Both the position numbers and the translations under genes were made by a program. Below, one piece after another: positions 1-64,000 of a stretch of DNA of 64,000 bases (the first letter of the stretch is position 1; every line of letters starts with the position of its first letter). The notes beneath the pieces were generated by a model that had not been told where the DNA came from, searched no databases, and saw only the letters and a program-made list of their open reading frames with translations. Origin of the DNA: Myxococcaceae bacterium (GTDB lineage Bacteria; Myxococcota; Myxococcia; Myxococcales; Myxococcaceae); assembly GCA_016793095.1 (NCBI GenBank), contig JAEUJQ010000073.1, positions 124,001 through 188,000 of the forward strand, read 5' to 3'.

Positions 1-1527
1 CCTTCGTTCCAGGGTGGCAACACGGGCCCCAGCACCGTCACGGCGGGGACTGGTACCACCAGCAGCATCGCCCTGGCGGTAGCGGCGCACCGCGTGACGG
101 TGAACAACGTCGACCTGACTGGCGAGGGCGCGGGGCAGCTCTCGGCCGGCGTCGTGCTGGTGAACGGCAGCGGCTCGACGTTCAACCGGGGCACCTACAC
201 GGCCGGCGCCGCGGCGACCTGCGCGGGCTTCTCGGCGACCGGTGAGTCGGGCGGCGTACGCGTCGAGGGCGTGACGGCGACCGGCTGTCCCCGCGTGCCC
301 AACATCTTGAACCCGCCCCGGTTCGGCGCGGGTGTGCTCTTCGACGGCTGTCCGCCGCTGGGCGTTGGTGGCGCCGCGCCCATCGTGCGCAACGTCATCG
401 CCACCGGCGGAGTCGTCGGAGGGAGCAACAGCCTCGCGGTCGGCGGCGCGTCGACCGACGGTTGCGGCGTTCGCTTCGAGGGCACGACGCCAGGCGCGGC
501 CGTCTTCACCGGGACGACGCAGGGTGGTGGCGGGTTGGGTGCAGGCCCAGAGACGACCATCGGCATCGCGTGCTCCTTCGCCGGGCTGCGGAACCAGAAC
601 GGGGCCGATGCCCGCTGCTCGGTGGCGGGCGTGACGGCGGTGGGCGGGGCCGCGGGCGCCACCAACTCCATCGGGCTCCTCTGTGACGGCACCTGCGCGA
701 ACCAGCCTGGCTCCTGCCGCGGCTCGTGTGAGGAGGTCGTCAACAACACCTTCTCCGCGGGCTCGGGCGTCTCGATGGTGCACGTCCTCGTTCGGCACTC
801 GTCTCCGGGGGTGCGCCAGAACTTCATCGGCGCCGGCTCCACGGCCGTCACGTGCGGCAACAACGCGGCGGTGAGCGGCCTCACGATTCAGGGCTCGGCC
901 TCGACGGTGGTGAACAACCTCATCGTCGCCGGGCAGTGCCTCACCAGCATCGGCGTCGCACACGTGCTCGCGCTGCGCAGCGATGGGAGCACGCCGTCGC
1001 CGACCTTCCACTCGAACACCATCGTCTCTCACCCGGTGACGGGCGGCGGCACGAGCGTGCTGACGAGCCTGGGGGTGAACCTCACCGGGCCCGCGGGCAG
1101 CGCCAGCGCGCTGGTCGGTGGCAGCTGGCGCAACAACATCATCTTCGCTGGCTCCAGCCAGGGCGCCGGCTCGCGGTCCATCGCGTTTCGAGAAGACGGC
1201 CCAGGCGTCGATCCGTCTTTCTTGACGAACAACCTCTTCTTCGCGCCCGGCGGAGGGACCCCCACCACCCCGGCGCTCTACTTCGACGAGGGCGCCACCA
1301 CGCTGACGACGGCGATGGCCGTCAACCTGCTGATGGGAGCGGCCGGCAACCTCGCAGGCGACCCGCGCTTCCAGAACGCGGGCAATGGCAACTACAGCCT
1401 CGATGGCAACTCGCCAGCGCGTGAGGCCGGAACGACCATGGGCGCGCCTGCGCAGGACCTCATCCGGGCGCCGCGGCCGAACCCGACGAACACGCCCCCC
1501 GACATCGGCTGCTACGAGGTGCCGTGA
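1..1527 (+). CDS. Secreted parallel beta-helix-like protein, 5' end missing
   Basis: The frame is open from base 1, so the start lies outside the window; GTG at 94 is only an internal codon. The visible 508 residues are Gly/Ala/Ser/Asn-rich with recurring short V-x-N-N-x-I/F and T-I-V-S strands (for example VVNNLIVAG and WRNNIIFAG), the look of right-handed beta-helix or DUF1565-type surface proteins. Paired cysteines are scattered through it. The C-terminus has the motif SLDGNSPAREAG and ends in PDIGCYE, a tail often seen in secreted beta-helix proteins with a 'choice-of-anchor' fold. It is probably exported, but the signal peptide is not visible. Substrate and role are unknown. The next gene is convergent, 46 bases away. 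Confidence 0.75.
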   Translation, partial: PSFQGGNTGPSTVTAGTGTTSSIALAVAAHRVTVNNVDLTGEGAGQLSAGVVLVNGSGSTFNRGTYTAGAAATCAGFSATGESGGVRVEGVTATGCPRVPNILNPPRFGAGVLFDGCPPLGVGGAAPIVRNVIATGGVVGGSNSLAVGGASTDGCGVRFEGTTPGAAVFTGTTQGGGGLGAGPETTIGIACSFAGLRNQNGADARCSVAGVTAVGGAAGATNSIGLLCDGTCANQPGSCRGSCEEVVNNTFSAGSGVSMVHVLVRHSSPGVRQNFIGAGSTAVTCGNNAAVSGLTIQGSASTVVNNLIVAGQCLTSIGVAHVLALRSDGSTPSPTFHSNTIVSHPVTGGGTSVLTSLGVNLTGPAGSASALVGGSWRNNIIFAGSSQGAGSRSIAFREDGPGVDPSFLTNNLFFAPGGGTPTTPALYFDEGATTLTTAMAVNLLMGAAGNLAGDPRFQNAGNGNYSLDGNSPAREAGTTMGAPAQDLIRAPRPNPTNTPPDIGCYEVP

Positions 1528-1573
1528 GCGCTCGACGGCGCCTTCGATTCGGTCTGCACTCGTCCATCTGGCC

Positions 1574-2425
1574 TCACTCGAGGACGACGGCGGCGCCGAC
1601 CGGAATCGACGCGTAGAAGGCCGCGATGTCCTCGGGGTGGAGGACGACGCAGCCCCACGACAGGCCATAGCCCCCGGCGTCGCCGCGCCACGGGGCGATC
1701 CACCCGTGGAACCCGATGCCACCGCCCAGCCTCGTCTTCTGGGACGGCAGCTCGCGGCGCCACCACGCGCGGTCGATGGTGGAGCGCTGGGCGTCGCTCA
1801 AGAAGCCGTCGCGGACCCCGCGGGCCGCGTCGAAGGCGTTGGGGTAGTTCACCTTCACCCAGTGCCCGCCGTAGTACGCCGCGAAGTCGCCGCCGAAGGG
1901 GCCGGTGGACTTGTCGGTGACGAAGTAGAGGCCACGGGGCGTCTTGAGGTCGCCGCGCACGGCCTTCACGCCCTCGGCCTGCCCGCGCCCCACCTCCCAG
2001 GTGTGTGTGCGCTGGCCCTTCTCGAAGCGGCGGGCCGCGTGGCCCTCGACGTCCACCACCAGCAGCACCGGCTCGGCGCGCGGCTCGTAGAGGAACGGGT
2101 GGGCCGCGAAGAAGCGCTCGGGTGAGAGGCCGTCGAGCAGCACCAGGCCACCCTTCGCGAGCACCTCGCCCCGCGTCACGCGAGCGCCGTCCTTCACCAG
2201 CACCTGCTTCGCCCGGCGCACCTCGAGGGCGACCGGCTGCACGAGGTGGTTCTCATAGGCGCACAGCGTCAGCGTCACCCCATCCTCCCGCACCGACGCG
2301 ACGCCGTCAGCGGGGGCCAGGACCTGCCCACGCGCGAGCAGGGGCGCCCCACGCACGAGCGGCGAGGGGCACCGCTCGGGGAAGTCCGCGCTGGCGAGGA
2401 GGAGGGGGATGAGGGTGACGAGCAT
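1574..2425 (-). CDS. L,D-transpeptidase (YkuD-type) family protein, exported
   Basis: 283 residues from ATG 2425, chosen because it gives an immediate hydrophobic signal peptide (MLVTLIPLLLASA); longer in-frame starts reach into the divergent promoter. Near the C-terminus the YkuD signature is readable as GFHGW, then SWGCVVL, supplying the His and nucleophilic Cys of L,D-transpeptidases, which cross-link peptidoglycan or attach proteins to it in the periplasm. The middle contains KTPRGLYFV, typical of the YkuD core ('TP.G.y'). The N-terminal half has a short beta-rich region of unknown role. It is divergent from the M16 peptidase at 2481, with 55 bases between the starts. Catalytic assignment is firm; substrate is not. 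Confidence 0.85.
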   Translation of the reverse strand: MLVTLIPLLLASADFPERCPSPLVRGAPLLARGQVLAPADGVASVREDGVTLTLCAYENHLVQPVALEVRRAKQVLVKDGARVTRGEVLAKGGLVLLDGLSPERFFAAHPFLYEPRAEPVLLVVDVEGHAARRFEKGQRTHTWEVGRGQAEGVKAVRGDLKTPRGLYFVTDKSTGPFGGDFAAYYGGHWVKVNYPNAFDAARGVRDGFLSDAQRSTIDRAWWRRELPSQKTRLGGGIGFHGWIAPWRGDAGGYGLSWGCVVLHPEDIAAFYASIPVGAAVVLE

Positions 2426-2480
2426 CTCGGTCCTGACGCCGGGACGTGGTGGGGGAGTTCCACTACGCTCCCGAATCGAC

Positions 2481-3830
2481 ATGAACTTCAACCGGTTGGT
2501 TGTCGTCGTGGTGGCCGTGGCGAGCTCGGCCTTCGCGCAGTTCAACGGGCAGACGGTCGCCGCCCGGAAGTCGCGCCCGGCTGACTTCGCCCTCGTCGTC
2601 GAACGGCGCGAGCTGAGGAATGGGCTTGTGCTGCTGATGAGCCCTGACGACGGAGCGAACGACGTCGCCGTCGAGCTGTCGTTCGGCTGCGGGGCCCTTC
2701 GGCAGGCGCCCGACCGCGCGGGCCTTCCCCACCTCGTCGAGCACGCGCTGGCCTCGGGGCCAACGCCTGAGACGGACTACCAGCGGCTGCTCGAGGCGCG
2801 CGGCGCGACCGACTTCAACGGCTTCACCACGATGGACCGCATGGGCTTCACCGGCGTCGTGCCGCCTGAGGAGCTGCCCTTCGCGCTCTGGGTGCACGCC
2901 GACCGCCTGGGGCGACGCGAGCGCCTCATCACTCCGGCCGACCTGGACAGGCATCGGCGCATCGTGCTGCAGGAGAAGCTGCTGCGCATCGAGGACGCCT
3001 CGTACGGCGCAGCCAGCCGAATGATGTTCCGCTACCTCTTCTCGAAGCGTCACCCGCTCCACGAGGGGATCATCGGCACCGCGGCGACGCTCGAGGCCAT
3101 CACCGTCGATGACGCGGTCGCCTTCGCGCGGACCTGTCTGGTGCCGAACAACGCGGTGCTGGCTCTCGCCGGGCGCTTCGAGGTCGAGCAGGCTGTGCGC
3201 GCGGCCGAGGCGACGCTGGGGCGAATCCCGGTGGGCGCGCCCCTCGAGCCCGTTCCCGAGACTCCGCGCCTCGCGCAAGGCCGCTCGGCGGAGGTCGTCG
3301 AGGACGTCGCCCGGAAGCCGCAGGTGACCATGGCGTGGTGGCTCCCCATGGTCCGGAAGGACGACGCGTACACCCTCTCGCTGGGAGCCACGTTGCTCGA
3401 GGTGTACACCGACGGCCTCATCGGCATGCGCGTGGAGTCCGCGTTCGTGCCCAATGGCGTGGGCGGCATCTTCGCGCTCTCGGTGACGACCCCTCACCCA
3501 CTCGGCGCGACCGAGCCCGCGAGCAACGCCGAGGTGGTGCTGCGGAACCTGACGTACGCACCGCTGCCTGCCGATGTCGTCGCAGCGAGCTACCACATGC
3601 TCGACCTCCAGCTCCTCGCGGGCCTGTCGTCCATGGCCCAGCGGGCAGGGCTCATCTCGCAGCTCTACCAGCAGGTCGAGGGCGCCCACACCCTCCCGCC
3701 GCTCGATCGCCACTGGCGCTTGAGCCCGGAGCAGTTGTTCGCGGGCAGCTCGCCGCTCCTCAAAGGAGCCCATGTCGTGCTCGAGTCGAAGCCCGTCCGG
3801 CCGCTCCCGCCGCCACGGAGGAGACGCTGA
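2481..3830 (+). CDS. M16 (pitrilysin-like) zinc peptidase, active subunit
   Basis: 449 residues from ATG 2481, which begins a clean signal peptide (about residues 1-19, ending AFA-Q), so the protein should act in the periplasm. The inverted zinc motif HLVEH is at residues 84-88, within GLPHLVEHAL, as in M16 peptidases; the third ligand is probably the Glu in QEKLLRIE about 75 residues on. The second half matches the inactive M16 C-terminal domain. Its stop overlaps the start of the next gene as TGATG (3828-3832), so the two are translationally coupled. The next product is a second M16 protein without the zinc motif; this is the usual heterodimer arrangement. Substrates are probably peptides or misfolded periplasmic proteins, by family inference. 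Confidence 0.88.
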   Translation: MNFNRLVVVVVAVASSAFAQFNGQTVAARKSRPADFALVVERRELRNGLVLLMSPDDGANDVAVELSFGCGALRQAPDRAGLPHLVEHALASGPTPETDYQRLLEARGATDFNGFTTMDRMGFTGVVPPEELPFALWVHADRLGRRERLITPADLDRHRRIVLQEKLLRIEDASYGAASRMMFRYLFSKRHPLHEGIIGTAATLEAITVDDAVAFARTCLVPNNAVLALAGRFEVEQAVRAAEATLGRIPVGAPLEPVPETPRLAQGRSAEVVEDVARKPQVTMAWWLPMVRKDDAYTLSLGATLLEVYTDGLIGMRVESAFVPNGVGGIFALSVTTPHPLGATEPASNAEVVLRNLTYAPLPADVVAASYHMLDLQLLAGLSSMAQRAGLISQLYQQVEGAHTLPPLDRHWRLSPEQLFAGSSPLLKGAHVVLESKPVRPLPPPRRRR

Positions 3831-5314
3831 TGCGCGCGCTCGTCTTCGTCGCTGCCCTGGCCTTCGCGTGCGCGACCCCGAGCACGTGGGCTCCCGTCGT
3901 CGTGAAGGTGAAGCCGCCCACCGCCTGGACGCCCACCGAGCCGCCACCACCCCTGGCTCCGATCGAGCGGCGCGTTCCCCAGGTCTCGACCTGGAAGCTG
4001 AAGAACGGCATCACGGTGGTGGTCGTCGAGCATCACCAGCGGCCGGTGGTGCGCCTGCGCCTGGTCTTCCCTTCAGGCTCGTCGAGCGACGACCCGGCCC
4101 GCGCGGGCGCGACGTGGTTCGCGCTGTCCCTGCTGGGCATGGGCCGCGAGCTGATGCTCCCCACCGGCGAGGTCGACCACACCGAGAAGACGCTGCGGCG
4201 CACGCTGCTCGAGCGCGGCGCAGCCTTTCGTGCCGGCGTGGACCTCGACGGCGCCTTCGTGGGCATCGACGGCCCCGCGCGTGACAGCCGGGCGCTGCTC
4301 GAGCTGCTCGCCGACGCCGTCCGCAACCCACGCCAGGGCGAGCAGTCGTTTGGCGTGCTCCTCGAGGAGGCAGCGGACTCGCTGGACGAGCGGCAGATCT
4401 CCGACCCGGAGGTCCTGAGCCGGGCCGTGCTGCAGCTCGCGTTCGGAGATGAAGAGGCAGGCGCGCCGCGCGGGACGGCCGAGAGCATCTCCCGCCTTGG
4501 CTGGGAGGAGGTCGTTCGCCGGCAGGCCGCGCTCGTGCACCCTCGCGGGGCGACGCTGCTCGTCACGGGCGACGTGGACCCTGTCGGCCTCAGGGCCACC
4601 CTCCAATCGACGTTCGGCGCGTGGAGCGGTGGAGACGGGGAGCCGACCGCTGCGAGGCCGGTGCGTGCGCGACCAGCCACCCGGAAGAGCGTGACCTTCC
4701 TTCCGCGGCCCGGCGCCCGGACAACGCTCGTGTGCGCGGCGAGGCCGCTCGGTGACGTGCCCGCGTCGGACGGCGTGCTGCGCGTGGTGGCCGATGTGCT
4801 GGGGCGCAGGCTCACGGCGCGCCTTCGCGAAGAGGCGACCCTGACCTACGACGTGTCAACCGGCCTCGAGTTCCGGGTCCAGAACCGGGGGCTCGTCGTC
4901 TGCTCCCGCCTGCCCGCGGCGGCGACCGAGCAGGGCCTGCAGCTGCTGCTGGCTGCGGTCGATCACCCCTCGACACCAACGCCCGACGAGGTCGAGCTCT
5001 CCCGGCGACAGCTCACCTCGTTCTTCGAGCGGGCGCAGACGAGCTTCGACGGCGTCTCGGGTCTGTGGCTCGGGAGCCTGCTGACCGGTCGCACGTTCGA
5101 CTCCGCGCGCACGCTCGCGGAGCTGCGTGACGTGAGCGTCGAACAGACCGCGGCGGCGTGGAAGCTGGTGACCGCCTCGTCGGCGCAGTACCAGCTCGTG
5201 ACGCTGGGGCAGCGGGCGCCCGTCGAGCAGGCCGCGACGGCCCTGAAGCTGGGGCGGCTGCGCACCCCCACGCTGAAGCAGGTGGAGACGGAGTCGCGCT
5301 TCGGCGCCGACTGA
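3830..5314 (+). CDS. M16 peptidase-like protein, non-catalytic partner
   Basis: 494 residues, starting at the ATG that overlaps the upstream stop. The N-terminus has a hydrophobic stretch ending AFAC near residue 14, a possible but non-ideal lipobox. The M16 N-domain is recognisable (LKNGITVVVVEHHQRPVV, followed by a strand ending in FPSGS), but where HXXEH should stand the sequence reads ARAGATWFAL, so the zinc site is absent. The C-domain keeps the family's Arg/Tyr-rich segment (RLREEATLTYDV), which in known heterodimers contributes to substrate binding in the partner. It most likely forms a complex with the 2481-3830 product in the periplasm. The next gene starts 60 bases downstream. Confidence 0.83.
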   Translation: MRALVFVAALAFACATPSTWAPVVVKVKPPTAWTPTEPPPPLAPIERRVPQVSTWKLKNGITVVVVEHHQRPVVRLRLVFPSGSSSDDPARAGATWFALSLLGMGRELMLPTGEVDHTEKTLRRTLLERGAAFRAGVDLDGAFVGIDGPARDSRALLELLADAVRNPRQGEQSFGVLLEEAADSLDERQISDPEVLSRAVLQLAFGDEEAGAPRGTAESISRLGWEEVVRRQAALVHPRGATLLVTGDVDPVGLRATLQSTFGAWSGGDGEPTAARPVRARPATRKSVTFLPRPGARTTLVCAARPLGDVPASDGVLRVVADVLGRRLTARLREEATLTYDVSTGLEFRVQNRGLVVCSRLPAAATEQGLQLLLAAVDHPSTPTPDEVELSRRQLTSFFERAQTSFDGVSGLWLGSLLTGRTFDSARTLAELRDVSVEQTAAAWKLVTASSAQYQLVTLGQRAPVEQAATALKLGRLRTPTLKQVETESRFGAD

Positions 5315-5374
5315 CCGAAGGCGCCACGCGCCTGGTGGTGGAGCCTCTCGTTGGGGCGCTCTCCTGTTCACCAC

Positions 5375-5512
5375 ATGCGAGTTCTCTCCACCCTCGTCGT
5401 CATCGCGAGCGCGGCTGCCTTCGCTCAGGCTGTCAAGCCGCCCAGTGGCGGCACCTGGACGATGCAGGTGCGCGTGTCTCCCAACAAGTCGGCGCAGGGC
5501 CGCTACCGTTGA
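5375..5512 (+). CDS. 45-residue predicted secreted peptide
   Basis: A short reading frame from ATG 5375 to TGA 5510-5512. The first ~18 residues are a textbook signal peptide (MRVLSTLVVIASAAAFAQ), leaving a mature peptide of only about 27 residues containing PPSGGTWTMQV. No clear Shine-Dalgarno sequence precedes it. It lies directly after the M16 pair, so it might be a small exported peptide or the surviving 5' end of a larger secreted protein. The signal peptide argues against chance, but no homolog is recognised and no function can be given. Confidence 0.45.
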   Translation: MRVLSTLVVIASAAAFAQAVKPPSGGTWTMQVRVSPNKSAQGRYR

Positions 5513-5561
5513 CCGGGGCATCGCGCCGATGGTGGTCTCTCATCATTTGCGGAGGCGGAGC

Positions 5562-6128
5562 GTGACGTTCGACCAGGCCCTCGAGGATGTGAGAAGACGC
5601 TATCGCGCGCGCCGACGGCGACGCCTGGCCATGCCCTTCGTGACAGCTGCCGCCACCAGCGTGGCGATTGGGGGGGTAGCCGCGTACGTTGGCGGGTGGT
5701 GGGGAGTACCGGTGGGGGTCGGCGTCCTGGCCGTCACTCTTCTCGACCGACTGTTCACGTCCCGCTTCTACGAGTTTTCCTGGAAGCTCCCTGATGCAGG
5801 GAGCGACCCTTATGAGCAGTTCAGGAGGAAGCCTCCGGAGCTCTGGGCCCACAGTCCGTCGCACGGCCTTCTGGTTGCCGACCAGGGCTGGTTGTTGCTC
5901 GGCGACGCGTCGTACGCATTCGACCGGCATGCCCCCGAACGCGTCACCTCGGTGAGCTACGACGAAGCCGCTCACACGCTCATCGTCCACGCCGTTCGGC
6001 TCGTTCAGATGAGCGACGGAGGAACCAGGGAAGCCATCGTTCGTGAACTCGTTCGTCTGGACGCCTCGCTCAAGCCGGAGGCCGCCCTCGCCCTGGCCGG
6101 GCAGTTGCTTGAACGCGCGGCGCGCTGA
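5562..6128 (+). CDS. Unknown membrane protein with two N-terminal helices
   Basis: 188 residues from GTG 5562, preferred over the in-frame ATG 5529 because GGAGG at 5551-5555 sits just upstream of it. The N-terminus is Arg-rich (RRRYRARRRRR) and is followed by two hydrophobic segments separated by GGWWG, predicting a hairpin in the inner membrane with a positive cytoplasmic face. The rest is soluble, with tryptophan-rich strands (DQGWLLLGDASYAFDR) resembling a PH- or YcxB-like beta domain. No catalytic motif is visible. It lies between the small exported peptide and the radical SAM cassette, with no overlap to either. Confidence 0.62.
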   Translation: MTFDQALEDVRRRYRARRRRRLAMPFVTAAATSVAIGGVAAYVGGWWGVPVGVGVLAVTLLDRLFTSRFYEFSWKLPDAGSDPYEQFRRKPPELWAHSPSHGLLVADQGWLLLGDASYAFDRHAPERVTSVSYDEAAHTLIVHAVRLVQMSDGGTREAIVRELVRLDASLKPEAALALAGQLLERAAR

Positions 6129-6158
6129 GCGAGGTCAGGACGACGACCACTCGGCCTC

Positions 6159-6806
6159 ATGCGCGGGACCAGCTACGCTGGGCGCGTGGACGACGACGAC
6201 GCGTTCCGGCTCAACTCGCTCAACCGTTTCCAGAAGCGGTCGAACCTGGTGCTCGAGGCCCACTCGCACTGCGAGGTGCCGGCGGGCTGCGGCGGCGTGG
6301 TGTTCCAGTGGCGCAATCCGGCGTTGGGCGTCACCGTGCGGGTGCACGTGCGCTCCTCGTCGCGCGTGGCAGAGGCCTTCATCGACGGGGTGCCGGTGTC
6401 GGGCCTGGGCGTGCGGCTCCAGCCCGGTGGACACCTGCTGGCGCTCGCCCTCGTCCCCGCGCAGGAGGAGCCCGCCACCGCGCCCTGGGTGATGGTGCAC
6501 CTCGAGCGGCGCGAGCCCGGAGCTCCGACGTACCCCGTGCAGCGCCTCGCCGGTGGAGAGACCCGCGACGACGGCTCCTGGCGGGCGACGACGACGCCCC
6601 CGCCGACCGGCTGGACGGAGCGGGGCTTCGATGACGCGACGTGGGCGCCGCTGCGCCGCTCCTCCACCGCCGGGCGCGACCTCGAGCACTGGGCCCGCCG
6701 CAGCTTCGACGAGGACCGGCGGCTGGGCTCCGAGCCCCTCGCCATTCCGGGCGTTCCGGCCTGGCTGCGCAAACGCTTCGAGCTTCCCCGCCAGGTGAGC
6801 CGCTGA
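6159..6806 (+). CDS. Jelly-roll (galactose-binding-like) protein of the radical SAM cassette
   Basis: 215 residues if ATG 6159 is used; GTG 6186, right after a TACGCT hexamer, is an alternative that removes nine residues. No signal peptide is seen. The C-terminal part contains DGSWRATTTPPPTGW, then FDDATW and LRKRFELP, the pattern of the beta-sandwich accessory domains found in glycosidases and sialate esterases (GW...FDDS.W...lRr.f). The N-terminal half is also beta-rich. Its stop overlaps the ATG of the radical SAM gene (TGATG at 6804-6808), implying translational coupling and probably joint function. It could bind sugar or act as a scaffold for the radical SAM protein; no catalytic motif is seen. 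Confidence 0.65.
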   Translation: MRGTSYAGRVDDDDAFRLNSLNRFQKRSNLVLEAHSHCEVPAGCGGVVFQWRNPALGVTVRVHVRSSSRVAEAFIDGVPVSGLGVRLQPGGHLLALALVPAQEEPATAPWVMVHLERREPGAPTYPVQRLAGGETRDDGSWRATTTPPPTGWTERGFDDATWAPLRRSSTAGRDLEHWARRSFDEDRRLGSEPLAIPGVPAWLRKRFELPRQVSR

Positions 6807-8092
6807 TGACGGCGGCGCCCCTCGTCCTCACCCCGCAGCACTTCGGCGGCCTCGTCTTCGAGCGCAGCTCGTCGCGGTACCTGCCCTTCGACGTTGACGC
6901 CACCGCGGTGCTGCGCGAGCTCGCCGAGCGGCCCTTCCCCGAGCTCATGGCCCGCCGCGCGCCTCACGAGCACGAGGCGCTCGAGGCCTTCTACGAGTCC
7001 TTCGACGCGCGCGGCTGGTTCACCGTGGACGGGCGCTTCGCCGGCGTGGTGAACGAGGTCGCCCGGGTGCCGGCGGGCCACCTCGTGGGGCCGCTCGCCG
7101 TGCACGTCGAGGTGGTGGGCGCGTGCACCCTGGCCTGCACGCACTGCTTCGCCGACCCGCTGCCGCGCAACCGCGAGCTGCTGACGCTGGACGAGCTGCG
7201 CGCGCTCTTCCGCGAGCTCGCCTCGATGGGCAGCTTCCGGCTGGGCCTCACGGGTGGAGAGCCGCTGCTCCGCCGCGAGCTGCTCGACGTCATCGACGCC
7301 GCCACCGGCGCCGGCCTGCACCCGTGCCTGACGACGAACGGCCTGTTGCTCGACGAGCGCTGGGCGAAGGAGCTGGGCGCGCGCGAGCTGGTGTGGCTCA
7401 ACGTCAGCCTCGACGGCGCGACCGCCGCGACGAATGACGCCGTGCGCGGCCGCGGCACCTTCGACGCGGTGGTGTCGAAGCTGCGCGCGCTGGGCCGCTT
7501 CATGCGCTTCACGCTCTCGTTCACGGTGATGCGCGGCAACGCGCACGAGGTGGTGGCCTTCACCGAGCTGGCGAAGGAGCTGGGCGCGCACAACGTCGTG
7601 TTCCGCCCGTTGTACCCCGTCGGCGCCGCCCGCCACCGGCCCGAGCTGATGCCGGAGTACGAGCAGTACGCGGAGGCGCTCCGCTCGCTGGCCGACCGGG
7701 GCGCGGTGCGCGGCATCGACCCGTTCAGCCCGCAGGCGCGCGCCGACTCGAGCGCGGCTGTGCATGGGAACTCAGGCTGCGGCGCGGCGAACTCCATCGC
7801 CACCATCTCGGCGCGGGGTGACGTGAGCCCGTGCAGCTTCCTGGGCCCTGCGTTCGACGTGGCCAACGTGCGCGACCGCCCGTTCCGCGACATCTGGAAC
7901 GAGGGCGAGGGCTTTCGCGTCATGCGCGCGCTGTCCACCTCGCCCGCGCCGGGCCGGTTCAGCGGAGGATGTCGGGCGCGCGCCCTGCGGCTCGCCGGTG
8001 ACGTGGACGCGGCGGACCCCTGGCAGGAGGCGTGGGAGCGCCGGAAAGACACACCGCCGCCGTCGTACACCTTGCCCGTGCTCTCGTCGTGA
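6806..8092 (+). CDS. Radical SAM protein with PqqD-like N-domain and SPASM/twitch-like C-domain
   Basis: 428 residues. CX3CX2C is at residues 107-114 (CTLACTHC) and should bind the SAM-cleaving 4Fe-4S cluster; a glycine-rich segment follows (GLTGGEPLLRRE). Residues 1-80 do not belong to the radical SAM core; they resemble a PqqD-type peptide-recognition domain (GGLVFERSSSRYLPFD, then an helix and a fl.eLdarGw-like end). The C-terminal part has three further Cys: GCG, then RGDVSPC (the G-X4-C signature of SPASM) and GGC, so an auxiliary cluster of twitch size is likely. Such proteins usually modify ribosomal peptides or build cofactors. No precursor peptide gene is obvious. Coupled to both neighbours. 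Confidence 0.85.
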   Translation: MTAAPLVLTPQHFGGLVFERSSSRYLPFDVDATAVLRELAERPFPELMARRAPHEHEALEAFYESFDARGWFTVDGRFAGVVNEVARVPAGHLVGPLAVHVEVVGACTLACTHCFADPLPRNRELLTLDELRALFRELASMGSFRLGLTGGEPLLRRELLDVIDAATGAGLHPCLTTNGLLLDERWAKELGARELVWLNVSLDGATAATNDAVRGRGTFDAVVSKLRALGRFMRFTLSFTVMRGNAHEVVAFTELAKELGAHNVVFRPLYPVGAARHRPELMPEYEQYAEALRSLADRGAVRGIDPFSPQARADSSAAVHGNSGCGAANSIATISARGDVSPCSFLGPAFDVANVRDRPFRDIWNEGEGFRVMRALSTSPAPGRFSGGCRARALRLAGDVDAADPWQEAWERRKDTPPPSYTLPVLSS

Positions 8093-8099
8093 GGCGCCC

Positions 8100-9215
8100 G
8101 TGAAGAGCATCACCGAGGAGCTCATCGAGCGCGTCGTCGGGCGGGGCGACCCCGATGACGACCCGTCGGTGGCGTCGGTGCTCGCCGACCTCGCGCTCGA
8201 GGCGAATGACAAGCCGCTCGCTGCGTCGGCGCTCGACCGCGCGTGTGGGCTCTCTCCCCGCGATGCAGGGCTCTCGAGGCTTCGCGCGCAGGTGCTCGAC
8301 GAGCTGGCCGTCACCGAGCATGGCCTCGTGTTCCGGTACATCCCTGCCGGCAGCTTCCTGATGGGCAGCACCACCGGCGACGCAGACGAACGCCCCGTAC
8401 ACCTCGAGCGCGTGCCCGCCTTCTGGGTGACGGAGACGTGTGTCACCTGGGCCGACCACTGTCGCCTGATGGGGTGGGCGCCGCCGCCCGACGGCTCGCC
8501 GCCCGAAGAGGCCGAAGCGCCGTTTCCTCCGCAGATGCTCGAGAGCCGCGTGCGGCTCCAGTACTGCGAGACCGACACGCTCGAGGCGCGCGACTGGCAC
8601 GCGCACGCGGGCATGCCCGACTTCGGCGAGGTGCCCCGGGCGTCACCGGGCGCGCCCGACTACGGCGTGAAGCCGATGGTGGCGGTCGGCTGGCGAACCG
8701 CGGCCGCGCTGGGTGAGCGCCTCTCGACGGAGGCGGTGCAGGTCGGCCTGCCGACGGAGCGCGAGTGGGAGCGCGCCGCCCGCGGAGGTCTCATCGGCGC
8801 CCGCTACGCGTGGGGCAATGAGCCGCCCGACCCGTCGCGGTGTGACTTCGGCCACTTCGGCGACTTCGCCATTCGCGCGCCAAAGTCGCTGCCGCCCAAC
8901 GGCTACGGGCTCTACGGCCCGTGTGGCGGCGTCTCGGAGTGGACGTGCGACCCGTACGATGCGCTGGCCTTCCACCCGCGCCGGCCCCCGGCGTCGTTCA
9001 CCGACGCGAGCCCGCGGGTGCTGCGGGGCGGGTGCTTCACCGACGACGAAGAGGCCGTCACCGTCAGCTTCCGCATGGCCCTCACCGACGAGCAGGGCGC
9101 CGGCAGTCCCACCGTCGGCTTCCGCCTGGTGCGTCGAGTCCCGCCGGTGCCGGCGCTCGCCGCGAGAGGGCCGAGCGCCAGGCCGCCCGTGGCGAGTGGA
9201 CGCCGGCGCCGGTGA
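8100..9215 (+). CDS. SUMF1/formylglycine-generating-enzyme-like domain protein
   Basis: 371 residues from GTG 8100, chosen because GAGG lies immediately upstream and the gene then starts 7 bases after the previous stop. Residues ~1-75 form a helical front part. The FGE-sulfatase fold follows: FRYIPAGSFLMGS, ERPVHLERVPAFWVTE, GLPTEREWERAARGG, YAWGNEPP, NGYGLYGPCGGVSEWT, RVLRGGCF and terminal GFRLVRR. The paired copper-binding cysteines of true formylglycine-generating enzymes are not present near the C-terminus; a single Cys stands in RGGCF. It may therefore be a SUMF1-fold protein of other function (EgtB/OvoA-like oxidase, or a carbohydrate-binding version). Same operon as the radical SAM gene. 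Confidence 0.82.
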   Translation: MKSITEELIERVVGRGDPDDDPSVASVLADLALEANDKPLAASALDRACGLSPRDAGLSRLRAQVLDELAVTEHGLVFRYIPAGSFLMGSTTGDADERPVHLERVPAFWVTETCVTWADHCRLMGWAPPPDGSPPEEAEAPFPPQMLESRVRLQYCETDTLEARDWHAHAGMPDFGEVPRASPGAPDYGVKPMVAVGWRTAAALGERLSTEAVQVGLPTEREWERAARGGLIGARYAWGNEPPDPSRCDFGHFGDFAIRAPKSLPPNGYGLYGPCGGVSEWTCDPYDALAFHPRRPPASFTDASPRVLRGGCFTDDEEAVTVSFRMALTDEQGAGSPTVGFRLVRRVPPVPALAARGPSARPPVASGRRRR

Positions 9216-9395
9216 AGGCGCTCCTGGCCAGCTTCACGCTCGTTCGGTGCGCCCCAGCTCGTCGCCTCGAGCCGGCGGCCGAACCTCGATGCGTGGCTGA
9301 TCGTCGTTCCCGCTGAGGCCGTGGAGCTGAGCTCGTGCAGGGGGATGTTGCGCGCGCCGATGAGGTGGATCGAGTCACCGGCGCTCCTCGGCAGA

Positions 9396-9413
9396 GGCTC
9401 CCCGGGGGGAGCC
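9396..9413. terminator. GC-rich palindrome between convergent genes, possible terminator
   Basis: GGCTCCCC, two Gs, then GGGGAGCC form a perfect 8-bp stem in the 260-base gap between the SUMF1-like gene and the Hint lipoprotein, which point at each other. No T-run follows on either strand, so this is at best an imperfect bidirectional terminator. The rest of the gap (9216-9475) shows no gene. Confidence 0.35.
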
Positions 9414-9475
9414 GAGACACCCCATCGGCGTGCGGGCGAGGCCTCCACGTTGCCGGACGGGTGCCGGGCGCGCCC

Positions 9476-10153
9476 TCAAGGCCCACCGTCTGCGCCGCCG
9501 TCGCGTGTCCCGGCGTCACGCACAGCGACGCAGCGTTCACAGGTGACCGAGGGAGAGCGGTTCGCATCGCAGACCCACTCACCGACTCCGCCATCGCCGC
9601 AGCTGCACGGCGGGCCCGGGGTCGCATACATCGGCACGCGTTCGCCCGTCGGCGCGGTGCACGAGGGCGGCTGTTTGTTGTGCACCAGCACCCCCTCGGC
9701 GACGAAGGTGTGCCACTCATGGGCGACGGTGAGATCGAACACCTCGTCGAGCCGCGAGAAGGCCTCCGAGGCCTCGACCCGAACGATGCTGGCTCCCGAG
9801 TCGGAGATCTCGAGCAGGTGACTGCGGCGCCCGAGCAGCCAGTCGCCGGCGGGAAAGAACCCGCGCGCGCGCGGATCGTAGAGCGGGTGGTCCGAGGTCA
9901 CCGAGAGCGCCCGGCCCGAGAAGCGGAGCGTTCCGCACTCCCTGGTGCTCTGCTTCACCGCCTCGAGCCGCCCCACCGCGGTGAGCCCTGTCTCAGGGTC
10001 GGCCACGATGAGCTCGTCACCCACCTCGAGCTCCTCGATGGGACGATGGCCGGCGGGCGTCTTCACCCGCGAGCCCCGAGCGACACAGAAGGGGAAGGGC
10101 CCACACGCCGCCAGCGACGACGCCACCCCCAGGCCTGCGAACAGCTTCTTCAT
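9476..10153 (-). CDS. Lipoprotein containing a Hint (hedgehog/intein) self-splicing domain
   Basis: 225 residues, GGGAGG upstream of ATG. The lipobox LAAC places the lipidated Cys at 17. Only five residues later a Hint domain begins at Cys23: CVARGSRVKTPAG, then IEELEVGDELIV; block B is VTSDHPLY (T86, H89) and the end is VFDLTV...VLVHNK with His158-Asn159. All residues needed for N-S shift and Asn cyclisation seem present, so autoproteolysis could release the C-terminal part. After the Hint, ~65 residues are Cys-rich (PPCSCGDGG, VTCERC) and end in a DGG tail. Similar Hint modules occur in secreted polymorphic toxins, but there is no toxin domain here. Convergent with the radical SAM operon. 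Confidence 0.82.
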   Translation of the reverse strand: MKKLFAGLGVASSLAACGPFPFCVARGSRVKTPAGHRPIEELEVGDELIVADPETGLTAVGRLEAVKQSTRECGTLRFSGRALSVTSDHPLYDPRARGFFPAGDWLLGRRSHLLEISDSGASIVRVEASEAFSRLDEVFDLTVAHEWHTFVAEGVLVHNKQPPSCTAPTGERVPMYATPGPPCSCGDGGVGEWVCDANRSPSVTCERCVAVRDAGTRDGGADGGP

Positions 10154-10174
10154 GTGCGACCTCCCGACGGTGGT

Positions 10175-11077
10175 TCAGCCGATCGACTGGGCGCGCGCGA
10201 GCGCGTACCGCACCATCTCGCTCGCCACGTCCTGCTTCGTCGTGCGCTCGAGGCCTTCGAAGCCGGGCGACGAGTTGAGCTCCATGACGCAGGGGCCGTC
10301 ACGGCCCTCGAGCATGTCGACGCCGCAGATCTCCAGCCCCACCGTCTTCGCGGCCTTCACGGCGGTCTCGCGGAAGGTGGCGTCGAGCTCGACCGGGCTG
10401 CCCTCGCCGCCGCGGTGCAGGTTGCTCCGGAACTCGCCGGCCCGGGCCTGCCGCCGCATCGCGCCCACCACGCGCTCGCCCACCACGAGCGCGCGCACGT
10501 CGCGGCCGCTCGACTCGGCGACGAACTCCTGCAGGCAGATGTCCTGGCCGAGCGAGGTGAAGGTGTCGACGATGGTGCGGGCCTCGTTCATCGTCGTGGC
10601 CAGCATCACGCCGACGCCCTGAGTGCCGCGGAGCAGCTTGATGATGCAGGGCAGCCCGCCCACCGCGTCCACGAGCCGCACGATGTGGGTCGTGTCGTGC
10701 GCCATCACGGTGCGGGGAATCCGAACACCTCCAGCGCTGAGCAGCTGCAGGCAGCGCACCTTGTCGCGGCTGCGCGCGATGGCGTGCGCCTGGTTGATGA
10801 CGGGCACGCCCATGGTGGCGAGGTGGTTGACCACCTGCATGCCGTAGTTGGTGATGCTCGTGCCGATGCGGGGGATGGCGACGGACAGGCCCTCGACCGC
10901 GACGCCCCGGTACAGGAGCTTCGAGCCGCCGCCTCCGACCACCATGGTGCACCGCAACGTGTCCATCACGATGGGGCTCGCCCCCAGGGCCGTGGCGGCC
11001 TCGACCAGGCGCGTCGTCGAGTAGAGCGAGCGCTGCCGGGAGAGGATGCACAGCCGCTGGTGGCGCACCCGCGTCAC
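10175..11077 (-). CDS. rimK: RimK-family ATP-grasp ligase (glutamate ligase type)
   Basis: 300 residues from GTG 11077, the same length as E. coli RimK. The start overlaps the stop of the upstream amidohydrolase (GTGA), so they are translationally coupled. ATP-grasp features are readable: NQAHAIARSRDKVRCLQLL, then PCIIKLLRGTQGVGVML (nucleotide-binding Lys and Gly loop), QEFV, ALVVGERVVGAMRR, RSNLHRGG, and the Mg-binding CGVDMLEGRDGPCVMELN. RimK adds glutamates to the C-terminus of ribosomal protein S6; related ligases act on cofactors or small peptides, so the exact acceptor is not certain. It shares a transcript with a lipoprotein amidohydrolase, an unusual pairing. Confidence 0.87.
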   Translation of the reverse strand: MTRVRHQRLCILSRQRSLYSTTRLVEAATALGASPIVMDTLRCTMVVGGGGSKLLYRGVAVEGLSVAIPRIGTSITNYGMQVVNHLATMGVPVINQAHAIARSRDKVRCLQLLSAGGVRIPRTVMAHDTTHIVRLVDAVGGLPCIIKLLRGTQGVGVMLATTMNEARTIVDTFTSLGQDICLQEFVAESSGRDVRALVVGERVVGAMRRQARAGEFRSNLHRGGEGSPVELDATFRETAVKAAKTVGLEICGVDMLEGRDGPCVMELNSSPGFEGLERTTKQDVASEMVRYALARAQSIG

Positions 11078-12471
11078 GGCACCCTCTCGACGAGCCGCCC
11101 ACCCTGCATGACGTGCGCGATGCGCGAGGTGGCGGTGATGTCGGCCAGCGGATCGCCGTCGACGAGCACGAGGTCGGCCCGCTTGCCCGGCTCGATGGTG
11201 CCGAAGTCGGCGTTCGGGCCCGCGATGAAGCGCGCCGGGAGCACGGTCGCTCCGCGCAGCACGTCCGCGTTGGGGACGCCGGCCTCGGACAGGAGCCGCA
11301 GCTCGTCGAGGTACGCGCCGCCCGCCAGGCAGCCGATGGAGCCCGACGCGTCGCTGCCCACCAGCAACGGCACGCCGGCGTCGTACAGCGTCTTCACCGC
11401 GGCGATCCGGTCGGCCCGGTCGGCCTTCAACTTCGCGAGCCACTCGAGCAGCTGCGGGTCCAGCGTCTTGCCGGCGCTCCCGGCCGGCGAGAACGGCTCG
11501 AGGAAGTCGGCCGGGTAGAGCCACTTCTCGGCGTCGGTCGGCGCGAAGCGGCGCTCGTAGAGCTGCTCGGCGCGGTCGAACACCACCAGCGTGGGCGCCA
11601 CCACGACGCCAGCCTGCTTGAGCTCGAGGGCCTCGGCAGCCGTGAGCGCGCCAAGGTGAATGCCGTGCATCAGCGCGTCCACGCCGGCGCGCACCGCCCG
11701 CAGCGCGTGCACCGCGGTGTCGGTGTGCGCGACCGCCTTCACGCCGCGCTCGTGGGCCCGCGTCGCCGTCGCCTTCACGAGCTCTGGCGGCATCGTCTGG
11801 GCGTTGAGCGGCACGCTCGCGATGGCCAGCTTGATGTGGTGCGCGCCGTTGTGGAGCCGCCAGTCCACCGCCGCGACCGCCTCGAGCGGCTCGGACACCG
11901 GGCCCGAGAAGCGCTTGTCGGCGACCGTGTTCGCCGGCCACGGGAAGAGGATGTTCACCATCGACGTCGGGTAGCCGTCGCGAAGGGAGACGATCTGCCC
12001 CGAGTACCAGAAGCGCGGGCCCAGGTACGACGGCTCGGCCTGCGACTTCCACAACGCCTTGAGGCGCTCGAGCTCGCCGCCCACGTCCATCGCGCTGGTG
12101 ACGCCCGAGGCGAGCAGCGCCCGCAGGTTGTGGGGCTCGTCGGGCCAGGCCACCTTCCACGGCGGCGCCGGGCTGCCGGTGAGGTGCACGTGGAAGTCGA
12201 CGTAGCCGGGCACCAGCGTCTTGCCGGCGCCCTCGATGACGCGCGCGCCGGTGAGGTCCGTGCCCGTCGGCGCGATGGAGACGATCTTCCCGTTCTCGAC
12301 CCGCACGTCCTGGTGGTCGACCGCGCTGGTGTCCACGGCGGAGAAGACGCGCACGTCTCGGAAGACGGTGACAGTGGGGCTCGACGCCTCACGACGGATC
12401 AGCTCCGGGTAGCGGTAGGACGCAGGGCAACCGGTCAGCAGCAGCGCGAGGGCGAGGCGAGTCAGACGCAT
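11074..12471 (-). CDS. Amidohydrolase-family lipoprotein (imidazolonepropionase-like)
   Basis: 465 residues from ATG 12471; this start gives a signal peptide with lipobox LLTGC, so the enzyme should be membrane-anchored in the periplasm. The amidohydrolase fold is clear: GKTLVPGYVDFHVHL supplies the HXH metal pair, GVKAVAHTD and ALMHGIHLG supply later histidines, PLLVGSDASG gives the conserved Asp, and the tail GTIEPGKRADLVLVDGDPL is the usual C-terminal strand. This group includes Xaa-Pro dipeptidases and other lipoprotein amidohydrolases acting on cyclic amides or dipeptides; the substrate cannot be read from sequence. First gene of a two-gene operon with the RimK-like ligase. Confidence 0.88.
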   Translation of the reverse strand: MRLTRLALALLLTGCPASYRYPELIRREASSPTVTVFRDVRVFSAVDTSAVDHQDVRVENGKIVSIAPTGTDLTGARVIEGAGKTLVPGYVDFHVHLTGSPAPPWKVAWPDEPHNLRALLASGVTSAMDVGGELERLKALWKSQAEPSYLGPRFWYSGQIVSLRDGYPTSMVNILFPWPANTVADKRFSGPVSEPLEAVAAVDWRLHNGAHHIKLAIASVPLNAQTMPPELVKATATRAHERGVKAVAHTDTAVHALRAVRAGVDALMHGIHLGALTAAEALELKQAGVVVAPTLVVFDRAEQLYERRFAPTDAEKWLYPADFLEPFSPAGSAGKTLDPQLLEWLAKLKADRADRIAAVKTLYDAGVPLLVGSDASGSIGCLAGGAYLDELRLLSEAGVPNADVLRGATVLPARFIAGPNADFGTIEPGKRADLVLVDGDPLADITATSRIAHVMQGGRLVERVP

Positions 12472-12586
12472 GGAAGCGGAACCGTAGCGACAGTCGAAGT
12501 CAGTGACGATCGCCAACCTCAGCGACACCTGACAGCAGCGCTGCACGCCGCGTCGAGAGCACGAAAAATGTTTTGCCTCCCCTGAT

Positions 12587-12606
12587 GCGTGACCAATCGG
12601 TCACGC
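12587..12606. promoter_or_regulatory. Perfect palindrome, TetR-like operator candidate
   Basis: GCGTGACC and GGTCACGC are perfect 8-bp arms around AATC. The site is 43 bases upstream of the GTG of the ketosynthase-like gene. Its TGACC-N4-GGTCA core has the shape of operators bound by TetR-family repressors of lipid metabolism. No tetR gene is in the window, so the binder is inferred. Confidence 0.5.
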
Positions 12607-12649
12607 GGTAGGAAGCGCCGCCTAGCGCTGGATCAAGGGAGGACACCCC

Positions 12650-13648
12650 GTGCTGTACCTGCACGCCATTGGACACTTCCACCCCGAGAACGTGGTGACG
12701 AACGCGTTCCTCGAGAGCCTCGACATCGGCACGAACGAGGCGTGGATCATGGAGCGCGTCGGGATCCGCTCCCGGCACACGGTGCTGCCGCTCGACTACA
12801 TCCGGCAGACGAAGAACCAGAACCCGCGCGACGCCATCGCGGCGGCGACGATGACGAACGCGCAGACGGGCGCGAAGGCGGGCCGGGTCGCGCTCGAGCG
12901 AGCGAAGCTCGAGGTGAAGGACATCGGCATGGTGCTCGCGGGCAGCTGCAGCCCCGACGAGTGCATCCCGGCCGAGGCGAACCGGGTGGCCGAGGTGCTG
13001 GGCGTCGACGGCCCGTCGCTCGACATCGCGAGCGCCTGCTCGAGCTTCTGCAGCCAGCTCTACTTCCTCGAGGCGATGCGCCCCGAGAAGCTGCCCGACT
13101 TCATCATGCTGGTGAACCCGGAGAACTCCACGCGCGTGGTGGACTACACGGACCGCTCGAGCTGCGTGCTGTGGGGCGACTGCTCCACCGCCGCCATCGT
13201 GTCGCCGCGCGTGCCGGGCCCGTGGAAGGTGACGTCGACGTACCTGAAGGGTGAGCCTGGCGGCGCCGACAAGGTGAAGGTGCCGCGCTTCGGTCACTTC
13301 ACGCAGCAGGGCGCCGAGGTGCAGAAGTTCGCGGTGAAGCGCGCGGGTGAGGTGTACGAGGCGCTGCGCGGCGAGTGGCTCAAGGGCGGTCCGGAACGCA
13401 GCGTGAACGACCTCACCTTCATCGGCCACCAGGCGAACCTGCGCATGCTCGAGGCGGTGGCCCGGCGCTGCGAGGTGCCCTCGGGCCGGCACCTGTACAA
13501 CGTCGACGTACGCGGGAACGTGGGCGCGTCGGGTGCCCCGAGCGTCTTCTCGCAGCACTGGGGCAGCGAGGCGCTCGGTCAGGCCATCGCGCTCTGCGTG
13601 GTCGGCTCCGGCCTCACGTGGGCCGGGGCCCTCTTCGAGCGCGCCTGA
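12650..13648 (+). CDS. 3-oxoacyl-ACP synthase III (FabH-like) family protein
   Basis: 332 residues from GTG 12650, preceded by AAGGGAGG at 12636-12643. The thiolase-fold triad is complete: Cys130 in DIASACSS, His260 in GHQANLR and Asn290 in [10 protein letters not shown]. These are the FabH/KAS III signatures, so it should perform decarboxylating or non-decarboxylating Claisen condensation of acyl-CoA/ACP substrates in the cytoplasm. It stands alone, without other fatty-acid genes next to it, and a perfect palindrome lies in its promoter region, so it may be a specialised, regulated enzyme (secondary metabolite or hydrocarbon synthesis) rather than the housekeeping fabH. It begins with a typical strand, [13 protein letters not shown]. 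Confidence 0.88.
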
Positions 13649-13752
13649 CTTCTTCAAGCCAATCAACCACTTCGCCCACCGTTCGTTCGGGCGAAACCGG
13701 ACGGCCTCCGGTGGCGTATGCCTCGGGTCCCCGCCACATGGAGCCCGTCACC

Positions 13753-14841
13753 ATGAGTCGTCTCGTCTTCCTCGTCGCAGGCGTCGTCCTCGCGGTCGCC
13801 GCTGTTGCCTGGGCCCAGGCCGCGAAGACGAAGCGCGCTGACGCGGCGTCGGCCCCCTCAACCCCCGCACCGGAGTTGCCCGTGAAGACCTGGGTGAAGC
13901 CCTCGAAGGACGAGCTGAAGAAGAAGCTGACCGCCGAGCAGTTCAAGGTGACGTGCGAGGCGGCTACGGAGCCCCCGTTCCGCAACGCGTACTGGGACAA
14001 CCACGAGCCCGGCATCTACGTCGACGTCACCACCGGCGAGCCGCTCTTCAGCTCGACGGACAAGTTCGACTCCGGCTCGGGCTGGCCGAGCTTCACGAAG
14101 CCCATCCAGAAGCAGGTCGTCACCGAGCACAAGGACATCACCTTCGGCATGGTGCGCGTCGAGGTGCGCTCGAAGTCCGGCGACGCGCACCTGGGGCACG
14201 TGTTCGACGACGGCCCGGCCGACCAGGGCGGCCTGCGCTACTGCATCAACTCGGCGTCGCTGCGCTTCATCCCCGTCGCGAAGCTCGAGGTCGAGGGTTA
14301 CGGCGAGTACCTCAAGCTGTTCCAGCCGGCGGGCACTGCGAAGGGGCCGGCGAAGACCGAGACGGCGTACCTCGCGGGCGGGTGCTTCTGGGGCATGGAG
14401 GACCTGCTGCGGAAGATCCCCGGCGTGGTGGAGACCGAGGTCGGCTACACCGGCGGGCACCTCGACAACCCGAAGTACGACGACACGCACGACTCGAAGT
14501 CGGGGCACGCGGAGTCGGTGAAGGTGGTGTTCGACCCGGCGGTGATCTCGTACGCCGACCTGCTCGAGAAGTGGTTCTTCAAGATGCACGACCCGACGAC
14601 GCCCAACCGCCAGGGCAACGACGTGGGCACGCAGTACCGCTCGGCGCTGTTCCCCGTCGATGACGCGCAGAAGAAGACCGCCGACGCCGTCATCGCGAAG
14701 GTGAACGCGTCGGGGAAGTGGAAGAAGCCCGTGGCGACCACCGTCGAGCCCTTCAAGAAGTGGTGGAAGGGCGAGGAGTACCACCAGGACTACCTGGTGA
14801 AGAACCCGGGCGGGTACACCTGCCACTTCATGCGTGACTGA
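13753..14841 (+). CDS. msrAB: Periplasmic MsrB-MsrA fusion, methionine sulfoxide reductase
   Basis: 362 residues from ATG 13753 (ATG 13738 is possible, adding five). A signal peptide covers about residues 1-22 (ending WAQA), so it repairs oxidised proteins outside the cytoplasm. MsrB comes first: [31 protein letters not shown] and [11 protein letters not shown] with the catalytic Cys. The zinc-binding CXXC pairs of many MsrB proteins are missing. MsrA follows: [13 protein letters not shown] with its catalytic Cys, [34 protein letters not shown]. The B-then-A order is the reverse of the commonest fusion. It would reduce both R- and S-sulfoxides; its electron donor is not encoded nearby. Confidence 0.92.
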
Positions 14842-14942
14842 GGTGAGGCGCTCGCGCGCAGCGGCGGGCGTGCCACCAGCGAAACCGCGGAGCCGAGCGC
14901 GGACGTCTCAGGCTCGGGTTCGAGCATTGACGCGCTCCACCG

Positions 14943-15683
14943 TCACCGCACCGCGAAGGGCAGCGTCAGCGTCGCGACGTCCTGGCTCGTGGCGGCGTCG
15001 TGCAGGGTCGCCTGAAGCTGCACGGCGGCCTCGCGGCGCACGTTCTGGAAGTAGAGGTGCCCCGTCACCCGGCCGCCGTCGTCGAGCGCGCCTTCGGGCA
15101 GCGCGCGCTCCAGCATGTCGGCGGTGGGCAGCCTGACCGGCCACGCCGCCTGCCAGCGCGCGTAGTAGCCCGCGTTGAGCGCCCACAGCCCGGCCCACAG
15201 CGGCACCCCGACGTAGAAGTGCGCGTACGGCGGCGCCACGTGGAAGCGGTGGTGGTGGATGCGGACCTTGACGGGCGGCGGCGGAGGCGGGTGGCGGATG
15301 ACGGGTGTCGCCGGGTGGTAATCGACGAAGACGATGTCACTGGCGGGCTGCGCGCGCTCGCTGACACCGGCCGCAAGCCCGAACGGCGGGAGCGCCGCGT
15401 ACCGAACCCCCGTCGCGCCGACGAGCGTGAAGTCCTGGTATGCGAGACGAATGGGGCGACCGCTCGAGTTCTCGACCGTCACCAGCACCGGCGTGACGTA
15501 GTCCGGCAGGTTGACCGGGTCTCCAGACCACTGGAACTCGGCCCAGAGCTTGACGCCCGCCGCCTCGGCGAAGGCCACCTGCCGCGAGCCTTCACGAACG
15601 ACGGAGCCGGTCGGGACGAGCACCGTCTCGACGCAGGCGGTGAGGAACGGCAACAGCACGCAGAGCCGGAGCAAGCGGAGCAT
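14943..15683 (-). CDS. Lipoprotein of unknown function
   Basis: 246 residues from ATG 15683, with GGAGG just upstream. The lipobox is FLTAC, so the product is an exported lipoprotein. A central beta-rich part (LPDYVTPVLVTVENSSG) resembles an immunoglobulin-like or late-embryogenesis-type domain. It is followed by a run of prolines then VKVRIHHHRFHV and a hydrophobic Tyr/Trp/Ala segment (VGVPLWAGLWALNAGYYARW) that could insert in a membrane. The last 60 residues are again beta-rich. No known family is recognised. It is convergent with the msrAB fusion; the 231 bases upstream to the next gene show nothing coding. Confidence 0.7.
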   Translation of the reverse strand: MLRLLRLCVLLPFLTACVETVLVPTGSVVREGSRQVAFAEAAGVKLWAEFQWSGDPVNLPDYVTPVLVTVENSSGRPIRLAYQDFTLVGATGVRYAALPPFGLAAGVSERAQPASDIVFVDYHPATPVIRHPPPPPPVKVRIHHHRFHVAPPYAHFYVGVPLWAGLWALNAGYYARWQAAWPVRLPTADMLERALPEGALDDGGRVTGHLYFQNVRREAAVQLQATLHDAATSQDVATLTLPFAVR

Positions 15684-15914
15684 GGCGAACCTCCAGTCTG
15701 CAGGAGAGCCATGAATACGCCGTGCCACCCTGCGAATCCGCGCCTCGCGGGTCACAGGGGCCTGCACGGTTTGCGCAAGCTCGGCCTGTCCGGTGCATTC
15801 CTGCCCCGCCCACGCGCGAGTCGCCGGGTTTCGAATCGACCCGCTGCACGCCACACGCGCGCTGCACCTGACGCGGCGAAGCCCCACCGGCGGCGGCACG
15901 ACGCGTGCGCCAGG

Positions 15915-18041
15915 CTATGGCAGCAGCGCGCCGCGCACCCAGGCGCCGGCGCCGGGCCGAGGTTGCTGCTCGAGGTCGGTTCGAACGTCACCCGAGGCCG
16001 CCTCACCGAAGACGTTGAGCGCCCCCCGTGTGGCCGGGCCGCCCGCGAGTGGACGGAAGTCGCCTGCCGGGATCGCGACGAAGACCTGGGCCCAGCCCGC
16101 TGCCGCGCCGAGCTCATTCGACGACGCGACCAGCGGTGCTGGCTGAGGTTGAGCGTCAGCCCAGCCGAACGCGACGTTGCCTTCGAGCCGACCGAGCACG
16201 GTCGGTGAGCTCCCGAGGTCGACCGCCCGCCCGGGACCCGGCAGCACCCGTCCGATGACGTTGTTGACCAGTGACCACCGAAGCGAGCCGGAGCTGCCCG
16301 CCACCCCCGCGCCGGTCGTCAGGGTCGTGTTGTTGGTGGCCAGCACGTCGAGCGGCGCCATGCACCCTGAGAAGTGGACAGCGGCGGCCCGCGTCGCGCG
16401 TCCTTCGAAGACGTTGTTGGTGAGCCACACCGAGGCCGGGGTTCCGGCGAGGCAGCTGCCGTAGCCGGAGACGACGACGTCGTTGGTGCTCGGCGTCCCC
16501 ACGGGTGCGTCGAGGCAGACGCGGTTCGCGTCGAGCGTGGTGCTGCCGTTGTGGAGTTGAATGTTCCCCAGCGCGATGACGGACAGCTGCGGAGTCGCGA
16601 TGTAGGCAGTACCCGTGGCCTCGAGCCGTGCGACGACGTCGTTACAGCGCAGCACGACCCTTCGTCCCGCAGCCGCCGCGGCCACCACGCCGTAGTAGGT
16701 CGAGTGCGCGCCGGGAATGCTGCCGCCAAGGGGCGTCGGCAGGAGCTGAAGCTCGATGAAGTTGCGCAGCCACGTGCCCGCCGAGACCACGAGCGCGCCG
16801 CGGTCCGCCGTGCGACGCAGGAGGTGGAAGCCCCCGAGGACGGCGTCATCGTGCGACATCACCACCCGCCCCGTCAGCCTGGTTCGGTGTCGGTCGGGCG
16901 CCCAGTTGGTGAAGGTCGGGTCGAAGCCGCCCTTCAGCACCATCGGGCGCGAAACCACGACGGCGGGCGAAGCGTCGATGCCCTCACTGACGCGCACGGT
17001 GCCTCCGTCGGGGACTGCTGCGACAGCATGCGCCAGCGTTCTCCAGGCCATCCCAGGCGAGGCCCCATTGCGCGCGTCGTCTCCGGACAACGGGTCGACA
17101 TAGAAGATCGCGGTCGTCTCCGGCACCGAGCAGGGAAGGCCCGCGTCGCGCGGAAGCTGGAGCGCGCAGGCGGTGCCGAGCGTGCTCGCTGCGCCGCACA
17201 CGAAAGCCGTACCGCCGCCGCCACACACGTCGGACCCTGAACACGTCCCGCAGCTCAACACTGACCCGCACCCGTCGGAGGGCGCGCCACAGTTGGCTGA
17301 CAGGTCGCCGCAGGTGCGGGGCCGACAACCGCCGTCCAGCGCACCACCGTCTGGAGCACCACCGTCCGGCGCGCCACCGTCGAGCGAGCCACCGTCTGGA
17401 GCACCACCGTCCGCCGCGCCACCATCCGGCGCACCACCGTCCAGCGAGCCACCGTCCAACGAGCCACCGTCCTGCGAGCCACCGTCCTGCGAGCCACCGT
17501 CCTGCGAGCCACCGTCCTGGGAACCACCGTCCTGGGAACCACCGTCCTGGGAACCACCGTCCTGGGAGCCACCGTCGGGCGCACCACCGTCGGGCGCACC
17601 ACCGTCGGGCGCGCCACCGTCTGGCACGGGTCCCTCGGGCGCCACGAGGCCGACGACGGAGACGAGGACTTCGGGCGTCACCAGCGAGTCGCTGTGGAAC
17701 GTCAGCACCGCCGTGTCGATGCCCGAAGTTCCCGGAGCCTGGTAGCGAACGACCACCTCGGCGCGCTCCTGTGCTTGCAGCACCGCCGGTGGCGCCGACA
17801 CCGTAAACGCCGCCCGCTCGTTGCCGCTCAGCGTCAGCCGTGAGATCGCCAGCAGCGCTGTGCCGTCCGAGGAAAGGACCAGCACCCGCTCGCTCGTTTC
17901 TCCCGGCCTCAGTACTCCAAAATCCAACGCCGCTGGGAGAACGTCGAGCCGCGCACGGGAGAACGCAGTCCGGTCCGAGCCGCAATTGCAGCCACTCGCA
18001 GTGACCAGGAACATCGCAAGGACAACCAGGTGGAGGCGCAT
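15915..18041 (-). CDS. Surface lipoprotein: Hydin-like domain, DGG linker, beta-helix
   Basis: 708 residues from ATG 18041. Lipobox TASGC is followed by a 'choice-of-anchor D'/ASPM-SPD2-Hydin-type Ig domain ([19 protein letters not shown]) in residues ~30-125. Then comes a linker of ~20 DGG(A/S/-) units, encoded by 15-base repeats, and a Cys-rich knot ([14 protein letters not shown], then GSVLSCGTC) that recurs in myxobacterial surface proteins. The remaining ~450 residues are a DUF1565/beta-helix region beginning [15 protein letters not shown] and containing many V.NNV/LTNNVF strands. It is probably displayed on the cell surface; ligand unknown. Upstream (18042-18258, other side) no clear gene is seen. 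Confidence 0.85.
17331..17632. repeat. 15-base tandem repeats encoding DGG linker
   Basis: About twenty degenerate copies of a 15-base unit (GCACCACCGTCNGGC-like on the + strand) encode the PDGGA/QDGGS linker of the lipoprotein above. Four adjacent copies near 17512-17567 are nearly identical, suggesting recent expansion. Unit length is a multiple of three, so copy changes keep the frame. Confidence 0.85.
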
Positions 18042-18258
18042 CGTTGACTGTCCATACCAGCACATGGTTCTTCTCGCTTCGCCTCGCGAATCCAGCCTGG
18101 ACGCTCGAGCTTCTCGCCACCGCGACAGCTGGAGCCTGCTTCGTCAACCTGGACAACGTGCGCGCAGTGGCGACGCCAGGGCTCGAGCGCCGCATCATCG
18201 GCGCCCTGGGCTACGCGCTTGAGATCGATCAGTTAAGGGGCGGCTGACGCACGCAGCC

Positions 18259-19164
18259 TCACGCCGACCTGACGCGTCCGGGGCCCAGCCGGCGTTTGAG
18301 CCACGCGTTCAGCAGCACGAGCCCCAGCAGCGCCAGGGCGCCGGCGTAGAAGCGCCAGTTGAGCTGCTCCTCGCCGGGGAACAGCACGTACGCGAGCGCC
18401 AACGAGTAGACCGGCTCGAGCGTCACCGCGAGCGCCACGGTGTACGGCGACAGCGTGCCCAGCACCCGCAGCGTGGTGAGCCAGGGGAACACCGTGCACA
18501 CCACCGCCAGCACCACGAGCCAGCCCGCGTCGCCCGCCGACAGCGCCCACGGCGGCACGAAGTCCCACGCCGCGAAGCCGAGGCTCGTCACCACCAGCCC
18601 GCTGCCCAGTTCGTGCAGGGTGACACGCTCGGGCGGCTCTCCCCGGCTCCAGACGCCGTTGAGCGTGCCGAAGGCCGCCGAGAACAGCGCCGAGCCGAGG
18701 CCCAGCGCGAGGCCCAGCGGCGTCGCGGTCGTCTCGAAGCGCACCAGCAGCGCCACGCCGCCCACCGCCGCCAGCCCGATGAGCAGCTCGGCCAGCACCA
18801 CTCCACGTCGGAAGACGAGCGGCTCGATGAGGGCGGTGAAGAACGTCACCGACGACAGGCACAGCACCGCCACCGCGACGCCCGCGTACTTGATGCAGCC
18901 GTAGAAGCAGAGCCAGTGAATGGCGACCAGCGCTCCGATGGCCCAGAAGGCACGCATGGTGCGCGGCGATGTGGTGAGCGGCAGGCGCTTGAAGACGAGC
19001 AGCGAGCCCATCACCACGACGACGAGGGCGATGCGGTACCAGACGAGCGGCACCGCCGAGACGCTGATGAGCCGCCCGAGGATGGCGGTGAAGCCCCAGA
19101 TGAAGACGGTGACGTGCAGCAGGCCGTGCGCGGCACCGGGAGAGAGCGGCTGTGCTGCGCTCAC
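18259..19164 (-). CDS. EamA/DMT-family transporter
   Basis: 301 residues from GTG 19164, one base after the stop of the upstream gene. About ten hydrophobic helices can be counted, arranged as two EamA repeats (WGFTAILGRLISVSAVPLVW in the first; LFSAAFGTLNGVWSR starting the second), as in drug/metabolite transporters. A cytoplasmic Arg-rich tail ends the protein. It should sit in the inner membrane and move a small metabolite; the substrate is not predictable. It is the last gene of a long minus-strand run starting near 23445. Confidence 0.85.
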   Translation of the reverse strand: MSAAQPLSPGAAHGLLHVTVFIWGFTAILGRLISVSAVPLVWYRIALVVVVMGSLLVFKRLPLTTSPRTMRAFWAIGALVAIHWLCFYGCIKYAGVAVAVLCLSSVTFFTALIEPLVFRRGVVLAELLIGLAAVGGVALLVRFETTATPLGLALGLGSALFSAAFGTLNGVWSRGEPPERVTLHELGSGLVVTSLGFAAWDFVPPWALSAGDAGWLVVLAVVCTVFPWLTTLRVLGTLSPYTVALAVTLEPVYSLALAYVLFPGEEQLNWRFYAGALALLGLVLLNAWLKRRLGPGRVRSA

Positions 19165-19165
19165 G

Positions 19166-20320
19166 TCACTCGGCCAGCGCGCGCAGGGTGGCGAGCCGCT
19201 CGAGCTCGTCGTCTGGCAGGTGCGTGCCCGAGGACCCCGTGTACCCGAAGTACAGACGGTCGGAGAGCTGCGTGAAGCACTGCCTCGCGAGCGCCGACTT
19301 CGGGTTCTCGCGAATGCACGCCTCGAAGAAGAGCAGGTCGACGTCCCAGAGCAGCGGAGACTTGAGCGCCCCCGCACACAGGCCGAGCAGGAAGAGCGCC
19401 TCGCCGCGCTGGGGCAGCTTCGGGTCCTTCCCCAGCGCGAGGTTGAGGTACGCGCTCGCCCGCAGGTAGGCCACCTCGTACGTCTCGTCTGGCAGGTAGC
19501 TGCGCGGGCCGCTCGCCTTCAGCACCAGCACCTTGCCGCGGTTGAAGAGGTCCTTCGCCGAGGCGCGCTGGGCGTCGAAGCTCTCCTTGCGCCAGGCCGT
19601 TACGTCCTTTCGCCAGGCGGTGACGGGGCGACGGAGGAAGGGCGCGAGGTCGTCGCGCTTCGTCAGCCCCTCGAGGAAGACCTCGGTGGCCTTCGGGTCG
19701 TCCTTCACCCGCACGAGGATGGTGAGCAGGTCCTTGATGGCGCGGGCCTGCACGAGCAGGGCCTTCTCGTCCTTCGCGGGCTGGGCGATGAGCGCGCCGT
19801 ACGCGTCAACGGCCTTGTCGAACTGCCGCGTGGCCGCGAGGTACTGCGCCTTCTCGAAGGGCCCGAGCTTCATCGCCTCGAGGCGCTTGTCGAGGTCCTG
19901 GTAGTCGGCGGAGGCGCGCTCGCGGCTGTGGCAGGTGAAGCAGAGGCTCACCAGCGTGCGCACGCGCGCGGGCACCGTCTCGCGGTCGCCGAAGGTGAAG
20001 CGGCGGCGGGTCTCGTTGGCGTACTGCGAGAAGAGGCCCGAGAGGGCGGCGGTGGCGGGCTCCTGGGCCTTCGCGTCGGCGGGGAAGGCGTGCTTCAGGC
20101 TCGCGAGCGCGTCGAGGCGGCGGTTGATGTCGTCGGCGAGCGCCGGGTCCTTCAGCTTGTCGGGGTTGGCGGCGAGCGGCTCGAGCTGGAAGAGGGCCTC
20201 GAGCGCGCCGCGCATCATCGCCTGGGTCGGGGTCGTGGCGACGCCGGCGTCGGCGCGCACGGGCACCCCAGCGTCAGGTGCGGCGAAGCACAGCGAGGCG
20301 GCGAGCAGGAGCGGCGTCAT
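19166..20320 (-). CDS. Secreted helical protein with one CXXCH haem motif
   Basis: 384 residues. The signal peptide is short (cleaved near residue 13, LCFAAPDA). A single CXXCH (CFTCH, residues 127-131) lies between helical segments, indicating covalent haem c attachment in the periplasm. After it the protein is helical and TPR-like (FDKAVDAYGALIAQ, YLRASAYLNLALGKDP, PKSALARQCFTQLSDRLYFGYTG). The axial sixth ligand cannot be assigned. A monohaem sensor or electron carrier is possible; alternatively the motif is used for disulphide/metal binding. Coupled to the transporter gene (1-base gap). Confidence 0.75.
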   Translation of the reverse strand: MTPLLLAASLCFAAPDAGVPVRADAGVATTPTQAMMRGALEALFQLEPLAANPDKLKDPALADDINRRLDALASLKHAFPADAKAQEPATAALSGLFSQYANETRRRFTFGDRETVPARVRTLVSLCFTCHSRERASADYQDLDKRLEAMKLGPFEKAQYLAATRQFDKAVDAYGALIAQPAKDEKALLVQARAIKDLLTILVRVKDDPKATEVFLEGLTKRDDLAPFLRRPVTAWRKDVTAWRKESFDAQRASAKDLFNRGKVLVLKASGPRSYLPDETYEVAYLRASAYLNLALGKDPKLPQRGEALFLLGLCAGALKSPLLWDVDLLFFEACIRENPKSALARQCFTQLSDRLYFGYTGSSGTHLPDDELERLATLRALAE

Positions 20321-20371
20321 GGGTGCGGTCTAGCACCACGGCCGAATCGCTCCACTCGTCGCGCGGGCGCG

Positions 20372-20605
20372 TCAGAGCTGGCTGACCGACTCGAGCACCT
20401 CGCGGCGGAACTCCGAGCGCACCTTGAGCAGGCGGTCGTGCCGTGGCCGCCGCTCGCGCTGGATGACCTCGAGGTCGGGCGCCTGCCCGGTGCCCTCGAT
20501 GAGGTCGCCCTCGAAGACGAGCTCGGTCTTCGGAGCGCGCGGGTCGGTCGAGGTCTGGGCCATCACGGGCAGCGAGAGGAGCGTGAGCAGGAGGAGGAGG
20601 CGCAT
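20372..20605 (-). CDS. Small secreted protein of unknown function
   Basis: 77 residues from ATG 20605, with a clear signal peptide (MRLLLLLTLLSLPVMAQT). The mature part is ~60 residues, acidic then basic: a beta-like TELVFEGDLIEGTG, then PDLEVIQRERRPRHD and a helix ending FRREVLESVSQL. This pattern (a 'GdlieG' strand, a variable loop and a terminal helix) occurs in short periplasmic myxobacterial proteins, but I cannot name the family. It is hidden inside a longer shadow frame. Its neighbours are co-directional with gaps of 51 and 62 bases, so it is probably in the same transcript. Confidence 0.6.
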   Translation of the reverse strand: MRLLLLLTLLSLPVMAQTSTDPRAPKTELVFEGDLIEGTGQAPDLEVIQRERRPRHDRLLKVRSEFRREVLESVSQL

Positions 20606-20667
20606 GGGCGAAGTCTGCCCCGAAGCTCGCGCGCTGCGCCACCGCGCGGCCCCTCGTGCGGCCCGTC

Positions 20668-21891
20668 TCACCGCGCGAGGACGGACGGGTCGAGCGAGAG
20701 CACGGTGAGGTCCAGGCTCTTCAGCATCGCCACGAGGTGCGAAGGCCCCTGGTCGATGACGAGCTGGACGACCGGCTGCTGGAGGTCGAGGTGCAGGCGC
20801 TCGCGCGTCGACCCATCGGGCAGCACCTCGGCGATGACGAGGGCCGGCCTCACGGCGCGCGCGTCCTCGATCCACTCGCAGGCGTACGTGTCGTCGTCCG
20901 GCGTTGGGCCCCGACGAGGCACGAGCCCGAAGCGCAGGCGGGAGCGCGTCGTCTGCACGCCGTACGCGAGGAACGCGGCGCCACCCCGCTCGAAGAGGAG
21001 CGGCTCGGCGCGCGCTTCGCCGACGTGCTCGAGCACCGTCTCGCTGCACTGACGCGGGAGGCCCGATGGCTTCGTCGAGGCGCCGGCCGGCGGCGGCGGC
21101 GGCCCCACGAGCGGCACGCGGTCGAACGTGCGCTCGACGAGGTCGGCTCCGTCTGGCGTGGGAACGAAGAGCGAGTGTCGCCCGTCGTTCAGGAGCACGG
21201 AGACGATGGGCAGCGCCGCGCCAGGCAGGAGCACGGCCGCCAGCCGGGTGCGCGTGAGCTCGCTCGTCGTGCGGGGACGGCGGACGAGTACGCGCGACGT
21301 GTCGGCCGGCCCGATGAGGCGCACGAGGTGCTCCTTGCCCTGCGTCGCGTCCGTGACGAGCCATGGGTTCTTCACCGCCGGGCTCCGGTCCCAGGCGAGG
21401 GCGCGCGCGTCGGCTGACCATGGCTTCGTCGATGGGAACACCGGCTCCCACGCCGCTGCGTCGCGCCGGCCGCGCAGGAGTTGCTGGTCCATCATCACGA
21501 GCAGCGACTGGTCCCGCGGGTCCACCGTCACCTCGAACACGCCGGGCGGGAGTGACCGCACGAGCCGCTGGCGAACCCGCTGCACCGCCTCCGCCGCGAA
21601 CGGGGGCACGTCCTTCACGCCCACGCTCAGCGCGCGGGCCTCGTCGAACAGCAGCACCGGGTTGAAGTCGTAGTTGCCGAGCGCGAGGGCGCCCGAGCTG
21701 AGGGCGTGCTGCTGGACCCAGTCGAGGCCGCACGCGGAGCGCCACGCCCAGCGCACCGCCGGCGTGGTCGCCGCGAGTCGCTCCATGGTGCAGGTCCCCT
21801 GCGAGGGCGTGCCGGAGCGCAGCCGGCCCTCGATGACGACGCCGCCGTCCGGGGTCGAGGCGAGCGCGAGCGCGAGGAGGGCGGTCACCAT
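20668..21891 (-). CDS. Exported protein of unknown function
   Basis: 407 residues from ATG 21891. The signal peptide is MVTALLALALAST. The body is beta-rich with repeated short strands such as SLLVMMDQQLLRG, RHSLFVPTPDG and FLAYGVQTTRSRLRFGL, and scattered Cys (QGTCTMERL, SACGLDW, ETVLEH preceded by RQCS, YACEWIEDARA), suggesting a periplasmic beta-propeller. No family is recognised. The gene's own start is the last copy of a tandemly duplicated junction with the preceding gene (see 21885-22093), so its translation initiation region has been copied twice upstream of it. Confidence 0.7.
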   Translation of the reverse strand: MVTALLALALASTPDGGVVIEGRLRSGTPSQGTCTMERLAATTPAVRWAWRSACGLDWVQQHALSSGALALGNYDFNPVLLFDEARALSVGVKDVPPFAAEAVQRVRQRLVRSLPPGVFEVTVDPRDQSLLVMMDQQLLRGRRDAAAWEPVFPSTKPWSADARALAWDRSPAVKNPWLVTDATQGKEHLVRLIGPADTSRVLVRRPRTTSELTRTRLAAVLLPGAALPIVSVLLNDGRHSLFVPTPDGADLVERTFDRVPLVGPPPPPAGASTKPSGLPRQCSETVLEHVGEARAEPLLFERGGAAFLAYGVQTTRSRLRFGLVPRRGPTPDDDTYACEWIEDARAVRPALVIAEVLPDGSTRERLHLDLQQPVVQLVIDQGPSHLVAMLKSLDLTVLSLDPSVLAR

Positions 21892-21959
21892 CGCGCCGCC
21901 CGTGTTCGTTCGTCGAACGCGACGAGGCACCGCCGCGTGACCACGAGCTGCCCGGTCAT
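21885..21959 (-). CDS. 24-residue micro-ORF from duplicated gene junction (copy 2)
   Basis: ATG 21959 to TGA 21887-21885. GGAGG lies about four bases upstream of the ATG and the stop overlaps the start of the 20668-21891 gene. The peptide contains LVVTRRCLVAFDER and matches its sister (21956-22030). Its end corresponds to the C-terminus of the 22087-23445 product (DQRKLEAGW). It may be translated as a coupling peptide, or be a non-functional duplication scar. Confidence 0.4.
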   Translation of the reverse strand: MTGQLVVTRRCLVAFDERTRAARW

Positions 21960-22103
21960 CGCGCCTCCAGCTTCCGGTCGTCGAACGCGACGAGGCACCG
22001 CCGCGTGTACACGAGCCGCGCGGTCACCATCGCGCCTCCCGCTCCTGCCGGTCGAGGTCCAGGAGGGAGCGCTGCGCGCCGCGTGTTCACCATCCCGCCT
22101 CCA
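21889..22103 (-). repeat. Tandem copies of a gene end/RBS/start junction, ~68-base period
   Basis: Four ATG codons (22093, 22030, 21959, 21891) each follow a (G)GAGGCG-type Shine-Dalgarno and a TCGAC...CGNA block, at spacings of 63, 71 and 68 bases. The last is the real gene start; the first overlaps the stop of the gene upstream. The last two intervals contain an exact 30-base repeat. This is a duplicated intergenic junction rather than a repeat inside a gene. Confidence 0.75.
21956..22030 (-). CDS. 24-residue micro-ORF from duplicated gene junction (copy 1)
   Basis: ATG 22030 to TGA 21958-21956, with GGAGG upstream and the stop overlapping the next micro-ORF start as ATGA. The peptide contains LVYTRRCLVAFDDRKLEAR, so the end strongly resembles the last residues of the full gene upstream. 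It shares 30 identical bases with the next copy (21910-21939 and 21978-22007). Confidence 0.4.
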   Translation of the reverse strand: MVTARLVYTRRCLVAFDDRKLEAR

Positions 22104-23445
22104 GCTTCCGCTGGTCGAGCTCGACCAGATACCCCTGCGCGAACACGAGGACGCGGCCGTCGCGCACCGCGAGGCTCACGCCAGAGAGCGAGTGCTCCTC
22201 GAGGGTGGCGGGCAGCTCGACGCGCTGGAGTTCGCCCACGTCGTCGTCCACTCCGAGGAGGACGAGCTCGAGGTGGCGGCTCGTCCGCTTCGGAACCCAG
22301 ACGTCGCGCTCGCGTGCGCGCCGCGGGCAACCGGGACAGGCGTCCTCGCTCGGCTCGGGGGCTGGCTCGAAGCGGCACCTCAGCCGGTCCTCGACCCACG
22401 CGACCAGGGTTCGCTGGGTGTCGAGCGTCACGAGCTCGGGACGGGAGACCGTGACGCGCGTCGTCTTCTGCTCCGCACCATCGCGCTCCTGCTCGCACCC
22501 GCGCTCGGGCTTCACCGTCGCCAGCGGCAGCCGCTCGAAGCCTCCGGCCCGGGCCGGCCGCTCGAGCACCAGCGCGCCGGTCTTCTCCCAGTCGAGGTCG
22601 AGCATGAGCGGCGGAGAGAACCGGGAGCCTCCCCACGGCACCCGCGCAGGCGTGATGCCGCCGTAGAGGTGCCGTGGCTGGAACTTCGCGGAGCGCTGCA
22701 CCACCTCCGTGCGGCCGAGGTCGGGGAACTGCGCCGCGGCGGTGAGCCCGACGCCGTCGAAGCGCGACCAGGCGAGCGTGATGCGCCCTGAGTCCGTCGA
22801 GGGCCACAGCTCGACCTCGTGCGGCAGCTCGCCCATGGACCACCACGTTCCGTCGACGCGGCGGAGCACCACGTCGCGCGGCTGTCCCGGGCGCGAGCGG
22901 ACCCCGACGACCTCGCCGTTGCCGGCGCCACGGAGCGCGCCGACCGGGCCGTCCTCCAACACCTCGCAGGTGCCGTCGTGCCAGAACGAGGGCCAGCGCC
23001 CGCCGCTGTATGACATCCCGGCTGGACGCCCTTTCAGCATGAAGGGCTCGGAGAGTGCCGGCACCGCCACGAGCTCACCCGAGGTGCGGCGCAGCACCGG
23101 CAGGCTCGCGCCCGCCTCGGGAATCTGGAGCAGCAGGCTCAGCGCGAGGCCTGTGTCGTCCTGCACGAAGCTCGAGACGGTCGCCACGTTCAGCATCAGC
23201 CGCTCGAGCCGCTCCACCGCGCCGCCTGGGCTGGGGAGCGACCTGAAGACGTTCGCGAGCGTGCCCTTCGGCGTCGGGCTGGCGGGGCAAGGCACCCGCT
23301 CGACCTTCACGGGCATGGGCTCGCGGAGCGTGACCTGCGCGGTCGGGCCGGCCGTCATCGAGTCGGCGACCCGCTCACGGAGCACGGCGCGACGCCCGCT
23401 GCACGCGGTCATCACCACCAGCACCAGCGCCCACCGCGTCGTCAT
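22087..23445 (-). CDS. Lipoprotein, probable beta-propeller, unknown function
   Basis: 452 residues from ATG 23445, with GGGAG upstream. Lipobox VMTAC. The mature protein has many short beta strands with tryptophans (GTWWSMGELPHEVELW, RITLAWSRFDGVGL) and cysteines (CEVLEDG, CEQERDG, CPGCP). A highly charged loop (RRARERDVWVPKRTSRHLEL) precedes the final strands, which end DQRKLEAGW. The architecture resembles the neighbouring 20668-21891 protein and the two may work together. No enzymatic motif is seen. It is the first gene of the minus-strand run; the 124 bases before it (to atpC) show no gene. Confidence 0.7.
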   Translation of the reverse strand: MTTRWALVLVVMTACSGRRAVLRERVADSMTAGPTAQVTLREPMPVKVERVPCPASPTPKGTLANVFRSLPSPGGAVERLERLMLNVATVSSFVQDDTGLALSLLLQIPEAGASLPVLRRTSGELVAVPALSEPFMLKGRPAGMSYSGGRWPSFWHDGTCEVLEDGPVGALRGAGNGEVVGVRSRPGQPRDVVLRRVDGTWWSMGELPHEVELWPSTDSGRITLAWSRFDGVGLTAAAQFPDLGRTEVVQRSAKFQPRHLYGGITPARVPWGGSRFSPPLMLDLDWEKTGALVLERPARAGGFERLPLATVKPERGCEQERDGAEQKTTRVTVSRPELVTLDTQRTLVAWVEDRLRCRFEPAPEPSEDACPGCPRRARERDVWVPKRTSRHLELVLLGVDDDVGELQRVELPATLEEHSLSGVSLAVRDGRVLVFAQGYLVELDQRKLEAGW

Positions 23446-23569
23446 CCGTCGCTCCCCGTGAAACGAAGCCGGCTCTCGACGCACGAACGGCGCCGATCTT
23501 CACGACCGCCCACGAGAACGACGCTGGGAACCTGGGCACCGCGAGGAGCGTCGAGCGCTCCTCCGGGCC

Positions 23570-23974
23570 TCACTTCATCGCCGCGACTTCGATGCGCTTC
23601 TTCTCGCACCGCAGCAGCTCGCGCAGCGGCTCGGCCTTCGGGTCGGTGACCTCGAGCAGCTTCAGCTTCTCGTCGGCCTCGCTGATCTTCTTCTTCGCGA
23701 GCGCGACGTCGATCTCCTTCGCGGGCTGGGCTCCGTCGGCGAGCACGCGCACGTTGCCGGGGCCCACCTCGGCGAAGCCGCCTGACACGAAGTACGGCTC
23801 GCTCTTCGCGCCCTCACGAACCGTCAGCGGTCCCGGCTGCAGCAGCGACAGGAACGGCGCGTGGCCAGGCCGCACGCCAAAGAGCCCCTGCGCGCCCGGC
23901 GCGATGACCTCGTCGGCCTCGAGCTGCACGAGGCGGCGTTCCGGCGTCACGACCTCGACCTTGAGCTTCGCCAT
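23570..23974 (-). CDS. atpC: ATP synthase F1 epsilon subunit
   Basis: 134 residues, the usual length. The beta-sandwich domain is clear (MAKLKVEVVTPERRLVQLEA, APGAQGLFGVRPGHAPFLSLL, then FVSGGFAEV), followed by the helical C-terminal hairpin (KEIDVALAKKKISEADEKLK) that can inhibit the enzyme. It is part of the central stalk of F1 on the cytoplasmic face of the membrane. It follows atpD on the same strand with a 73-base gap. The other F-type genes (a, b, c, alpha, gamma, delta) are not in the window. Confidence 0.95.
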   Translation of the reverse strand: MAKLKVEVVTPERRLVQLEADEVIAPGAQGLFGVRPGHAPFLSLLQPGPLTVREGAKSEPYFVSGGFAEVGPGNVRVLADGAQPAKEIDVALAKKKISEADEKLKLLEVTDPKAEPLRELLRCEKKRIEVAAMK

Positions 23975-24047
23975 ATCATTCGCTCCGCTGCAGGCCCCAC
24001 TTCGCCTCCGGCTACGGGGCCGCTCCGCTGGGTGTCATCCGCTGCGC

Positions 24048-27495
<3,448 letters not shown>

Positions 27496-27520
27496 CGCCG
27501 TCCCGCAGCCATGTTGGTGC

Positions 27521-28426
27521 TCATGTGCCGGATCGGCTGAGCGTCTCCCACGCCTTGAGCCGGCGGGCTTCCCGCGCCTTCGCCGCGACGTCGAGCAGCG
27601 GCCGGTCGCGCTCGAAGCGCGCCGCCTCGTCGGCCGGGGCCTTCGCCCAGAGGGGCGCGAGCTCGTGCACCAGCGCGCGCGTCGTCGCCAGCACCCCAGC
27701 CAGCGCGAGGTGCGTGCCCGCCGCGCGCGGGTCTTCGTCACCCAGCGCGACGGCCGTCACCAGCGAAGCGAGCAGCCGCTCCCTCGCCTCGTGCTGCCAG
27801 CCGCTGCGCCGCGCCACCGCCGAGAGGTAGCCCAGCACCGCCGCGTGCACGTGCAGGTCCTCGAGGGTGCGGAAGGGCTTGAGCGCGTCGGCGTAGCCAT
27901 CGCCGGGCAGCACGTCGGCGGGCGTCACCACCACGTCGCGCAGCTCGACCGAGGCGTGCGGCAGCTCGGGCACGAAGGGCAGCTCGTCCATCGTCGTGAG
28001 CGTCACGCCAGGCGCCGTCGGCGGCACCCGCACCAGCACGAGGCGCGGGCGCCCGTCGACCTCGCCCGTCGTCGCCACCACCAGCAGCCGCGTCGCCAGC
28101 GGGCCGCCCGAGACGAAGCGCTTGGTGCCCGACAGCCGTCCGTCCTTCAGCGTCGTGTGGATGGCGCGCGGGTGGGCGCCGCCGTCTTCCGTCGCGCAGA
28201 GAGCCGCGACGTCGTCGGGCCCCAGCGTCGGGTCCAGCCGCGAGAGCGCAGCGACGTAGCCGCCAGCGAAGGCGAAGGCGAGGCGGTCGGCGCGGGCTCC
28301 CAGGCCGGCGGCGCGCAGCGTCGGGTGGCGATGGCGCGCGCGCGTGTCGGCCGTGGCGCGCCAGAAGGCGTCGAAGGTGGGGCCCGCGATGGGCGCCGCC
28401 AGGCTCTCGAGCAGCGCGCCGAGCAT
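27521..28426 (-). CDS. Short acyl-CoA dehydrogenase-like protein
   Basis: 301 residues, about 80 shorter than typical acyl-CoA dehydrogenases. The central beta domain is recognisable (LCATEDGGAHPRAIHTTLKD, then SGTKRFVSGGPLATRLLVVA), as is the later VELRDVVVTPADVLPGDGY, which correspond to FAD and substrate contacts in the family. The N-terminal helical domain is short and the C-terminal four-helix bundle looks incomplete, so it may not be a normal FAD enzyme. Its ATG overlaps the stop of the preceding propeller lipoprotein gene (TGATG), an odd operon partner for a cytoplasmic enzyme. Confidence 0.75.
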   Translation of the reverse strand: MLGALLESLAAPIAGPTFDAFWRATADTRARHRHPTLRAAGLGARADRLAFAFAGGYVAALSRLDPTLGPDDVAALCATEDGGAHPRAIHTTLKDGRLSGTKRFVSGGPLATRLLVVATTGEVDGRPRLVLVRVPPTAPGVTLTTMDELPFVPELPHASVELRDVVVTPADVLPGDGYADALKPFRTLEDLHVHAAVLGYLSAVARRSGWQHEARERLLASLVTAVALGDEDPRAAGTHLALAGVLATTRALVHELAPLWAKAPADEAARFERDRPLLDVAAKAREARRLKAWETLSRSGT

Positions 28427-29739
28427 CAGGGCAGGGCGTGGAACAGCGGAGAGCCCTTCGGCGCCGGGAAGAAGGCCGGGCCCTGCGCGCTGCCCAGCGA
28501 CGAGCCGGTGATGACGGTGTCAGGCATCGTCGGAGAGCCCGCTCCGGTGGAGACGGTGAGCTGCCCGGGCGACAGGCGCGCCAGCCGCGTCGCGCTGAAG
28601 GGGACCCACAGCCCTCCGCTCTCGTCGAAGGCCAGGCCGTCGAGGACCGCCGAGACAGGAAGCGAGATGCGCACGGCAGGCGTGGCGTTGCGCATGCCAG
28701 TGCCGGTCTGCTCCGCGGCAGGGACCGAGAAGACGATGTTGAGGCCGAAGTCGTAGCTCCACAGGTTGCCGTCCTTGTCGAAGGCGAGCGCGTCAGGCTT
28801 GAAGGCCGAGAGGTCGGCAGGCTGGTCTGACTTGCGCACCTTGAGCCGCCGGGCCGCCGTGGCCGCCCCGCTCGAGAGCGCCGCCGCGTCGAAGCGCAGC
28901 ACCTCGTCGGTCGCGCTGTCAGAGACCCACAGGTTGCCGTCCTTGTCGAAGGCGAGCGCTTCGGGGGCCATGAAGCCCGCGAGCGTCAGGCCCGGCGTCA
29001 CGGTGGCGGACTTCGTGATGACGTCAGCGGCGAAGCGGTACACCTCGCGCTTGCAGGTGACGGCGACGTACAGGTTGCCGCCCTTGTCGAAGGCGAGCGA
29101 CTTGCCGGCCGGGAAGCAGCCCGGGTTGAACTCGAGCTTCACGTCGGGCATCGGCGGCGAGGTGGTCGCGAAGGCCTGCGCAGAGAAGCGCGCGACGAAC
29201 GGATCCACCGTGGTGTTGCCCAGCGCCCAGACGTTGCCGTCCTTGTCGAAGGCGATGGAGCGGCTCGCCGCGACGTCCGCGTTCCACGACGAGGAGACGG
29301 CGCCGCTCGCGCGCAGCGAGGCCGCGTCGAAGCCGTGGGTGGTGCCCATGCCGCCGGAGCCGTTGCCGACCCACAGCCGGTTGGACGTTGCGACCTTCTC
29401 GAAGACGACGTCGACGGTGAGGGTGCTGCCCTTGCCGAGGCAGAACTGCGGCGTGGAGGGCTTCGGCCGGTAGACGGTGCGCACCAGCGGGTCATCGACC
29501 GTCACGCTGCGGGCCGACACCTCATACCGTCCCGCGCCCACCATGAGCGTCTGGGGGCTGGTCACGGTCTGTGCCGTCGCGCCGGTGAGCGTGAGGTTGG
29601 GCTCGAGGCCGGTGGGCAGACCCGAGAAGGTCACGACGACGGAGCCGTTGCCTTCGGTGGGGCACGCGCCCGGGGGGAGCGGACACGCGAAGAGGGAGAG
29701 CGCGAGCAGCGCGGAGACGAGGAGGTTCGGGGCGTTCAT
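28426..29739 (-). CDS. Lipoprotein with NHL/SMP-30-like beta-propeller
   Basis: 437 residues. The signal peptide ends LSLFAC (lipobox-like). Residues ~30-115 form a beta domain with VTFSGLPTGLEPNLTL, a bacterial Ig-like fold. The rest is a propeller with the recurring blade motif (L/I)AFDKDGN(L/V)W, seen five times, for example SIAFDKDGNVWALG and ALAFDKDGNLWVSD, typical of NHL or Vgb-like streptogramin lyase propellers. Extracytoplasmic binding or scaffolding is likely; no catalytic residue set is apparent. It is co-transcribed with the acyl-CoA dehydrogenase-like gene. Nothing coding is seen in 29740-29944. Confidence 0.82.
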   Translation of the reverse strand: MNAPNLLVSALLALSLFACPLPPGACPTEGNGSVVVTFSGLPTGLEPNLTLTGATAQTVTSPQTLMVGAGRYEVSARSVTVDDPLVRTVYRPKPSTPQFCLGKGSTLTVDVVFEKVATSNRLWVGNGSGGMGTTHGFDAASLRASGAVSSSWNADVAASRSIAFDKDGNVWALGNTTVDPFVARFSAQAFATTSPPMPDVKLEFNPGCFPAGKSLAFDKGGNLYVAVTCKREVYRFAADVITKSATVTPGLTLAGFMAPEALAFDKDGNLWVSDSATDEVLRFDAAALSSGAATAARRLKVRKSDQPADLSAFKPDALAFDKDGNLWSYDFGLNIVFSVPAAEQTGTGMRNATPAVRISLPVSAVLDGLAFDESGGLWVPFSATRLARLSPGQLTVSTGAGSPTMPDTVITGSSLGSAQGPAFFPAPKGSPLFHALP

Positions 29740-29971
29740 GACGGGTGCACCGAAGCACAGGCCTTGCCAGCACTCAAAGCCGCGCGGCCGCTCCTCAAGC
29801 GGGTGATTCTCTTCGAGGCCGGGCGTCGGCGCGCGTGACCGGAGGCGTCACAGTGACGGAGCGCGTCTCGGGCCTTCTCCATCGACCTGGGCGCTCGGTA
29901 CTCGTCGGTGAGCGCCTCGACAGGCGCTGGGCGGACCGGTGAGATACAATCGCTCGTCCGGGAGGCGTGCG

Positions 29972-30229
29972 ATGGCATACCAGTGTCCGACGTGTGGTGG
30001 ACCTGCTGAGCGCGGCAGTGGGCGGGTCGCGCAGCAGGCGGCCGGCCTCGTCGGCCTGCTCGTCTACATGGCCTTCGCGGGGTACTCGTGCGCGAAGTGC
30101 GGGAAGATCGAGCGCGCGCAGTTTCCGCCCGAGGTCCGCGCGGTGATGACCCGCAACTCGGTGCTGATGGTGCTCGGCGCCGTCGGGCTGCTGGCGCTGG
30201 TCGTGGTGGTGTTGGTCGCGCTCAACTGA
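29972..30229 (+). CDS. Small zinc-ribbon membrane protein
   Basis: 85 residues from ATG 29972, preceded by GGGAGG and, 22 bases further up, a good -10 hexamer TACAAT (29945-29950). Two CXXC pairs, YQCPTCGG at the N-terminus and YSCAKCGK in the middle, form a zinc ribbon. One hydrophobic segment lies between them (AAGLVGLLVYMAFAGY) and one at the C-terminus (VLMVLGAVGLLALVVVVLVAL), giving two membrane helices. The function is unknown. Confidence 0.72.
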   Translation: MAYQCPTCGGPAERGSGRVAQQAAGLVGLLVYMAFAGYSCAKCGKIERAQFPPEVRAVMTRNSVLMVLGAVGLLALVVVVLVALN

Positions 30230-30559
30230 AGAGCCTTGCAGGGCGCGACTCGACTCGACGCTCGCGGGGACCCGGGCGGCACCTTCACCGCGAACCGCTG
30301 CTGCGCCACCAGGCCTCTGCATGGACGACGCCGAGTGCCCACAGCAACCGCCGGCCGCGCCCGAGCGGGGCTCCTGCGAACGTGCGACGCGCCCGTGCAA
30401 CACCGACTGCCGGGTCGGAGTCGATCCGGTGACGGGCGCTTCACCTGCGTGAGCGACGGCGGCGTGGCGTCGTGCCGGCTGGAGCCGACCTCGTCACGCA
30501 TCGAGTGGAGCGGGAATGCGTTTCCCGAGCACCTCTGCTCCACTCGAATGAGCGCGGCT
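30230..30559. other. 330-base stretch without a recognisable gene
   Basis: Several frames are open here on both strands, but none has a coherent protein pattern or RBS. The only structured element is the nested inverted repeat at 30501-30547. Confidence 0.5.
30501..30547. terminator. Strong nested inverted repeat downstream of the AAA/DUF4143 gene
   Basis: Outer arms TCGAGTGGAGC (30501-30511) and GCTCCACTCGA (30537-30547) match perfectly over 11 bp. Within them CGGGAA and TTCCCG (30511-30527) make a second perfect 6-bp stem. The structure begins 12 bases past the stop of the minus-strand ATPase gene. It has no T-run, so it may be a factor-assisted terminator, a structured 3' end, or a recombination remnant. 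Confidence 0.5.
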
Positions 30560-31699
30560 TCAGCGGATCAGCGTCCCGTCCCACAGCGTCTCGAGGAACG
30601 AGGCGTAGGGCATCACCGTGAACCCGTCCGCCTTCTGGCTCCGACGGCCGGTGAAGACGCCGACGCACGTGAGGTTCGGCAGTTCGTTCCTGAGCCGCTT
30701 GAAGCCGGCGTTGAAGCTCGCGCGCCAGTCGTCGCTCGCCTTGAACTCGAGCGCGAGGAAACCGTCGCGCGTCTCGAGCACCACGTCGGCCTCCACTGCA
30801 TCGTGCGTTCGGAAGTAGCTGAGGGGGTAGGTGAGTCCCGAGTACGACAGGAACGCTCGCACCTCGTGCAGCAGCCAGGTCTCGAACAGCGTGCCCAGCT
30901 CCTCCGGCGTCGGGGGGTACGCGAGCCGGCGCGTCAACGTGCGCGCCACGCCTGCGTCGAAGAAGTAGAACTTCGGGTGCGCGACCAGCTTCGTCCCGGG
31001 CTTGAGCTTCCACGCCGGCAGCCAGAAGCCGAGCAGCGTGTCGACCAGCACGTCGAAGAAGCCCTGCACCGTCGGCCGGGCGACCTGCGCGTCCCTCGCG
31101 ATGTTGCTCACGTTGGTGACCTGCCCGTTCTGCCGCGCGGCCACCTCGAGGAAGCGCGCGAAGCCGCCGAGGTTCCGTGTCAACGCCTCGGCCTGCACCT
31201 CCTCGCGAAGGTACGTGTCCACGTACGACTCGAGGTAGGCGTGTGGCCGCTGGAGCCCGAGCACCCGTGGCAGCGCGCCGAAGGCGACCCGCTCCAGCGG
31301 CAGCGCGGCCCCGATCTCCGCCGACACGAGCGGGAAGAAGTCACGCCTGAGCGCACGACCGGCGAGCAGGTTCGCCCCGCCCCGCTTCAGCTTCCGCGCG
31401 CTCGAGCCCGAGAGGACGAAGCGCCGGCCCTTCTTCCCGTCGAGTCGGTGCACCTCGTCGAGCAGTGCCGGCACCTTCTGCACCTCGTCCACCACGACCC
31501 ATGCCCCCGCAGGGAGTGCCTCCACCTCGCGCGCGAACCGTGACGGGTCGGCCGCGAAGTCTCGCGCGAGCCGCGTGTCGAGCAGGTCGAACCGGGTGGC
31601 GTCGGGCAGCACCTGCTCGAGCCAGGTCGACTTGCCGGTGGCGCGCGGGCCGAGCAGCAGCGTGGTGCCCTCTGGCGGGGCGAGTCGTCGTGGATACAT
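30560..31699 (-). CDS. AAA_14/DUF4143 ATPase
   Basis: 379 residues from ATG 31699 (an in-frame TTG at 31708 is possible but lies in the -10-like TATATT region). N-terminal AAA domain: Walker A GPRATGKST, Walker B WVVVDEVQK, sensor LSGSSARKL. C-terminal DUF4143: YVDTYLREEVQ, the winged-helix-like VSNIARDAQVARPTVQGFFD, and the restriction-like end DVVLETRDGFLALEFKAS. Such proteins are common, often horizontally moved and of uncertain role; they are sometimes proposed as defence or toxin-like. An 11-bp inverted repeat covers the start region, which suggests self-regulation. Confidence 0.9.
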   Translation of the reverse strand: MYPRRLAPPEGTTLLLGPRATGKSTWLEQVLPDATRFDLLDTRLARDFAADPSRFAREVEALPAGAWVVVDEVQKVPALLDEVHRLDGKKGRRFVLSGSSARKLKRGGANLLAGRALRRDFFPLVSAEIGAALPLERVAFGALPRVLGLQRPHAYLESYVDTYLREEVQAEALTRNLGGFARFLEVAARQNGQVTNVSNIARDAQVARPTVQGFFDVLVDTLLGFWLPAWKLKPGTKLVAHPKFYFFDAGVARTLTRRLAYPPTPEELGTLFETWLLHEVRAFLSYSGLTYPLSYFRTHDAVEADVVLETRDGFLALEFKASDDWRASFNAGFKRLRNELPNLTCVGVFTGRRSQKADGFTVMPYASFLETLWDGTLIR

Positions 31700-31730
31700 C
31701 GCCAGCAAATATACCGGAAATCTGCTGGCG
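31700..31730. promoter_or_regulatory. Inverted repeat overlapping promoter/start of the AAA/DUF4143 gene
   Basis: CGCCAGCAAAT (31700-31710) and ATCTGCTGGCG (31720-31730) pair at 10 of 11 positions around a 9-base centre. The left arm abuts the ATG at 31699; TATATT, a -10-like hexamer on the minus strand, lies at 31713-31708. A bound protein here would block transcription and translation initiation. Confidence 0.5.
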
Positions 31731-31789
31731 ACCTACACACCCTCACGGAACCCCTGGCGCCGGTGCTGCCCTTCGACTGGAGCCCCGCG

Positions 31790-32971
31790 TCAGTTGCGCC
31801 GGTACATCGTCATCACGCAGGCGCCGCCGAGGCCCAGGTTGTGCTGCAGGGCCACCTTCGCGTTCGGCACCTGCCGCTCACCCGCCGTGCCGCGCAGGTG
31901 CCACACGAGCTCGGTGCACTGCGCGAGGCCGGTCGCGCCCAGCGGGTGGCCCTTCGAGAGCAGGCCGCCCGACGGGTTCACCACGAAGTCGCCGCCGTAG
32001 GTGTTGTCGCCGTCCCAGATGAACTTCTCGGCCTCGCCCTCGGGGCACAGGCCGATGGCCTCGTAGGTGAGCAGCTCGTTGGTGGTGAAGCAGTCGTGCA
32101 GCTCGACGACCTGCACGTCCTTCGGGCCCAGGCCCGCCTTCTCGTAGAGCTGGCCGGCCGCCTGCTTCGCCATGTCGTAGCCGACCATCTTGATCATCGA
32201 CTGCCCCTCGAAGCTCGACGGGTAGTCGGTCGTCATCGTCTGCGCGGCGATGTACACCGGGTTCGTAATGCCCTTCTTCTTCGCGAACTCGTCGCTGCAG
32301 AGAATGGCCGCCGCGGCGCCGCAGGTGGGCGGGCAGCACTGGTAGCGGGTGAGCGGGTCGAACACCTCGTCCGAGGCGAGGATCTGCTCGACCGACAGCA
32401 CCTCACGGAAGAGCGCGAACGGGTTCTTCGCGGCGTGCTGGCGCGCCTTGGCGGCGATCTTCGCGAAGGTCTCGCGCTTCGTGTCGTGCTTCCACCGGTA
32501 CTCGCGGCCGGCGCCGCCGAACATCTGCGCGGCGAAGGGCGCCTGGTTGACGCCCTGCTGCTCGTTCATCACGTTGACGTGCTTGTCGAGCGGGTTGGTG
32601 CGGTCGCTCCACGACGACGCGAGCGCGCCCTTCTGCATCTGCTCGAAGCCGACGGCCAGCACGCACTCGGCGAGCCCGCCCTCGATGGCCTGGCGCGCGA
32701 GGTAGAGCGCCGAGCTGCCGGTCGAGCAGTTGTTGTTCACGTTGATGACGGGGATGCCGGTCTGCCCCACCGAGTACACGGCGCGCTGGCCGCAGGTGGA
32801 GTCTCCGAAGACGTAGCCGGCGTAGGCCTGCTCGAGCTCCTTGAACTCGACGCCCGAGTCCTTCAGCGCCTCGCTGATGGCGCCCTTCGCCATCACCTCG
32901 TAGCCGTCCGAGGCGCCGGGCTTCTGGAACTTCACCATCCCCACGCCGATGACATTGACTTTGCGACCCAT
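31790..32971 (-). CDS. SCPx-type thiolase (lipid-transfer-protein family)
   Basis: 393 residues. The N-terminus MGRKVNVIGVGMVKFQKPG and the nucleophile segment NNNCSTGSSAL identify the SCP-x thiolase branch rather than classic FadA. The second catalytic region is GHPLGATG (His) and the last HNLGLGGACV (Cys). It should cleave 3-oxoacyl-CoA, often branched-chain or steroid side-chain substrates. Downstream on the same strand, and 42 bases after its neighbour's stop, it follows the MFE-2-like gene, so the two supply three consecutive beta-oxidation steps. Confidence 0.9.
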   Translation of the reverse strand: MGRKVNVIGVGMVKFQKPGASDGYEVMAKGAISEALKDSGVEFKELEQAYAGYVFGDSTCGQRAVYSVGQTGIPVINVNNNCSTGSSALYLARQAIEGGLAECVLAVGFEQMQKGALASSWSDRTNPLDKHVNVMNEQQGVNQAPFAAQMFGGAGREYRWKHDTKRETFAKIAAKARQHAAKNPFALFREVLSVEQILASDEVFDPLTRYQCCPPTCGAAAAILCSDEFAKKKGITNPVYIAAQTMTTDYPSSFEGQSMIKMVGYDMAKQAAGQLYEKAGLGPKDVQVVELHDCFTTNELLTYEAIGLCPEGEAEKFIWDGDNTYGGDFVVNPSGGLLSKGHPLGATGLAQCTELVWHLRGTAGERQVPNAKVALQHNLGLGGACVMTMYRRN

Positions 32972-33013
32972 GATGTCTGCCTTTCCGTATGCGATTGATG
33001 GATGGGGTTGAAC

Positions 33014-35980
33014 TCAGACGAGCTGCTTGAAGAAGCCGAGGCGGTGTACGGGCTTCATCGAGCCGTCCACGCGCAGGGCGCCGTGCTGGTACAGGCTGGT
33101 GACCGCGCCGGTCTTCGCCAGCTCGACGAGGGCCTCGTCGCTCAGCGTGATGGTGGTGACCGCCGCGGCGTCGGCGACGTCGCGCAGGCCCGAGGCGTCG
33201 AGGGTGAAGGCCGGGCCGTCGAGCACCTTGAAGGCGACGGTGGCGCCGACCTCCTTCGCGAGGGCCGGGTTCTTCGCGAGGCGCTCCTTGAGCGCGGCGA
33301 TGACGGTGCCCGCCTTGTGCTCATGCGCCGTGGGCGAAGCGGCCTGAGGCGCCGCCGCCGCCGGGGCGCTGGCGAGCGCCGCCTCGAACTCCTTGCGGTC
33401 GATCTTCTTCAGGAAGTCGAGCTTCTGCGACGCCATGACGTTGCCGGTGATCTTCAGCTTGCCGCCCTGGAACAGCTTCATCGGGTCGGCCTTGCCGCTC
33501 ACCATGTCGAGCCAGTCGGCGTCCGAGAGGGCGAGCGTGCAGTCGGCCTTCTCGGCGGCGCCGGCCTTCACGCTGCCGCCGCCGTTCTTGAGGTCGAGCA
33601 CCCACGCGGAGTCGGGGTTCTTCAGGTTGAACTGGTAGACGTTGCCGATGCTCTTCGCGAGCTCAGGCGTCTTCGCGAGGTACGCGCCGATGGCCTGGAA
33701 CGTCATCGCCGAGGTGATGGCGCCGCTGGCCGCCGGAGCTGCCGAAGGCGCCGCCGCCGCAGCCGCGCCGCCGCTGACCGCGAGCGCCGAGCGATCGAGC
33801 TTCTTCAAGAAGTCGAGCTTCTGTGACGCCATCACGTTGCCGGTGATCTTCAGCTTGCCGCCCTGGAACAGCTTCATCGGGTCGGCCTTGCCGTTCACCA
33901 TGTCGAGCCAGTCGGCGTCCGAGAGCGCGAGCGTGCAGTCGGCCTTCTCGACCGTGCCGGCCTTCACCGCGCCGGCGCCGTTCTTCAAGTCCACCACCCA
34001 CGAGGAGTCGGGGTTCTTGAGCACGAACTGGTAGACATTGCCGACGCTCTTCACGAGGTCGGGCGTCTGGGCCACGTACGCGCCGATGGCGTTGAAGGTG
34101 GTCGCCGCGTCGAGCTTCGCGGGCGCTGCGACGGCCGCCGTTGCTGCCTTCGGGGCCTCCTTCGCCTTCGGCTTCGGGATCTCGGCGTACAGCTCGACGG
34201 CCGCGTTCGAGATGCAGACCTTCTCGCGCTCGACGACGGTGGCGCGCACGAGCACCTTGAGGTCGCTCTCCTTCCACAGCTCGATCTTCAGCGTCTCGCC
34301 CGGGTACACGGAGTCGGCGAAGCGCACCTTGATGGACTTGAAGTAGCGCGGGTCGCCCTTGCAGAACGCGTTGATGACGGCGCGGCCGACGAAGCCGAAG
34401 GTGCACAGCCCGTGGAGGATCGGCTTCTGGAAGCCGAACATGGTGGCGAACTCGGGGTCGACGTGGAGCGGGTTCCAGTCACCCGAGAGGCGGTACAGCA
34501 GCGCCTGGCTCTCGGTCGTCTTCTCGGTCACCACCACGTCGGGGGCCCGCGTGGGCGCCACGTTCACGTCGGACGAGGGGCCGCGGTCGCCGCCCCAGCC
34601 GCCCGCGCCTCGCACCACCATCGACAGGTCGTTCTTCACCAGCAGCTCGCCGGTCTTCGCGTCGTACGAGTCGAAGTGCGTGACGACGACGGCGTTCTTG
34701 CCCTTGTCGAAGATGTCCGAGATGCGCGCCTTGTGCACGAGCTCGGCGCTCGGGGGCAGCGGGCGCAGCACCTCGGTGTACTGCTCGCCGTGGAGGATGC
34801 GGTCGAGCCCGTAGTTCAGGCCCGGCGCGCTCTTGCCCTCGGAGACGACCTTGAAGAAGGCGTTGAGCGCGGGGATGACGCCGAACGTGGGCAGCGCGTA
34901 GAAGCCGTCGCCGTTGCGCTCGTAGACGACGTGCAGGTCGGCCGGGTCGGTCGGGTTCTTCCCGGCGCCGACGCCCAGCGCGTAGATGGCGAGGTCACGC
35001 TCGTCGTACGAGGACCGCACCTCTTCCATCTCGAAGCCGAGCGCCGCGTCCACGTCGATGAACTCGTTGCCGCCCTTCGACTTCGTCGAGAGGTTGGCCA
35101 TCACCGGGCCGAGCGCGTCGGTGATGTTCGCCGGGTGGGTGGCCTTCTTGAAGTCGGTGACCTGCTCCCAGGCGCCGCGCACGGCCTCGGGGGTGATCTC
35201 ACGGCCGAGCTTGAACATCTTGCCCTCGGTGCGCTCCCAGCGGAGCTTGCCGAAGAAGCCGGCGCCGACCTCGAAGAGGCCGCCGTTCTCGGTGCACTCC
35301 TCGTGCGCGAGCCAGGCGACGAGCGGCGTCACGTACTCGGGCTTGAGGTTCTCGAGCATGTCCTTCGGCATCACCGTCTCGGTGAGGCGCGAGGCGGCGA
35401 CCGGCGCGATCGCGTTCGCGCGCACGTTCTTCTTCTCGCCCTCGATGGCGAGCGTGTTCGAGAAGCCGACGAGGCCGAGCTTGGCGGCCGAGTAGTTCGC
35501 CTGGCCGAAGTTGCCGTAGATGCCGGCGGCCGAGGTGGTGAAGATGATGCGGCCGTAGCCCTGGTCGCGCATGTACGGCCACGCCGCGTGCGTGCAGGCG
35601 AAGGCGCCGTTGACGTGCACGCGCATGATGAGGTCCCAGTCGTCCTTCGTCATCTTCTGGAAGCTCACGTCGCGGAGGATGCCGGCGTTGTTGATCAGCA
35701 CGTCGATGCGGCCGAACGAGTCGATGGCCGTCTTGATGATCTTGTCGCCCTGCTCGACGGAGTCGTAGTTGGCGACCGCGGTGCCGCCGGCAGCCTTGAT
35801 CTCGGCGACCACCTTGTCGGCGGCCGACGACGACGCGCCCTGGCCGTGCGCCGAGCCGCCGAGGTCGTTGACGACGACCTTCGCCCCGCGCTTCGCGAAG
35901 AACAGCGCGTGGCAGCGACCCAGCCCTGCGCCCGCGCCCGTGATGACCACCACCTTGCCGTCGAACCGAAGCTCACTCAT
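33014..35980 (-). CDS. MFE-2-like multifunctional beta-oxidation protein: SDR + MaoC hydratase + three SCP2 domains
   Basis: 988 residues, GAAGGGA upstream of ATG. Domain order matches peroxisomal D-bifunctional protein: residues 1-290 SDR dehydrogenase (TGAGAGLG 14-21, NNAG 97-100, Ser150, YSAAK 163-167, no targeting signal), ~320-445 first hot-dog half, ~465-600 hydratase 2 with YRLSGDWNPLHVDP (Asp501, Asn503, His506). Three SCP2-type sterol-carrier domains follow (~625-735, ~775-885, ~905-988), the first two nearly identical. It would hydrate enoyl-CoA and oxidise (3R)-hydroxyacyl-CoA. Ala/Pro-rich linkers separate the domains. An imperfect TTGA...TCAA palindrome lies at 36059-36074 upstream. 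Confidence 0.92.
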   Translation of the reverse strand: MSELRFDGKVVVITGAGAGLGRCHALFFAKRGAKVVVNDLGGSAHGQGASSSAADKVVAEIKAAGGTAVANYDSVEQGDKIIKTAIDSFGRIDVLINNAGILRDVSFQKMTKDDWDLIMRVHVNGAFACTHAAWPYMRDQGYGRIIFTTSAAGIYGNFGQANYSAAKLGLVGFSNTLAIEGEKKNVRANAIAPVAASRLTETVMPKDMLENLKPEYVTPLVAWLAHEECTENGGLFEVGAGFFGKLRWERTEGKMFKLGREITPEAVRGAWEQVTDFKKATHPANITDALGPVMANLSTKSKGGNEFIDVDAALGFEMEEVRSSYDERDLAIYALGVGAGKNPTDPADLHVVYERNGDGFYALPTFGVIPALNAFFKVVSEGKSAPGLNYGLDRILHGEQYTEVLRPLPPSAELVHKARISDIFDKGKNAVVVTHFDSYDAKTGELLVKNDLSMVVRGAGGWGGDRGPSSDVNVAPTRAPDVVVTEKTTESQALLYRLSGDWNPLHVDPEFATMFGFQKPILHGLCTFGFVGRAVINAFCKGDPRYFKSIKVRFADSVYPGETLKIELWKESDLKVLVRATVVEREKVCISNAAVELYAEIPKPKAKEAPKAATAAVAAPAKLDAATTFNAIGAYVAQTPDLVKSVGNVYQFVLKNPDSSWVVDLKNGAGAVKAGTVEKADCTLALSDADWLDMVNGKADPMKLFQGGKLKITGNVMASQKLDFLKKLDRSALAVSGGAAAAAAPSAAPAASGAITSAMTFQAIGAYLAKTPELAKSIGNVYQFNLKNPDSAWVLDLKNGGGSVKAGAAEKADCTLALSDADWLDMVSGKADPMKLFQGGKLKITGNVMASQKLDFLKKIDRKEFEAALASAPAAAAPQAASPTAHEHKAGTVIAALKERLAKNPALAKEVGATVAFKVLDGPAFTLDASGLRDVADAAAVTTITLSDEALVELAKTGAVTSLYQHGALRVDGSMKPVHRLGFFKQLV
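33438..33893. repeat. 60-base exact duplication inside the MFE-2 gene
   Basis: Bases 33438-33497 and 33834-33893 are identical; similarity continues with few changes on both sides. They encode the core of SCP2 domains 2 and 1 (KLFQGGKLKITGNVMASQK). This exactness at synonymous positions suggests recent duplication or gene conversion. Confidence 0.8.
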
Positions 35981-36093
35981 GTGCGTCCCTTCCGATGGGG
36001 GCCGTGGACTTCGCGCGGCCCGTGAAAAGTGCGGAACCGAGCGCTTCAGAGCAGAAGATTGATTCTGGAGTCAACAGCGGCGCGCGGGCCGTG

Positions 36094-36383
36094 TCACCTG
36101 CACGTTTCGGGAGGTGGGCGGCTCAGCGCTGGCGACGCGCGGGTCACCGGGGGCTTCCCGAGGGTCTGATAGAAACGTGGTCGCAGGGGCGACAGCGCGC
36201 TCATGAGACGGGTGAGATTCTCCCTGGTGAACGGCGCCGTCACGTCGAGGTCCTTCGTGAACTGGGTCGAGCCCCAGGCGACGGCCGCCACCCACCGATG
36301 ACGGTCAGCTCGACCTTCGCGTCAACGAGACGTTGGAGGAGTTCCGGCGTCCGCTGCGAGGGCTGCTCCGTGGAGGCGTTCAT
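36094..36383 (-). pseudogene. Frameshifted, truncated nucleotidyltransferase-like gene
   Basis: From ATG 36383 (MNASTEQ...) the frame runs to VELTVIGGW, then breaks. One base on, another frame continues the motif AVAWGSTQFTKDLDVTAPFT and ends at 36094. Joined, they read IGGW(A)AVAWGSTQFTKDLDV, the N-terminus of nucleotidyltransferase-like proteins (G-G.....G..R.T.DLDV). A single missing G near 36287-36293 explains the break. The protein also stops after ~95 residues where the family continues for ~80 more. It overlaps the end of the small partner gene, like a toxin-antitoxin-type pair; inactive as read. Confidence 0.6.
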
Positions 36384-36573
36384 AGAGGCGCGTCATCTCG
36401 TCCAGTTGCAGGAGTCGCTCGGTCATCGTGAGCGAGAGGTTATGCAGGAGCTGCGCGGGGTCGATGCCCATCTCGACGGCGCGGTCCCACGCCGGCCCTG
36501 AGCTCTCGTACTGCTCACGCCACACCGGGCGGAGGTCGAGGGCGTCACAGTCCTTCGGGTCAGCCGGGTTCAC
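36322..36573 (-). CDS. 83-residue partner of the nucleotidyltransferase-like gene
   Basis: Starts at GTG 36573 with GGAG upstream. The sequence is helical: LRPVWREQYESSGPAWDRAV, MGIDPAQLLHNLSLTMTERL and LLQLDEMTRLYERLHG. Its 3' end overlaps the 5' end of the broken nucleotidyltransferase-like gene in another frame, the arrangement seen for two-gene modules whose products interact. No DNA-binding motif can be claimed. The module appears degraded, so it may be non-functional. Confidence 0.55.
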   Translation of the reverse strand: MNPADPKDCDALDLRPVWREQYESSGPAWDRAVEMGIDPAQLLHNLSLTMTERLLQLDEMTRLYERLHGAALAADAGTPPTSR

Positions 36574-36675
36574 GAACTCCAGCGTACACGAGCGAGCGCC
36601 GTCATGCGCATCGACGGACCTGGGCCGGACGGCCAGCCGCTGCGCTACGGTTCCCGCGCCAACCGAGGGGACCCC

Positions 36676-38544
36676 ATGCGCGCCACACCGTCAGACACCC
36701 GGCCCGAGAAGCGGCCGCTCCGCATCTTCGGGCTCGACCCGATGGTGGGCCGCGCGGGCGACTACCGCATCACCGTCGACATCCCGTACCGCGACCTCAC
36801 CCTCACCGACGCGCACGAGCACCGGGACGACGACCCGGACAACGAGCGCACCACCTTCTTCGACGATCGCCTGCAGGTCATCGACTACGAGGCCATCTCG
36901 GGGCGGCTGCTGCGCGTCGTCGACCTCGACCACCCGCACGTGGCGCTGCAGCACGGCCTCGAGCCCTCGGAGTCGGACCCGCAGTTCCACCAGCAGATGG
37001 TCTACGCGGTGGCGAGCCGGGTGCTCGAGAACTTCGACCGCGCGCTCGGCCGCCGGGTGCGCTTCTCGAACGGCAAGCGGCTGCGCCTCATCCCCCACGC
37101 GTTCCGCGGCCGCAACGCGTACTACGACCACAAGCTCAACGCGGTGCTGTTCGGCTTCTTCGAGGCCGACGAGGACGACCCGGGCGAGAACCTGGCCGGC
37201 CAGCTCGTCTTCACCTGCCTCTCGCACGACATCATCGCGCACGAGGTGACGCACGCGCTGCTGCACCGCCTGCGCCCGCAGTACCAGCAGCCCACCAACC
37301 CCCACGTGCCCGCGCTGCACGAGGCGTTCGCCGACGTGGTGGCGTTGCTCCAGCGCATCACCTTCCCCGAGCTCGCGAAGGACCTCGTGCGCCGCAACCG
37401 GGGCGACCTCTCGCGGCCCCACCCATTGCTCACCATCGGCGCGCAGTTCGGCGCGGCCGCGGGCCTGGGCACGGCGCTGCGCAGCGCGCTCGACTCGAAG
37501 GGCCTGCGCTCGTTCGCGACCGAGCGGGAGCCGCACGCGCTGGGCCGCTGGCTGCTCTCGGCCGTCTACGAGGGCTTCGTGCGCTCGTACGAGGAGCGCA
37601 GCGCCGACCTCATCCGCCTCGCCACCGGCGGCAGCGGCCGCCTGCCCGACGGCGAGCTCCACCCCGACCTCGTCAACCGCCTCGCACAGGTCTGCACGCG
37701 CACCGCGCAGGTGGTGCTCACCATGTGCATCCGCGCGACCGACTACCTGCCGCCGGTGGACCCGACGTTCTCGGACTTCCTGCGCGCGATGGTGACGGCC
37801 GACTACGAGCTCAACCGCGCCGACGAGGGCGGCATTCGCGCGGCGATGATCGAGGCTTTCCGGGTGCGCGGCATCCGCCCCGACGCGGAGTCGCTCGCGG
37901 TGGACTCGGTGCTGCTGCAGCCCGAGCCGAAGGGCGCGCCCGACGCCGACCTCGCGCGCATCGTCGCCGACCTCATCCACTGGAACACGCTGCGCCTGAG
38001 CCGCGAGGTGGCCGAAGACGGCCTGCCCGCGCCGTCCACGCCGGTGCCCGAGGCCGCGCCGATTCAGCAGTGGGCCGCCGAGATGGTGGAGGAGGCGAAC
38101 GAGAGCGAGGCCTTCATCGACCCCGAGCCCGTGCGTCGCGACGTGGCGAAGCGCCTCACCGGGTGGCTCGACCAGCACCGGCACACGCTGGGCCTCGACG
38201 GCACCGAGCGCCTCGTGCTCGAGGGCTTCCACCCGGCGCAGCGCGTCTCGCCGTCGGGGGAGATCGTCTCCGAGCTGGTGGTGCAGATCGTCCAGAAGCG
38301 CGCGGTGAACGAGGACCTCGGCGGCGTCGCGTGGACCGCCGGCATGACGCTCGTGTGCGGGCTCGATGGGCGCGTGCGCTACCGCATTCACAAGCCCTTC
38401 ACCGACGCGCGGCTGGGTCAGCTCCGGGCGTGGGTCGCCGCCTTCGACGAAGACACCGGCGCCGGCTGGCAGTCCGAGAGAGACCCGCGCCGCCTCGTGC
38501 AGGCCTTCACCTTGCGCGCGATGGACCAGCGGAGGTTCCGATGA
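36676..38544 (+). CDS. Gluzincin-like zinc metallopeptidase
   Basis: 622 residues from ATG 36676, preceded by GAGGGG; longer in-frame starts are less likely. HEVTH (residues 189-193, in IIAHEVTHALLHRL) and the downstream HEAFAD (Glu216) form the HEXXH...E metal site of M4/M36-like peptidases. The region before it (RVLENFDRALGRRVRF, RNAYYDHKLNAVLFGFFE) is like that family too. No signal peptide, so cytoplasmic. The ~300-residue helical middle and the terminal domain (ERLVLEGFHPAQRVSPSG, then VWTAGMTLVCG-like strands) are unassigned. Its last codon overlaps the start of a metallo-beta-lactamase-fold gene (ATGA), so they are coupled. Confidence 0.83.
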   Translation: MRATPSDTRPEKRPLRIFGLDPMVGRAGDYRITVDIPYRDLTLTDAHEHRDDDPDNERTTFFDDRLQVIDYEAISGRLLRVVDLDHPHVALQHGLEPSESDPQFHQQMVYAVASRVLENFDRALGRRVRFSNGKRLRLIPHAFRGRNAYYDHKLNAVLFGFFEADEDDPGENLAGQLVFTCLSHDIIAHEVTHALLHRLRPQYQQPTNPHVPALHEAFADVVALLQRITFPELAKDLVRRNRGDLSRPHPLLTIGAQFGAAAGLGTALRSALDSKGLRSFATEREPHALGRWLLSAVYEGFVRSYEERSADLIRLATGGSGRLPDGELHPDLVNRLAQVCTRTAQVVLTMCIRATDYLPPVDPTFSDFLRAMVTADYELNRADEGGIRAAMIEAFRVRGIRPDAESLAVDSVLLQPEPKGAPDADLARIVADLIHWNTLRLSREVAEDGLPAPSTPVPEAAPIQQWAAEMVEEANESEAFIDPEPVRRDVAKRLTGWLDQHRHTLGLDGTERLVLEGFHPAQRVSPSGEIVSELVVQIVQKRAVNEDLGGVAWTAGMTLVCGLDGRVRYRIHKPFTDARLGQLRAWVAAFDEDTGAGWQSERDPRRLVQAFTLRAMDQRRFR

Positions 38545-39860
38545 GCGCCGCGCGGACGACGAAGCCGAAGCCGAAGAAGACGCCGGCGCCGAAGAAGCCC
38601 GCGGCGAAGAAGAGGCCGTCAGGCGCGACGCTGCACGTGCGCATGTACGACGTGGGCTTCGGCGACTGCTTCCTGCTGCGCACGCCCACCGGCCAGACGG
38701 TGCTCGTCGACGCCGGCTTTCACAGCCAGGGCAAGGGCGCGTTCTCGGGCAACGAGCTGGCCGAGCAGGTGCTGGCCGACGTGAAGGCCCTCACCGGCAA
38801 GGCGCGCGTCGACGTCGTCATCGCGACGCACCGGCACGCCGACCACATCGTCTCGTTCAACTCGAAGACGTGGGACGCGCTCGAGGTGGGCGAGGTGTGG
38901 CTGCCGTGGGTCGAGGACCTGACGAAGCCCGCGGTGGTGCGCCTGTGGAAGAAGCAGCAGGCCTTCGCGTACGGGCTCGCGCGCGCGCTGCCGAGCTTCA
39001 GCCTCAAGGCCGAGGTGCGCGAGGCGGTGGACTTCCTCTTGTGGAACGCGGGCGTCGACCCGAAGGCGCCGCTGGCCGCGTGGAGCAACGCCGACGCGAT
39101 GACGACGCTGCGCGAGGGCTTTCGGAACCCGGGCGCGAGGCGGCGCTACCTGCCGGCGACGAAGGCGCTACCCGAGACGTTCACCACGCCGGTGCTGCCG
39201 GGGGTGACGGTGCACGCGCTCGGGCCGCCGGCGGACCCCGACCTCATCGCGCACCTCGACCCGTCGAAGGACGACGAGACGTACCGGGCGCTGCTCATGC
39301 GCGCGGCCGAGATGCCGGGAGAGCCGCTCGGGCCGGTGCGGCACCCGTTCGGCGACCGCTGGCTGGCCGACGGGCCTCCGCCGCTGCGCCCGGACGAGCT
39401 GAAGCGCCTCGACAGCCTCTCGCGCAACGTCGACCCGGTGTTCGCCGCGAAGGCGCTCGACGACATGATCAACTCGACGAGCCTCGTGCTCGTGCTCGAG
39501 GTGGGGAGCGCGCGGCTGCTGCTGCCGGGTGACGCCGAGTGGGGCACGTGGAAGCGCATTCTCGCGAGCGCCGAGGCGCGCACGCTGCTGAAGGGCACCA
39601 CGTTCTTCAAGGTGGGCCACCACGGCAGCCACAACGCGACCTCGCGCACGCTCGTCGAAGACGTGCTGCCCAAGGCCATCCCCGCGATGGTGTCGACGCA
39701 GGAAGGGAAGGGCACCTACCGCAACGACATTCCGCTGCCCGAGCTGCTCGACGCGCTCGAGGCGAAGGGCCTGAAGGTGGCGCGCAGCGACCGGCCCGAC
39801 GAAGCGCCGAGGCTCTTCAAGCCGGGGGAGAAGTGGATCGACCTCGAGGTGCCGTGCTGA
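38541..39860 (+). CDS. ComEC/Rec2-type metallo-beta-lactamase-fold hydrolase, coupled to the metallopeptidase
   Basis: 439 residues. ATG 38541 overlaps the previous stop. The first ~28 residues are Lys/Pro/Ala-rich (TTKPKPKKTPAPKKPAAKKR), a disordered basic tail rather than a signal peptide. The MBL core is complete: YDVGFGDCFLLRTPTG, THRHADHIV (HXHXDH), LLPGDAEWGTW, VGHHGSHNATS, and the final STQEGKGTYRND. This is the ComEC-type subfamily, whose characterised members act on nucleic acids. A large ~180-residue insertion separates the halves. Paired with a cytoplasmic HEXXH peptidase, its purpose is unknown; it could process a protein-nucleic acid target. Confidence 0.83.
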   Translation: MSAARTTKPKPKKTPAPKKPAAKKRPSGATLHVRMYDVGFGDCFLLRTPTGQTVLVDAGFHSQGKGAFSGNELAEQVLADVKALTGKARVDVVIATHRHADHIVSFNSKTWDALEVGEVWLPWVEDLTKPAVVRLWKKQQAFAYGLARALPSFSLKAEVREAVDFLLWNAGVDPKAPLAAWSNADAMTTLREGFRNPGARRRYLPATKALPETFTTPVLPGVTVHALGPPADPDLIAHLDPSKDDETYRALLMRAAEMPGEPLGPVRHPFGDRWLADGPPPLRPDELKRLDSLSRNVDPVFAAKALDDMINSTSLVLVLEVGSARLLLPGDAEWGTWKRILASAEARTLLKGTTFFKVGHHGSHNATSRTLVEDVLPKAIPAMVSTQEGKGTYRNDIPLPELLDALEAKGLKVARSDRPDEAPRLFKPGEKWIDLEVPC

Positions 39861-39863
39861 CCG

Positions 39864-41681
39864 TCACTGGCTGACGCTGATGGAGAAGCCGCCGCGCCAC
39901 CCGTACGCGATGGACGGCGAGGGCATGGTGGTGGAGTCGTACTCCTCGACCATCAGGTAATACGTGGTGCCCTGCACGACGGGCGCGGTGAAGCGCGTCT
40001 GGGTCTGCGTGCCGTTGGGGTTCACCATCGTCAGGCAGCTCGTCGGGCTGCAGCCAGAGAAGAGGCCGACGTAGAAGGCGCTCGTCACCTCGCCGATGAG
40101 CTCGAAGGTGGCCGTCCCGGTGGCGGGCGCGACGTAGCGGTAGAAGACGTCGGCGCCGGAGCCGTTCTGGCCGCTCATGTCGGCGCAGGTGACGGCCGAG
40201 AGCGTGTCCGTCGCGCCGACGAGCGTGCCAGCGTAGGTGGCGTTGGGCGCGAGCAGCGGCGCGGTCATCGAGCAGGCGTCGTTGGCGACCGAGCCGACGC
40301 GCGCGTACGTGACGTCGAGCGCCCAGGCCTGGGGCATGCGCGGCGCGACGCTCTCGGTGCCCTGGAGCCAGAGGTAGTGGCGGCCCGCGGGCACGTGCTG
40401 GGCGAAGCTGGCGCCGAACGGGTGGCCGGCGAGCGGGCCCATCCCGACGCCGCACGCGAGCACGCCGCCGTCGATGACGGGACTGCCGGCCGGGCAGTCG
40501 CGGGTGAGGGCCAGCGAAGGGGCGAAGAACTCGTCGGTCAGGGGCCAGGCGCGCGGGTGCACGTCCCACAGGCCGCCGGGCCCGGCGTCGGGCAGGTCGA
40601 GCACCCAGACGCGGTCGACGTCTCCGAAGCACGGCACCGCGTTGTCCTGAATGAGGCGCGCGTCGTCGGCCATGCTCAGCGAGTTCCCCTCGACGTACGC
40701 GTGCTGGTTCGTCACCGCGAGCGGCGCAGGGTTCGTGCAGGAGTCTCCGGCGGCGCTCACCGGGGTCGGGCGCAGACACATGGCGAGCGAGAAGTCGCCC
40801 ATCGCGAGGTCGAACCCGTCGACGGCGAGGAGGTACGTGCCCGCGTCGATGGTAGGAATCACCAGGTGCGTCACCGGCGCGAGCGGGTGCGACACCAGAC
40901 AGCCCTGGGGGATCTGCATGGCGAGGTTACAGCCCGTGTACACGCCGAGCGTGGGCTTGAAGCCCGCGTCCCGCGACAGGTTGGTGAGGTCGATGGTGAG
41001 CTCGCCCGCGGTCGGCACGGTGAAGCGGTAGTTCCGCTCGGACGCGGCGACGCCGTAGTTGCAGGTCACCTGGGTGTCGAGGCCGGTGCGGTTGTCGCCG
41101 AACACGAGCGCAGGCACGGCGCCCACCTCGAGCGGAGACGGGCAGAGGCCGTCCTGGGTGCCCGCGTCGTGGCGGATGGGCCGCACGACGGCGCAGCCGA
41201 TGTCGACGCCGCCGTCGGTGCTCGAGGTGCCGCCACCGGACCCTCCACCGGCGACCGCTCCACCCGCCGCGCCACCGCCCGCTGCGCCGCCAGCGACCGC
41301 TCCACCCGCGACGCCACCGCCTGCTGAGCCACCAGCGACCGCTCCACCCGCGACGCCACCGCCTGCTGCGCCGCCAGCGACCGCTCCGCCTGCTGCGCCA
41401 CCGCCTGACGTTCCGCCCGCGACACCACCACCCGACGCGCCGCCAGCGACCGCTCCGCCTGCGACGCCACCGCCAGCCGCGCCACCAGCGACCGCTCCGC
41501 CCGCGACGCCACCGCCGGCCGCGCCACCCGCGACGGAGCCCCCCGCCGTGCCGCCGCCGGTCGACCCTGACGTCCCTCCGCTGGTCGCCGAGCCGCCGCC
41601 CGTCATCTGCTGCATTCCACTGCCGCAATTGCAGCCCTCGGCGAACAGCGCCGCCATCATCACCAGCAACCAGGTTCTCAT
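39864..41681 (-). CDS. Surface lipoprotein with (A/V)AGGxxGGG linker
   Basis: 605 residues from ATG 41681, GAGG upstream. Lipobox FAEGC. It begins CNCGSGMQQM then carries ~110 residues of GGAVAGGAAGGG-type repeats. After the linker come several ~120-residue beta domains of PPC (bacterial pre-peptidase C-terminal) type: YRFTVPTAGELTIDLTNL, DAGTYLLAVDGFDL, YRYVAPATGTATFELIG and TTYYLMVEEYDS. Such domains are extracellular and often carbohydrate-binding. It is convergent with the metallo-beta-lactamase gene, with a 3-base gap. Confidence 0.85.
   Translation of the reverse strand: MRTWLLVMMAALFAEGCNCGSGMQQMTGGGSATSGGTSGSTGGGTAGGSVAGGAAGGGVAGGAVAGGAAGGGVAGGAVAGGASGGGVAGGTSGGGAAGGAVAGGAAGGGVAGGAVAGGSAGGGVAGGAVAGGAAGGGAAGGAVAGGGSGGGTSSTDGGVDIGCAVVRPIRHDAGTQDGLCPSPLEVGAVPALVFGDNRTGLDTQVTCNYGVAASERNYRFTVPTAGELTIDLTNLSRDAGFKPTLGVYTGCNLAMQIPQGCLVSHPLAPVTHLVIPTIDAGTYLLAVDGFDLAMGDFSLAMCLRPTPVSAAGDSCTNPAPLAVTNQHAYVEGNSLSMADDARLIQDNAVPCFGDVDRVWVLDLPDAGPGGLWDVHPRAWPLTDEFFAPSLALTRDCPAGSPVIDGGVLACGVGMGPLAGHPFGASFAQHVPAGRHYLWLQGTESVAPRMPQAWALDVTYARVGSVANDACSMTAPLLAPNATYAGTLVGATDTLSAVTCADMSGQNGSGADVFYRYVAPATGTATFELIGEVTSAFYVGLFSGCSPTSCLTMVNPNGTQTQTRFTAPVVQGTTYYLMVEEYDSTTMPSPSIAYGWRGGFSISVSQ
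41227..41598. repeat. Low-complexity tandem repeats (AGGGVAGGAV coding)
   Basis: Degenerate 12- to 36-base repeats of CCACCxGCxxxGCC type encode the lipoprotein linker; longer higher-order units (about 36 bases) recur with few changes. Confidence 0.8.
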
Positions 41682-41940
41682 CGTGGGTCCTCGGGGGTGA
41701 GTGAGGCGGAATCTGGCGCATCGAGCGCCGCTGGGCGAGCGCCGCGTTCCGCACGCAACGGGCGGCGCCGCCTGCCGATAACGACTTCGTGCGTGTCCCG
41801 GTGCCCATCGTGTCGTCTCCACTGCGAACGCGGGTGACGACGACGCCGCGGCCTCGCACCGTGACGCCCGTGCGCCGTGACGACGCAGCAGTCGAGGGTC
41901 TCTGCCCGCCTCTCCTTCTGGAGGCGCGCAGGAGACCCGA

Positions 41941-42501
41941 ATGTCGTTCACCCTGACTTCTCTCGTCCTCGCCGTTCACCTCTCACCCACGCCGCTCGTC
42001 ACCAGCACGATGCCGGCGCACGTCGCCAGCCGCTCCCTCGGCTTCGCGGCGAGCGGCTTCCACGTCATCACCGATGACCCGCTGATGCCGCGCGACCTCG
42101 GCGTCCTCTGGCTCGAAGGCGCGTCGAACGTCATCGAGTCGCTCGACGTCGTGTATCGCGGCGGGCTCGGCCTCGGCGGCGTCGCCCTCGGCGCGCTGGG
42201 CACCGGCGGCAGGGGTGTGGCGCCGCTCGTCGCGCTCGAGGTGCAGCTCCGCTGGTACTTCGGCGGAGACGTCGTTCACCCGTTCCTCGGAGTGCAGCTC
42301 GTGACGCTCTACGCCGTGACCGCCGCCGGCCTGAACGTCAACGACCTGCACGCCGGCGCGGGAATACACGGCGGCCTCGAGGTCGAGCTCGCCGACTCGG
42401 TGCTGCTGTGGCTGTCACCCGAGTTCGACTGGTTCATCCGGCTCAATCGCACGCAGCGGTTCGCCCTCTCAGGCTCGGCGTCCCTGGCGTTCACCTTCTG
42501 A
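41941..42501 (+). CDS. Small outer-membrane beta-barrel-like protein
   Basis: 186 residues from ATG 41941, GGAG upstream. A signal peptide is likely (FTLTSLVLAVHLS). Strands alternate polar and hydrophobic residues (RGGLGLGGVALGALG, EVQLRWYFGG, VELADSVLLWLSPEF) and it ends with an aromatic residue in SGSASLAFTF, the usual outer-membrane beta-barrel terminus. The last 27 coding bases plus the stop region are duplicated 1.5 kb downstream. Function unknown. Confidence 0.7.
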   Translation: MSFTLTSLVLAVHLSPTPLVTSTMPAHVASRSLGFAASGFHVITDDPLMPRDLGVLWLEGASNVIESLDVVYRGGLGLGGVALGALGTGGRGVAPLVALEVQLRWYFGGDVVHPFLGVQLVTLYAVTAAGLNVNDLHAGAGIHGGLEVELADSVLLWLSPEFDWFIRLNRTQRFALSGSASLAFTF

Positions 42502-42679
42502 GTGGGCTCAGGACTGGGACACCCTCTCCAGGCGGCATCGACGAACTTCAGCCCAGCTCCACTGCAGCCTCGTGCGTGCGCGGGTCCCTCAAGGGGACGT
42601 ACGAGGGCTCGAGCGTGCGCAAGGTCGTGGACCGGCTCCTCGCGTCGGCGGCCGTTGCCGAGCTCTCCGGCGAGTGCTG

Positions 42680-42895
42680 GTGCATCAGGGCGACCTGGTG
42701 GTGCCCGAGGTGAGAACGGGCCAGAAGCCGTTCACCAGCCTGCTGTTCGTGGACGGCAACCTCACCGTCAAGAGCCTGTTCCGTGACTGCCTGGAGATCG
42801 CCGAAGACCTCCGCGCACCCGCCCTCGCTCACCAGGCGCCCAGCCCGCAGGTCGCCGGTCACGATGACGGTCGACTCCGGGTCCAGGCGACCTGG
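42680..42895. pseudogene. Decayed 'GDL' repeat-protein remnants on both strands
   Basis: On the + strand one frame reads VLVHQGDLVVPEV, then FTSLLFVDGNLTVKSLF. On the - strand a frame reads TVIVTGDLRAGRLVSEGG then EVFGDLQA. Both resemble the repeated GD(L)-beta motif of myxobacterial polymer-like proteins of unknown role, but they point in opposite directions and meet near 42800. No complete gene can be drawn. A decayed gene with an inversion is one reading; chance similarity is another. Confidence 0.3.
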
Positions 42896-43030
42896 CCGGT
42901 GAGCCGTCGGGCGTGACGCGTTTCGGCGTTGCCCCGTTTGCGCGCAGGCGGCCCCGCACCGGGTGACGAGGTGGTACAGGCGACACACGTCCTCGTTCGG
43001 ACGGGTGTCTGCGTTCAGGTTGATGTCTGG

Positions 43031-43885
43031 TCAGGCACGGGCCGCCAGCCATGCGCTCACCACCTGAGCAGACTCGCTCGGGCCGAGCAGCCGGCCGTGC
43101 CAGAAGCGGCGTGAGGCGACCACGGTGTGCGAGTGCAGTTCGCGCAGAGCCTGCCTGAGGCTGTCGAGCGCAGCGCTGAGGAACGCCGTCTCGCTCCTCG
43201 CCGAAGCGCAGGAGACGGCCGACGCTGCAACGGCCAGATTCTCGGCTGTCGTCATGGCCGCGTCTTCTCCGGTGCTCGCCGGCACTCTGATGGAGAGCCG
43301 GTCCGGGCTGAGGCCGGCGAACCAGCCGTGCCACAGCCTGTCCGCGGTGCGCTTGGCGAAGACATCGTCCACGCGGAGTACAAGCGCGCGACCCCACGCG
43401 AGCAGCGCCCACGCCCAGAGCTGGTTCTCCCAGAGGGCGTCGCCCGCGATGGCCCACCCGCGTGGATGGACTGGCCTGAGCGCGAGGTTCCGGATGAGCT
43501 CTGGCAGGGCTGCACTCGCCTGGTGCTGTGCCAGCAGGTTGACGCCCAGGCTGAACCGCAGCGGGGCGTCGTCGCCGAAGCGCATGAGCCCCCGACGAAA
43601 GACGGCTTCTCCTTGCGCGAACTCGCCGTGCTGGTCGTGGATGGCACCGAGCAGCACGAACGCGAATTCGACCTGTCCTGGTTGGGAAACGACGCGCTCG
43701 AGAAGCGACCGGGCGCGTACCGTGTCGCCCTTCGCGCGCAGCGTCAGCGCGGCTTCATAGAGCGCGTGCGGGTGCGCGGGGCTCGCCTTGAGGATCCTGG
43801 CATAGGTCGCGAGCGCCTCGTCGAAGCGGCGCTCGTCGTGCAGGCGGCGTCCTTCTGCGAGCATGGCCTCCAGCATGGTGTGCAT
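43031..43885 (-). CDS. TPR-repeat protein of unknown function
   Basis: 284 residues from ATG 43885, chosen because GGAGG stands just before it; a GTG four codons upstream is possible. Residues ~1-150 are tetratricopeptide repeats (AEGRRLHDERRFDEALATYA, ASPAHPHALYEAALTLRAKG, EAVFRRGLMRFGDDAPLRF). The rest is helical with a Trp-rich patch (ENQLWAWALLAWGRALVL) and no clear domain. No signal peptide. It is the main content of the segment between the 38-bp repeats. Confidence 0.72.
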   Translation of the reverse strand: MHTMLEAMLAEGRRLHDERRFDEALATYARILKASPAHPHALYEAALTLRAKGDTVRARSLLERVVSQPGQVEFAFVLLGAIHDQHGEFAQGEAVFRRGLMRFGDDAPLRFSLGVNLLAQHQASAALPELIRNLALRPVHPRGWAIAGDALWENQLWAWALLAWGRALVLRVDDVFAKRTADRLWHGWFAGLSPDRLSIRVPASTGEDAAMTTAENLAVAASAVSCASARSETAFLSAALDSLRQALRELHSHTVVASRRFWHGRLLGPSESAQVVSAWLAARA

Positions 43886-44033
43886 CCAGTCCTCCACGTC
43901 GCTGCCGCGGGACGGAGAGGAACGGTAGGGCTGGGGCTTGATGAACGCCAGTGCTCCAGAGGTTGTTCAGGGTGGGGTGAAGGGCGAGAGGAGGCGCTCG
44001 TCGGCGTCCCTGGCGTTCACCTTCTGAGTCGGC

Positions 44034-44978
44034 TCAGGCCACGCGCCGGCCGAACGCGCCCTTCGCCCAGGCGATGGTGGCCTCGACGCCCACGTCAGCC
44101 GGCGTCGCCGTCGCCTCGAACGCGGCGCGGAACTTCGAGTCGTCGAGCACGAACAGCGCTTCCCACTGGTACAGCATCTCGACCATCTCCCCGGCGGCGG
44201 GCGCGAAGAGGCCCATGAAGCGCAGGGCGAGCGCGGGCACCTTGCTCACGGTGAGCTCACGCCCGAGCGCGCGGCCGAAGCGCTGCACCCACTGGCGGGT
44301 GGACTCCGGGGCCGCCACGGGCAGGTGCCACACCTCACCGTCAGCGCGTTCGTCGAGCGCGAGGGTCACGAGCCCGTCGGCCACGTCAGGCGCGTACGAG
44401 TAGCTGTGGAGCGCGTCGGCGTCGCCGAACACCTCGGCCGTCTTTCCCGCCAGGACCCGCTGGAAGAAGCGCTCGCCGAAGACGCCCGAGAGCGTCACGC
44501 CGGGCCCGTAGAAGTCCGAGGCGCGGGCGAGGCTCACCCGCGCGTCGCCGGCCCGGTGTGCCGACAGCAGCCGCTCGGCCACCTTCGCCCGCAGCGCGCC
44601 TTTCCGGCTGATGGGAGCGACCGGCGTGGTCTCGCTCATCGGTCCAGACGGACGGCCGTAGCCATAGAGGTTGTCCAGCACCACGAGCCGGGCCCCGCTC
44701 GTCTTCGCCGCGTGGAGCGCGCCCTCGTTGAGCGGCTCCAGCAGGCTCGCCCACTGGTGGTACGGCGGCACCGCGCAGTGGACGATGACCGACGCGCCCC
44801 GGCCGGCCTCTCCCGCGAAGCCCGGGTCCGCGAGGTCGCCCACGAGCACGTCCTTCGACGAGGCGCCGCTGCGCCGCACCTGCCGCACCGCGAGGCCCCG
44901 GCTCCGCAGCCGCTCCGCCACCAGCGAGCCCACCTGCCCAGCGCCCAGCACCACCGCCAGCTTCGTCGTCGCCGTCAT
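44034..44978 (-). CDS. NAD(P)-dependent epimerase/dehydratase-like protein
   Basis: 314 residues from ATG 44978. An atypical SDR: VVLGAGQVGSLVAERL gives the N-terminal nucleotide loop, VVLDNLYGYG and SRKGALRAKVAERL the YxxxK-like region (here K in the RKGALR helix, Tyr in LYGYG), and HSYSYAPDVADGLVTLAL the conserved end of the extended-SDR family. This resembles NAD-dependent epimerases acting on sugars or quinones, but no specific substrate is indicated. Divergent from the LysR gene, with palindromic boxes between, so it is probably the regulated target. Confidence 0.85.
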   Translation of the reverse strand: MTATTKLAVVLGAGQVGSLVAERLRSRGLAVRQVRRSGASSKDVLVGDLADPGFAGEAGRGASVIVHCAVPPYHQWASLLEPLNEGALHAAKTSGARLVVLDNLYGYGRPSGPMSETTPVAPISRKGALRAKVAERLLSAHRAGDARVSLARASDFYGPGVTLSGVFGERFFQRVLAGKTAEVFGDADALHSYSYAPDVADGLVTLALDERADGEVWHLPVAAPESTRQWVQRFGRALGRELTVSKVPALALRFMGLFAPAAGEMVEMLYQWEALFVLDDSKFRAAFEATATPADVGVEATIAWAKGAFGRRVA

Positions 44979-44994
44979 GGTCAGAAGGTGCGCC

Positions 44995-45050
44995 TTGCAG
45001 GGCTGCACGGCAACGCCCATTCAGGCAAGGGAGCCTTGCAGCTGTGCAAG
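44995..45050. promoter_or_regulatory. Two TTGCA-N4-TGCA boxes between lysR and the epimerase
   Basis: CTTGCAGCTGTGCAAG at 45035-45050 has perfect 6-bp arms; TTGCAGGGCTGCA at 44995-45007 repeats the half-sites, with one mismatch in the full palindrome. Both fit the T-N11-A LysR consensus. One is 11 bases before lysR, the other 17 bases before the epimerase start, 40 bases apart. Confidence 0.65.
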
Positions 45051-45060
45051 ACTCCCGGCC

Positions 45061-45939
45061 ATGGCGCTCGACGACTGGGACGACGTGCGGCTGTTCCTCT
45101 CGCTGCTCGAGGCGAGGTCGCTGACGGCGGGCGCGAAGGCGCTCGGGGTGGACGTCTCGACGGCGTCACGGCGGCTGGCGCGGCTCGAGGAGCGGCTCGA
45201 GGTGCCGCTGTTCCATCGCACGCGCGAGGGGCTGGCGCCGACGAAGGCCGCGACGAGGTTGCTGCCGGCGGCCCAGGCGATGGCGCAGGCGGCGCAGACG
45301 TTCACCGGTGAGGCGGGCGGGCTCGAGCGTGAGGTGGAGGGCGTGGTGAGCCTCTCGCTGCCGCCGGGCATCGGCGAGGCGTTCATCGCCCCGGCGCTCC
45401 CGGCGCTGTCGGCGAGGTACCCGCGGCTGCGCTTCGAGGTCGACGCGAGCACGCGCCTGCGGGACGTCGGCCGCCGAGAGGTGGACCTCGCCCTGCGCAC
45501 CATCCGCCCGACGGCCGGGCCGCTGAAGGTGCAGCGGCTCACCCGCGCGAAGTGGTTGCCGATGGCGGCGCCGGCGGTGGCCGCGCGGCTGGGAAAGGTG
45601 ACGGACTGGGCCTCGCTCAGGTGGGTGGGCTGGGGCTTCGAGCTCGCGCACCTGCCGGTGGCGGCGTGGCTGTCGGCGCGCGTGAAGGCGGCGCTGCTTC
45701 TGCGCACCAACGCCTTCGGGCTGCAGGTGGCGGCGGTGCGGGAGGGGCTGGGCGTCGCGCTGGTGCCCGAGCCGTACGCGGCGGTGTACGGCTTCGACGT
45801 GCTGCGCGTCTCGCGGCGGCTCGCGAGTGACGTGGCGGCGCTGCCCACTGACGAGCTGTGGCTGGTGGCGCACGAGGGGCTGCGCGAGGTGCCGCACGTG
45901 GCGGCGACGTGGGACTTCCTCGTCGCGTCCTTCAGGTGA
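45061..45939 (+). CDS. LysR-family transcriptional regulator
   Basis: 292 residues. The N-terminal winged helix is clear (WDDVRLFLSLLEARSLTAGA, then STASRRLARLEERL and LFHRTREGLAPT). The effector domain has the usual two-lobed pattern (VVSLSLPPGIGEAF, RDVGRREVDLALRTI, TNAFGLQVAAVREGLGVALV). It most likely activates or represses the divergent epimerase gene in response to a small ligand and autoregulates via the box 11 bases upstream of its start. Confidence 0.92.
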   Translation: MALDDWDDVRLFLSLLEARSLTAGAKALGVDVSTASRRLARLEERLEVPLFHRTREGLAPTKAATRLLPAAQAMAQAAQTFTGEAGGLEREVEGVVSLSLPPGIGEAFIAPALPALSARYPRLRFEVDASTRLRDVGRREVDLALRTIRPTAGPLKVQRLTRAKWLPMAAPAVAARLGKVTDWASLRWVGWGFELAHLPVAAWLSARVKAALLLRTNAFGLQVAAVREGLGVALVPEPYAAVYGFDVLRVSRRLASDVAALPTDELWLVAHEGLREVPHVAATWDFLVASFR

Positions 45940-45945
45940 GCGGGC

Positions 45946-46434
45946 TCAGGCCGCGCGGCGAGGCAGGGCGGCTTCAATCTTCCCGGCAAGCTCCTCGGGC
46001 GTCTCCTTCGGCCCGAAGCGCGCGACGACGGCGCCGTTCGCGTCCACGAGGAACTTGGTGAAGTTCCACTTGATGGCCTCGGTGCCGAGGAAGCCGGGCG
46101 CGGCCTTCTTGAGCGCGACGTAGAGCGGGTGCGTGTTCTTCCCGTTCACGTCCAGCTTCGCGAACATGGGGAACGTCACGTCGTACTTCGAGGTGCAGAA
46201 CGTCTGAATGCCCTGCTCGTCGAGCGGCTCCTGGCCGGCGAACTGGTTGCACGGGAAGCCGAGCACCACGAAGCCGCGGTCCTGGAAGCGGCGGTAGAGG
46301 GCCTCGAGGCCGGCGAACTGCGGCGTCAGCCCACAGCCGCTGGCGGTGTTGACGATGAGGAGCGTCTTGCCGGCGAACTCGCGGAGCGACTTCGTCTCGC
46401 CGGTGATGGTGCGGACTTCGAGGTCGTGAAGCAT
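45946..46434 (-). CDS. Glutathione peroxidase family (thiol peroxidase)
   Basis: 162 residues, normal for the family. The peroxidatic Cys is in VNTASGCGLTPQ, followed by FPCNQFAGQEP with the resolving-type Cys and catalytic Gln/Asn, and KWNFTKFLVD with the Trp-Asn pair. It is a cysteine, not selenocysteine, enzyme and in bacteria is usually thioredoxin-dependent, reducing organic peroxides. No signal peptide. It is convergent with lysR and downstream of the anti-sigma gene. Confidence 0.95.
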   Translation of the reverse strand: MLHDLEVRTITGETKSLREFAGKTLLIVNTASGCGLTPQFAGLEALYRRFQDRGFVVLGFPCNQFAGQEPLDEQGIQTFCTSKYDVTFPMFAKLDVNGKNTHPLYVALKKAAPGFLGTEAIKWNFTKFLVDANGAVVARFGPKETPEELAGKIEAALPRRAA

Positions 46435-46479
46435 GTCGGGAGGTAGCGGCGCGGAAAAATCACCGCAACGGATTCGGGC

Positions 46480-47127
46480 CTACGGCGCGTAGCTGCGCGG
46501 GGTGAGCTTCGACGAGACGAAGGCGACGAGGAGCGCGACGCCGACCCAGGCCGAGAGGTGGAAGACGGCGACGTGCCCGGCCGACTGGGCGCAGCCGAAC
46601 TCTCCGACGGCGGCGCCGGTGGTGCCTGCGGCGAGGCCGGCGACGATGGCGCGCAGGCGGTTGGGCGCCATGTTGCGCAGGAGCACGATGGCGACGGCGG
46701 CGGGAGCGAGGCCGACGCCGAGGTGGCTGACGGTGCAGACCCACTCCGGCAGCTCCGAGACGGTGCCAGCGCCGCGCATCAGCACGATGAGGGCCGCCGC
46801 CGCCGCGACGAGGCCGAGGGAGACGAGCCGGCCCACCCGCCCCCGGGGCCGCAGCGAGGCCCACGTCGTCACCACGCCCACGGTGATGAGCGCGGCGAGC
46901 GTGACGGCGCGTGACGAGAGGAAGTCGAGCGTGCAGGCGCCGACCGAGAGCAGCACGCCCGCCACGACGACCACCACGCCGACGATGGTGCCCGACGCCC
47001 TCAGGACGCCGGTCCTCCACGAGCGCCGGGGCCGGGTGAGCTCCGAGGCGAACGCCGCGCGGGCCTTCGCGAGGGCCTCGGCCGAGGGCGGCTTCGGAGC
47101 GGGTGGGAGGGGGACGTCGGGCGTCAT
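46480..47127 (-). CDS. Membrane anti-sigma factor (NrsF/DUF1109-like)
   Basis: 215 residues, ATG 47127, three bases after the stop of the ECF sigma gene. A Pro/Ala-rich soluble N-terminus (~45 residues) is followed by six hydrophobic segments (GTIVGVVVVVAGVLLSVGAC, VTLAALITVGVV, LGLVAAAAALIVLM, VAIVLLR, IVAGLAAGTTGAAVGEF, SAWVGVALLVAFV). This is the layout of NrsF-type negative regulators of ECF sigma factors: sequestering the sigma factor at the inner membrane until a signal arrives. The Cys in VGEFGCAQSAGH is a possible redox or metal site. Confidence 0.75.
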   Translation of the reverse strand: MTPDVPLPPAPKPPSAEALAKARAAFASELTRPRRSWRTGVLRASGTIVGVVVVVAGVLLSVGACTLDFLSSRAVTLAALITVGVVTTWASLRPRGRVGRLVSLGLVAAAAALIVLMRGAGTVSELPEWVCTVSHLGVGLAPAAVAIVLLRNMAPNRLRAIVAGLAAGTTGAAVGEFGCAQSAGHVAVFHLSAWVGVALLVAFVSSKLTPRSYAP

Positions 47128-47130
47128 CGG

Positions 47131-47691
47131 TCAGGGCTTCTCGTCGAGCAGCTCACGGAGTCTTTCGTAGCCGCGGTGCGCGCGGATTCGCGCGGCGGTG
47201 GAGGTGATGTCGAGCATCTGGGCGATCTCTTCGAAGGACAGCCCCTCGACCTTGTGGAGCAGCACGCACTCGCGCTGCTGGGTGGGCAGCTGGGCGAAGG
47301 CGGCCTCGATGCGGCGGCGCTGGAGCGGGTCCGACAGCGCAGGGTCGACGGTGGGCTCGGGCGGGCTGGTCTCGTCGTCATCGTGCAGCACCTCGACGGC
47401 CATGCGCTTGCGGCGCAGCGTGTCGCGGGCGGCGTTGCCGGCGATGGTGAGCAGCCAGGGCGAGAACTTGAGGCCCCGCTGGTAGCGGTCGGCCGAGCGC
47501 ACGACGGACAGGAAGGTCGTCTGCAAGAGGTCGTCGGCGAGCGCGCGGTCGTTCACCATGCGGGTGAGGAAGGCGTGCACGCCCGTGGCGTGGCGCTCGA
47601 AGAGCGTCTCGAGCGCGCGGGCGTCACCTGTCTGGAAGCGCTCCATGAGCTCCTCGTCGCTCGGGCTGTGAGTGCCAGCGTTCAAGAGCAC
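47131..47691 (-). CDS. ECF-type RNA polymerase sigma factor
   Basis: 186 residues if GTG 47691 is the start. Region 2 is ALETLFERHATGVHAFLTRM to DDLLQTTFLSV and SPWLLTIAGNAARDTLRRKR; region 4 is QLPTQQRECVLLHKVEGLSF followed by EEIAQMLDITSTAARIRAHR. There is no region 3, hence ECF. It is co-transcribed with the membrane anti-sigma factor downstream. A promoter with an ECF-like pattern lies over its start (47691-47718), compatible with autoregulation and suggesting the true start may be further in. Confidence 0.9.
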   Translation of the reverse strand: MLLNAGTHSPSDEELMERFQTGDARALETLFERHATGVHAFLTRMVNDRALADDLLQTTFLSVVRSADRYQRGLKFSPWLLTIAGNAARDTLRRKRMAVEVLHDDDETSPPEPTVDPALSDPLQRRRIEAAFAQLPTQQRECVLLHKVEGLSFEEIAQMLDITSTAARIRAHRGYERLRELLDEKP

Positions 47692-47718
47692 CTACGGGTG
47701 AAAGGCGCGGGCGTTTCA
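47691..47718 (-). promoter_or_regulatory. ECF-type promoter candidate of the sigma gene
   Basis: Minus strand: TGAAAC (-35, 47718-47713), 16 bases, CGTAGG (-10, 47696-47691). This is the GAAC/CGT style used by many ECF sigmas. It overlaps the annotated GTG start, so one of the two is probably misplaced. Confidence 0.3.
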
Positions 47719-47809
47719 TGGGCCGGTTTGCGAGGGAATTCAAGCATCTGGAGCCACTCGAGCGGACGGGGTCCACTCGCCGTGTTGATACGCTGAGGCA
47801 GGAGGGGTC

Positions 47810-49152
47810 ATGTGGAACACAAACCGCCGGGCGCTGCTCATCATCGACCAGCTGCCGTTTTCATGCGTGCCTTCGTTGCATCTGCCGCGAGGCGCGACCT
47901 CACGGGCGCTTCGGCTTGGCTACATCCCGCGAACCACTCCGGTTGGGCACACGACCATCTCGACAGGGATGAACCCGGCGCGCCACCGCGTGCAGGGGCG
48001 TGAGTGGTACGAGGGCGGTCAGCTCAGACGCATCGAGCTGGTGGTGGACACGAGCCCGCGCTTTGGAAGTGCGCCGACGCCGCACATCGTTCGCGCCGTA
48101 CTCCGCCAGTCTTCCCTCGCTGCCCGCATCCGCGCTGCGAACCCGGCCGCCGGCATCGTCATCGTCGCCGCGAAAGACTTCGTTCCCTTCCTGCTGGGAG
48201 CCCCGCACGCCGACGTCTCGCTGTACCCGACCAGCTCGAGACCGTTTCAAGACAGCGGCACCGGCCCCTTCAAGCTCGTCGTCATCTGCGACCCTCGAAC
48301 GGCTGCAGGCGCGGCGGCCGTGATCGCCCAGCAGCACGTCCTGCTCACCTCGCTCCAGGCCCTCGCGAGGCGCATCGCCCCCGGTTCCACCGTGAGCGCG
48401 TTCCCACAGCAGCGCGGACTTCTGGAGCTGGAGTGGCAACTCCCCCCAACGGGCTCGGTGAGTGCCTACCGGTGGTGGGCGAACGTCGTCCGGCAGCACG
48501 CGATCGAGATCGATCGCTGGTACGCGAGCGCAGGCCAGTTGCTGCTCAATCAACTCGCCGCGCCCGAGGCGTGGATGGTCCAGTCATGGTTCAGCTCGGA
48601 CTGGCACGGACACGACTCCGGGCCAGGGGCCAGTGCGCATCTGGGCGCCGCTCAGGCCGCGCTCGATCACGGCAACGGGCTTCGGCAGGCGGGCTTCGAA
48701 GTCGTGATGACGAGCGACCACGGTGCGCGGTTGACCGGCAGACATCTGGAGTTCGACCCGACGGCTCCCGGCGTCCTGGAGGGCACCCACACCGTTCCGC
48801 TGCCGTCACTGCGCTGGTGCCACGAGGGGGACCACCTGGTGGGCTACGACCAGCAGACGCCCTTGATGCCGACCTTCGTGGAGGCCCAGCCTCCTGCGCT
48901 GAACCCGGTCTCATGCCCGCCCGCGACCATCACGTCCTCGTTCGTCCACAGCCAGATGCCGACGCAGGTGGTGTTCCCCCGGCACTCCGATCGCATTGGC
49001 CGCCGGCTCGCGACCGGAGGGGGGATCACGGGGCGTGTGTCGAGTTCGGTGCGCTGTCGAGCCGCGACGACGAGGTGCCGCTGATCTGTCTCGGTGCCAC
49101 GCCCCCACCGACCATCGCGCGCCTGTCCGATCTGGGAGCGGCGCTGGTCTGA
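47810..49152 (+). pseudogene. Frameshifted alkaline phosphatase superfamily / type I phosphodiesterase-like gene
   Basis: From ATG 47810 (GGAGG upstream) one frame runs to 49084, but the last ~20 residues are unlike the rest. Inserting one base in the run of six Gs at 49019-49024 switches to a frame that ends at 49152 and reads GGGDHGACVEFGALSS, EVPLICLGATPPPTIARL: the proper tail of the superfamily. Other signatures are LGYIPRTTPVGHTTISTG (nucleophile Thr region), SSDWHGHDSGP and VVMTSDHG. Function would be hydrolysis of a phosphodiester or nucleotide bond, probably exported or cytoplasmic (no clear signal peptide). As read it is C-terminally altered; a sequencing slip in the G-run is possible. 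Confidence 0.68.
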
Positions 49153-49180
49153 CGACTCGAACTCATGAGACACTGACCCC

Positions 49181-49660
49181 ATGACACACAGGGCCCAGAA
49201 TCATGGAGCCACTGCCTCAGCCCTCCTGGTCATCGGCCCAAGGAAGGACCTGGAGCGGGTCGCGGTCAGGTACGCGCAGGTCGCCGTTGCCGAGAGCTTC
49301 ACCGAGGCGCTGGGTCTCAATCAGGACTTCGGCGTGGTGGTCGTCAGCGACGTCATTCAGTTCAGCCCGGTCGAGCTGCGGAAGTTCTCACAGCGGGGGT
49401 CGTCGGTTCGTTTCGCGAGTGACGTGCTCGCAGAGCTCGCGGGTGTCGCGGCCAACGCCGCCTCGCCTCGAACGAGGGCATCAGCGTGGCCGGGTGAGAG
49501 CGACGACCGCGAGTTCGAGGCGGGCTCGAGCGCGCTCTTGAAGCGGCGAGACCAGCTCGCGCGTGAGTTGGAGACGACGCCGGATGCGGCGAAGCAAGCA
49601 GAGCTGGCCGACGTCGACGAAGAGCTTGGGGCGCGTGCCGCGTTGAGCTGGCAGTCCTGA
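49181..49660 (+). CDS. Unknown protein, possibly receiver-like
   Basis: 159 residues from ATG 49181. Residues ~12-75 have a short alternating alpha/beta pattern (ALLVIGPRKDLERVAV, DFGVVVVSDVIQFSPVELRK), reminiscent of a degenerate receiver domain but without a phosphorylatable Asp arrangement I can defend. The rest is charged and helical (KRRDQLARELETTPDAAK). It follows the phosphodiesterase-like gene on the same strand, 28 bases after its restored stop, so they may share a transcript. Confidence 0.5.
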   Translation: MTHRAQNHGATASALLVIGPRKDLERVAVRYAQVAVAESFTEALGLNQDFGVVVVSDVIQFSPVELRKFSQRGSSVRFASDVLAELAGVAANAASPRTRASAWPGESDDREFEAGSSALLKRRDQLARELETTPDAAKQAELADVDEELGARAALSWQS

Positions 49661-49742
49661 GCGCCGCGGTGCGATCTCGCTCGACAAGCTGAGAGGCGCG
49701 CGCACCGGTCAGTCGACCGCCCGCTGCCCGTCGGGAGCGCCC

Positions 49743-50510
49743 ATGCGGTCGGACAAGCACAGGGACATGGCGCGGTCGCTCTTGCCGTCGAGGTGGCGGA
49801 GCGCGAGCCACGCGAAGGCGCTGGCGAAGCGGGCGAACCGGCGCGAGGTGGCGCGGGCGCTGGCGGCGCTCGAGGAGGACCCGGAGGCGTGGGAGGACGA
49901 GGTGGGGCTGTTCGCGACGAGCGACCGGGCGGTGCGGCAGGTGGTGGAGCGGCGGCGCAGCTCGGACAAGGTGAACCCGTTCATCCGGTGGGCGACGGCG
50001 ACGACGCGCGAGGTGCCGAAGGCCGCGCGGCTCGGGGTGCTGCGGGGCGTGGTGCCGAAGGGCCTCATCGGGGAGCACGCGCTGACGCACCTGGCGCGGC
50101 TCGAGGCGTTCGACGCGCGGCCGCGGCGGCGGTGGCGGAGGCTCCCGCGGCTGCTCGACCGGGGGGAGGTGGTGCGGGTGCTGCGGCGGCTGGTGGAGCT
50201 GCGTGGCGGGCACGCGCTGGTGAACGACGTGGTGGCGCGGCACGCGGTGGTGGACGAGCAGGGGGAGCCGGTGGCGCGCGGGCCAGGGCGGAGGCTGCTG
50301 GGCGTGCACGACGTGGGCGCGTTCGTGGACGGGCTGGGGCGCGTGGAGCGGTACGTCGTCGATGCGCTGTGCCGGGCGGTGTGGGAGGCGCGGTTCGACC
50401 TGGAGGAGGCGGGGAGGGTGATGCCGAGTCCGGTCGTCGTGCCGGTGCTCGATTTTCAGGTGGCAGTGACGTCGACTCCGACTTCCAGAGTTCGAGGTCG
50501 AGTTCCATGA
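49743..50510 (+). CDS. Unknown, Arg-rich cytoplasmic protein
   Basis: 255 residues from ATG 49743, GGGAG upstream. Helical and strongly basic: SDKHRDMARSLLPSRWRSAS, AKALAKRANRREVARALAAL, with a middle stretch (KVNPFIRWATATTREVPKAA, LPRLLDRGEVVRVLRRLVEL) that keeps aliphatic spacing. This type of sequence occurs in myxobacterial proteins of unknown role; no signal peptide, membrane helix or catalytic motif. Possibly nucleic-acid binding given its charge. The codon use is extremely GC-rich here, so alternative-frame ORFs overlap it. Confidence 0.6.
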   Translation: MRSDKHRDMARSLLPSRWRSASHAKALAKRANRREVARALAALEEDPEAWEDEVGLFATSDRAVRQVVERRRSSDKVNPFIRWATATTREVPKAARLGVLRGVVPKGLIGEHALTHLARLEAFDARPRRRWRRLPRLLDRGEVVRVLRRLVELRGGHALVNDVVARHAVVDEQGEPVARGPGRRLLGVHDVGAFVDGLGRVERYVVDALCRAVWEARFDLEEAGRVMPSPVVVPVLDFQVAVTSTPTSRVRGRVP

Positions 50511-50570
50511 CCTGGGTCACGAGCGGAATCGGGGTTGAGGTCTCGGAGAAGCCGGCCTCAACTGCCTGCC

Positions 50571-53500
50571 ATGAATCGTCGGCTCGTCGTCGCGCTCGCA
50601 GTGGTTGCTACGGGCTGTCTCGAGCTGGCGCTTCCCCCACCACCGCCGCCGCCAGGCCCCGGGACGATTCAGGGCACCCTGGTCCATTCGGTGTCGGGCA
50701 AGACCGAGCCAGCGCCATCGCGAGGCGCCGTCGTCTCGATCCTCGACTCCTCCTTGTCGACGGTGGTGGACGAGGAGGGGCGCTTTCTGCTGGCGGGCAT
50801 CGACCGGACCCGCGGCCAGCTGTATTTCCGGCTCGACCTCGACGGTGACGGCACGCCCGACCGGCAACGGTTGATCACCCTCGAGTCGATCGCCGCGGGC
50901 CCGGGCCGGGACGTGTCGCTGGGCCAGGTGGTGCTCGGCAGAAACGCGCGCGTGATCGGCCGCGCCCTGCGAGAGGATCTGCCCGGAGACGCGTTTCACC
51001 TGGGCACGACCGTGTTCATCGCGGGCACCGTGTTCAACACGTTCACCGCGGACAACGGCGGCTTCACGCTCGACGCCCTGCCTGAAGGCGCGCAGCGCGT
51101 GACGTTCTTCCGCACGAACTACCTCGCCGAGACGCGCGACGTCGTCCTCTCCGCCGGAGAGGAGAAGCGCCTGGTGGACGTGATGCTCATCGCACGGCCG
51201 AGTGAGGCCGCCACCGGCACCGGACTCGTCCTGTCGGCCGACGGACCCATCGAGGGCGCGCTGGTGAAGATCGCAGGCCATTCGGGTACGTCCGTGACGG
51301 CGCGGACGGGCGCCGACGGGCGCTTCACGGTGGGGCCAGTCCCAGCGGGCTCGTACCTCGTGGGCGTCGAGAAGAGCGGCTTCGTCACGGCGTTGCTCGG
51401 CTGGCGGCTGTTCACCTCGGGGACGCAGGACCTCGGGACGGTGAGGCTCGCGTCCGGACAGTCGATCTCCGTCGAGCTCGACGCAGGCAGACCGCCGCCG
51501 CAACCGGACGGCGGAACGGGCGGGGGCTCGGCAGCAGGCGGGACAGCAGGAGGCGGCTCAGCAGGAGGCGGCTCGACCGGAGGCGGCTCGACAGGAGGCG
51601 GCTCGACAGGAGGCGGCTCGACAGGAGGCGGCTCGACCGGAGGCGGCTCGACCGGAGGCGGCTCGACCGGAGGCGGCTCGACAGGAGGAGGCTCAGGAGG
51701 CGGTTCGGCAGGAGGCGGCTCGACCGGTGGAGGCTCAGCCGGAGGCGCGACCGCAGGCGGCTCGACCGGTGGAGGCTCAGCAGGTGGCGCCACGGCGGGA
51801 GGCGCTGCCGGTGGCGGTCCCATCGATGCCGGGACGCCCGATGCGGGTGCTCCGCTCTCGTGCGCTGGCGCCTGCGCGGACGGCCGAGCGTGCACCGCCG
51901 ACGTCGAGTGTCGGACCACTGCGTGCGGTCTGACGAGCTGTGCCGGAGCGTGCAACGACGGGCGCTGCTACGGCTCGACGTGCGGGACGATGACGTGCGG
52001 CGTCGGAGAGGTCTGTGACGGGATGACGTGTCGCGCGCTCGCCTGCGCGGGTGTCAGCTGCGGCTCGTCGGCTCAGTGCGCCGCGGGGCGGTGTCTCTCC
52101 CGCATCTGCCGCTTTGGGACCTGCGCGCCCGGCACGCTCTGTGTGAATGGCGCCTGTCTGGACGTTCGTTGCGTGGACGTCGAGTGCGGGCCTGGCGCGA
52201 CCTGCGTCGGGGGCATGTGCCTGCCGGTCAGCAGCCAGTCGGGGACCCCGTGCGCTCCGGGCTTCGTCTTCCTGGGCGGGCGCTGCACCGACGTCGCGTG
52301 CGAGGGCATGACGTGTCCGGCTGGCTCGGTCTGCCGGACCGGGCAGTGCAACCCGGCGGGCCTCTTCATCGCGGGCCTGCTGTACCCCGAGGGGCGCACG
52401 AACCTCTCGCCTGAGACCGTCGTCGCCACGCTGGGCCCCACGGGCTGGCAGCGCCTCAACGTCACCGTCCTGCCTCCGGTGCTGCAGCTCTCGGTCTCGC
52501 CGACAGGCCAGTGGCTCTTCGCGCTGACCGACGACGTTCCGGCCAGCGGCAACCCCGAGGGGAGCCTCTGGCGCTCGGCGGACGGCATCGGCTGGACGAA
52601 GGTGTTCGACGGAGCGAGCGCCGCTTCATCAGGAGCGATCTCGTCGATGGCGTGGGAGCTCGCGACCAGCACCCTCTTCGTCAGCATCAACGGAGGCCCG
52701 GCGAACTTCCTCAATGGCTCGCTGACCTCGAGCGACGACGGCACCACCTGGCAGCGGCGCATCTTCACGCCCGGCGGGTACGACTTCGTGTGGTCCGTCA
52801 GTCCGCAGCTCTGCGCGGTGCCCTACACGAACTTCGGCAACGCGGGCCTGTTCCCGAACGACGGCGGCACTCGGTTGCCGTACTTCTCGCCCGCGGAAGG
52901 GGCGCGGCTCTTCTACGACAACCGCGGCATCGGACCGAGCATGGTCGGGTCGGGCGACCTTCGGCTCGTCGCTGACGGCGGGCATGTCGCGCCCATCTCT
53001 CCTGCCTCGCAGGACTCCATCGTCTACGGCCCCGACACGCGGCTCTTCGTCACCTCGAGCTCGACGGTCTGGTTCTCGCTCGACAACGGCCTGGCGTGGG
53101 GCCAGCGCGCGCTGCCGATCACCCCGACCGTCGCGCTCGCCGGCATCACGCGGGGGGCCGATGGCGCGCTGGTGGTGGGCAACCGGAACGCACAACCGCC
53201 GCTGTTCAGCTCCCCCGATGACGGGCTCACCTGGGCGCAGCTGGGCCATGACTGGTACGCGATCCCCGAGCTGTCGGATCCGGTGCCCGCGTGGCAGCCG
53301 GACGCCAGCTATGGCTTCACGCAGCGGGTGCGGCCGCGCGTGCCGAACGGGTGGATCTACGAGCGGTGGGTCGGCAACTCTCCGACGTCAGGTCCGACCG
53401 AGCCCACGTGGAGCACCGACGGGGGAGACGTGCGTGAACCGAGCACCGACATCTGGTGGCGCCCGTCGCAGCGGCACCTCGGCCTGCGGGTCACGGCGCT

Positions 53501-54140
53501 GACGTCGCGGGAATGCAGCTCGGGGAGAATGCGGTGCGGAGCGGCGTGCGTGGACATCACCTCGAGCGCCACGGACTGCGGGGCGTGCGGGCGGACCTGT
53601 GCGGGAGTGTGCCGGAACGGGGGCTGCGTGCTCGCGGACGCGGGCGTGGGCGCGGCAGGGTGTGCGGACGGGACGCGCGAGGGGTTCGTGGACGACGTCG
53701 CGTGGCCCGACCTGGCGGCCTGCCGTGGGACCTGGAGCGGGGACCTCTCGTCGGCGGCCGACGCGCTCTGCGGCGCCGGCTTCCACGTGTGCACCAACAC
53801 CGACGCCGAGCTGGCCACCGTGCGCACGGTCGACGCGCTCGCGTTCCCCGGCTGCTTTGCCTACCGGGCCTCGAACGACCGCTTCGATGGTTGTGAGCCC
53901 CTGGAGTGCCAGGGGAATCCGGATCGGGACGACATGGCGGGGATGGGCCGGGGGTGTCTGCTCCTGTCGGGCGTTCAGCATGCGCCGGCGGCCGTGCCCG
54001 ATGGCGGAGCGTCGTGCCTTGCGGATCGGGGTCGAATCGATGCTCAGTGTTGTGCGATCTCCGTGAGCGTTCCGGGGTCTGGGCGGGCTCCAGGGTGCCG
54101 GCAACGGAGTGAAGACGGCGTGGTGTGCTGCCGCGACTGA
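50571..54140 (+). CDS. Large lipoprotein: carboxypeptidase-regulatory domains, GGGST linker, Cys-rich and propeller domains
   Basis: 1189 residues from ATG 50571. Lipobox VVATGC. Residues ~30-310 contain three CarboxypepD regulatory-like beta domains (GAVVSILDSSLSTVVDEEGR, ADNGGFTLDALPEG, TGADGRFTVGPVPAGSYLVG). A (S)TGGG linker of ~100 residues follows, then a Cys-rich stalk with C.G..C....C repeats (CADGRACTADVEC, CNDGRC, MTCGVGEVCDG). From ~610 there is a sialidase/photosynthesis-stability-like propeller with SPDDGLTW and SSDDGTTW blades. The last ~200 residues carry CGAACVDITSSATDCG and a tail rich in Cys. Predicted surface display, ligand unknown. Confidence 0.85.
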   Translation: MNRRLVVALAVVATGCLELALPPPPPPPGPGTIQGTLVHSVSGKTEPAPSRGAVVSILDSSLSTVVDEEGRFLLAGIDRTRGQLYFRLDLDGDGTPDRQRLITLESIAAGPGRDVSLGQVVLGRNARVIGRALREDLPGDAFHLGTTVFIAGTVFNTFTADNGGFTLDALPEGAQRVTFFRTNYLAETRDVVLSAGEEKRLVDVMLIARPSEAATGTGLVLSADGPIEGALVKIAGHSGTSVTARTGADGRFTVGPVPAGSYLVGVEKSGFVTALLGWRLFTSGTQDLGTVRLASGQSISVELDAGRPPPQPDGGTGGGSAAGGTAGGGSAGGGSTGGGSTGGGSTGGGSTGGGSTGGGSTGGGSTGGGSTGGGSGGGSAGGGSTGGGSAGGATAGGSTGGGSAGGATAGGAAGGGPIDAGTPDAGAPLSCAGACADGRACTADVECRTTACGLTSCAGACNDGRCYGSTCGTMTCGVGEVCDGMTCRALACAGVSCGSSAQCAAGRCLSRICRFGTCAPGTLCVNGACLDVRCVDVECGPGATCVGGMCLPVSSQSGTPCAPGFVFLGGRCTDVACEGMTCPAGSVCRTGQCNPAGLFIAGLLYPEGRTNLSPETVVATLGPTGWQRLNVTVLPPVLQLSVSPTGQWLFALTDDVPASGNPEGSLWRSADGIGWTKVFDGASAASSGAISSMAWELATSTLFVSINGGPANFLNGSLTSSDDGTTWQRRIFTPGGYDFVWSVSPQLCAVPYTNFGNAGLFPNDGGTRLPYFSPAEGARLFYDNRGIGPSMVGSGDLRLVADGGHVAPISPASQDSIVYGPDTRLFVTSSSTVWFSLDNGLAWGQRALPITPTVALAGITRGADGALVVGNRNAQPPLFSSPDDGLTWAQLGHDWYAIPELSDPVPAWQPDASYGFTQRVRPRVPNGWIYERWVGNSPTSGPTEPTWSTDGGDVREPSTDIWWRPSQRHLGLRVTALTSRECSSGRMRCGAACVDITSSATDCGACGRTCAGVCRNGGCVLADAGVGAAGCADGTREGFVDDVAWPDLAACRGTWSGDLSSAADALCGAGFHVCTNTDAELATVRTVDALAFPGCFAYRASNDRFDGCEPLECQGNPDRDDMAGMGRGCLLLSGVQHAPAAVPDGGASCLADRGRIDAQCCAISVSVPGSGRAPGCRQRSEDGVVCCRD
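51511..51822. repeat. 15-base repeat array encoding GGGST linker
   Basis: Units near GGAGGCGGCTCGACA recur in series with blocks of identical synonymous codons (for example 51555-51700), again a multiple of three. Confidence 0.85.
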
Positions 54141-54152
54141 CGACGGGCGATC

Positions 54153-54395
54153 TCAGCGTCGTTTGACGCGTGGGTGGTGCGCCTCGTGGCGGCCCTGTCT
54201 CCTGGCGAGGCGTCGTACCAGCGACTTCGATTGCGCGAGGCTGGGGCAGTCGGCGAACTGCGCGAGGTGTTCGGGGCTGAGTCGGAGAAAGGGCCGGGGA
54301 CCAGGGAAGAGCGCGAGGCGCCGGGCGCCGAAGGCGAGCTCGTCGCTCTCGGGGACCTCAGAGGCCTCGTCCATGAGCCTCGAGACTCTGCGGAC
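54153..54395 (-). pseudogene. Truncated paralog of the Vsr-neighbour small protein
   Basis: The frame reads RRVSRLMDEASEVPESDELA then GARRLALFPGPRPFLRLSPE and FADCPSLAQSKSLVRRLARR. It aligns to the second half of the 54666-55142 product (SVGRLLDQAAGVPESDDAAL, PNALRRLSPAHLSRFADCPS). Its 5' half is absent, so it is a remnant of a tandem duplication. The bases 54483-54665 between the two copies hold only degenerate GC-rich repeats (a roughly 42-base period). Confidence 0.55.
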
Positions 54396-54665
54396 CTGGG
54401 GCGGCGGTGGAGCAGGCCCGCACGGCGTTCGCTCCGGCCCAGACCGATCTCGCGCGATGGAGAAGGTGTACGGCACCCTCATCGCCGAGCTGGGGAAGGC
54501 GGCGGCCGCCAGCGGTCGAAGAAGGAGGCGGGCGACGGCCAGTGAGGCGGACTCCGGAGGTGTTCTGAGGTCCAGCGCCCTCGCGTGGCGCGTGACCGGG
54601 CGTGCGCGCCGCCGCGGAGGCAGTTGAGCGCGCGTCGCCAGGCGTGTTGTTGGCTCGGGAGGCGG

Positions 54666-55142
54666 TCAGCGGCGCGTCGCTGGGCGTGTTCGGAGGTCGG
54701 AACACGGCCGGTGGGGCGCGACCGGCCGATTCTGGAGCCCAAGGTGCACGGGGGCGTGGTGAAGCCCCTCATGGTTCGCCGGTTTCCGGGACAGTCGGCG
54801 CACCAGCGTCTTCGCGCGAGCGGCCGACGGGCAGTCAGCGAACCGGCTCAGGTGTGCGGGGCTCAGGCGTCGGAGCGCGTTGGGCCCGAGAAGCAGGGCC
54901 AGACGCAGGGCTCCCAGCGCGGCGTCATCGCTCTCGGGAACGCCCGCTGCCTGGTCGAGCAGCCGGCCGACGGAGCGAGCCTGGGCCTCGGTCAGGCACG
55001 GGCTGCCATCGCGCTTCACCCAGTCTCCGGGGTTGTCGTCAGGGTGGAAGCTGATGCCCGCGTCGATGAGCGCCCACCAGAGCTGGGCGGCCTCGTCGGG
55101 CGTCGTGACCTTCGAGGGAAGGTGAGCGTCGAGTGCGTGCAT
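54666..55142 (-). CDS. Small protein next to vsr, unknown function
   Basis: 158 residues from ATG 55142, preceded by GGAGG. It is divergent from vsr with 42 bases between starts. The N-terminus is MHALDAHLPSKVTTPDEAAQ, LWWALIDAGISFHPDDNPGD, then SPCLTEAQARSVGRLLDQ, a helical pattern with a conserved 'W..L...G..fHPDD' look of small myxobacterial proteins of unknown function. The C-terminal 40 residues are basic and low in predicted order and may be extra sequence. A truncated second copy lies downstream. Confidence 0.65.
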   Translation of the reverse strand: MHALDAHLPSKVTTPDEAAQLWWALIDAGISFHPDDNPGDWVKRDGSPCLTEAQARSVGRLLDQAAGVPESDDAALGALRLALLLGPNALRRLSPAHLSRFADCPSAARAKTLVRRLSRKPANHEGLHHAPVHLGLQNRPVAPHRPCSDLRTRPATRR

Positions 55143-55184
55143 GATTCCTCCGTGGAACGAAGAGGAGTACCACGAGGGGCTGAC

Positions 55185-55769
55185 ATGCCTGCGCGAGCCA
55201 CGAATCCGCTGAGCCGCTCCGAGAACATGTCCCGCATCCGCGGGAAGGACACGGAGCCCGAGCTCATTCTCCGTCGGTCGCTGCGGGCGCGGGGACTGCG
55301 CTTCAGAAACCAGGTGAAGACGCCAGGCGGCAAGGCGGACCTGGTCATCGCGAAGTCGAAGGTGGCGTTGTTCGTCGATGGGTGCTTCTGGCACGGGTGC
55401 CCCGAGCACTACGTGCGGCCGCGCACCTCGAAGGAGTTCTGGGACACGAAGCTGCGCGAGAACGTGGACAGGGACCGCCGCCAGACGCTGGCTCTCGACG
55501 CCGAGAGATGGACGGTCGTGAGGGTGTGGGAGCACGAGCTGCGTGAGGACCCGGAGCGCGTTGCGAACCTGGTGGTCGACAGTCTGACGGCCGGAGTCGC
55601 GAGGGCGGAGGCGTGGCGCGTGGTGCGGGTGACCTGGCTCGACCCGGTCGCCGGGCTGGAGCGCCGCCAGCTCGAGGAACTCCGCGACGGCACCCGGCAG
55701 CAGGTGGAGGAGCGTGTGCGCTCGACGAAGAAGGTCGGCCGCGTGAAGGGCGTCATCCGTCCAGGCTGA
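55185..55769 (+). CDS. vsr: Very short patch repair endonuclease
   Basis: 194 residues from ATG 55185. Family features: NPLSRSENMSRIRGKDTEPE, LRARGLRFRNQVKTPGGKAD, DLVIAKSKVALFVDGCFWHG, CPEHYVRPRTSKEFWDTKL, with the catalytic Asp in PGGKADLV and Cys/His zinc ligands around FWHGCPEHY. It nicks at T:G mismatches created by deamination of methylcytosine, so it protects sites of the adjacent C5 methyltransferase. It is longer than E. coli Vsr (~156) by a Glu/Arg-rich C-terminal tail. Next gene is the methyltransferase, on the same strand. Confidence 0.93.
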   Translation: MPARATNPLSRSENMSRIRGKDTEPELILRRSLRARGLRFRNQVKTPGGKADLVIAKSKVALFVDGCFWHGCPEHYVRPRTSKEFWDTKLRENVDRDRRQTLALDAERWTVVRVWEHELREDPERVANLVVDSLTAGVARAEAWRVVRVTWLDPVAGLERRQLEELRDGTRQQVEERVRSTKKVGRVKGVIRPG

Positions 55770-55847
55770 GTTGGCCCGCGGAGCCGCGTGTGGCACAAAG
55801 GCGACTCCGCTGAACCAGAAGAGGGGCAACCGTTGGCTCAGGTCGAG

Positions 55848-56930
55848 ATGTCAGCCGCGAATGGTAGGCAGCGCCCGCGCAGCCGGACGAAGCGCAGGAG
55901 CGTGACGAACATGACCAGCCGGAAGGCCTCTGGGCCGACGTTCATCGACCTCTTCGCGGGCATCGGCGGCTTCCGCTGGGCGCTCGAGCGCACGCTCAAG
56001 GGCACGTGCGTCTTCGCATCCGAGTGGGACAAGTTCGCGCAGACCACCTACGAGGCGAACTTCGGCCATCGGCCTCACGGCGACATCACGAAGATCGATC
56101 CCTCGGAGATTCCGGTCCACGACATCCTCACGGCAGGGTTCCCGTGTCAGCCGTTCTCCATCGCCGGCGTGTCGAAGGCGAACGCGCTTGGGCGGAAGCA
56201 CGGCTTCGAGCACGCGACCCAGGGAACGTTGTTCTTCAACGTCGCGAAGATCATCGAGAAGCGGAAGCCGCGCGCGTTCATCCTGGAGAACGTGAAGAAC
56301 CTGAAGTCGCACGACAAGGGCAACACGTTCAGGGTCATCACCGAGGCGCTGAAGGAGCTGGGCTACCACTTCGACTCGCGCGTGATCGATGCGCGCTCCT
56401 GGGTGCCGCAGCACCGGGAGCGCATCTTCATCGTCGGTTTCCGTGAGGAGAACGAGCACAAGGCGTTCAAGTGGCCGACCCCTCCGGAGGGCAGCCCCGA
56501 GTTCCGCTCGATCCTCGAGGAGACCGTGGCGCCGAAGTACACGCTTACCGACGGGCTCTGGGAGTACCTGCAGGCCTACGCCGCGAAGCACAAGGCGGCT
56601 GGGAATGGCTTCGGCTTTGGCATGACCGACCCGAAGGGTGTGTCTCGGACGCTGAGCGCCCGGTACTACAAGGACGGCTCAGAGGTGTTGGTCGCCCAGC
56701 CGCGGAAGAACCCGCGTCGCCTCACGCCGAGGGAGTGTGCGCGGCTGATGGGCTACCCGGAGCAGATGAAGATCGTCTGCTCGGATACGCGTGCGTACAA
56801 GCAGTTCGGGAACTCGGTAGTGGTGCCGGTCGTGACAGCGATCTGCAAGCAGGTCGTGGCGGCGTTCGACACCCAGAGGAGGCCGCTCGCGGAATACCAA
56901 GCGGAGTTGTTCCCGCGGCAAGTGGCGTAG
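55848..56930 (+). CDS. C5-cytosine DNA methyltransferase (Dcm/M.EcoRII-like)
   Basis: 360 residues from ATG 55848; GTG 55788 and ATG 55911 (AGGAG 10 bases upstream) are alternatives. Motif I is [12 protein letters not shown], motif [13 protein letters not shown] with the catalytic Cys, motif VI LENVKN, motif [15 protein letters not shown] and motif [12 protein letters not shown]. The target-recognition region lies between VIII and X (about residues 195-300) and is compact. With Vsr and an EcoRII-type nuclease beside it, methylation of the inner C of a CCWGG-like site is the natural guess. Last gene of the M-side; 66 bases separate it from the nuclease. Confidence 0.93.
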
Positions 56931-56996
56931 GTATTACGCAGGCTTTTGACTTGGTGTTCGAGTTCACGCCGTTGATACCCATGCAGGTCCCGACAA

Positions 56997-58235
56997 ATGC
57001 ACTTCGCGATCAAGCGCCTTTCGCAAGTCGAAGTCTCGGCGCGGCAAGGGCTCCGACGGCAGTCGTTAGGCACATCGAACCAGCATGAACTCAACGCTGG
57101 GATGCTCCGAAGAGAACTGAGACTTCCCACGGATGTGAGCGCCGATCTTGAGCTGCTGTTCTACACAGCGGATGACCAAGAGCCGGTCGTTGAGCGCGCA
57201 ACCTACCGACTCTACGACGCGCGTCGAGCGAAGACGCATCGCAGCGCAGAGTACCGACTGTACTATCACACGGACAGAGTTCCTGAGCTGGCGCGAGCGG
57301 GAGATTTGCTGGTCGTCTTTCGGCCCGAGACGGACGGAAAGAGACTCATCGCAGTCATCGTCCGGCAAGGCACTCGAATCGAGGGGATGCTGTTGAGTGC
57401 GCTCAGAGTCGATCCTGGAGCTGCATTAGCCAGGTTTTCGCTCCGGGAAGACCGACGACTTGAGCGGACCGAAATGGAGCAGATCGGCCAGCTCAAACTG
57501 CTCACTGAGCAGCAGCATCCTATTGCGGAGCATCCACTTCTTGCCGAGGCTCTTCGAAGCAGACGAATGCCCAAGCCAGAAGAGCTTGCAAGGGCGGCAA
57601 GGACGTCGATCATCGCGCGCTACGGCGACGTCCCTCCCGACGAGTTCTTGGAGAAGACAGTCGACGAGGAGTCTCGACTGTACTTCGGTATTGAAAAAGT
57701 TGTTAACGAGAGGAAGCTTCGACAGATGGTCGAGGACGGAGCGCAACTAAACGCTCTTCTTGCTTTTGCACTGTCAATCTTCCAGTCCAGAAAAGCGAGG
57801 CGTGGTCTGAGTCTCCAATCGCATTTCGGTGCGTTGCTCACTCGAGAGGGGATCCCGTACACGCCCCAATGCCTAACAGAGCGCGGGGAGACGCCAGACT
57901 TCGTGATACCAGGTCAAACCCACTACTCTGACAGGGCGTTCCCTGAGAAGTGGCTGCGTATGGTTGCGTGCAAGTCTGCAGTGCGCGAGCGGTGGCGGCA
58001 GATCCTGAATGAAGCTGAGCGCATTCCGGAGAAATACCTGCTCACCTTGGACCCGGAACTCTCGGCCGATCTCCTTTCGAACATGGAATCTGAGCGCCTG
58101 AAGTCATTCGTTCCAGCAAGCACGAAGCGGAAGGCGTATGCGCTGATACCCAGTGTAGAGACGGTGGGCGACCTGATTGCGCGGCTGAACACAGCAGTCG
58201 AGCAGGCCCGAAGGGCTGGTCTGCTGAACCCGTAG
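56997..58235 (+). CDS. EcoRII-type restriction endonuclease
   Basis: 412 residues, close to the ~400 of EcoRII. N-terminal effector domain: IKRLSQVEVSARQG to HELN. The catalytic C-domain is clear: QSRKARRGLSLQSHFGALLT, TPQCLTERGETPDFVIPG (PD of the PD-D/EXK site), YSDRAFPEKWLRMVACKSAV (catalytic Lys), ERWRQILNEAERIPEKYLLT. It should cut a site protected by the adjacent methyltransferase. The gene has visibly lower GC and more A/T third positions than its neighbours, a sign of transfer. Start ATG 56997 leaves a slightly short N-terminus compared with EcoRII. Confidence 0.93.
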   Translation: MHFAIKRLSQVEVSARQGLRRQSLGTSNQHELNAGMLRRELRLPTDVSADLELLFYTADDQEPVVERATYRLYDARRAKTHRSAEYRLYYHTDRVPELARAGDLLVVFRPETDGKRLIAVIVRQGTRIEGMLLSALRVDPGAALARFSLREDRRLERTEMEQIGQLKLLTEQQHPIAEHPLLAEALRSRRMPKPEELARAARTSIIARYGDVPPDEFLEKTVDEESRLYFGIEKVVNERKLRQMVEDGAQLNALLAFALSIFQSRKARRGLSLQSHFGALLTREGIPYTPQCLTERGETPDFVIPGQTHYSDRAFPEKWLRMVACKSAVRERWRQILNEAERIPEKYLLTLDPELSADLLSNMESERLKSFVPASTKRKAYALIPSVETVGDLIARLNTAVEQARRAGLLNP

Positions 58236-58278
58236 CAGCGCCGCCTCGGCGCCTGCCCTCCGTGCGAGTTGGGACACG

Positions 58279-61200
58279 CTACTGATAGCGGACGCCTTGG
58301 ACCCCTGCGATTGCGACGAATGCCGAACTCCATACTGAATGGATGAAAAGAATGCCCCCAGGCGAAACTGCCAAATGGGGCGTGATCGAGAGGTCAACCG
58401 TTCGCGCGTCAACGAAATGGGAGAGTGACGAGCCACCTCCGGCGAGCAACACTGGGGTCGACGAGCCAACAGGCAGCATGTACACGAGGTGGTTGATGGG
58501 CGTGCCGCCGCCGATCTGGGTGGACGAAACAAAGAAGATGTTGCCAGCCGCATCAGCAACTGCCTCCTGAACATCTGGGACTACGGCGCGGAAGGTGTAC
58601 GCCCCAGTGACCGAATCGACCCATGCTAGTGTGGACACGCCATTACACGCTGGTTGTGTCGTCCACACTCGGCGCAGTCCCCAAGCAGGGACTCCCGTAA
58701 GATTGCCCACCCCATACCGAATCGACCCAGTCGTGTCGAACTCCAAACCGGCCCCCGGAACGCCGCTACACGCCATCATCGGCGGGCTGAATGGCGTGTC
58801 CATGACGTTGAGAGTGCCCGGTTCGATGTATCGGAACTTCTGGTAGTAGAGCCGGGAACCGGTGCCTGACCAGATGGGCTGCAGTGAAAGATTCGCGCCA
58901 ACCGAAGAAACGCCGGGTGTCTCGGGCCCCGTGCCGCCACCGGCGTACCGGGTTGCCGTTGCAGGGACGGTTGTGAGGTCGAGTCGGTCGATGGCGCCAC
59001 CACCAGGAACGAACCCGGCACCATAGACAAGCCCTGCAGGCGTCGATGCGTATGCGTAGTACTGTGGTAGAACTGTTGGAGTCAGGCCGCCCGACGCGCT
59101 CATGATGATGGTAGCAGGTCCGGAGTAGGTGCGACCTGCAAAGACAAGCCTCCGGTCTGGGAGAACTGCGAAGTGCGTCGCAGGAGACGGCGACGCAATC
59201 GTGGCGGGTCCGTCCCATGCGGGTGTGTTGAGGTCGTCGGTTCTCAGTCGGTCGGCGTTCATGATCGGGAAGATCGTGCCGACCGCCGGAGCGTTCACGG
59301 TGTGGTTCCACGTACAGGCGCCAATCTGGTTCCGATGCAGGTCAAAGCACCTTTGCTGCAGCGTCACCGGCCCGCTCAGCATGCCGACGCGCGCCGTGTC
59401 GGACAGGACACCCGAGGCGTTGGTATAGCCGTCGAGCCCATAGAACCCGCTGCCGGGGTCAGACGAGTCGCTCTCCATTCGAATGTTCGCGACTGGCTGG
59501 CCGCCGCTCGTGGCCGTGCAGTCCATTGCGGTGGTTCGTGCACCCCACAGGAGTGATTGCCCGTTGCCCGCAGTAACAGCGAAACTCAGCGGGGTGTTGC
59601 TCGTGGCAACCCCACTGACCATGAAGATGCCACTCGCGACGCTCCCGGCAGCCGCTGACCCAAAGTAGACATTGCCAGCCCCATCGGTTGCGATCGGCGC
59701 TGGCGCGAGCAATCCGTCGAAGTTCGTTGATGCGCAGTCGGAGTACTCTGGATTGAACGGTCCCGAGCTGGCCCCGCAGACAGCGCTGAGAATGCTCGTT
59801 CTGCGGTCGACCCGGAGAAGTTGGTTGCCGTGCGAGATGAGCAGATCGCCGAGCGGCCCGAACGCGACCCCGTGGCGACCCCCACCGGCAAGGAACTGGA
59901 GCGATCGTCCGTGGATCGACTGCCCGGCGACCGCAGGGGGAAGAGCCGCCCCGTTGGCGGCCTCGCCGCCGCGCGTGATGTTGGTGAATTGGTTGGGTCC
60001 GTCTCGTCGAACGACACGGGTCGGGGAGACTGCGCCTGCGGCGGCGTTGAAGGCGGGTGCTTCGCATCGTGCACCCCCGAAGAATGTCGAAGGGCCGAAC
60101 TTCGCCAGCCAGTATTGCAGCTCGACAACCGTTCCCGCATTCGTCATCCCCGTCCCGCAGCCGACGGGCGTGGCGGTGAACTCACGCGTGATGAGGCCTG
60201 ATGCGAGATCAACACGGCGCAAACGGAGTGGCTGGTCATCGAGTATGACCACCTCGGTGTCAGTCGCGACCAGGTCGACGGCAGACAGTGTCGCGTTCGT
60301 CGCCTGCCCGCCGTCGCCGTAGTTCATCGAGCTTCCCGCGGTGCCACCGCCCGCGATGGTCGTCACGAGCATCGTCGTGAGGTCGAGCCGGCGCAGCCTC
60401 GTTCTCTCGAGGATGTAGAGCATGCTCTGTGAGTCGTTGAGCGCGAGGCGAATGATCGGCTGGAACCTGGCAGCACTCACGGGTCCTCCGTCGCCGCCCG
60501 TCTGGCATTGCGTGGCGAGGCCACCGAGGTCGGAAATCGTCCCATCGACGTCGATCTTCGAGAGCACGCAGTTCGCGGTCGCAACGTAGAGCGTCCCATC
60601 CGTCGCAGCTGTGAACGCAGGAACGCTCTGGGCGACCGCGGCAGCTGCGTGGCCGGGAATGCCGGACCGAAAGCCGCCCGATGGGGCCGTTCTGGCCCTG
60701 TTCAAGATGGGCACGATGGTCCCGTTCGGGACACCAACTGGGGTCACCGTGGCCTGAGCGTTCGCAGTGGCGATGGTCGCGGTGAGCGTCTGCGCAAGCG
60801 TGCGACGGCCAAGGGTGACCGAAACAGGAACCAGTCCCCCCGCGGTGCTGACGATGCTTGGGCTATCGGGCGTGAGGCCGAGCGTGCCGGCGATGGTGAC
60901 CGGCACGCCTGCGACGCCGGCATCGCCCTGGAGAACCCGAAAGACGAAGGCATCGGTGAGGTGCTCGTTGATGCGTCCGGCATCAGGAGTACTCACGACG
61001 ATCACGGTGTAGGGCACACCAGCATCGGAAGTTCCGCCAGCATTTCCGCCGGCACTGGCTGAGCCGCCAGCCATCGCTGAGCCGCCAGCCGTTCCCGAGC
61101 CGCCAGCCGTTGCTGAGCCGCCAGCCATCGCCGAGCCACCAGCCGTCGCCGAGCCACCAGCCATCGCCGAGCCACCAGCCATCGCCGAGCCACCAGCCGT

Positions 61201-61410
61201 CGCCGAGCCACCAGCCGTCGCCGAGCCGCCAGCCGTCGCCGAGCCACCAGCTGTCGCCGAGCCGCCAGCCGTCGCCGAGCCACCAGACGTCGCCGAGCCG
61301 CCAGCCATCGCCGAGCCACCAGCCGTTGAGCCAGCGTCGGAGCCTGAAGAGGGACCGCCGCACGCCGCGAAGGTGACGAGAGCCAGAAACAACGCACGAG
61401 ATGAACGCAT
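58279..61410 (-). CDS. Large lipoprotein with GGSA(T/M)A linker and two propeller-like domains
   Basis: 1043 residues from ATG 61410. Lipobox FAAC, then (A/T)(M/T)AGGSA repeats over ~90 residues. An Ig/Big_1-like domain follows (NEHLTDAFVFRVLQGDAGVA, SIVSTAGGLVPVSVTLG). The centre has six-bladed NHL-type strands (FTAATDGTLYVATANCVLSK, LYILERTRLRRLDLTTMLVT), and another Ig domain separates a second, shorter propeller (HFAVLPDRRLVFAGRTYSG). The arrangement suggests a large surface adhesin or enzyme scaffold. Base composition is lower in GC than most of the window, and it sits next to the restriction-modification island. Confidence 0.82.
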   Translation of the reverse strand: MRSSRALFLALVTFAACGGPSSGSDAGSTAGGSAMAGGSATSGGSATAGGSATAGGSATAGGSATAGGSATAGGSAMAGGSAMAGGSATAGGSAMAGGSATAGGSGTAGGSAMAGGSASAGGNAGGTSDAGVPYTVIVVSTPDAGRINEHLTDAFVFRVLQGDAGVAGVPVTIAGTLGLTPDSPSIVSTAGGLVPVSVTLGRRTLAQTLTATIATANAQATVTPVGVPNGTIVPILNRARTAPSGGFRSGIPGHAAAAVAQSVPAFTAATDGTLYVATANCVLSKIDVDGTISDLGGLATQCQTGGDGGPVSAARFQPIIRLALNDSQSMLYILERTRLRRLDLTTMLVTTIAGGGTAGSSMNYGDGGQATNATLSAVDLVATDTEVVILDDQPLRLRRVDLASGLITREFTATPVGCGTGMTNAGTVVELQYWLAKFGPSTFFGGARCEAPAFNAAAGAVSPTRVVRRDGPNQFTNITRGGEAANGAALPPAVAGQSIHGRSLQFLAGGGRHGVAFGPLGDLLISHGNQLLRVDRRTSILSAVCGASSGPFNPEYSDCASTNFDGLLAPAPIATDGAGNVYFGSAAAGSVASGIFMVSGVATSNTPLSFAVTAGNGQSLLWGARTTAMDCTATSGGQPVANIRMESDSSDPGSGFYGLDGYTNASGVLSDTARVGMLSGPVTLQQRCFDLHRNQIGACTWNHTVNAPAVGTIFPIMNADRLRTDDLNTPAWDGPATIASPSPATHFAVLPDRRLVFAGRTYSGPATIIMSASGGLTPTVLPQYYAYASTPAGLVYGAGFVPGGGAIDRLDLTTVPATATRYAGGGTGPETPGVSSVGANLSLQPIWSGTGSRLYYQKFRYIEPGTLNVMDTPFSPPMMACSGVPGAGLEFDTTGSIRYGVGNLTGVPAWGLRRVWTTQPACNGVSTLAWVDSVTGAYTFRAVVPDVQEAVADAAGNIFFVSSTQIGGGTPINHLVYMLPVGSSTPVLLAGGGSSLSHFVDARTVDLSITPHLAVSPGGILFIHSVWSSAFVAIAGVQGVRYQ
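61030..61332. repeat. 15-base repeat array encoding TAGGSA linker
   Basis: About 18 units of GCCACCAGCCGTCGCCGA-like sequence (15-base period) on the + strand, with CCATCGCC and CCGTCGCC variants alternating in blocks. Confidence 0.85.
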
Positions 61411-61645
61411 GGGTGACGACCGTACTTCGGATGCAGCTGACGAATCCCAGGAAAGAAGGGCCAGTTCGGAACCTGCGCACGCACGCGCGTTCAATGTGGA
61501 GCTGAGTTCGCAAGCCGTTCACGCCCAACACGGAGACGAACTCGCGCCCCGCCTCGGCACCATCCTTCGCACCCAGCTCCCAGCCCTCCCACGGCCTCCC
61601 ATGTGACCGAGACCTTCCACCGCCGACCGGGTTGAATGCGGCACC

Positions 61646-63373
61646 ATGCACCCCCGCCTCCTCGCGCTCACCCTCAGTGCCGCCATTCTCTCGTGCGGCC
61701 CCACCCAGCCCACCAACGACTTCATCGCCCAGCCCAACGAGTTCGACGACGTGCCCGTCGCCACGAAGTGCGACCCCATGAACGGCTCCCAGAACTGCCT
61801 CGAGCCCCGCGCCAACGTCGTGCGCATCGACGACGAGAGCCGCCTCAACGTCGAGTCCGGCGCGTGGGACCCCGCCACCTCGACCCTCACCATCACCTTG
61901 AAGGCCAACGCCTCGCCCGACGCGCGCATCAAGGCCGGCACCATCCTCTACCGCTCCCGCAAAGACCGCCCGCCGCTGCTCCACAAGGTCGAGGAGCTCT
62001 CCCGCTCGGGCCGCACCGTCACCTTGAAGCTCGCCCGCGTGCAGCTCAAAGACGCCTTCGCCCGCGGCCGCGTGCGCGTGCGCATCCCCATCACCGACAA
62101 GGCCTCGCTCCCGCCCCAGCCCCTCACCGGCCAGCCCAACCGCCTGCAGCAGCCCCTCGAGATCGCGCTGGGCCCCAGCGACTGCTCCGGCAACGTCATG
62201 GACAAGAACATCATCGACACCACGCCGCCCTTCACCCAGGGCCGCGTCAAGCTCGACCTCACGAAGTGCAAGTTCCGCCTCCGCGCCTGGGTCGACGCCA
62301 TCCTCGAGTGGGACGAGGGCTTCGCCAACCTCGACAAGTTCGAGCTCTCCGTCGGCGGCGCCATCGACGCCTCCATGCACGCCCGCCTCGACATCATCGC
62401 CACCGGCGGCTTCGGCGAGAAGGTGCGCCTGTGGGAGGGCCCCGAACTCCCCATCTCCGTCGGCGGCATCCTCGTCACCATCAACCCCTCCCTCTACGCC
62501 GGCTACCGCCTCGACGGAGAGGCCACCCTCGTCGTCACCCACGGCTTCGACATGACCGACTCCATCGAGGTCGGCTTCGGCTACTCCGACCGCCTGCAGT
62601 GGTACTCCATTGACGAGCGCGACAGCCGCTTCACCGAGTTCGGGCCCAACGTCACCTTCGACGGTCGCGTCAAGGCCACCGCCTTCATCGAGCCCCGCCT
62701 CGACGTGAAGGCCTTCGCCATCGCCGGCGCCACCATCACCCTCGAGACCTTCGGCGAAGCGAAGATGACCTCGACCGCCACGGTGTCCGGCGGCGCCTGG
62801 TCCGGCCAGCTCTGCACGAAGCTCGACGTCGGCGTCACCCCGAAGATCGGCGCCGTCGTCGAGGTGCTCGGCGTCAGCCTGCTCAACGAGACGATGGACC
62901 TCGGCACCATTCGCACCACCCTCGTGCCCAACCGCTGCGCCGCCGTGAACGGCCCCGTCCCCACCAACTGCGACCCGGCCTCGGAGTGCTGCATCGACGG
63001 CCAGTGCGGCAACCCCACCGAGCCCGGCACCACCGTGCGCTGCAAGAAGGGCATGGCCACCACCAACGGCCGCTTCCGCTACCGCTGCGAGACCGTCTAC
63101 CCCGAGAACTACTGCACCCGCACCGCCGACTGCGCCGACATGGCGGCCGTCAGCGTCGATGAGTGCATCAACAACCAGTGCCAACACACCTGGCCCATCT
63201 CGGAGCAGGCCGCCGTCAGCCGCATGGCCACCGCCTCCTCCAGCGCGCTCTGCCTCGCTCCGTCCTGCTGCCACTCGAAGAGCGACTGTGCCGACGGCTC
63301 GGGCATGAAGAAGAAGTGCGAGAAGCCCCAGGGCTCCGAGCCCGACGACCCGGGCACGTGCAGGAACCGCTGA
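61646..63373 (+). CDS. Lipoprotein with a Cys-rich C-terminal tail, unknown function
   Basis: 575 residues from ATG 61646. Lipobox AILSC. Residues ~40-400 form long beta strands (TSTLTITLKANASP, VKLDLTKCKFRLRAWVDAIL, AIDASMHARLDIIATGGFGE, GYRLDGEATLVVTHGF), similar in feel to a beta-sandwich or barrel-like extracellular domain. From ~430 a Cys-rich segment begins, with CDPASECCIDGQCG and CTRTADCADMAAV, the CC..C pattern of dickkopf-like and other secreted repeats. Codon use is markedly C-ending here. It precedes another Cys-rich lipoprotein by 37 bases. Confidence 0.75.
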   Translation: MHPRLLALTLSAAILSCGPTQPTNDFIAQPNEFDDVPVATKCDPMNGSQNCLEPRANVVRIDDESRLNVESGAWDPATSTLTITLKANASPDARIKAGTILYRSRKDRPPLLHKVEELSRSGRTVTLKLARVQLKDAFARGRVRVRIPITDKASLPPQPLTGQPNRLQQPLEIALGPSDCSGNVMDKNIIDTTPPFTQGRVKLDLTKCKFRLRAWVDAILEWDEGFANLDKFELSVGGAIDASMHARLDIIATGGFGEKVRLWEGPELPISVGGILVTINPSLYAGYRLDGEATLVVTHGFDMTDSIEVGFGYSDRLQWYSIDERDSRFTEFGPNVTFDGRVKATAFIEPRLDVKAFAIAGATITLETFGEAKMTSTATVSGGAWSGQLCTKLDVGVTPKIGAVVEVLGVSLLNETMDLGTIRTTLVPNRCAAVNGPVPTNCDPASECCIDGQCGNPTEPGTTVRCKKGMATTNGRFRYRCETVYPENYCTRTADCADMAAVSVDECINNQCQHTWPISEQAAVSRMATASSSALCLAPSCCHSKSDCADGSGMKKKCEKPQGSEPDDPGTCRNR

Positions 63374-63410
63374 CGCGACGGCGAACCGATTTCGGGCGAC
63401 ACTGCGCACC

Positions 63411-64000
63411 ATGAGAACGCCCGCCCTCGTCGCCCTCGTCCTCTTCGCCGCCGCCTGCCAGTGCGGCGTCAACCCGCCCGGCGCCGACGGAGGCTCGGAC
63501 GGCGGCTCCAACGCCGGCGGAGGCGGCGCGTCAGGCTCGTGCCTCGCCGCGGGCCAGGCCTGCGACCCGCTGACGCCCTGCTGCGGCGCCTGCGTCGGCT
63601 CCGTTTGCCGCTCCTCCACGTTCTGCAAGGACCCGGGCGCCTCGTGCGCCGCCGACTCCGAGTGCTGCAACAACTCGTGCCAGAGCGGCTCGTGCGCGAG
63701 CGGCACCTGCGGCGCCACCGGCCAGGCCTGCACCGACGCGTCGCAGTGCTGCACCCGCACCTGCACCAACGGCGCCTGCGCCCAGGTGCCCGGAGGCTCC
63801 TGCCGCGTGCTCGGTGACGCCTGCTCGCAGAACACCGAGTGCTGCTCCACGCTGTGCCGGAGCGGCCGCTGCGCTCGCGCGTACTCCTGCCAGCCCAACG
63901 GCGACCGCTGCTCGTCGAACGCCGAGTGCTGCGGCAACGCCTGCTCGGCCCCTGACGGCGGCGTCGGCGTCTGCCTCTTCATCACCGGCGGCGGCGCCGG
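63411..64000 (+). CDS. Cys-rich repeat lipoprotein, 3' end outside the window
   Basis: The frame is open to the window edge (196 codons visible). Lipobox AAAC, then CGVNPPGADGG and a DGG/GGG linker. Repeats of the form C...G..C....(D/E)CC...C..G.C follow: ACDPLTPCCGACVGSVC, SCAADSECCNNSCQSGSC, ACTDASQCCTRTCTNGAC, ACSQNTECCSTLCRSG. This is a disulphide-knot stalk. Same strand as the previous gene and probably co-transcribed. Confidence 0.82.
   Translation, partial: MRTPALVALVLFAAACQCGVNPPGADGGSDGGSNAGGGGASGSCLAAGQACDPLTPCCGACVGSVCRSSTFCKDPGASCAADSECCNNSCQSGSCASGTCGATGQACTDASQCCTRTCTNGACAQVPGGSCRVLGDACSQNTECCSTLCRSGRCARAYSCQPNGDRCSSNAECCGNACSAPDGGVGVCLFITGGGA

Follow-up and report, generated by a model that had tools for sequence, protein, structure and literature searches.

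A three-gene unit in the genome of a Myxococcaceae bacterium probably constitutes a self-contained protein-maturation cassette, in which the radical SAM enzyme R would modify a cysteine motif of its neighbour J, with the SUMF1-fold protein S assisting or performing a second step. The genes lie in a 64,000-nucleotide stretch of DNA, which we refer to as the window. J, R and S form a genuine unit, a conclusion that is virtually beyond doubt, and J is predicted from its sequence, with good confidence, to be the substrate of R.

The J-R-S trio and its conservation

The three genes are adjacent, span under 3.1 kb and are open throughout, and a self-trained codon score rates each of them as a gene (Table 1). 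A sequence-only reading of this DNA had described them as overlapping or touching, and the coordinates agree: J ends and R begins at 6806 within a TGATG overlap, and R, ending at 8092, is followed by S from a GTG at 8100. For J the alignment of homologs favours the GTG at 6186 over the ATG at 6159, which would add nine residues, and J is counted from that GTG.

Table 1. Features of the trio (window coordinates) and positions of TGC-repeat loci (coordinates within each locus)
Feature	Position	Strand	Basis
J, 206-aa putative substrate protein; about 43 conserved N-terminal residues, then a divergent beta-sandwich	6186-6806	+	Homologs align from 6186
J residues 10-25, leader-like stretch proposed to bind the RRE	6213-6260	+	Near-invariant columns, 18 homologs; leader role putative
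J residues 27-37, S-H-C-E-V-P-A-G-C-G-G, proposed modification motif	6264-6296	+	C29, G34, C35 and G37 invariant, 18/18
R, 428-aa RRE, radical SAM and Twitch-like enzyme	6806-8092	+	Pfam, AlphaFold, homolog alignment, profile comparison
RRE (PqqD-like) domain of R, residues ~6-82	6821-7051	+	AlphaFold secondary structure; alignment to SkfB RRE; hhalign to sister clade N-terminus
R CxxxCxxC radical SAM cluster motif, C107/C111/C114	7124-7147	+	Invariant, 17/17
R Twitch-like auxiliary cluster ligands C325, C343, C389	7778-7972	+	Invariant, 17/17
S, 371-aa SUMF1-fold protein, short TPR-like N-terminus, no FGE Cys pair	8100-9215	+	PF03781 7.3e-35; TPR_16 0.023
TGC-repeat locus L045	4774-5434	reverse complement	
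TGC-repeat locus L047	5307-5670	reverse complement	
TGC-repeat locus L048	1731-2136		
TGC-repeat locus L049	10241-11054		
TGC-repeat locus L050	10538-10820	reverse complement	
TGC-repeat locus L164	4757-5314		
TGC-repeat locus L165	6277-6684		

R was searched in 99 relatives and one genome collection and the neighbourhoods were then read; the genomes searched numbered 195 in the window's phylum and 379 in a second group reached through G195. Homologs of all three proteins occurred together in 21 myxobacterial-type genomes (10/195 and 11/379). Within the window's phylum J and S co-occur in the same 9/195 genomes; the tenth genome, G186, holds all three, with R cut by the contig end. J was present in 11/379 genomes of the second group, the same 11 that have R at E values below 1e-170 (the next R match is at 8e-61), and S is part of the set in each. 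The gene order is J-R-S in 18 genomes, J-S-R in two (G262 and G186) and R-J-S in one (G536), and no trio member is missing from the three rearranged genomes. That the order changes while the set stays complete speaks for J, R and S working together. The sequence-only reading had made its proposal of a system depend on the homologs staying together in other genomes; they do so in every one of these 21, through three gene orders and differing flanks.

Weak J-like matches in L110-L112 (secreted proteins) and G112 were excluded from the counts, as they match the beta-sandwich alone and have no motif. In G041 a fragment (L052, 9564-9953) is 59% identical to R residues 89-154 with J and S absent beside it, and is probably the remnant of a lost trio. 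Among plasmids the best full-length relative, on one from Rhizobium, adjoins a second radical SAM gene and is accompanied by neither J nor S.

Which genes flank the trio depends on the group: the window locus has M16 peptidases and a Hint protein, genus g23 has an acyltransferase-like gene and genes of PUFA/PKS type, and the second group has others. In the neighbourhoods read, no leader protease, exporter or other pathway gene was conserved beside the trio and no short precursor peptide was found; the sole conserved extra neighbour of the two enzymes is J itself, at about 190-225 aa. Classical RiPP pathways differ on both counts, with a short precursor and, next to the enzymes, a conserved gene for a leader protease or an exporter.

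Directly upstream of J in the window, a lower-GC ORF with a hydrophobic stretch and no family match (5445-6128, +) may encode a small membrane protein; further upstream are tandem overlapping genes for M16-family peptidases (2481-3830 and 3830-5314, +). Convergent to the trio is a gene for a putative lipoprotein (9476-10153, −) with a Hint/pretoxin-Hint domain (PF13403 2e-6, PF07591 1.4e-5) and an intein C-terminal motif, which is not conserved with the trio. At higher coordinates a RimK-like ATP-grasp ligase gene overlaps an amidohydrolase gene (10175-11077 and 11074-12546, −).

R is an RRE-containing radical SAM enzyme

Judged from its sequence and structural model, R is an RRE-dependent, Twitch-like radical SAM maturase: it has the CxxxCxxC motif, a fused RRE and auxiliary cysteines. 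Pfam assigns Radical_SAM (5.7e-21) and SPASM (4.9e-7). All matches to NCBIfam equivalog models fall below cut-off; the best-scoring are cofactor-pathway enzymes (mycofactocin, heme and PQQ), led by the mycofactocin maturase at 140 bits versus a cut-off of 265.

The first 80 residues of R had been read as an RRE/PqqD-like domain, a fold on which the proposal of a system likewise depended, and the predicted topology bears this out. In the AlphaFold model (mean pLDDT 53 overall) residues 6-67 form three strands (6-11, 14-19 and 24-29) followed by three helices (30-41, 44-50 and 53-67), the helices at pLDDT 82-94 and the strands only at about 56-62. A profile of 17 R homologs aligned from the RRE onward to the sactisynthase SkfB (4-266 to 14-278), with an E value of 4.2e-21 for the whole match, and the N-terminus of R matched that of a sister clade at 5.7e-8 (hhalign). 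A comparison with PqqD as a single sequence did not reach significance, and the assignment rests on the AlphaFold topology and the SkfB profile alignment. The same profile matched PqqE at 3e-24 (the best PDB match of the core), CteB at 3.5e-19 and, as a distant relative, anSME at 4.3e-11. VIA-align of the R model retrieved radical SAM folds at Z 10-12, an alignment that covers the core and barely touches the RRE.

Only six cysteines are invariant among the 17 full homologs (17/17): C107, C111 and C114 of the radical SAM motif, and C325, C343 and C389 in the C-terminus, where just three SPASM-type cysteines had been noted. Alignment to PqqE and the sister clade places the other SPASM cysteines as missing from R. 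As the related clade has the full seven, R has retained those that are aligned with the Aux I ligands of PqqE, and the others have been lost.

R was also considered as a viperin. The PADLOC pVip match (3.9e-22) spans the radical SAM core only and the NCBIfam viperin model scores 62.8 bits against a cut-off of 180, so this identity was dropped, and PADLOC yields no defence assignment.

J carries a conserved cysteine motif on a divergent beta-sandwich

J has no match in Pfam and, on inspection of its sequence, no signal-peptide-like start. It had been called a jelly-roll or beta-sandwich protein, a description in line with a match to a rhamnosidase domain that is only weak (3w5m, 3.8e-6 over 35 positions) and with a low-confidence AlphaFold beta-sandwich, in which residues 1-37 have pLDDT values below 50 and strands start at residue 37. 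Foldseek returned nothing from the PDB with an E value below 0.001, as expected of such a model.

Conservation in J is concentrated at the N-terminus: across 18 homologs the mean column entropy is 1.14 bits for residues 1-43 versus 2.17 bits for the remainder. The lowest-entropy nine-column window is residues 29-37, C-E-V-P-A-G-C-G-G, a value reached in 0/20000 column permutations. The motif S-x-C-E-V-P-x-G-C-G-G is nearly invariant and both its cysteines are present in 18/18 homologs. Variants are CEVPLGCGG, CEISAGCIG (G536) and CQGAPVGCGG, with one extra residue; E30 is Q in G186, and candidate acceptor residues are not fixed. N10, R14, K17, L21 and L23 are the conserved residues of the preceding leader-like stretch. 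Every homolog long enough to reach the beta-sandwich retains it. A constant segment for docking and modification, attached to a body that is free to drift, is what a substrate would be expected to look like, and a J with the two invariant cysteines is encoded beside R in 21/21 genomes. The earlier statement that no precursor is evident was therefore probably mistaken, as J looks like that substrate.

S has a SUMF1 fold but lacks the known metal sites

S matches FGE-sulfatase (PF03781, 7.3e-35), with a weak TPR_16 match (0.023) at its start. That S would have the SUMF1 fold without the paired copper cysteines of FGE had already been proposed, and alignment to FGE (6muj) agrees: neither copper Cys position holds a Cys in the window protein, the first being Asp. 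In the RGGS..C....C region the window sequence RGGCFTDDEEAVTVSFR has neither cysteine, and the second is absent from 18/18 S homologs. None of these 18 shares an invariant Cys, and the invariant residues are mostly SUMF1-fold positions. The N-terminus is a TPR-like segment of about 75 residues without an HxxxHxE motif; the DinB domain found in EgtB-type enzymes would not fit into this length. The NCBIfam EgtB and SenA models cover the SUMF1 part only and score below cut-off.

Known roles of the fold were rejected on these grounds. An FGE role lacks both the copper Cys pair in S and a CxPxR motif in J, where C-E-V-P-A-G-C is found, and an EgtB, OvoA or SenA role lacks the N-terminal DinB-like domain with its iron-binding His, besides the models falling below cut-off. 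A PvdO role was dropped with them, known sites being missing or matches below cut-off. Because S has neither the FGE nor the EgtB-type metal sites, the suggestion that radical SAM plus SUMF1 means two sequential modifications is unproven. S may serve to present the substrate, or it may be an enzyme that carries out a second step.

The nearest relatives of R adjoin TGC-repeat peptides

In a tree of 42 proteins the R enzymes of the trio group together (99/100). Next to them stands a second clade, probably their sister, whose support of 93/93 falls slightly short of the strict mark. This second clade adjoins short peptides in which TGCG, TGCS or TGCA recurs and TGC comes last. Like the trio it has a homologous N-terminal domain and a Gly-Cys-small motif in the neighbouring product, whereas it differs in its full seven-Cys SPASM, its short multi-core peptides and the lack of J and S (L045-L050, L164 and L165). 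Gly-Cys-small is thus common to the putative substrates of both clades; as a short motif it is supporting, not decisive.

At least eight genomes have, immediately next to an RRE-radical SAM-SPASM gene, peptides with (S/T/A)TGC(G/S/A) repeats that end in TGC; the middle of some of these peptides is EF-hand-like. They belong to no Pfam or NCBIfam family and are possibly an unnamed multi-core peptide class.

Discussion

Taken as a whole, the earlier interpretation stands in part: the RRE and the staying together of the genes are supported, while the absence of a precursor is most likely wrong. We propose that the fused RRE of R would dock the N-terminal stretch of J, and that the SAM-derived radical would then act on the C-E-V-P-x-G-C-G-G motif. 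A Cys-sulphur-to-carbon (thioether) link would be the most likely product, although this bond type is put forward tentatively. The three-Cys auxiliary cluster may help to bind the Cys or oxidise an intermediate, as proposed for enzymes of the SkfB/CteB type, and S may be a binding or presenting partner or perform a second step. The end product would be a beta-sandwich protein that is modified and stays inside the cell; neither a leader protease nor an exporter belongs to the cassette. What the analysis shows is the unit, the RRE, the three-Cys tail, the conserved motif and the lack of an FGE Cys pair in S, whereas J as substrate, the type of bond, the role of S and the use of modified J are our inferences.

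The assignment of J as substrate draws on the one-to-one occurrence of J with R and with S in three gene orders and differing flanks; on the RRE plus Twitch architecture of R; on the restriction of conservation to some 43 N-terminal residues centred on two invariant cysteines; and on the nearest R clade lying directly beside TGC-repeat peptides. In SkfB (the sporulation killing factor sactisynthase, PDB 6efn) RRE, radical SAM core and Twitch domain follow one another as in R; the [2Fe-2S] cluster of its Twitch domain shows three ligands and an open site, and in CteB a site on Aux I is likewise open (PMC6231123). The tail cysteines are spaced differently (C351, C385 and C387 in SkfB versus C325, C343 and C389 in R). 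Sactisynthases such as these, which are defined by a Cys-S to C-alpha thioether in the substrate, share with the trio a Cys-containing candidate substrate encoded beside the enzyme, but SkfB has a 55-residue peptide substrate and export genes, whereas the trio has a likely protein substrate of about 200 residues and a SUMF1 partner. PqqE, despite its match to the core of R, has two auxiliary clusters, a separate PqqD and the short-peptide substrate PqqA. A protein-level thioether has a precedent in QhpD, which forms thioethers inside a whole protein subunit (PMC8172795) in quinohemoprotein amine dehydrogenase maturation. That substrate carries several Cys-to-Asp/Glu links, with protease and monooxygenase partners, whereas the trio has no such partners and another motif. 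Counting against the proposal are the sister peptides sharing only Gly-Cys-small, the deviating motif of G536, the variable acceptors, the low confidence of the J model and the non-significant comparison with a single PqqD.

A bolder form of the proposal, which we consider doubtful, is that R and S, the latter with an uncharacterised active site, act in two steps to install a new cross-link or protein-derived cofactor in the C-E-V-P-x-G-C-G-G loop, J then serving as a binding or redox protein in myxobacterial cells.

Since the J model is of low confidence, the motif might instead be a site for a metal or for redox chemistry. On that view J would stay unmodified, its Cys loop would bind a metal or cofactor or serve as a redox pair, while R and S would make a small molecule, or modify a target encoded elsewhere, that J handles. 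The two invariant cysteines could bind a metal together with H83 and D67, and the top NCBIfam models for R, below their cut-offs, come from cofactor pathways. However, a fused RRE is a peptide-docking domain, the conserved block of J includes the leader-like stretch and the trio has no further pathway gene conserved next to it, so we regard this as unlikely. Still less probable is that S or another cellular protein is modified and J is an accessory that presents it: S is a large conserved partner that is always in the set, but it has no invariant Cys and the single short, extremely conserved segment is found in J. The least probable reading takes the N-terminal ~45 residues of J as a precursor cleaved from a disposable follower or an immunity or escort domain, which would suit the peptide-sized conserved part and the true short precursors of related clades, but the trio has neither a protease nor a transporter as a conserved neighbour, and the beta-sandwich is retained.

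The enzyme type of R is known, while the three-part set is without description in any open-licence paper found. No such paper described SUMF1 plus radical SAM as a gene set, and the string CEVPAGCGG was absent from those searched. A study of conflict systems places FGS domains and SPASM enzymes in different systems and not in a J-R-S trio (eLife 2020, PMC7159879). On the best reading, what is new here is radical SAM maturation of a protein rather than of a small peptide, and if J is the substrate the trio is a further example in which a folded protein undergoes this chemistry. To our knowledge it would also be the first set that always pairs a radical SAM enzyme with a SUMF1-fold protein that has lost its copper site.

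With putative substrate, motif and enzyme in three adjacent genes, the claim is directly testable by co-expression, and the TGC-repeat peptides of the sister clade provide a second, simpler candidate substrate for reading out the same type of chemistry. The trio would also offer a route to the function of the large group of SUMF1 proteins that are not FGEs.
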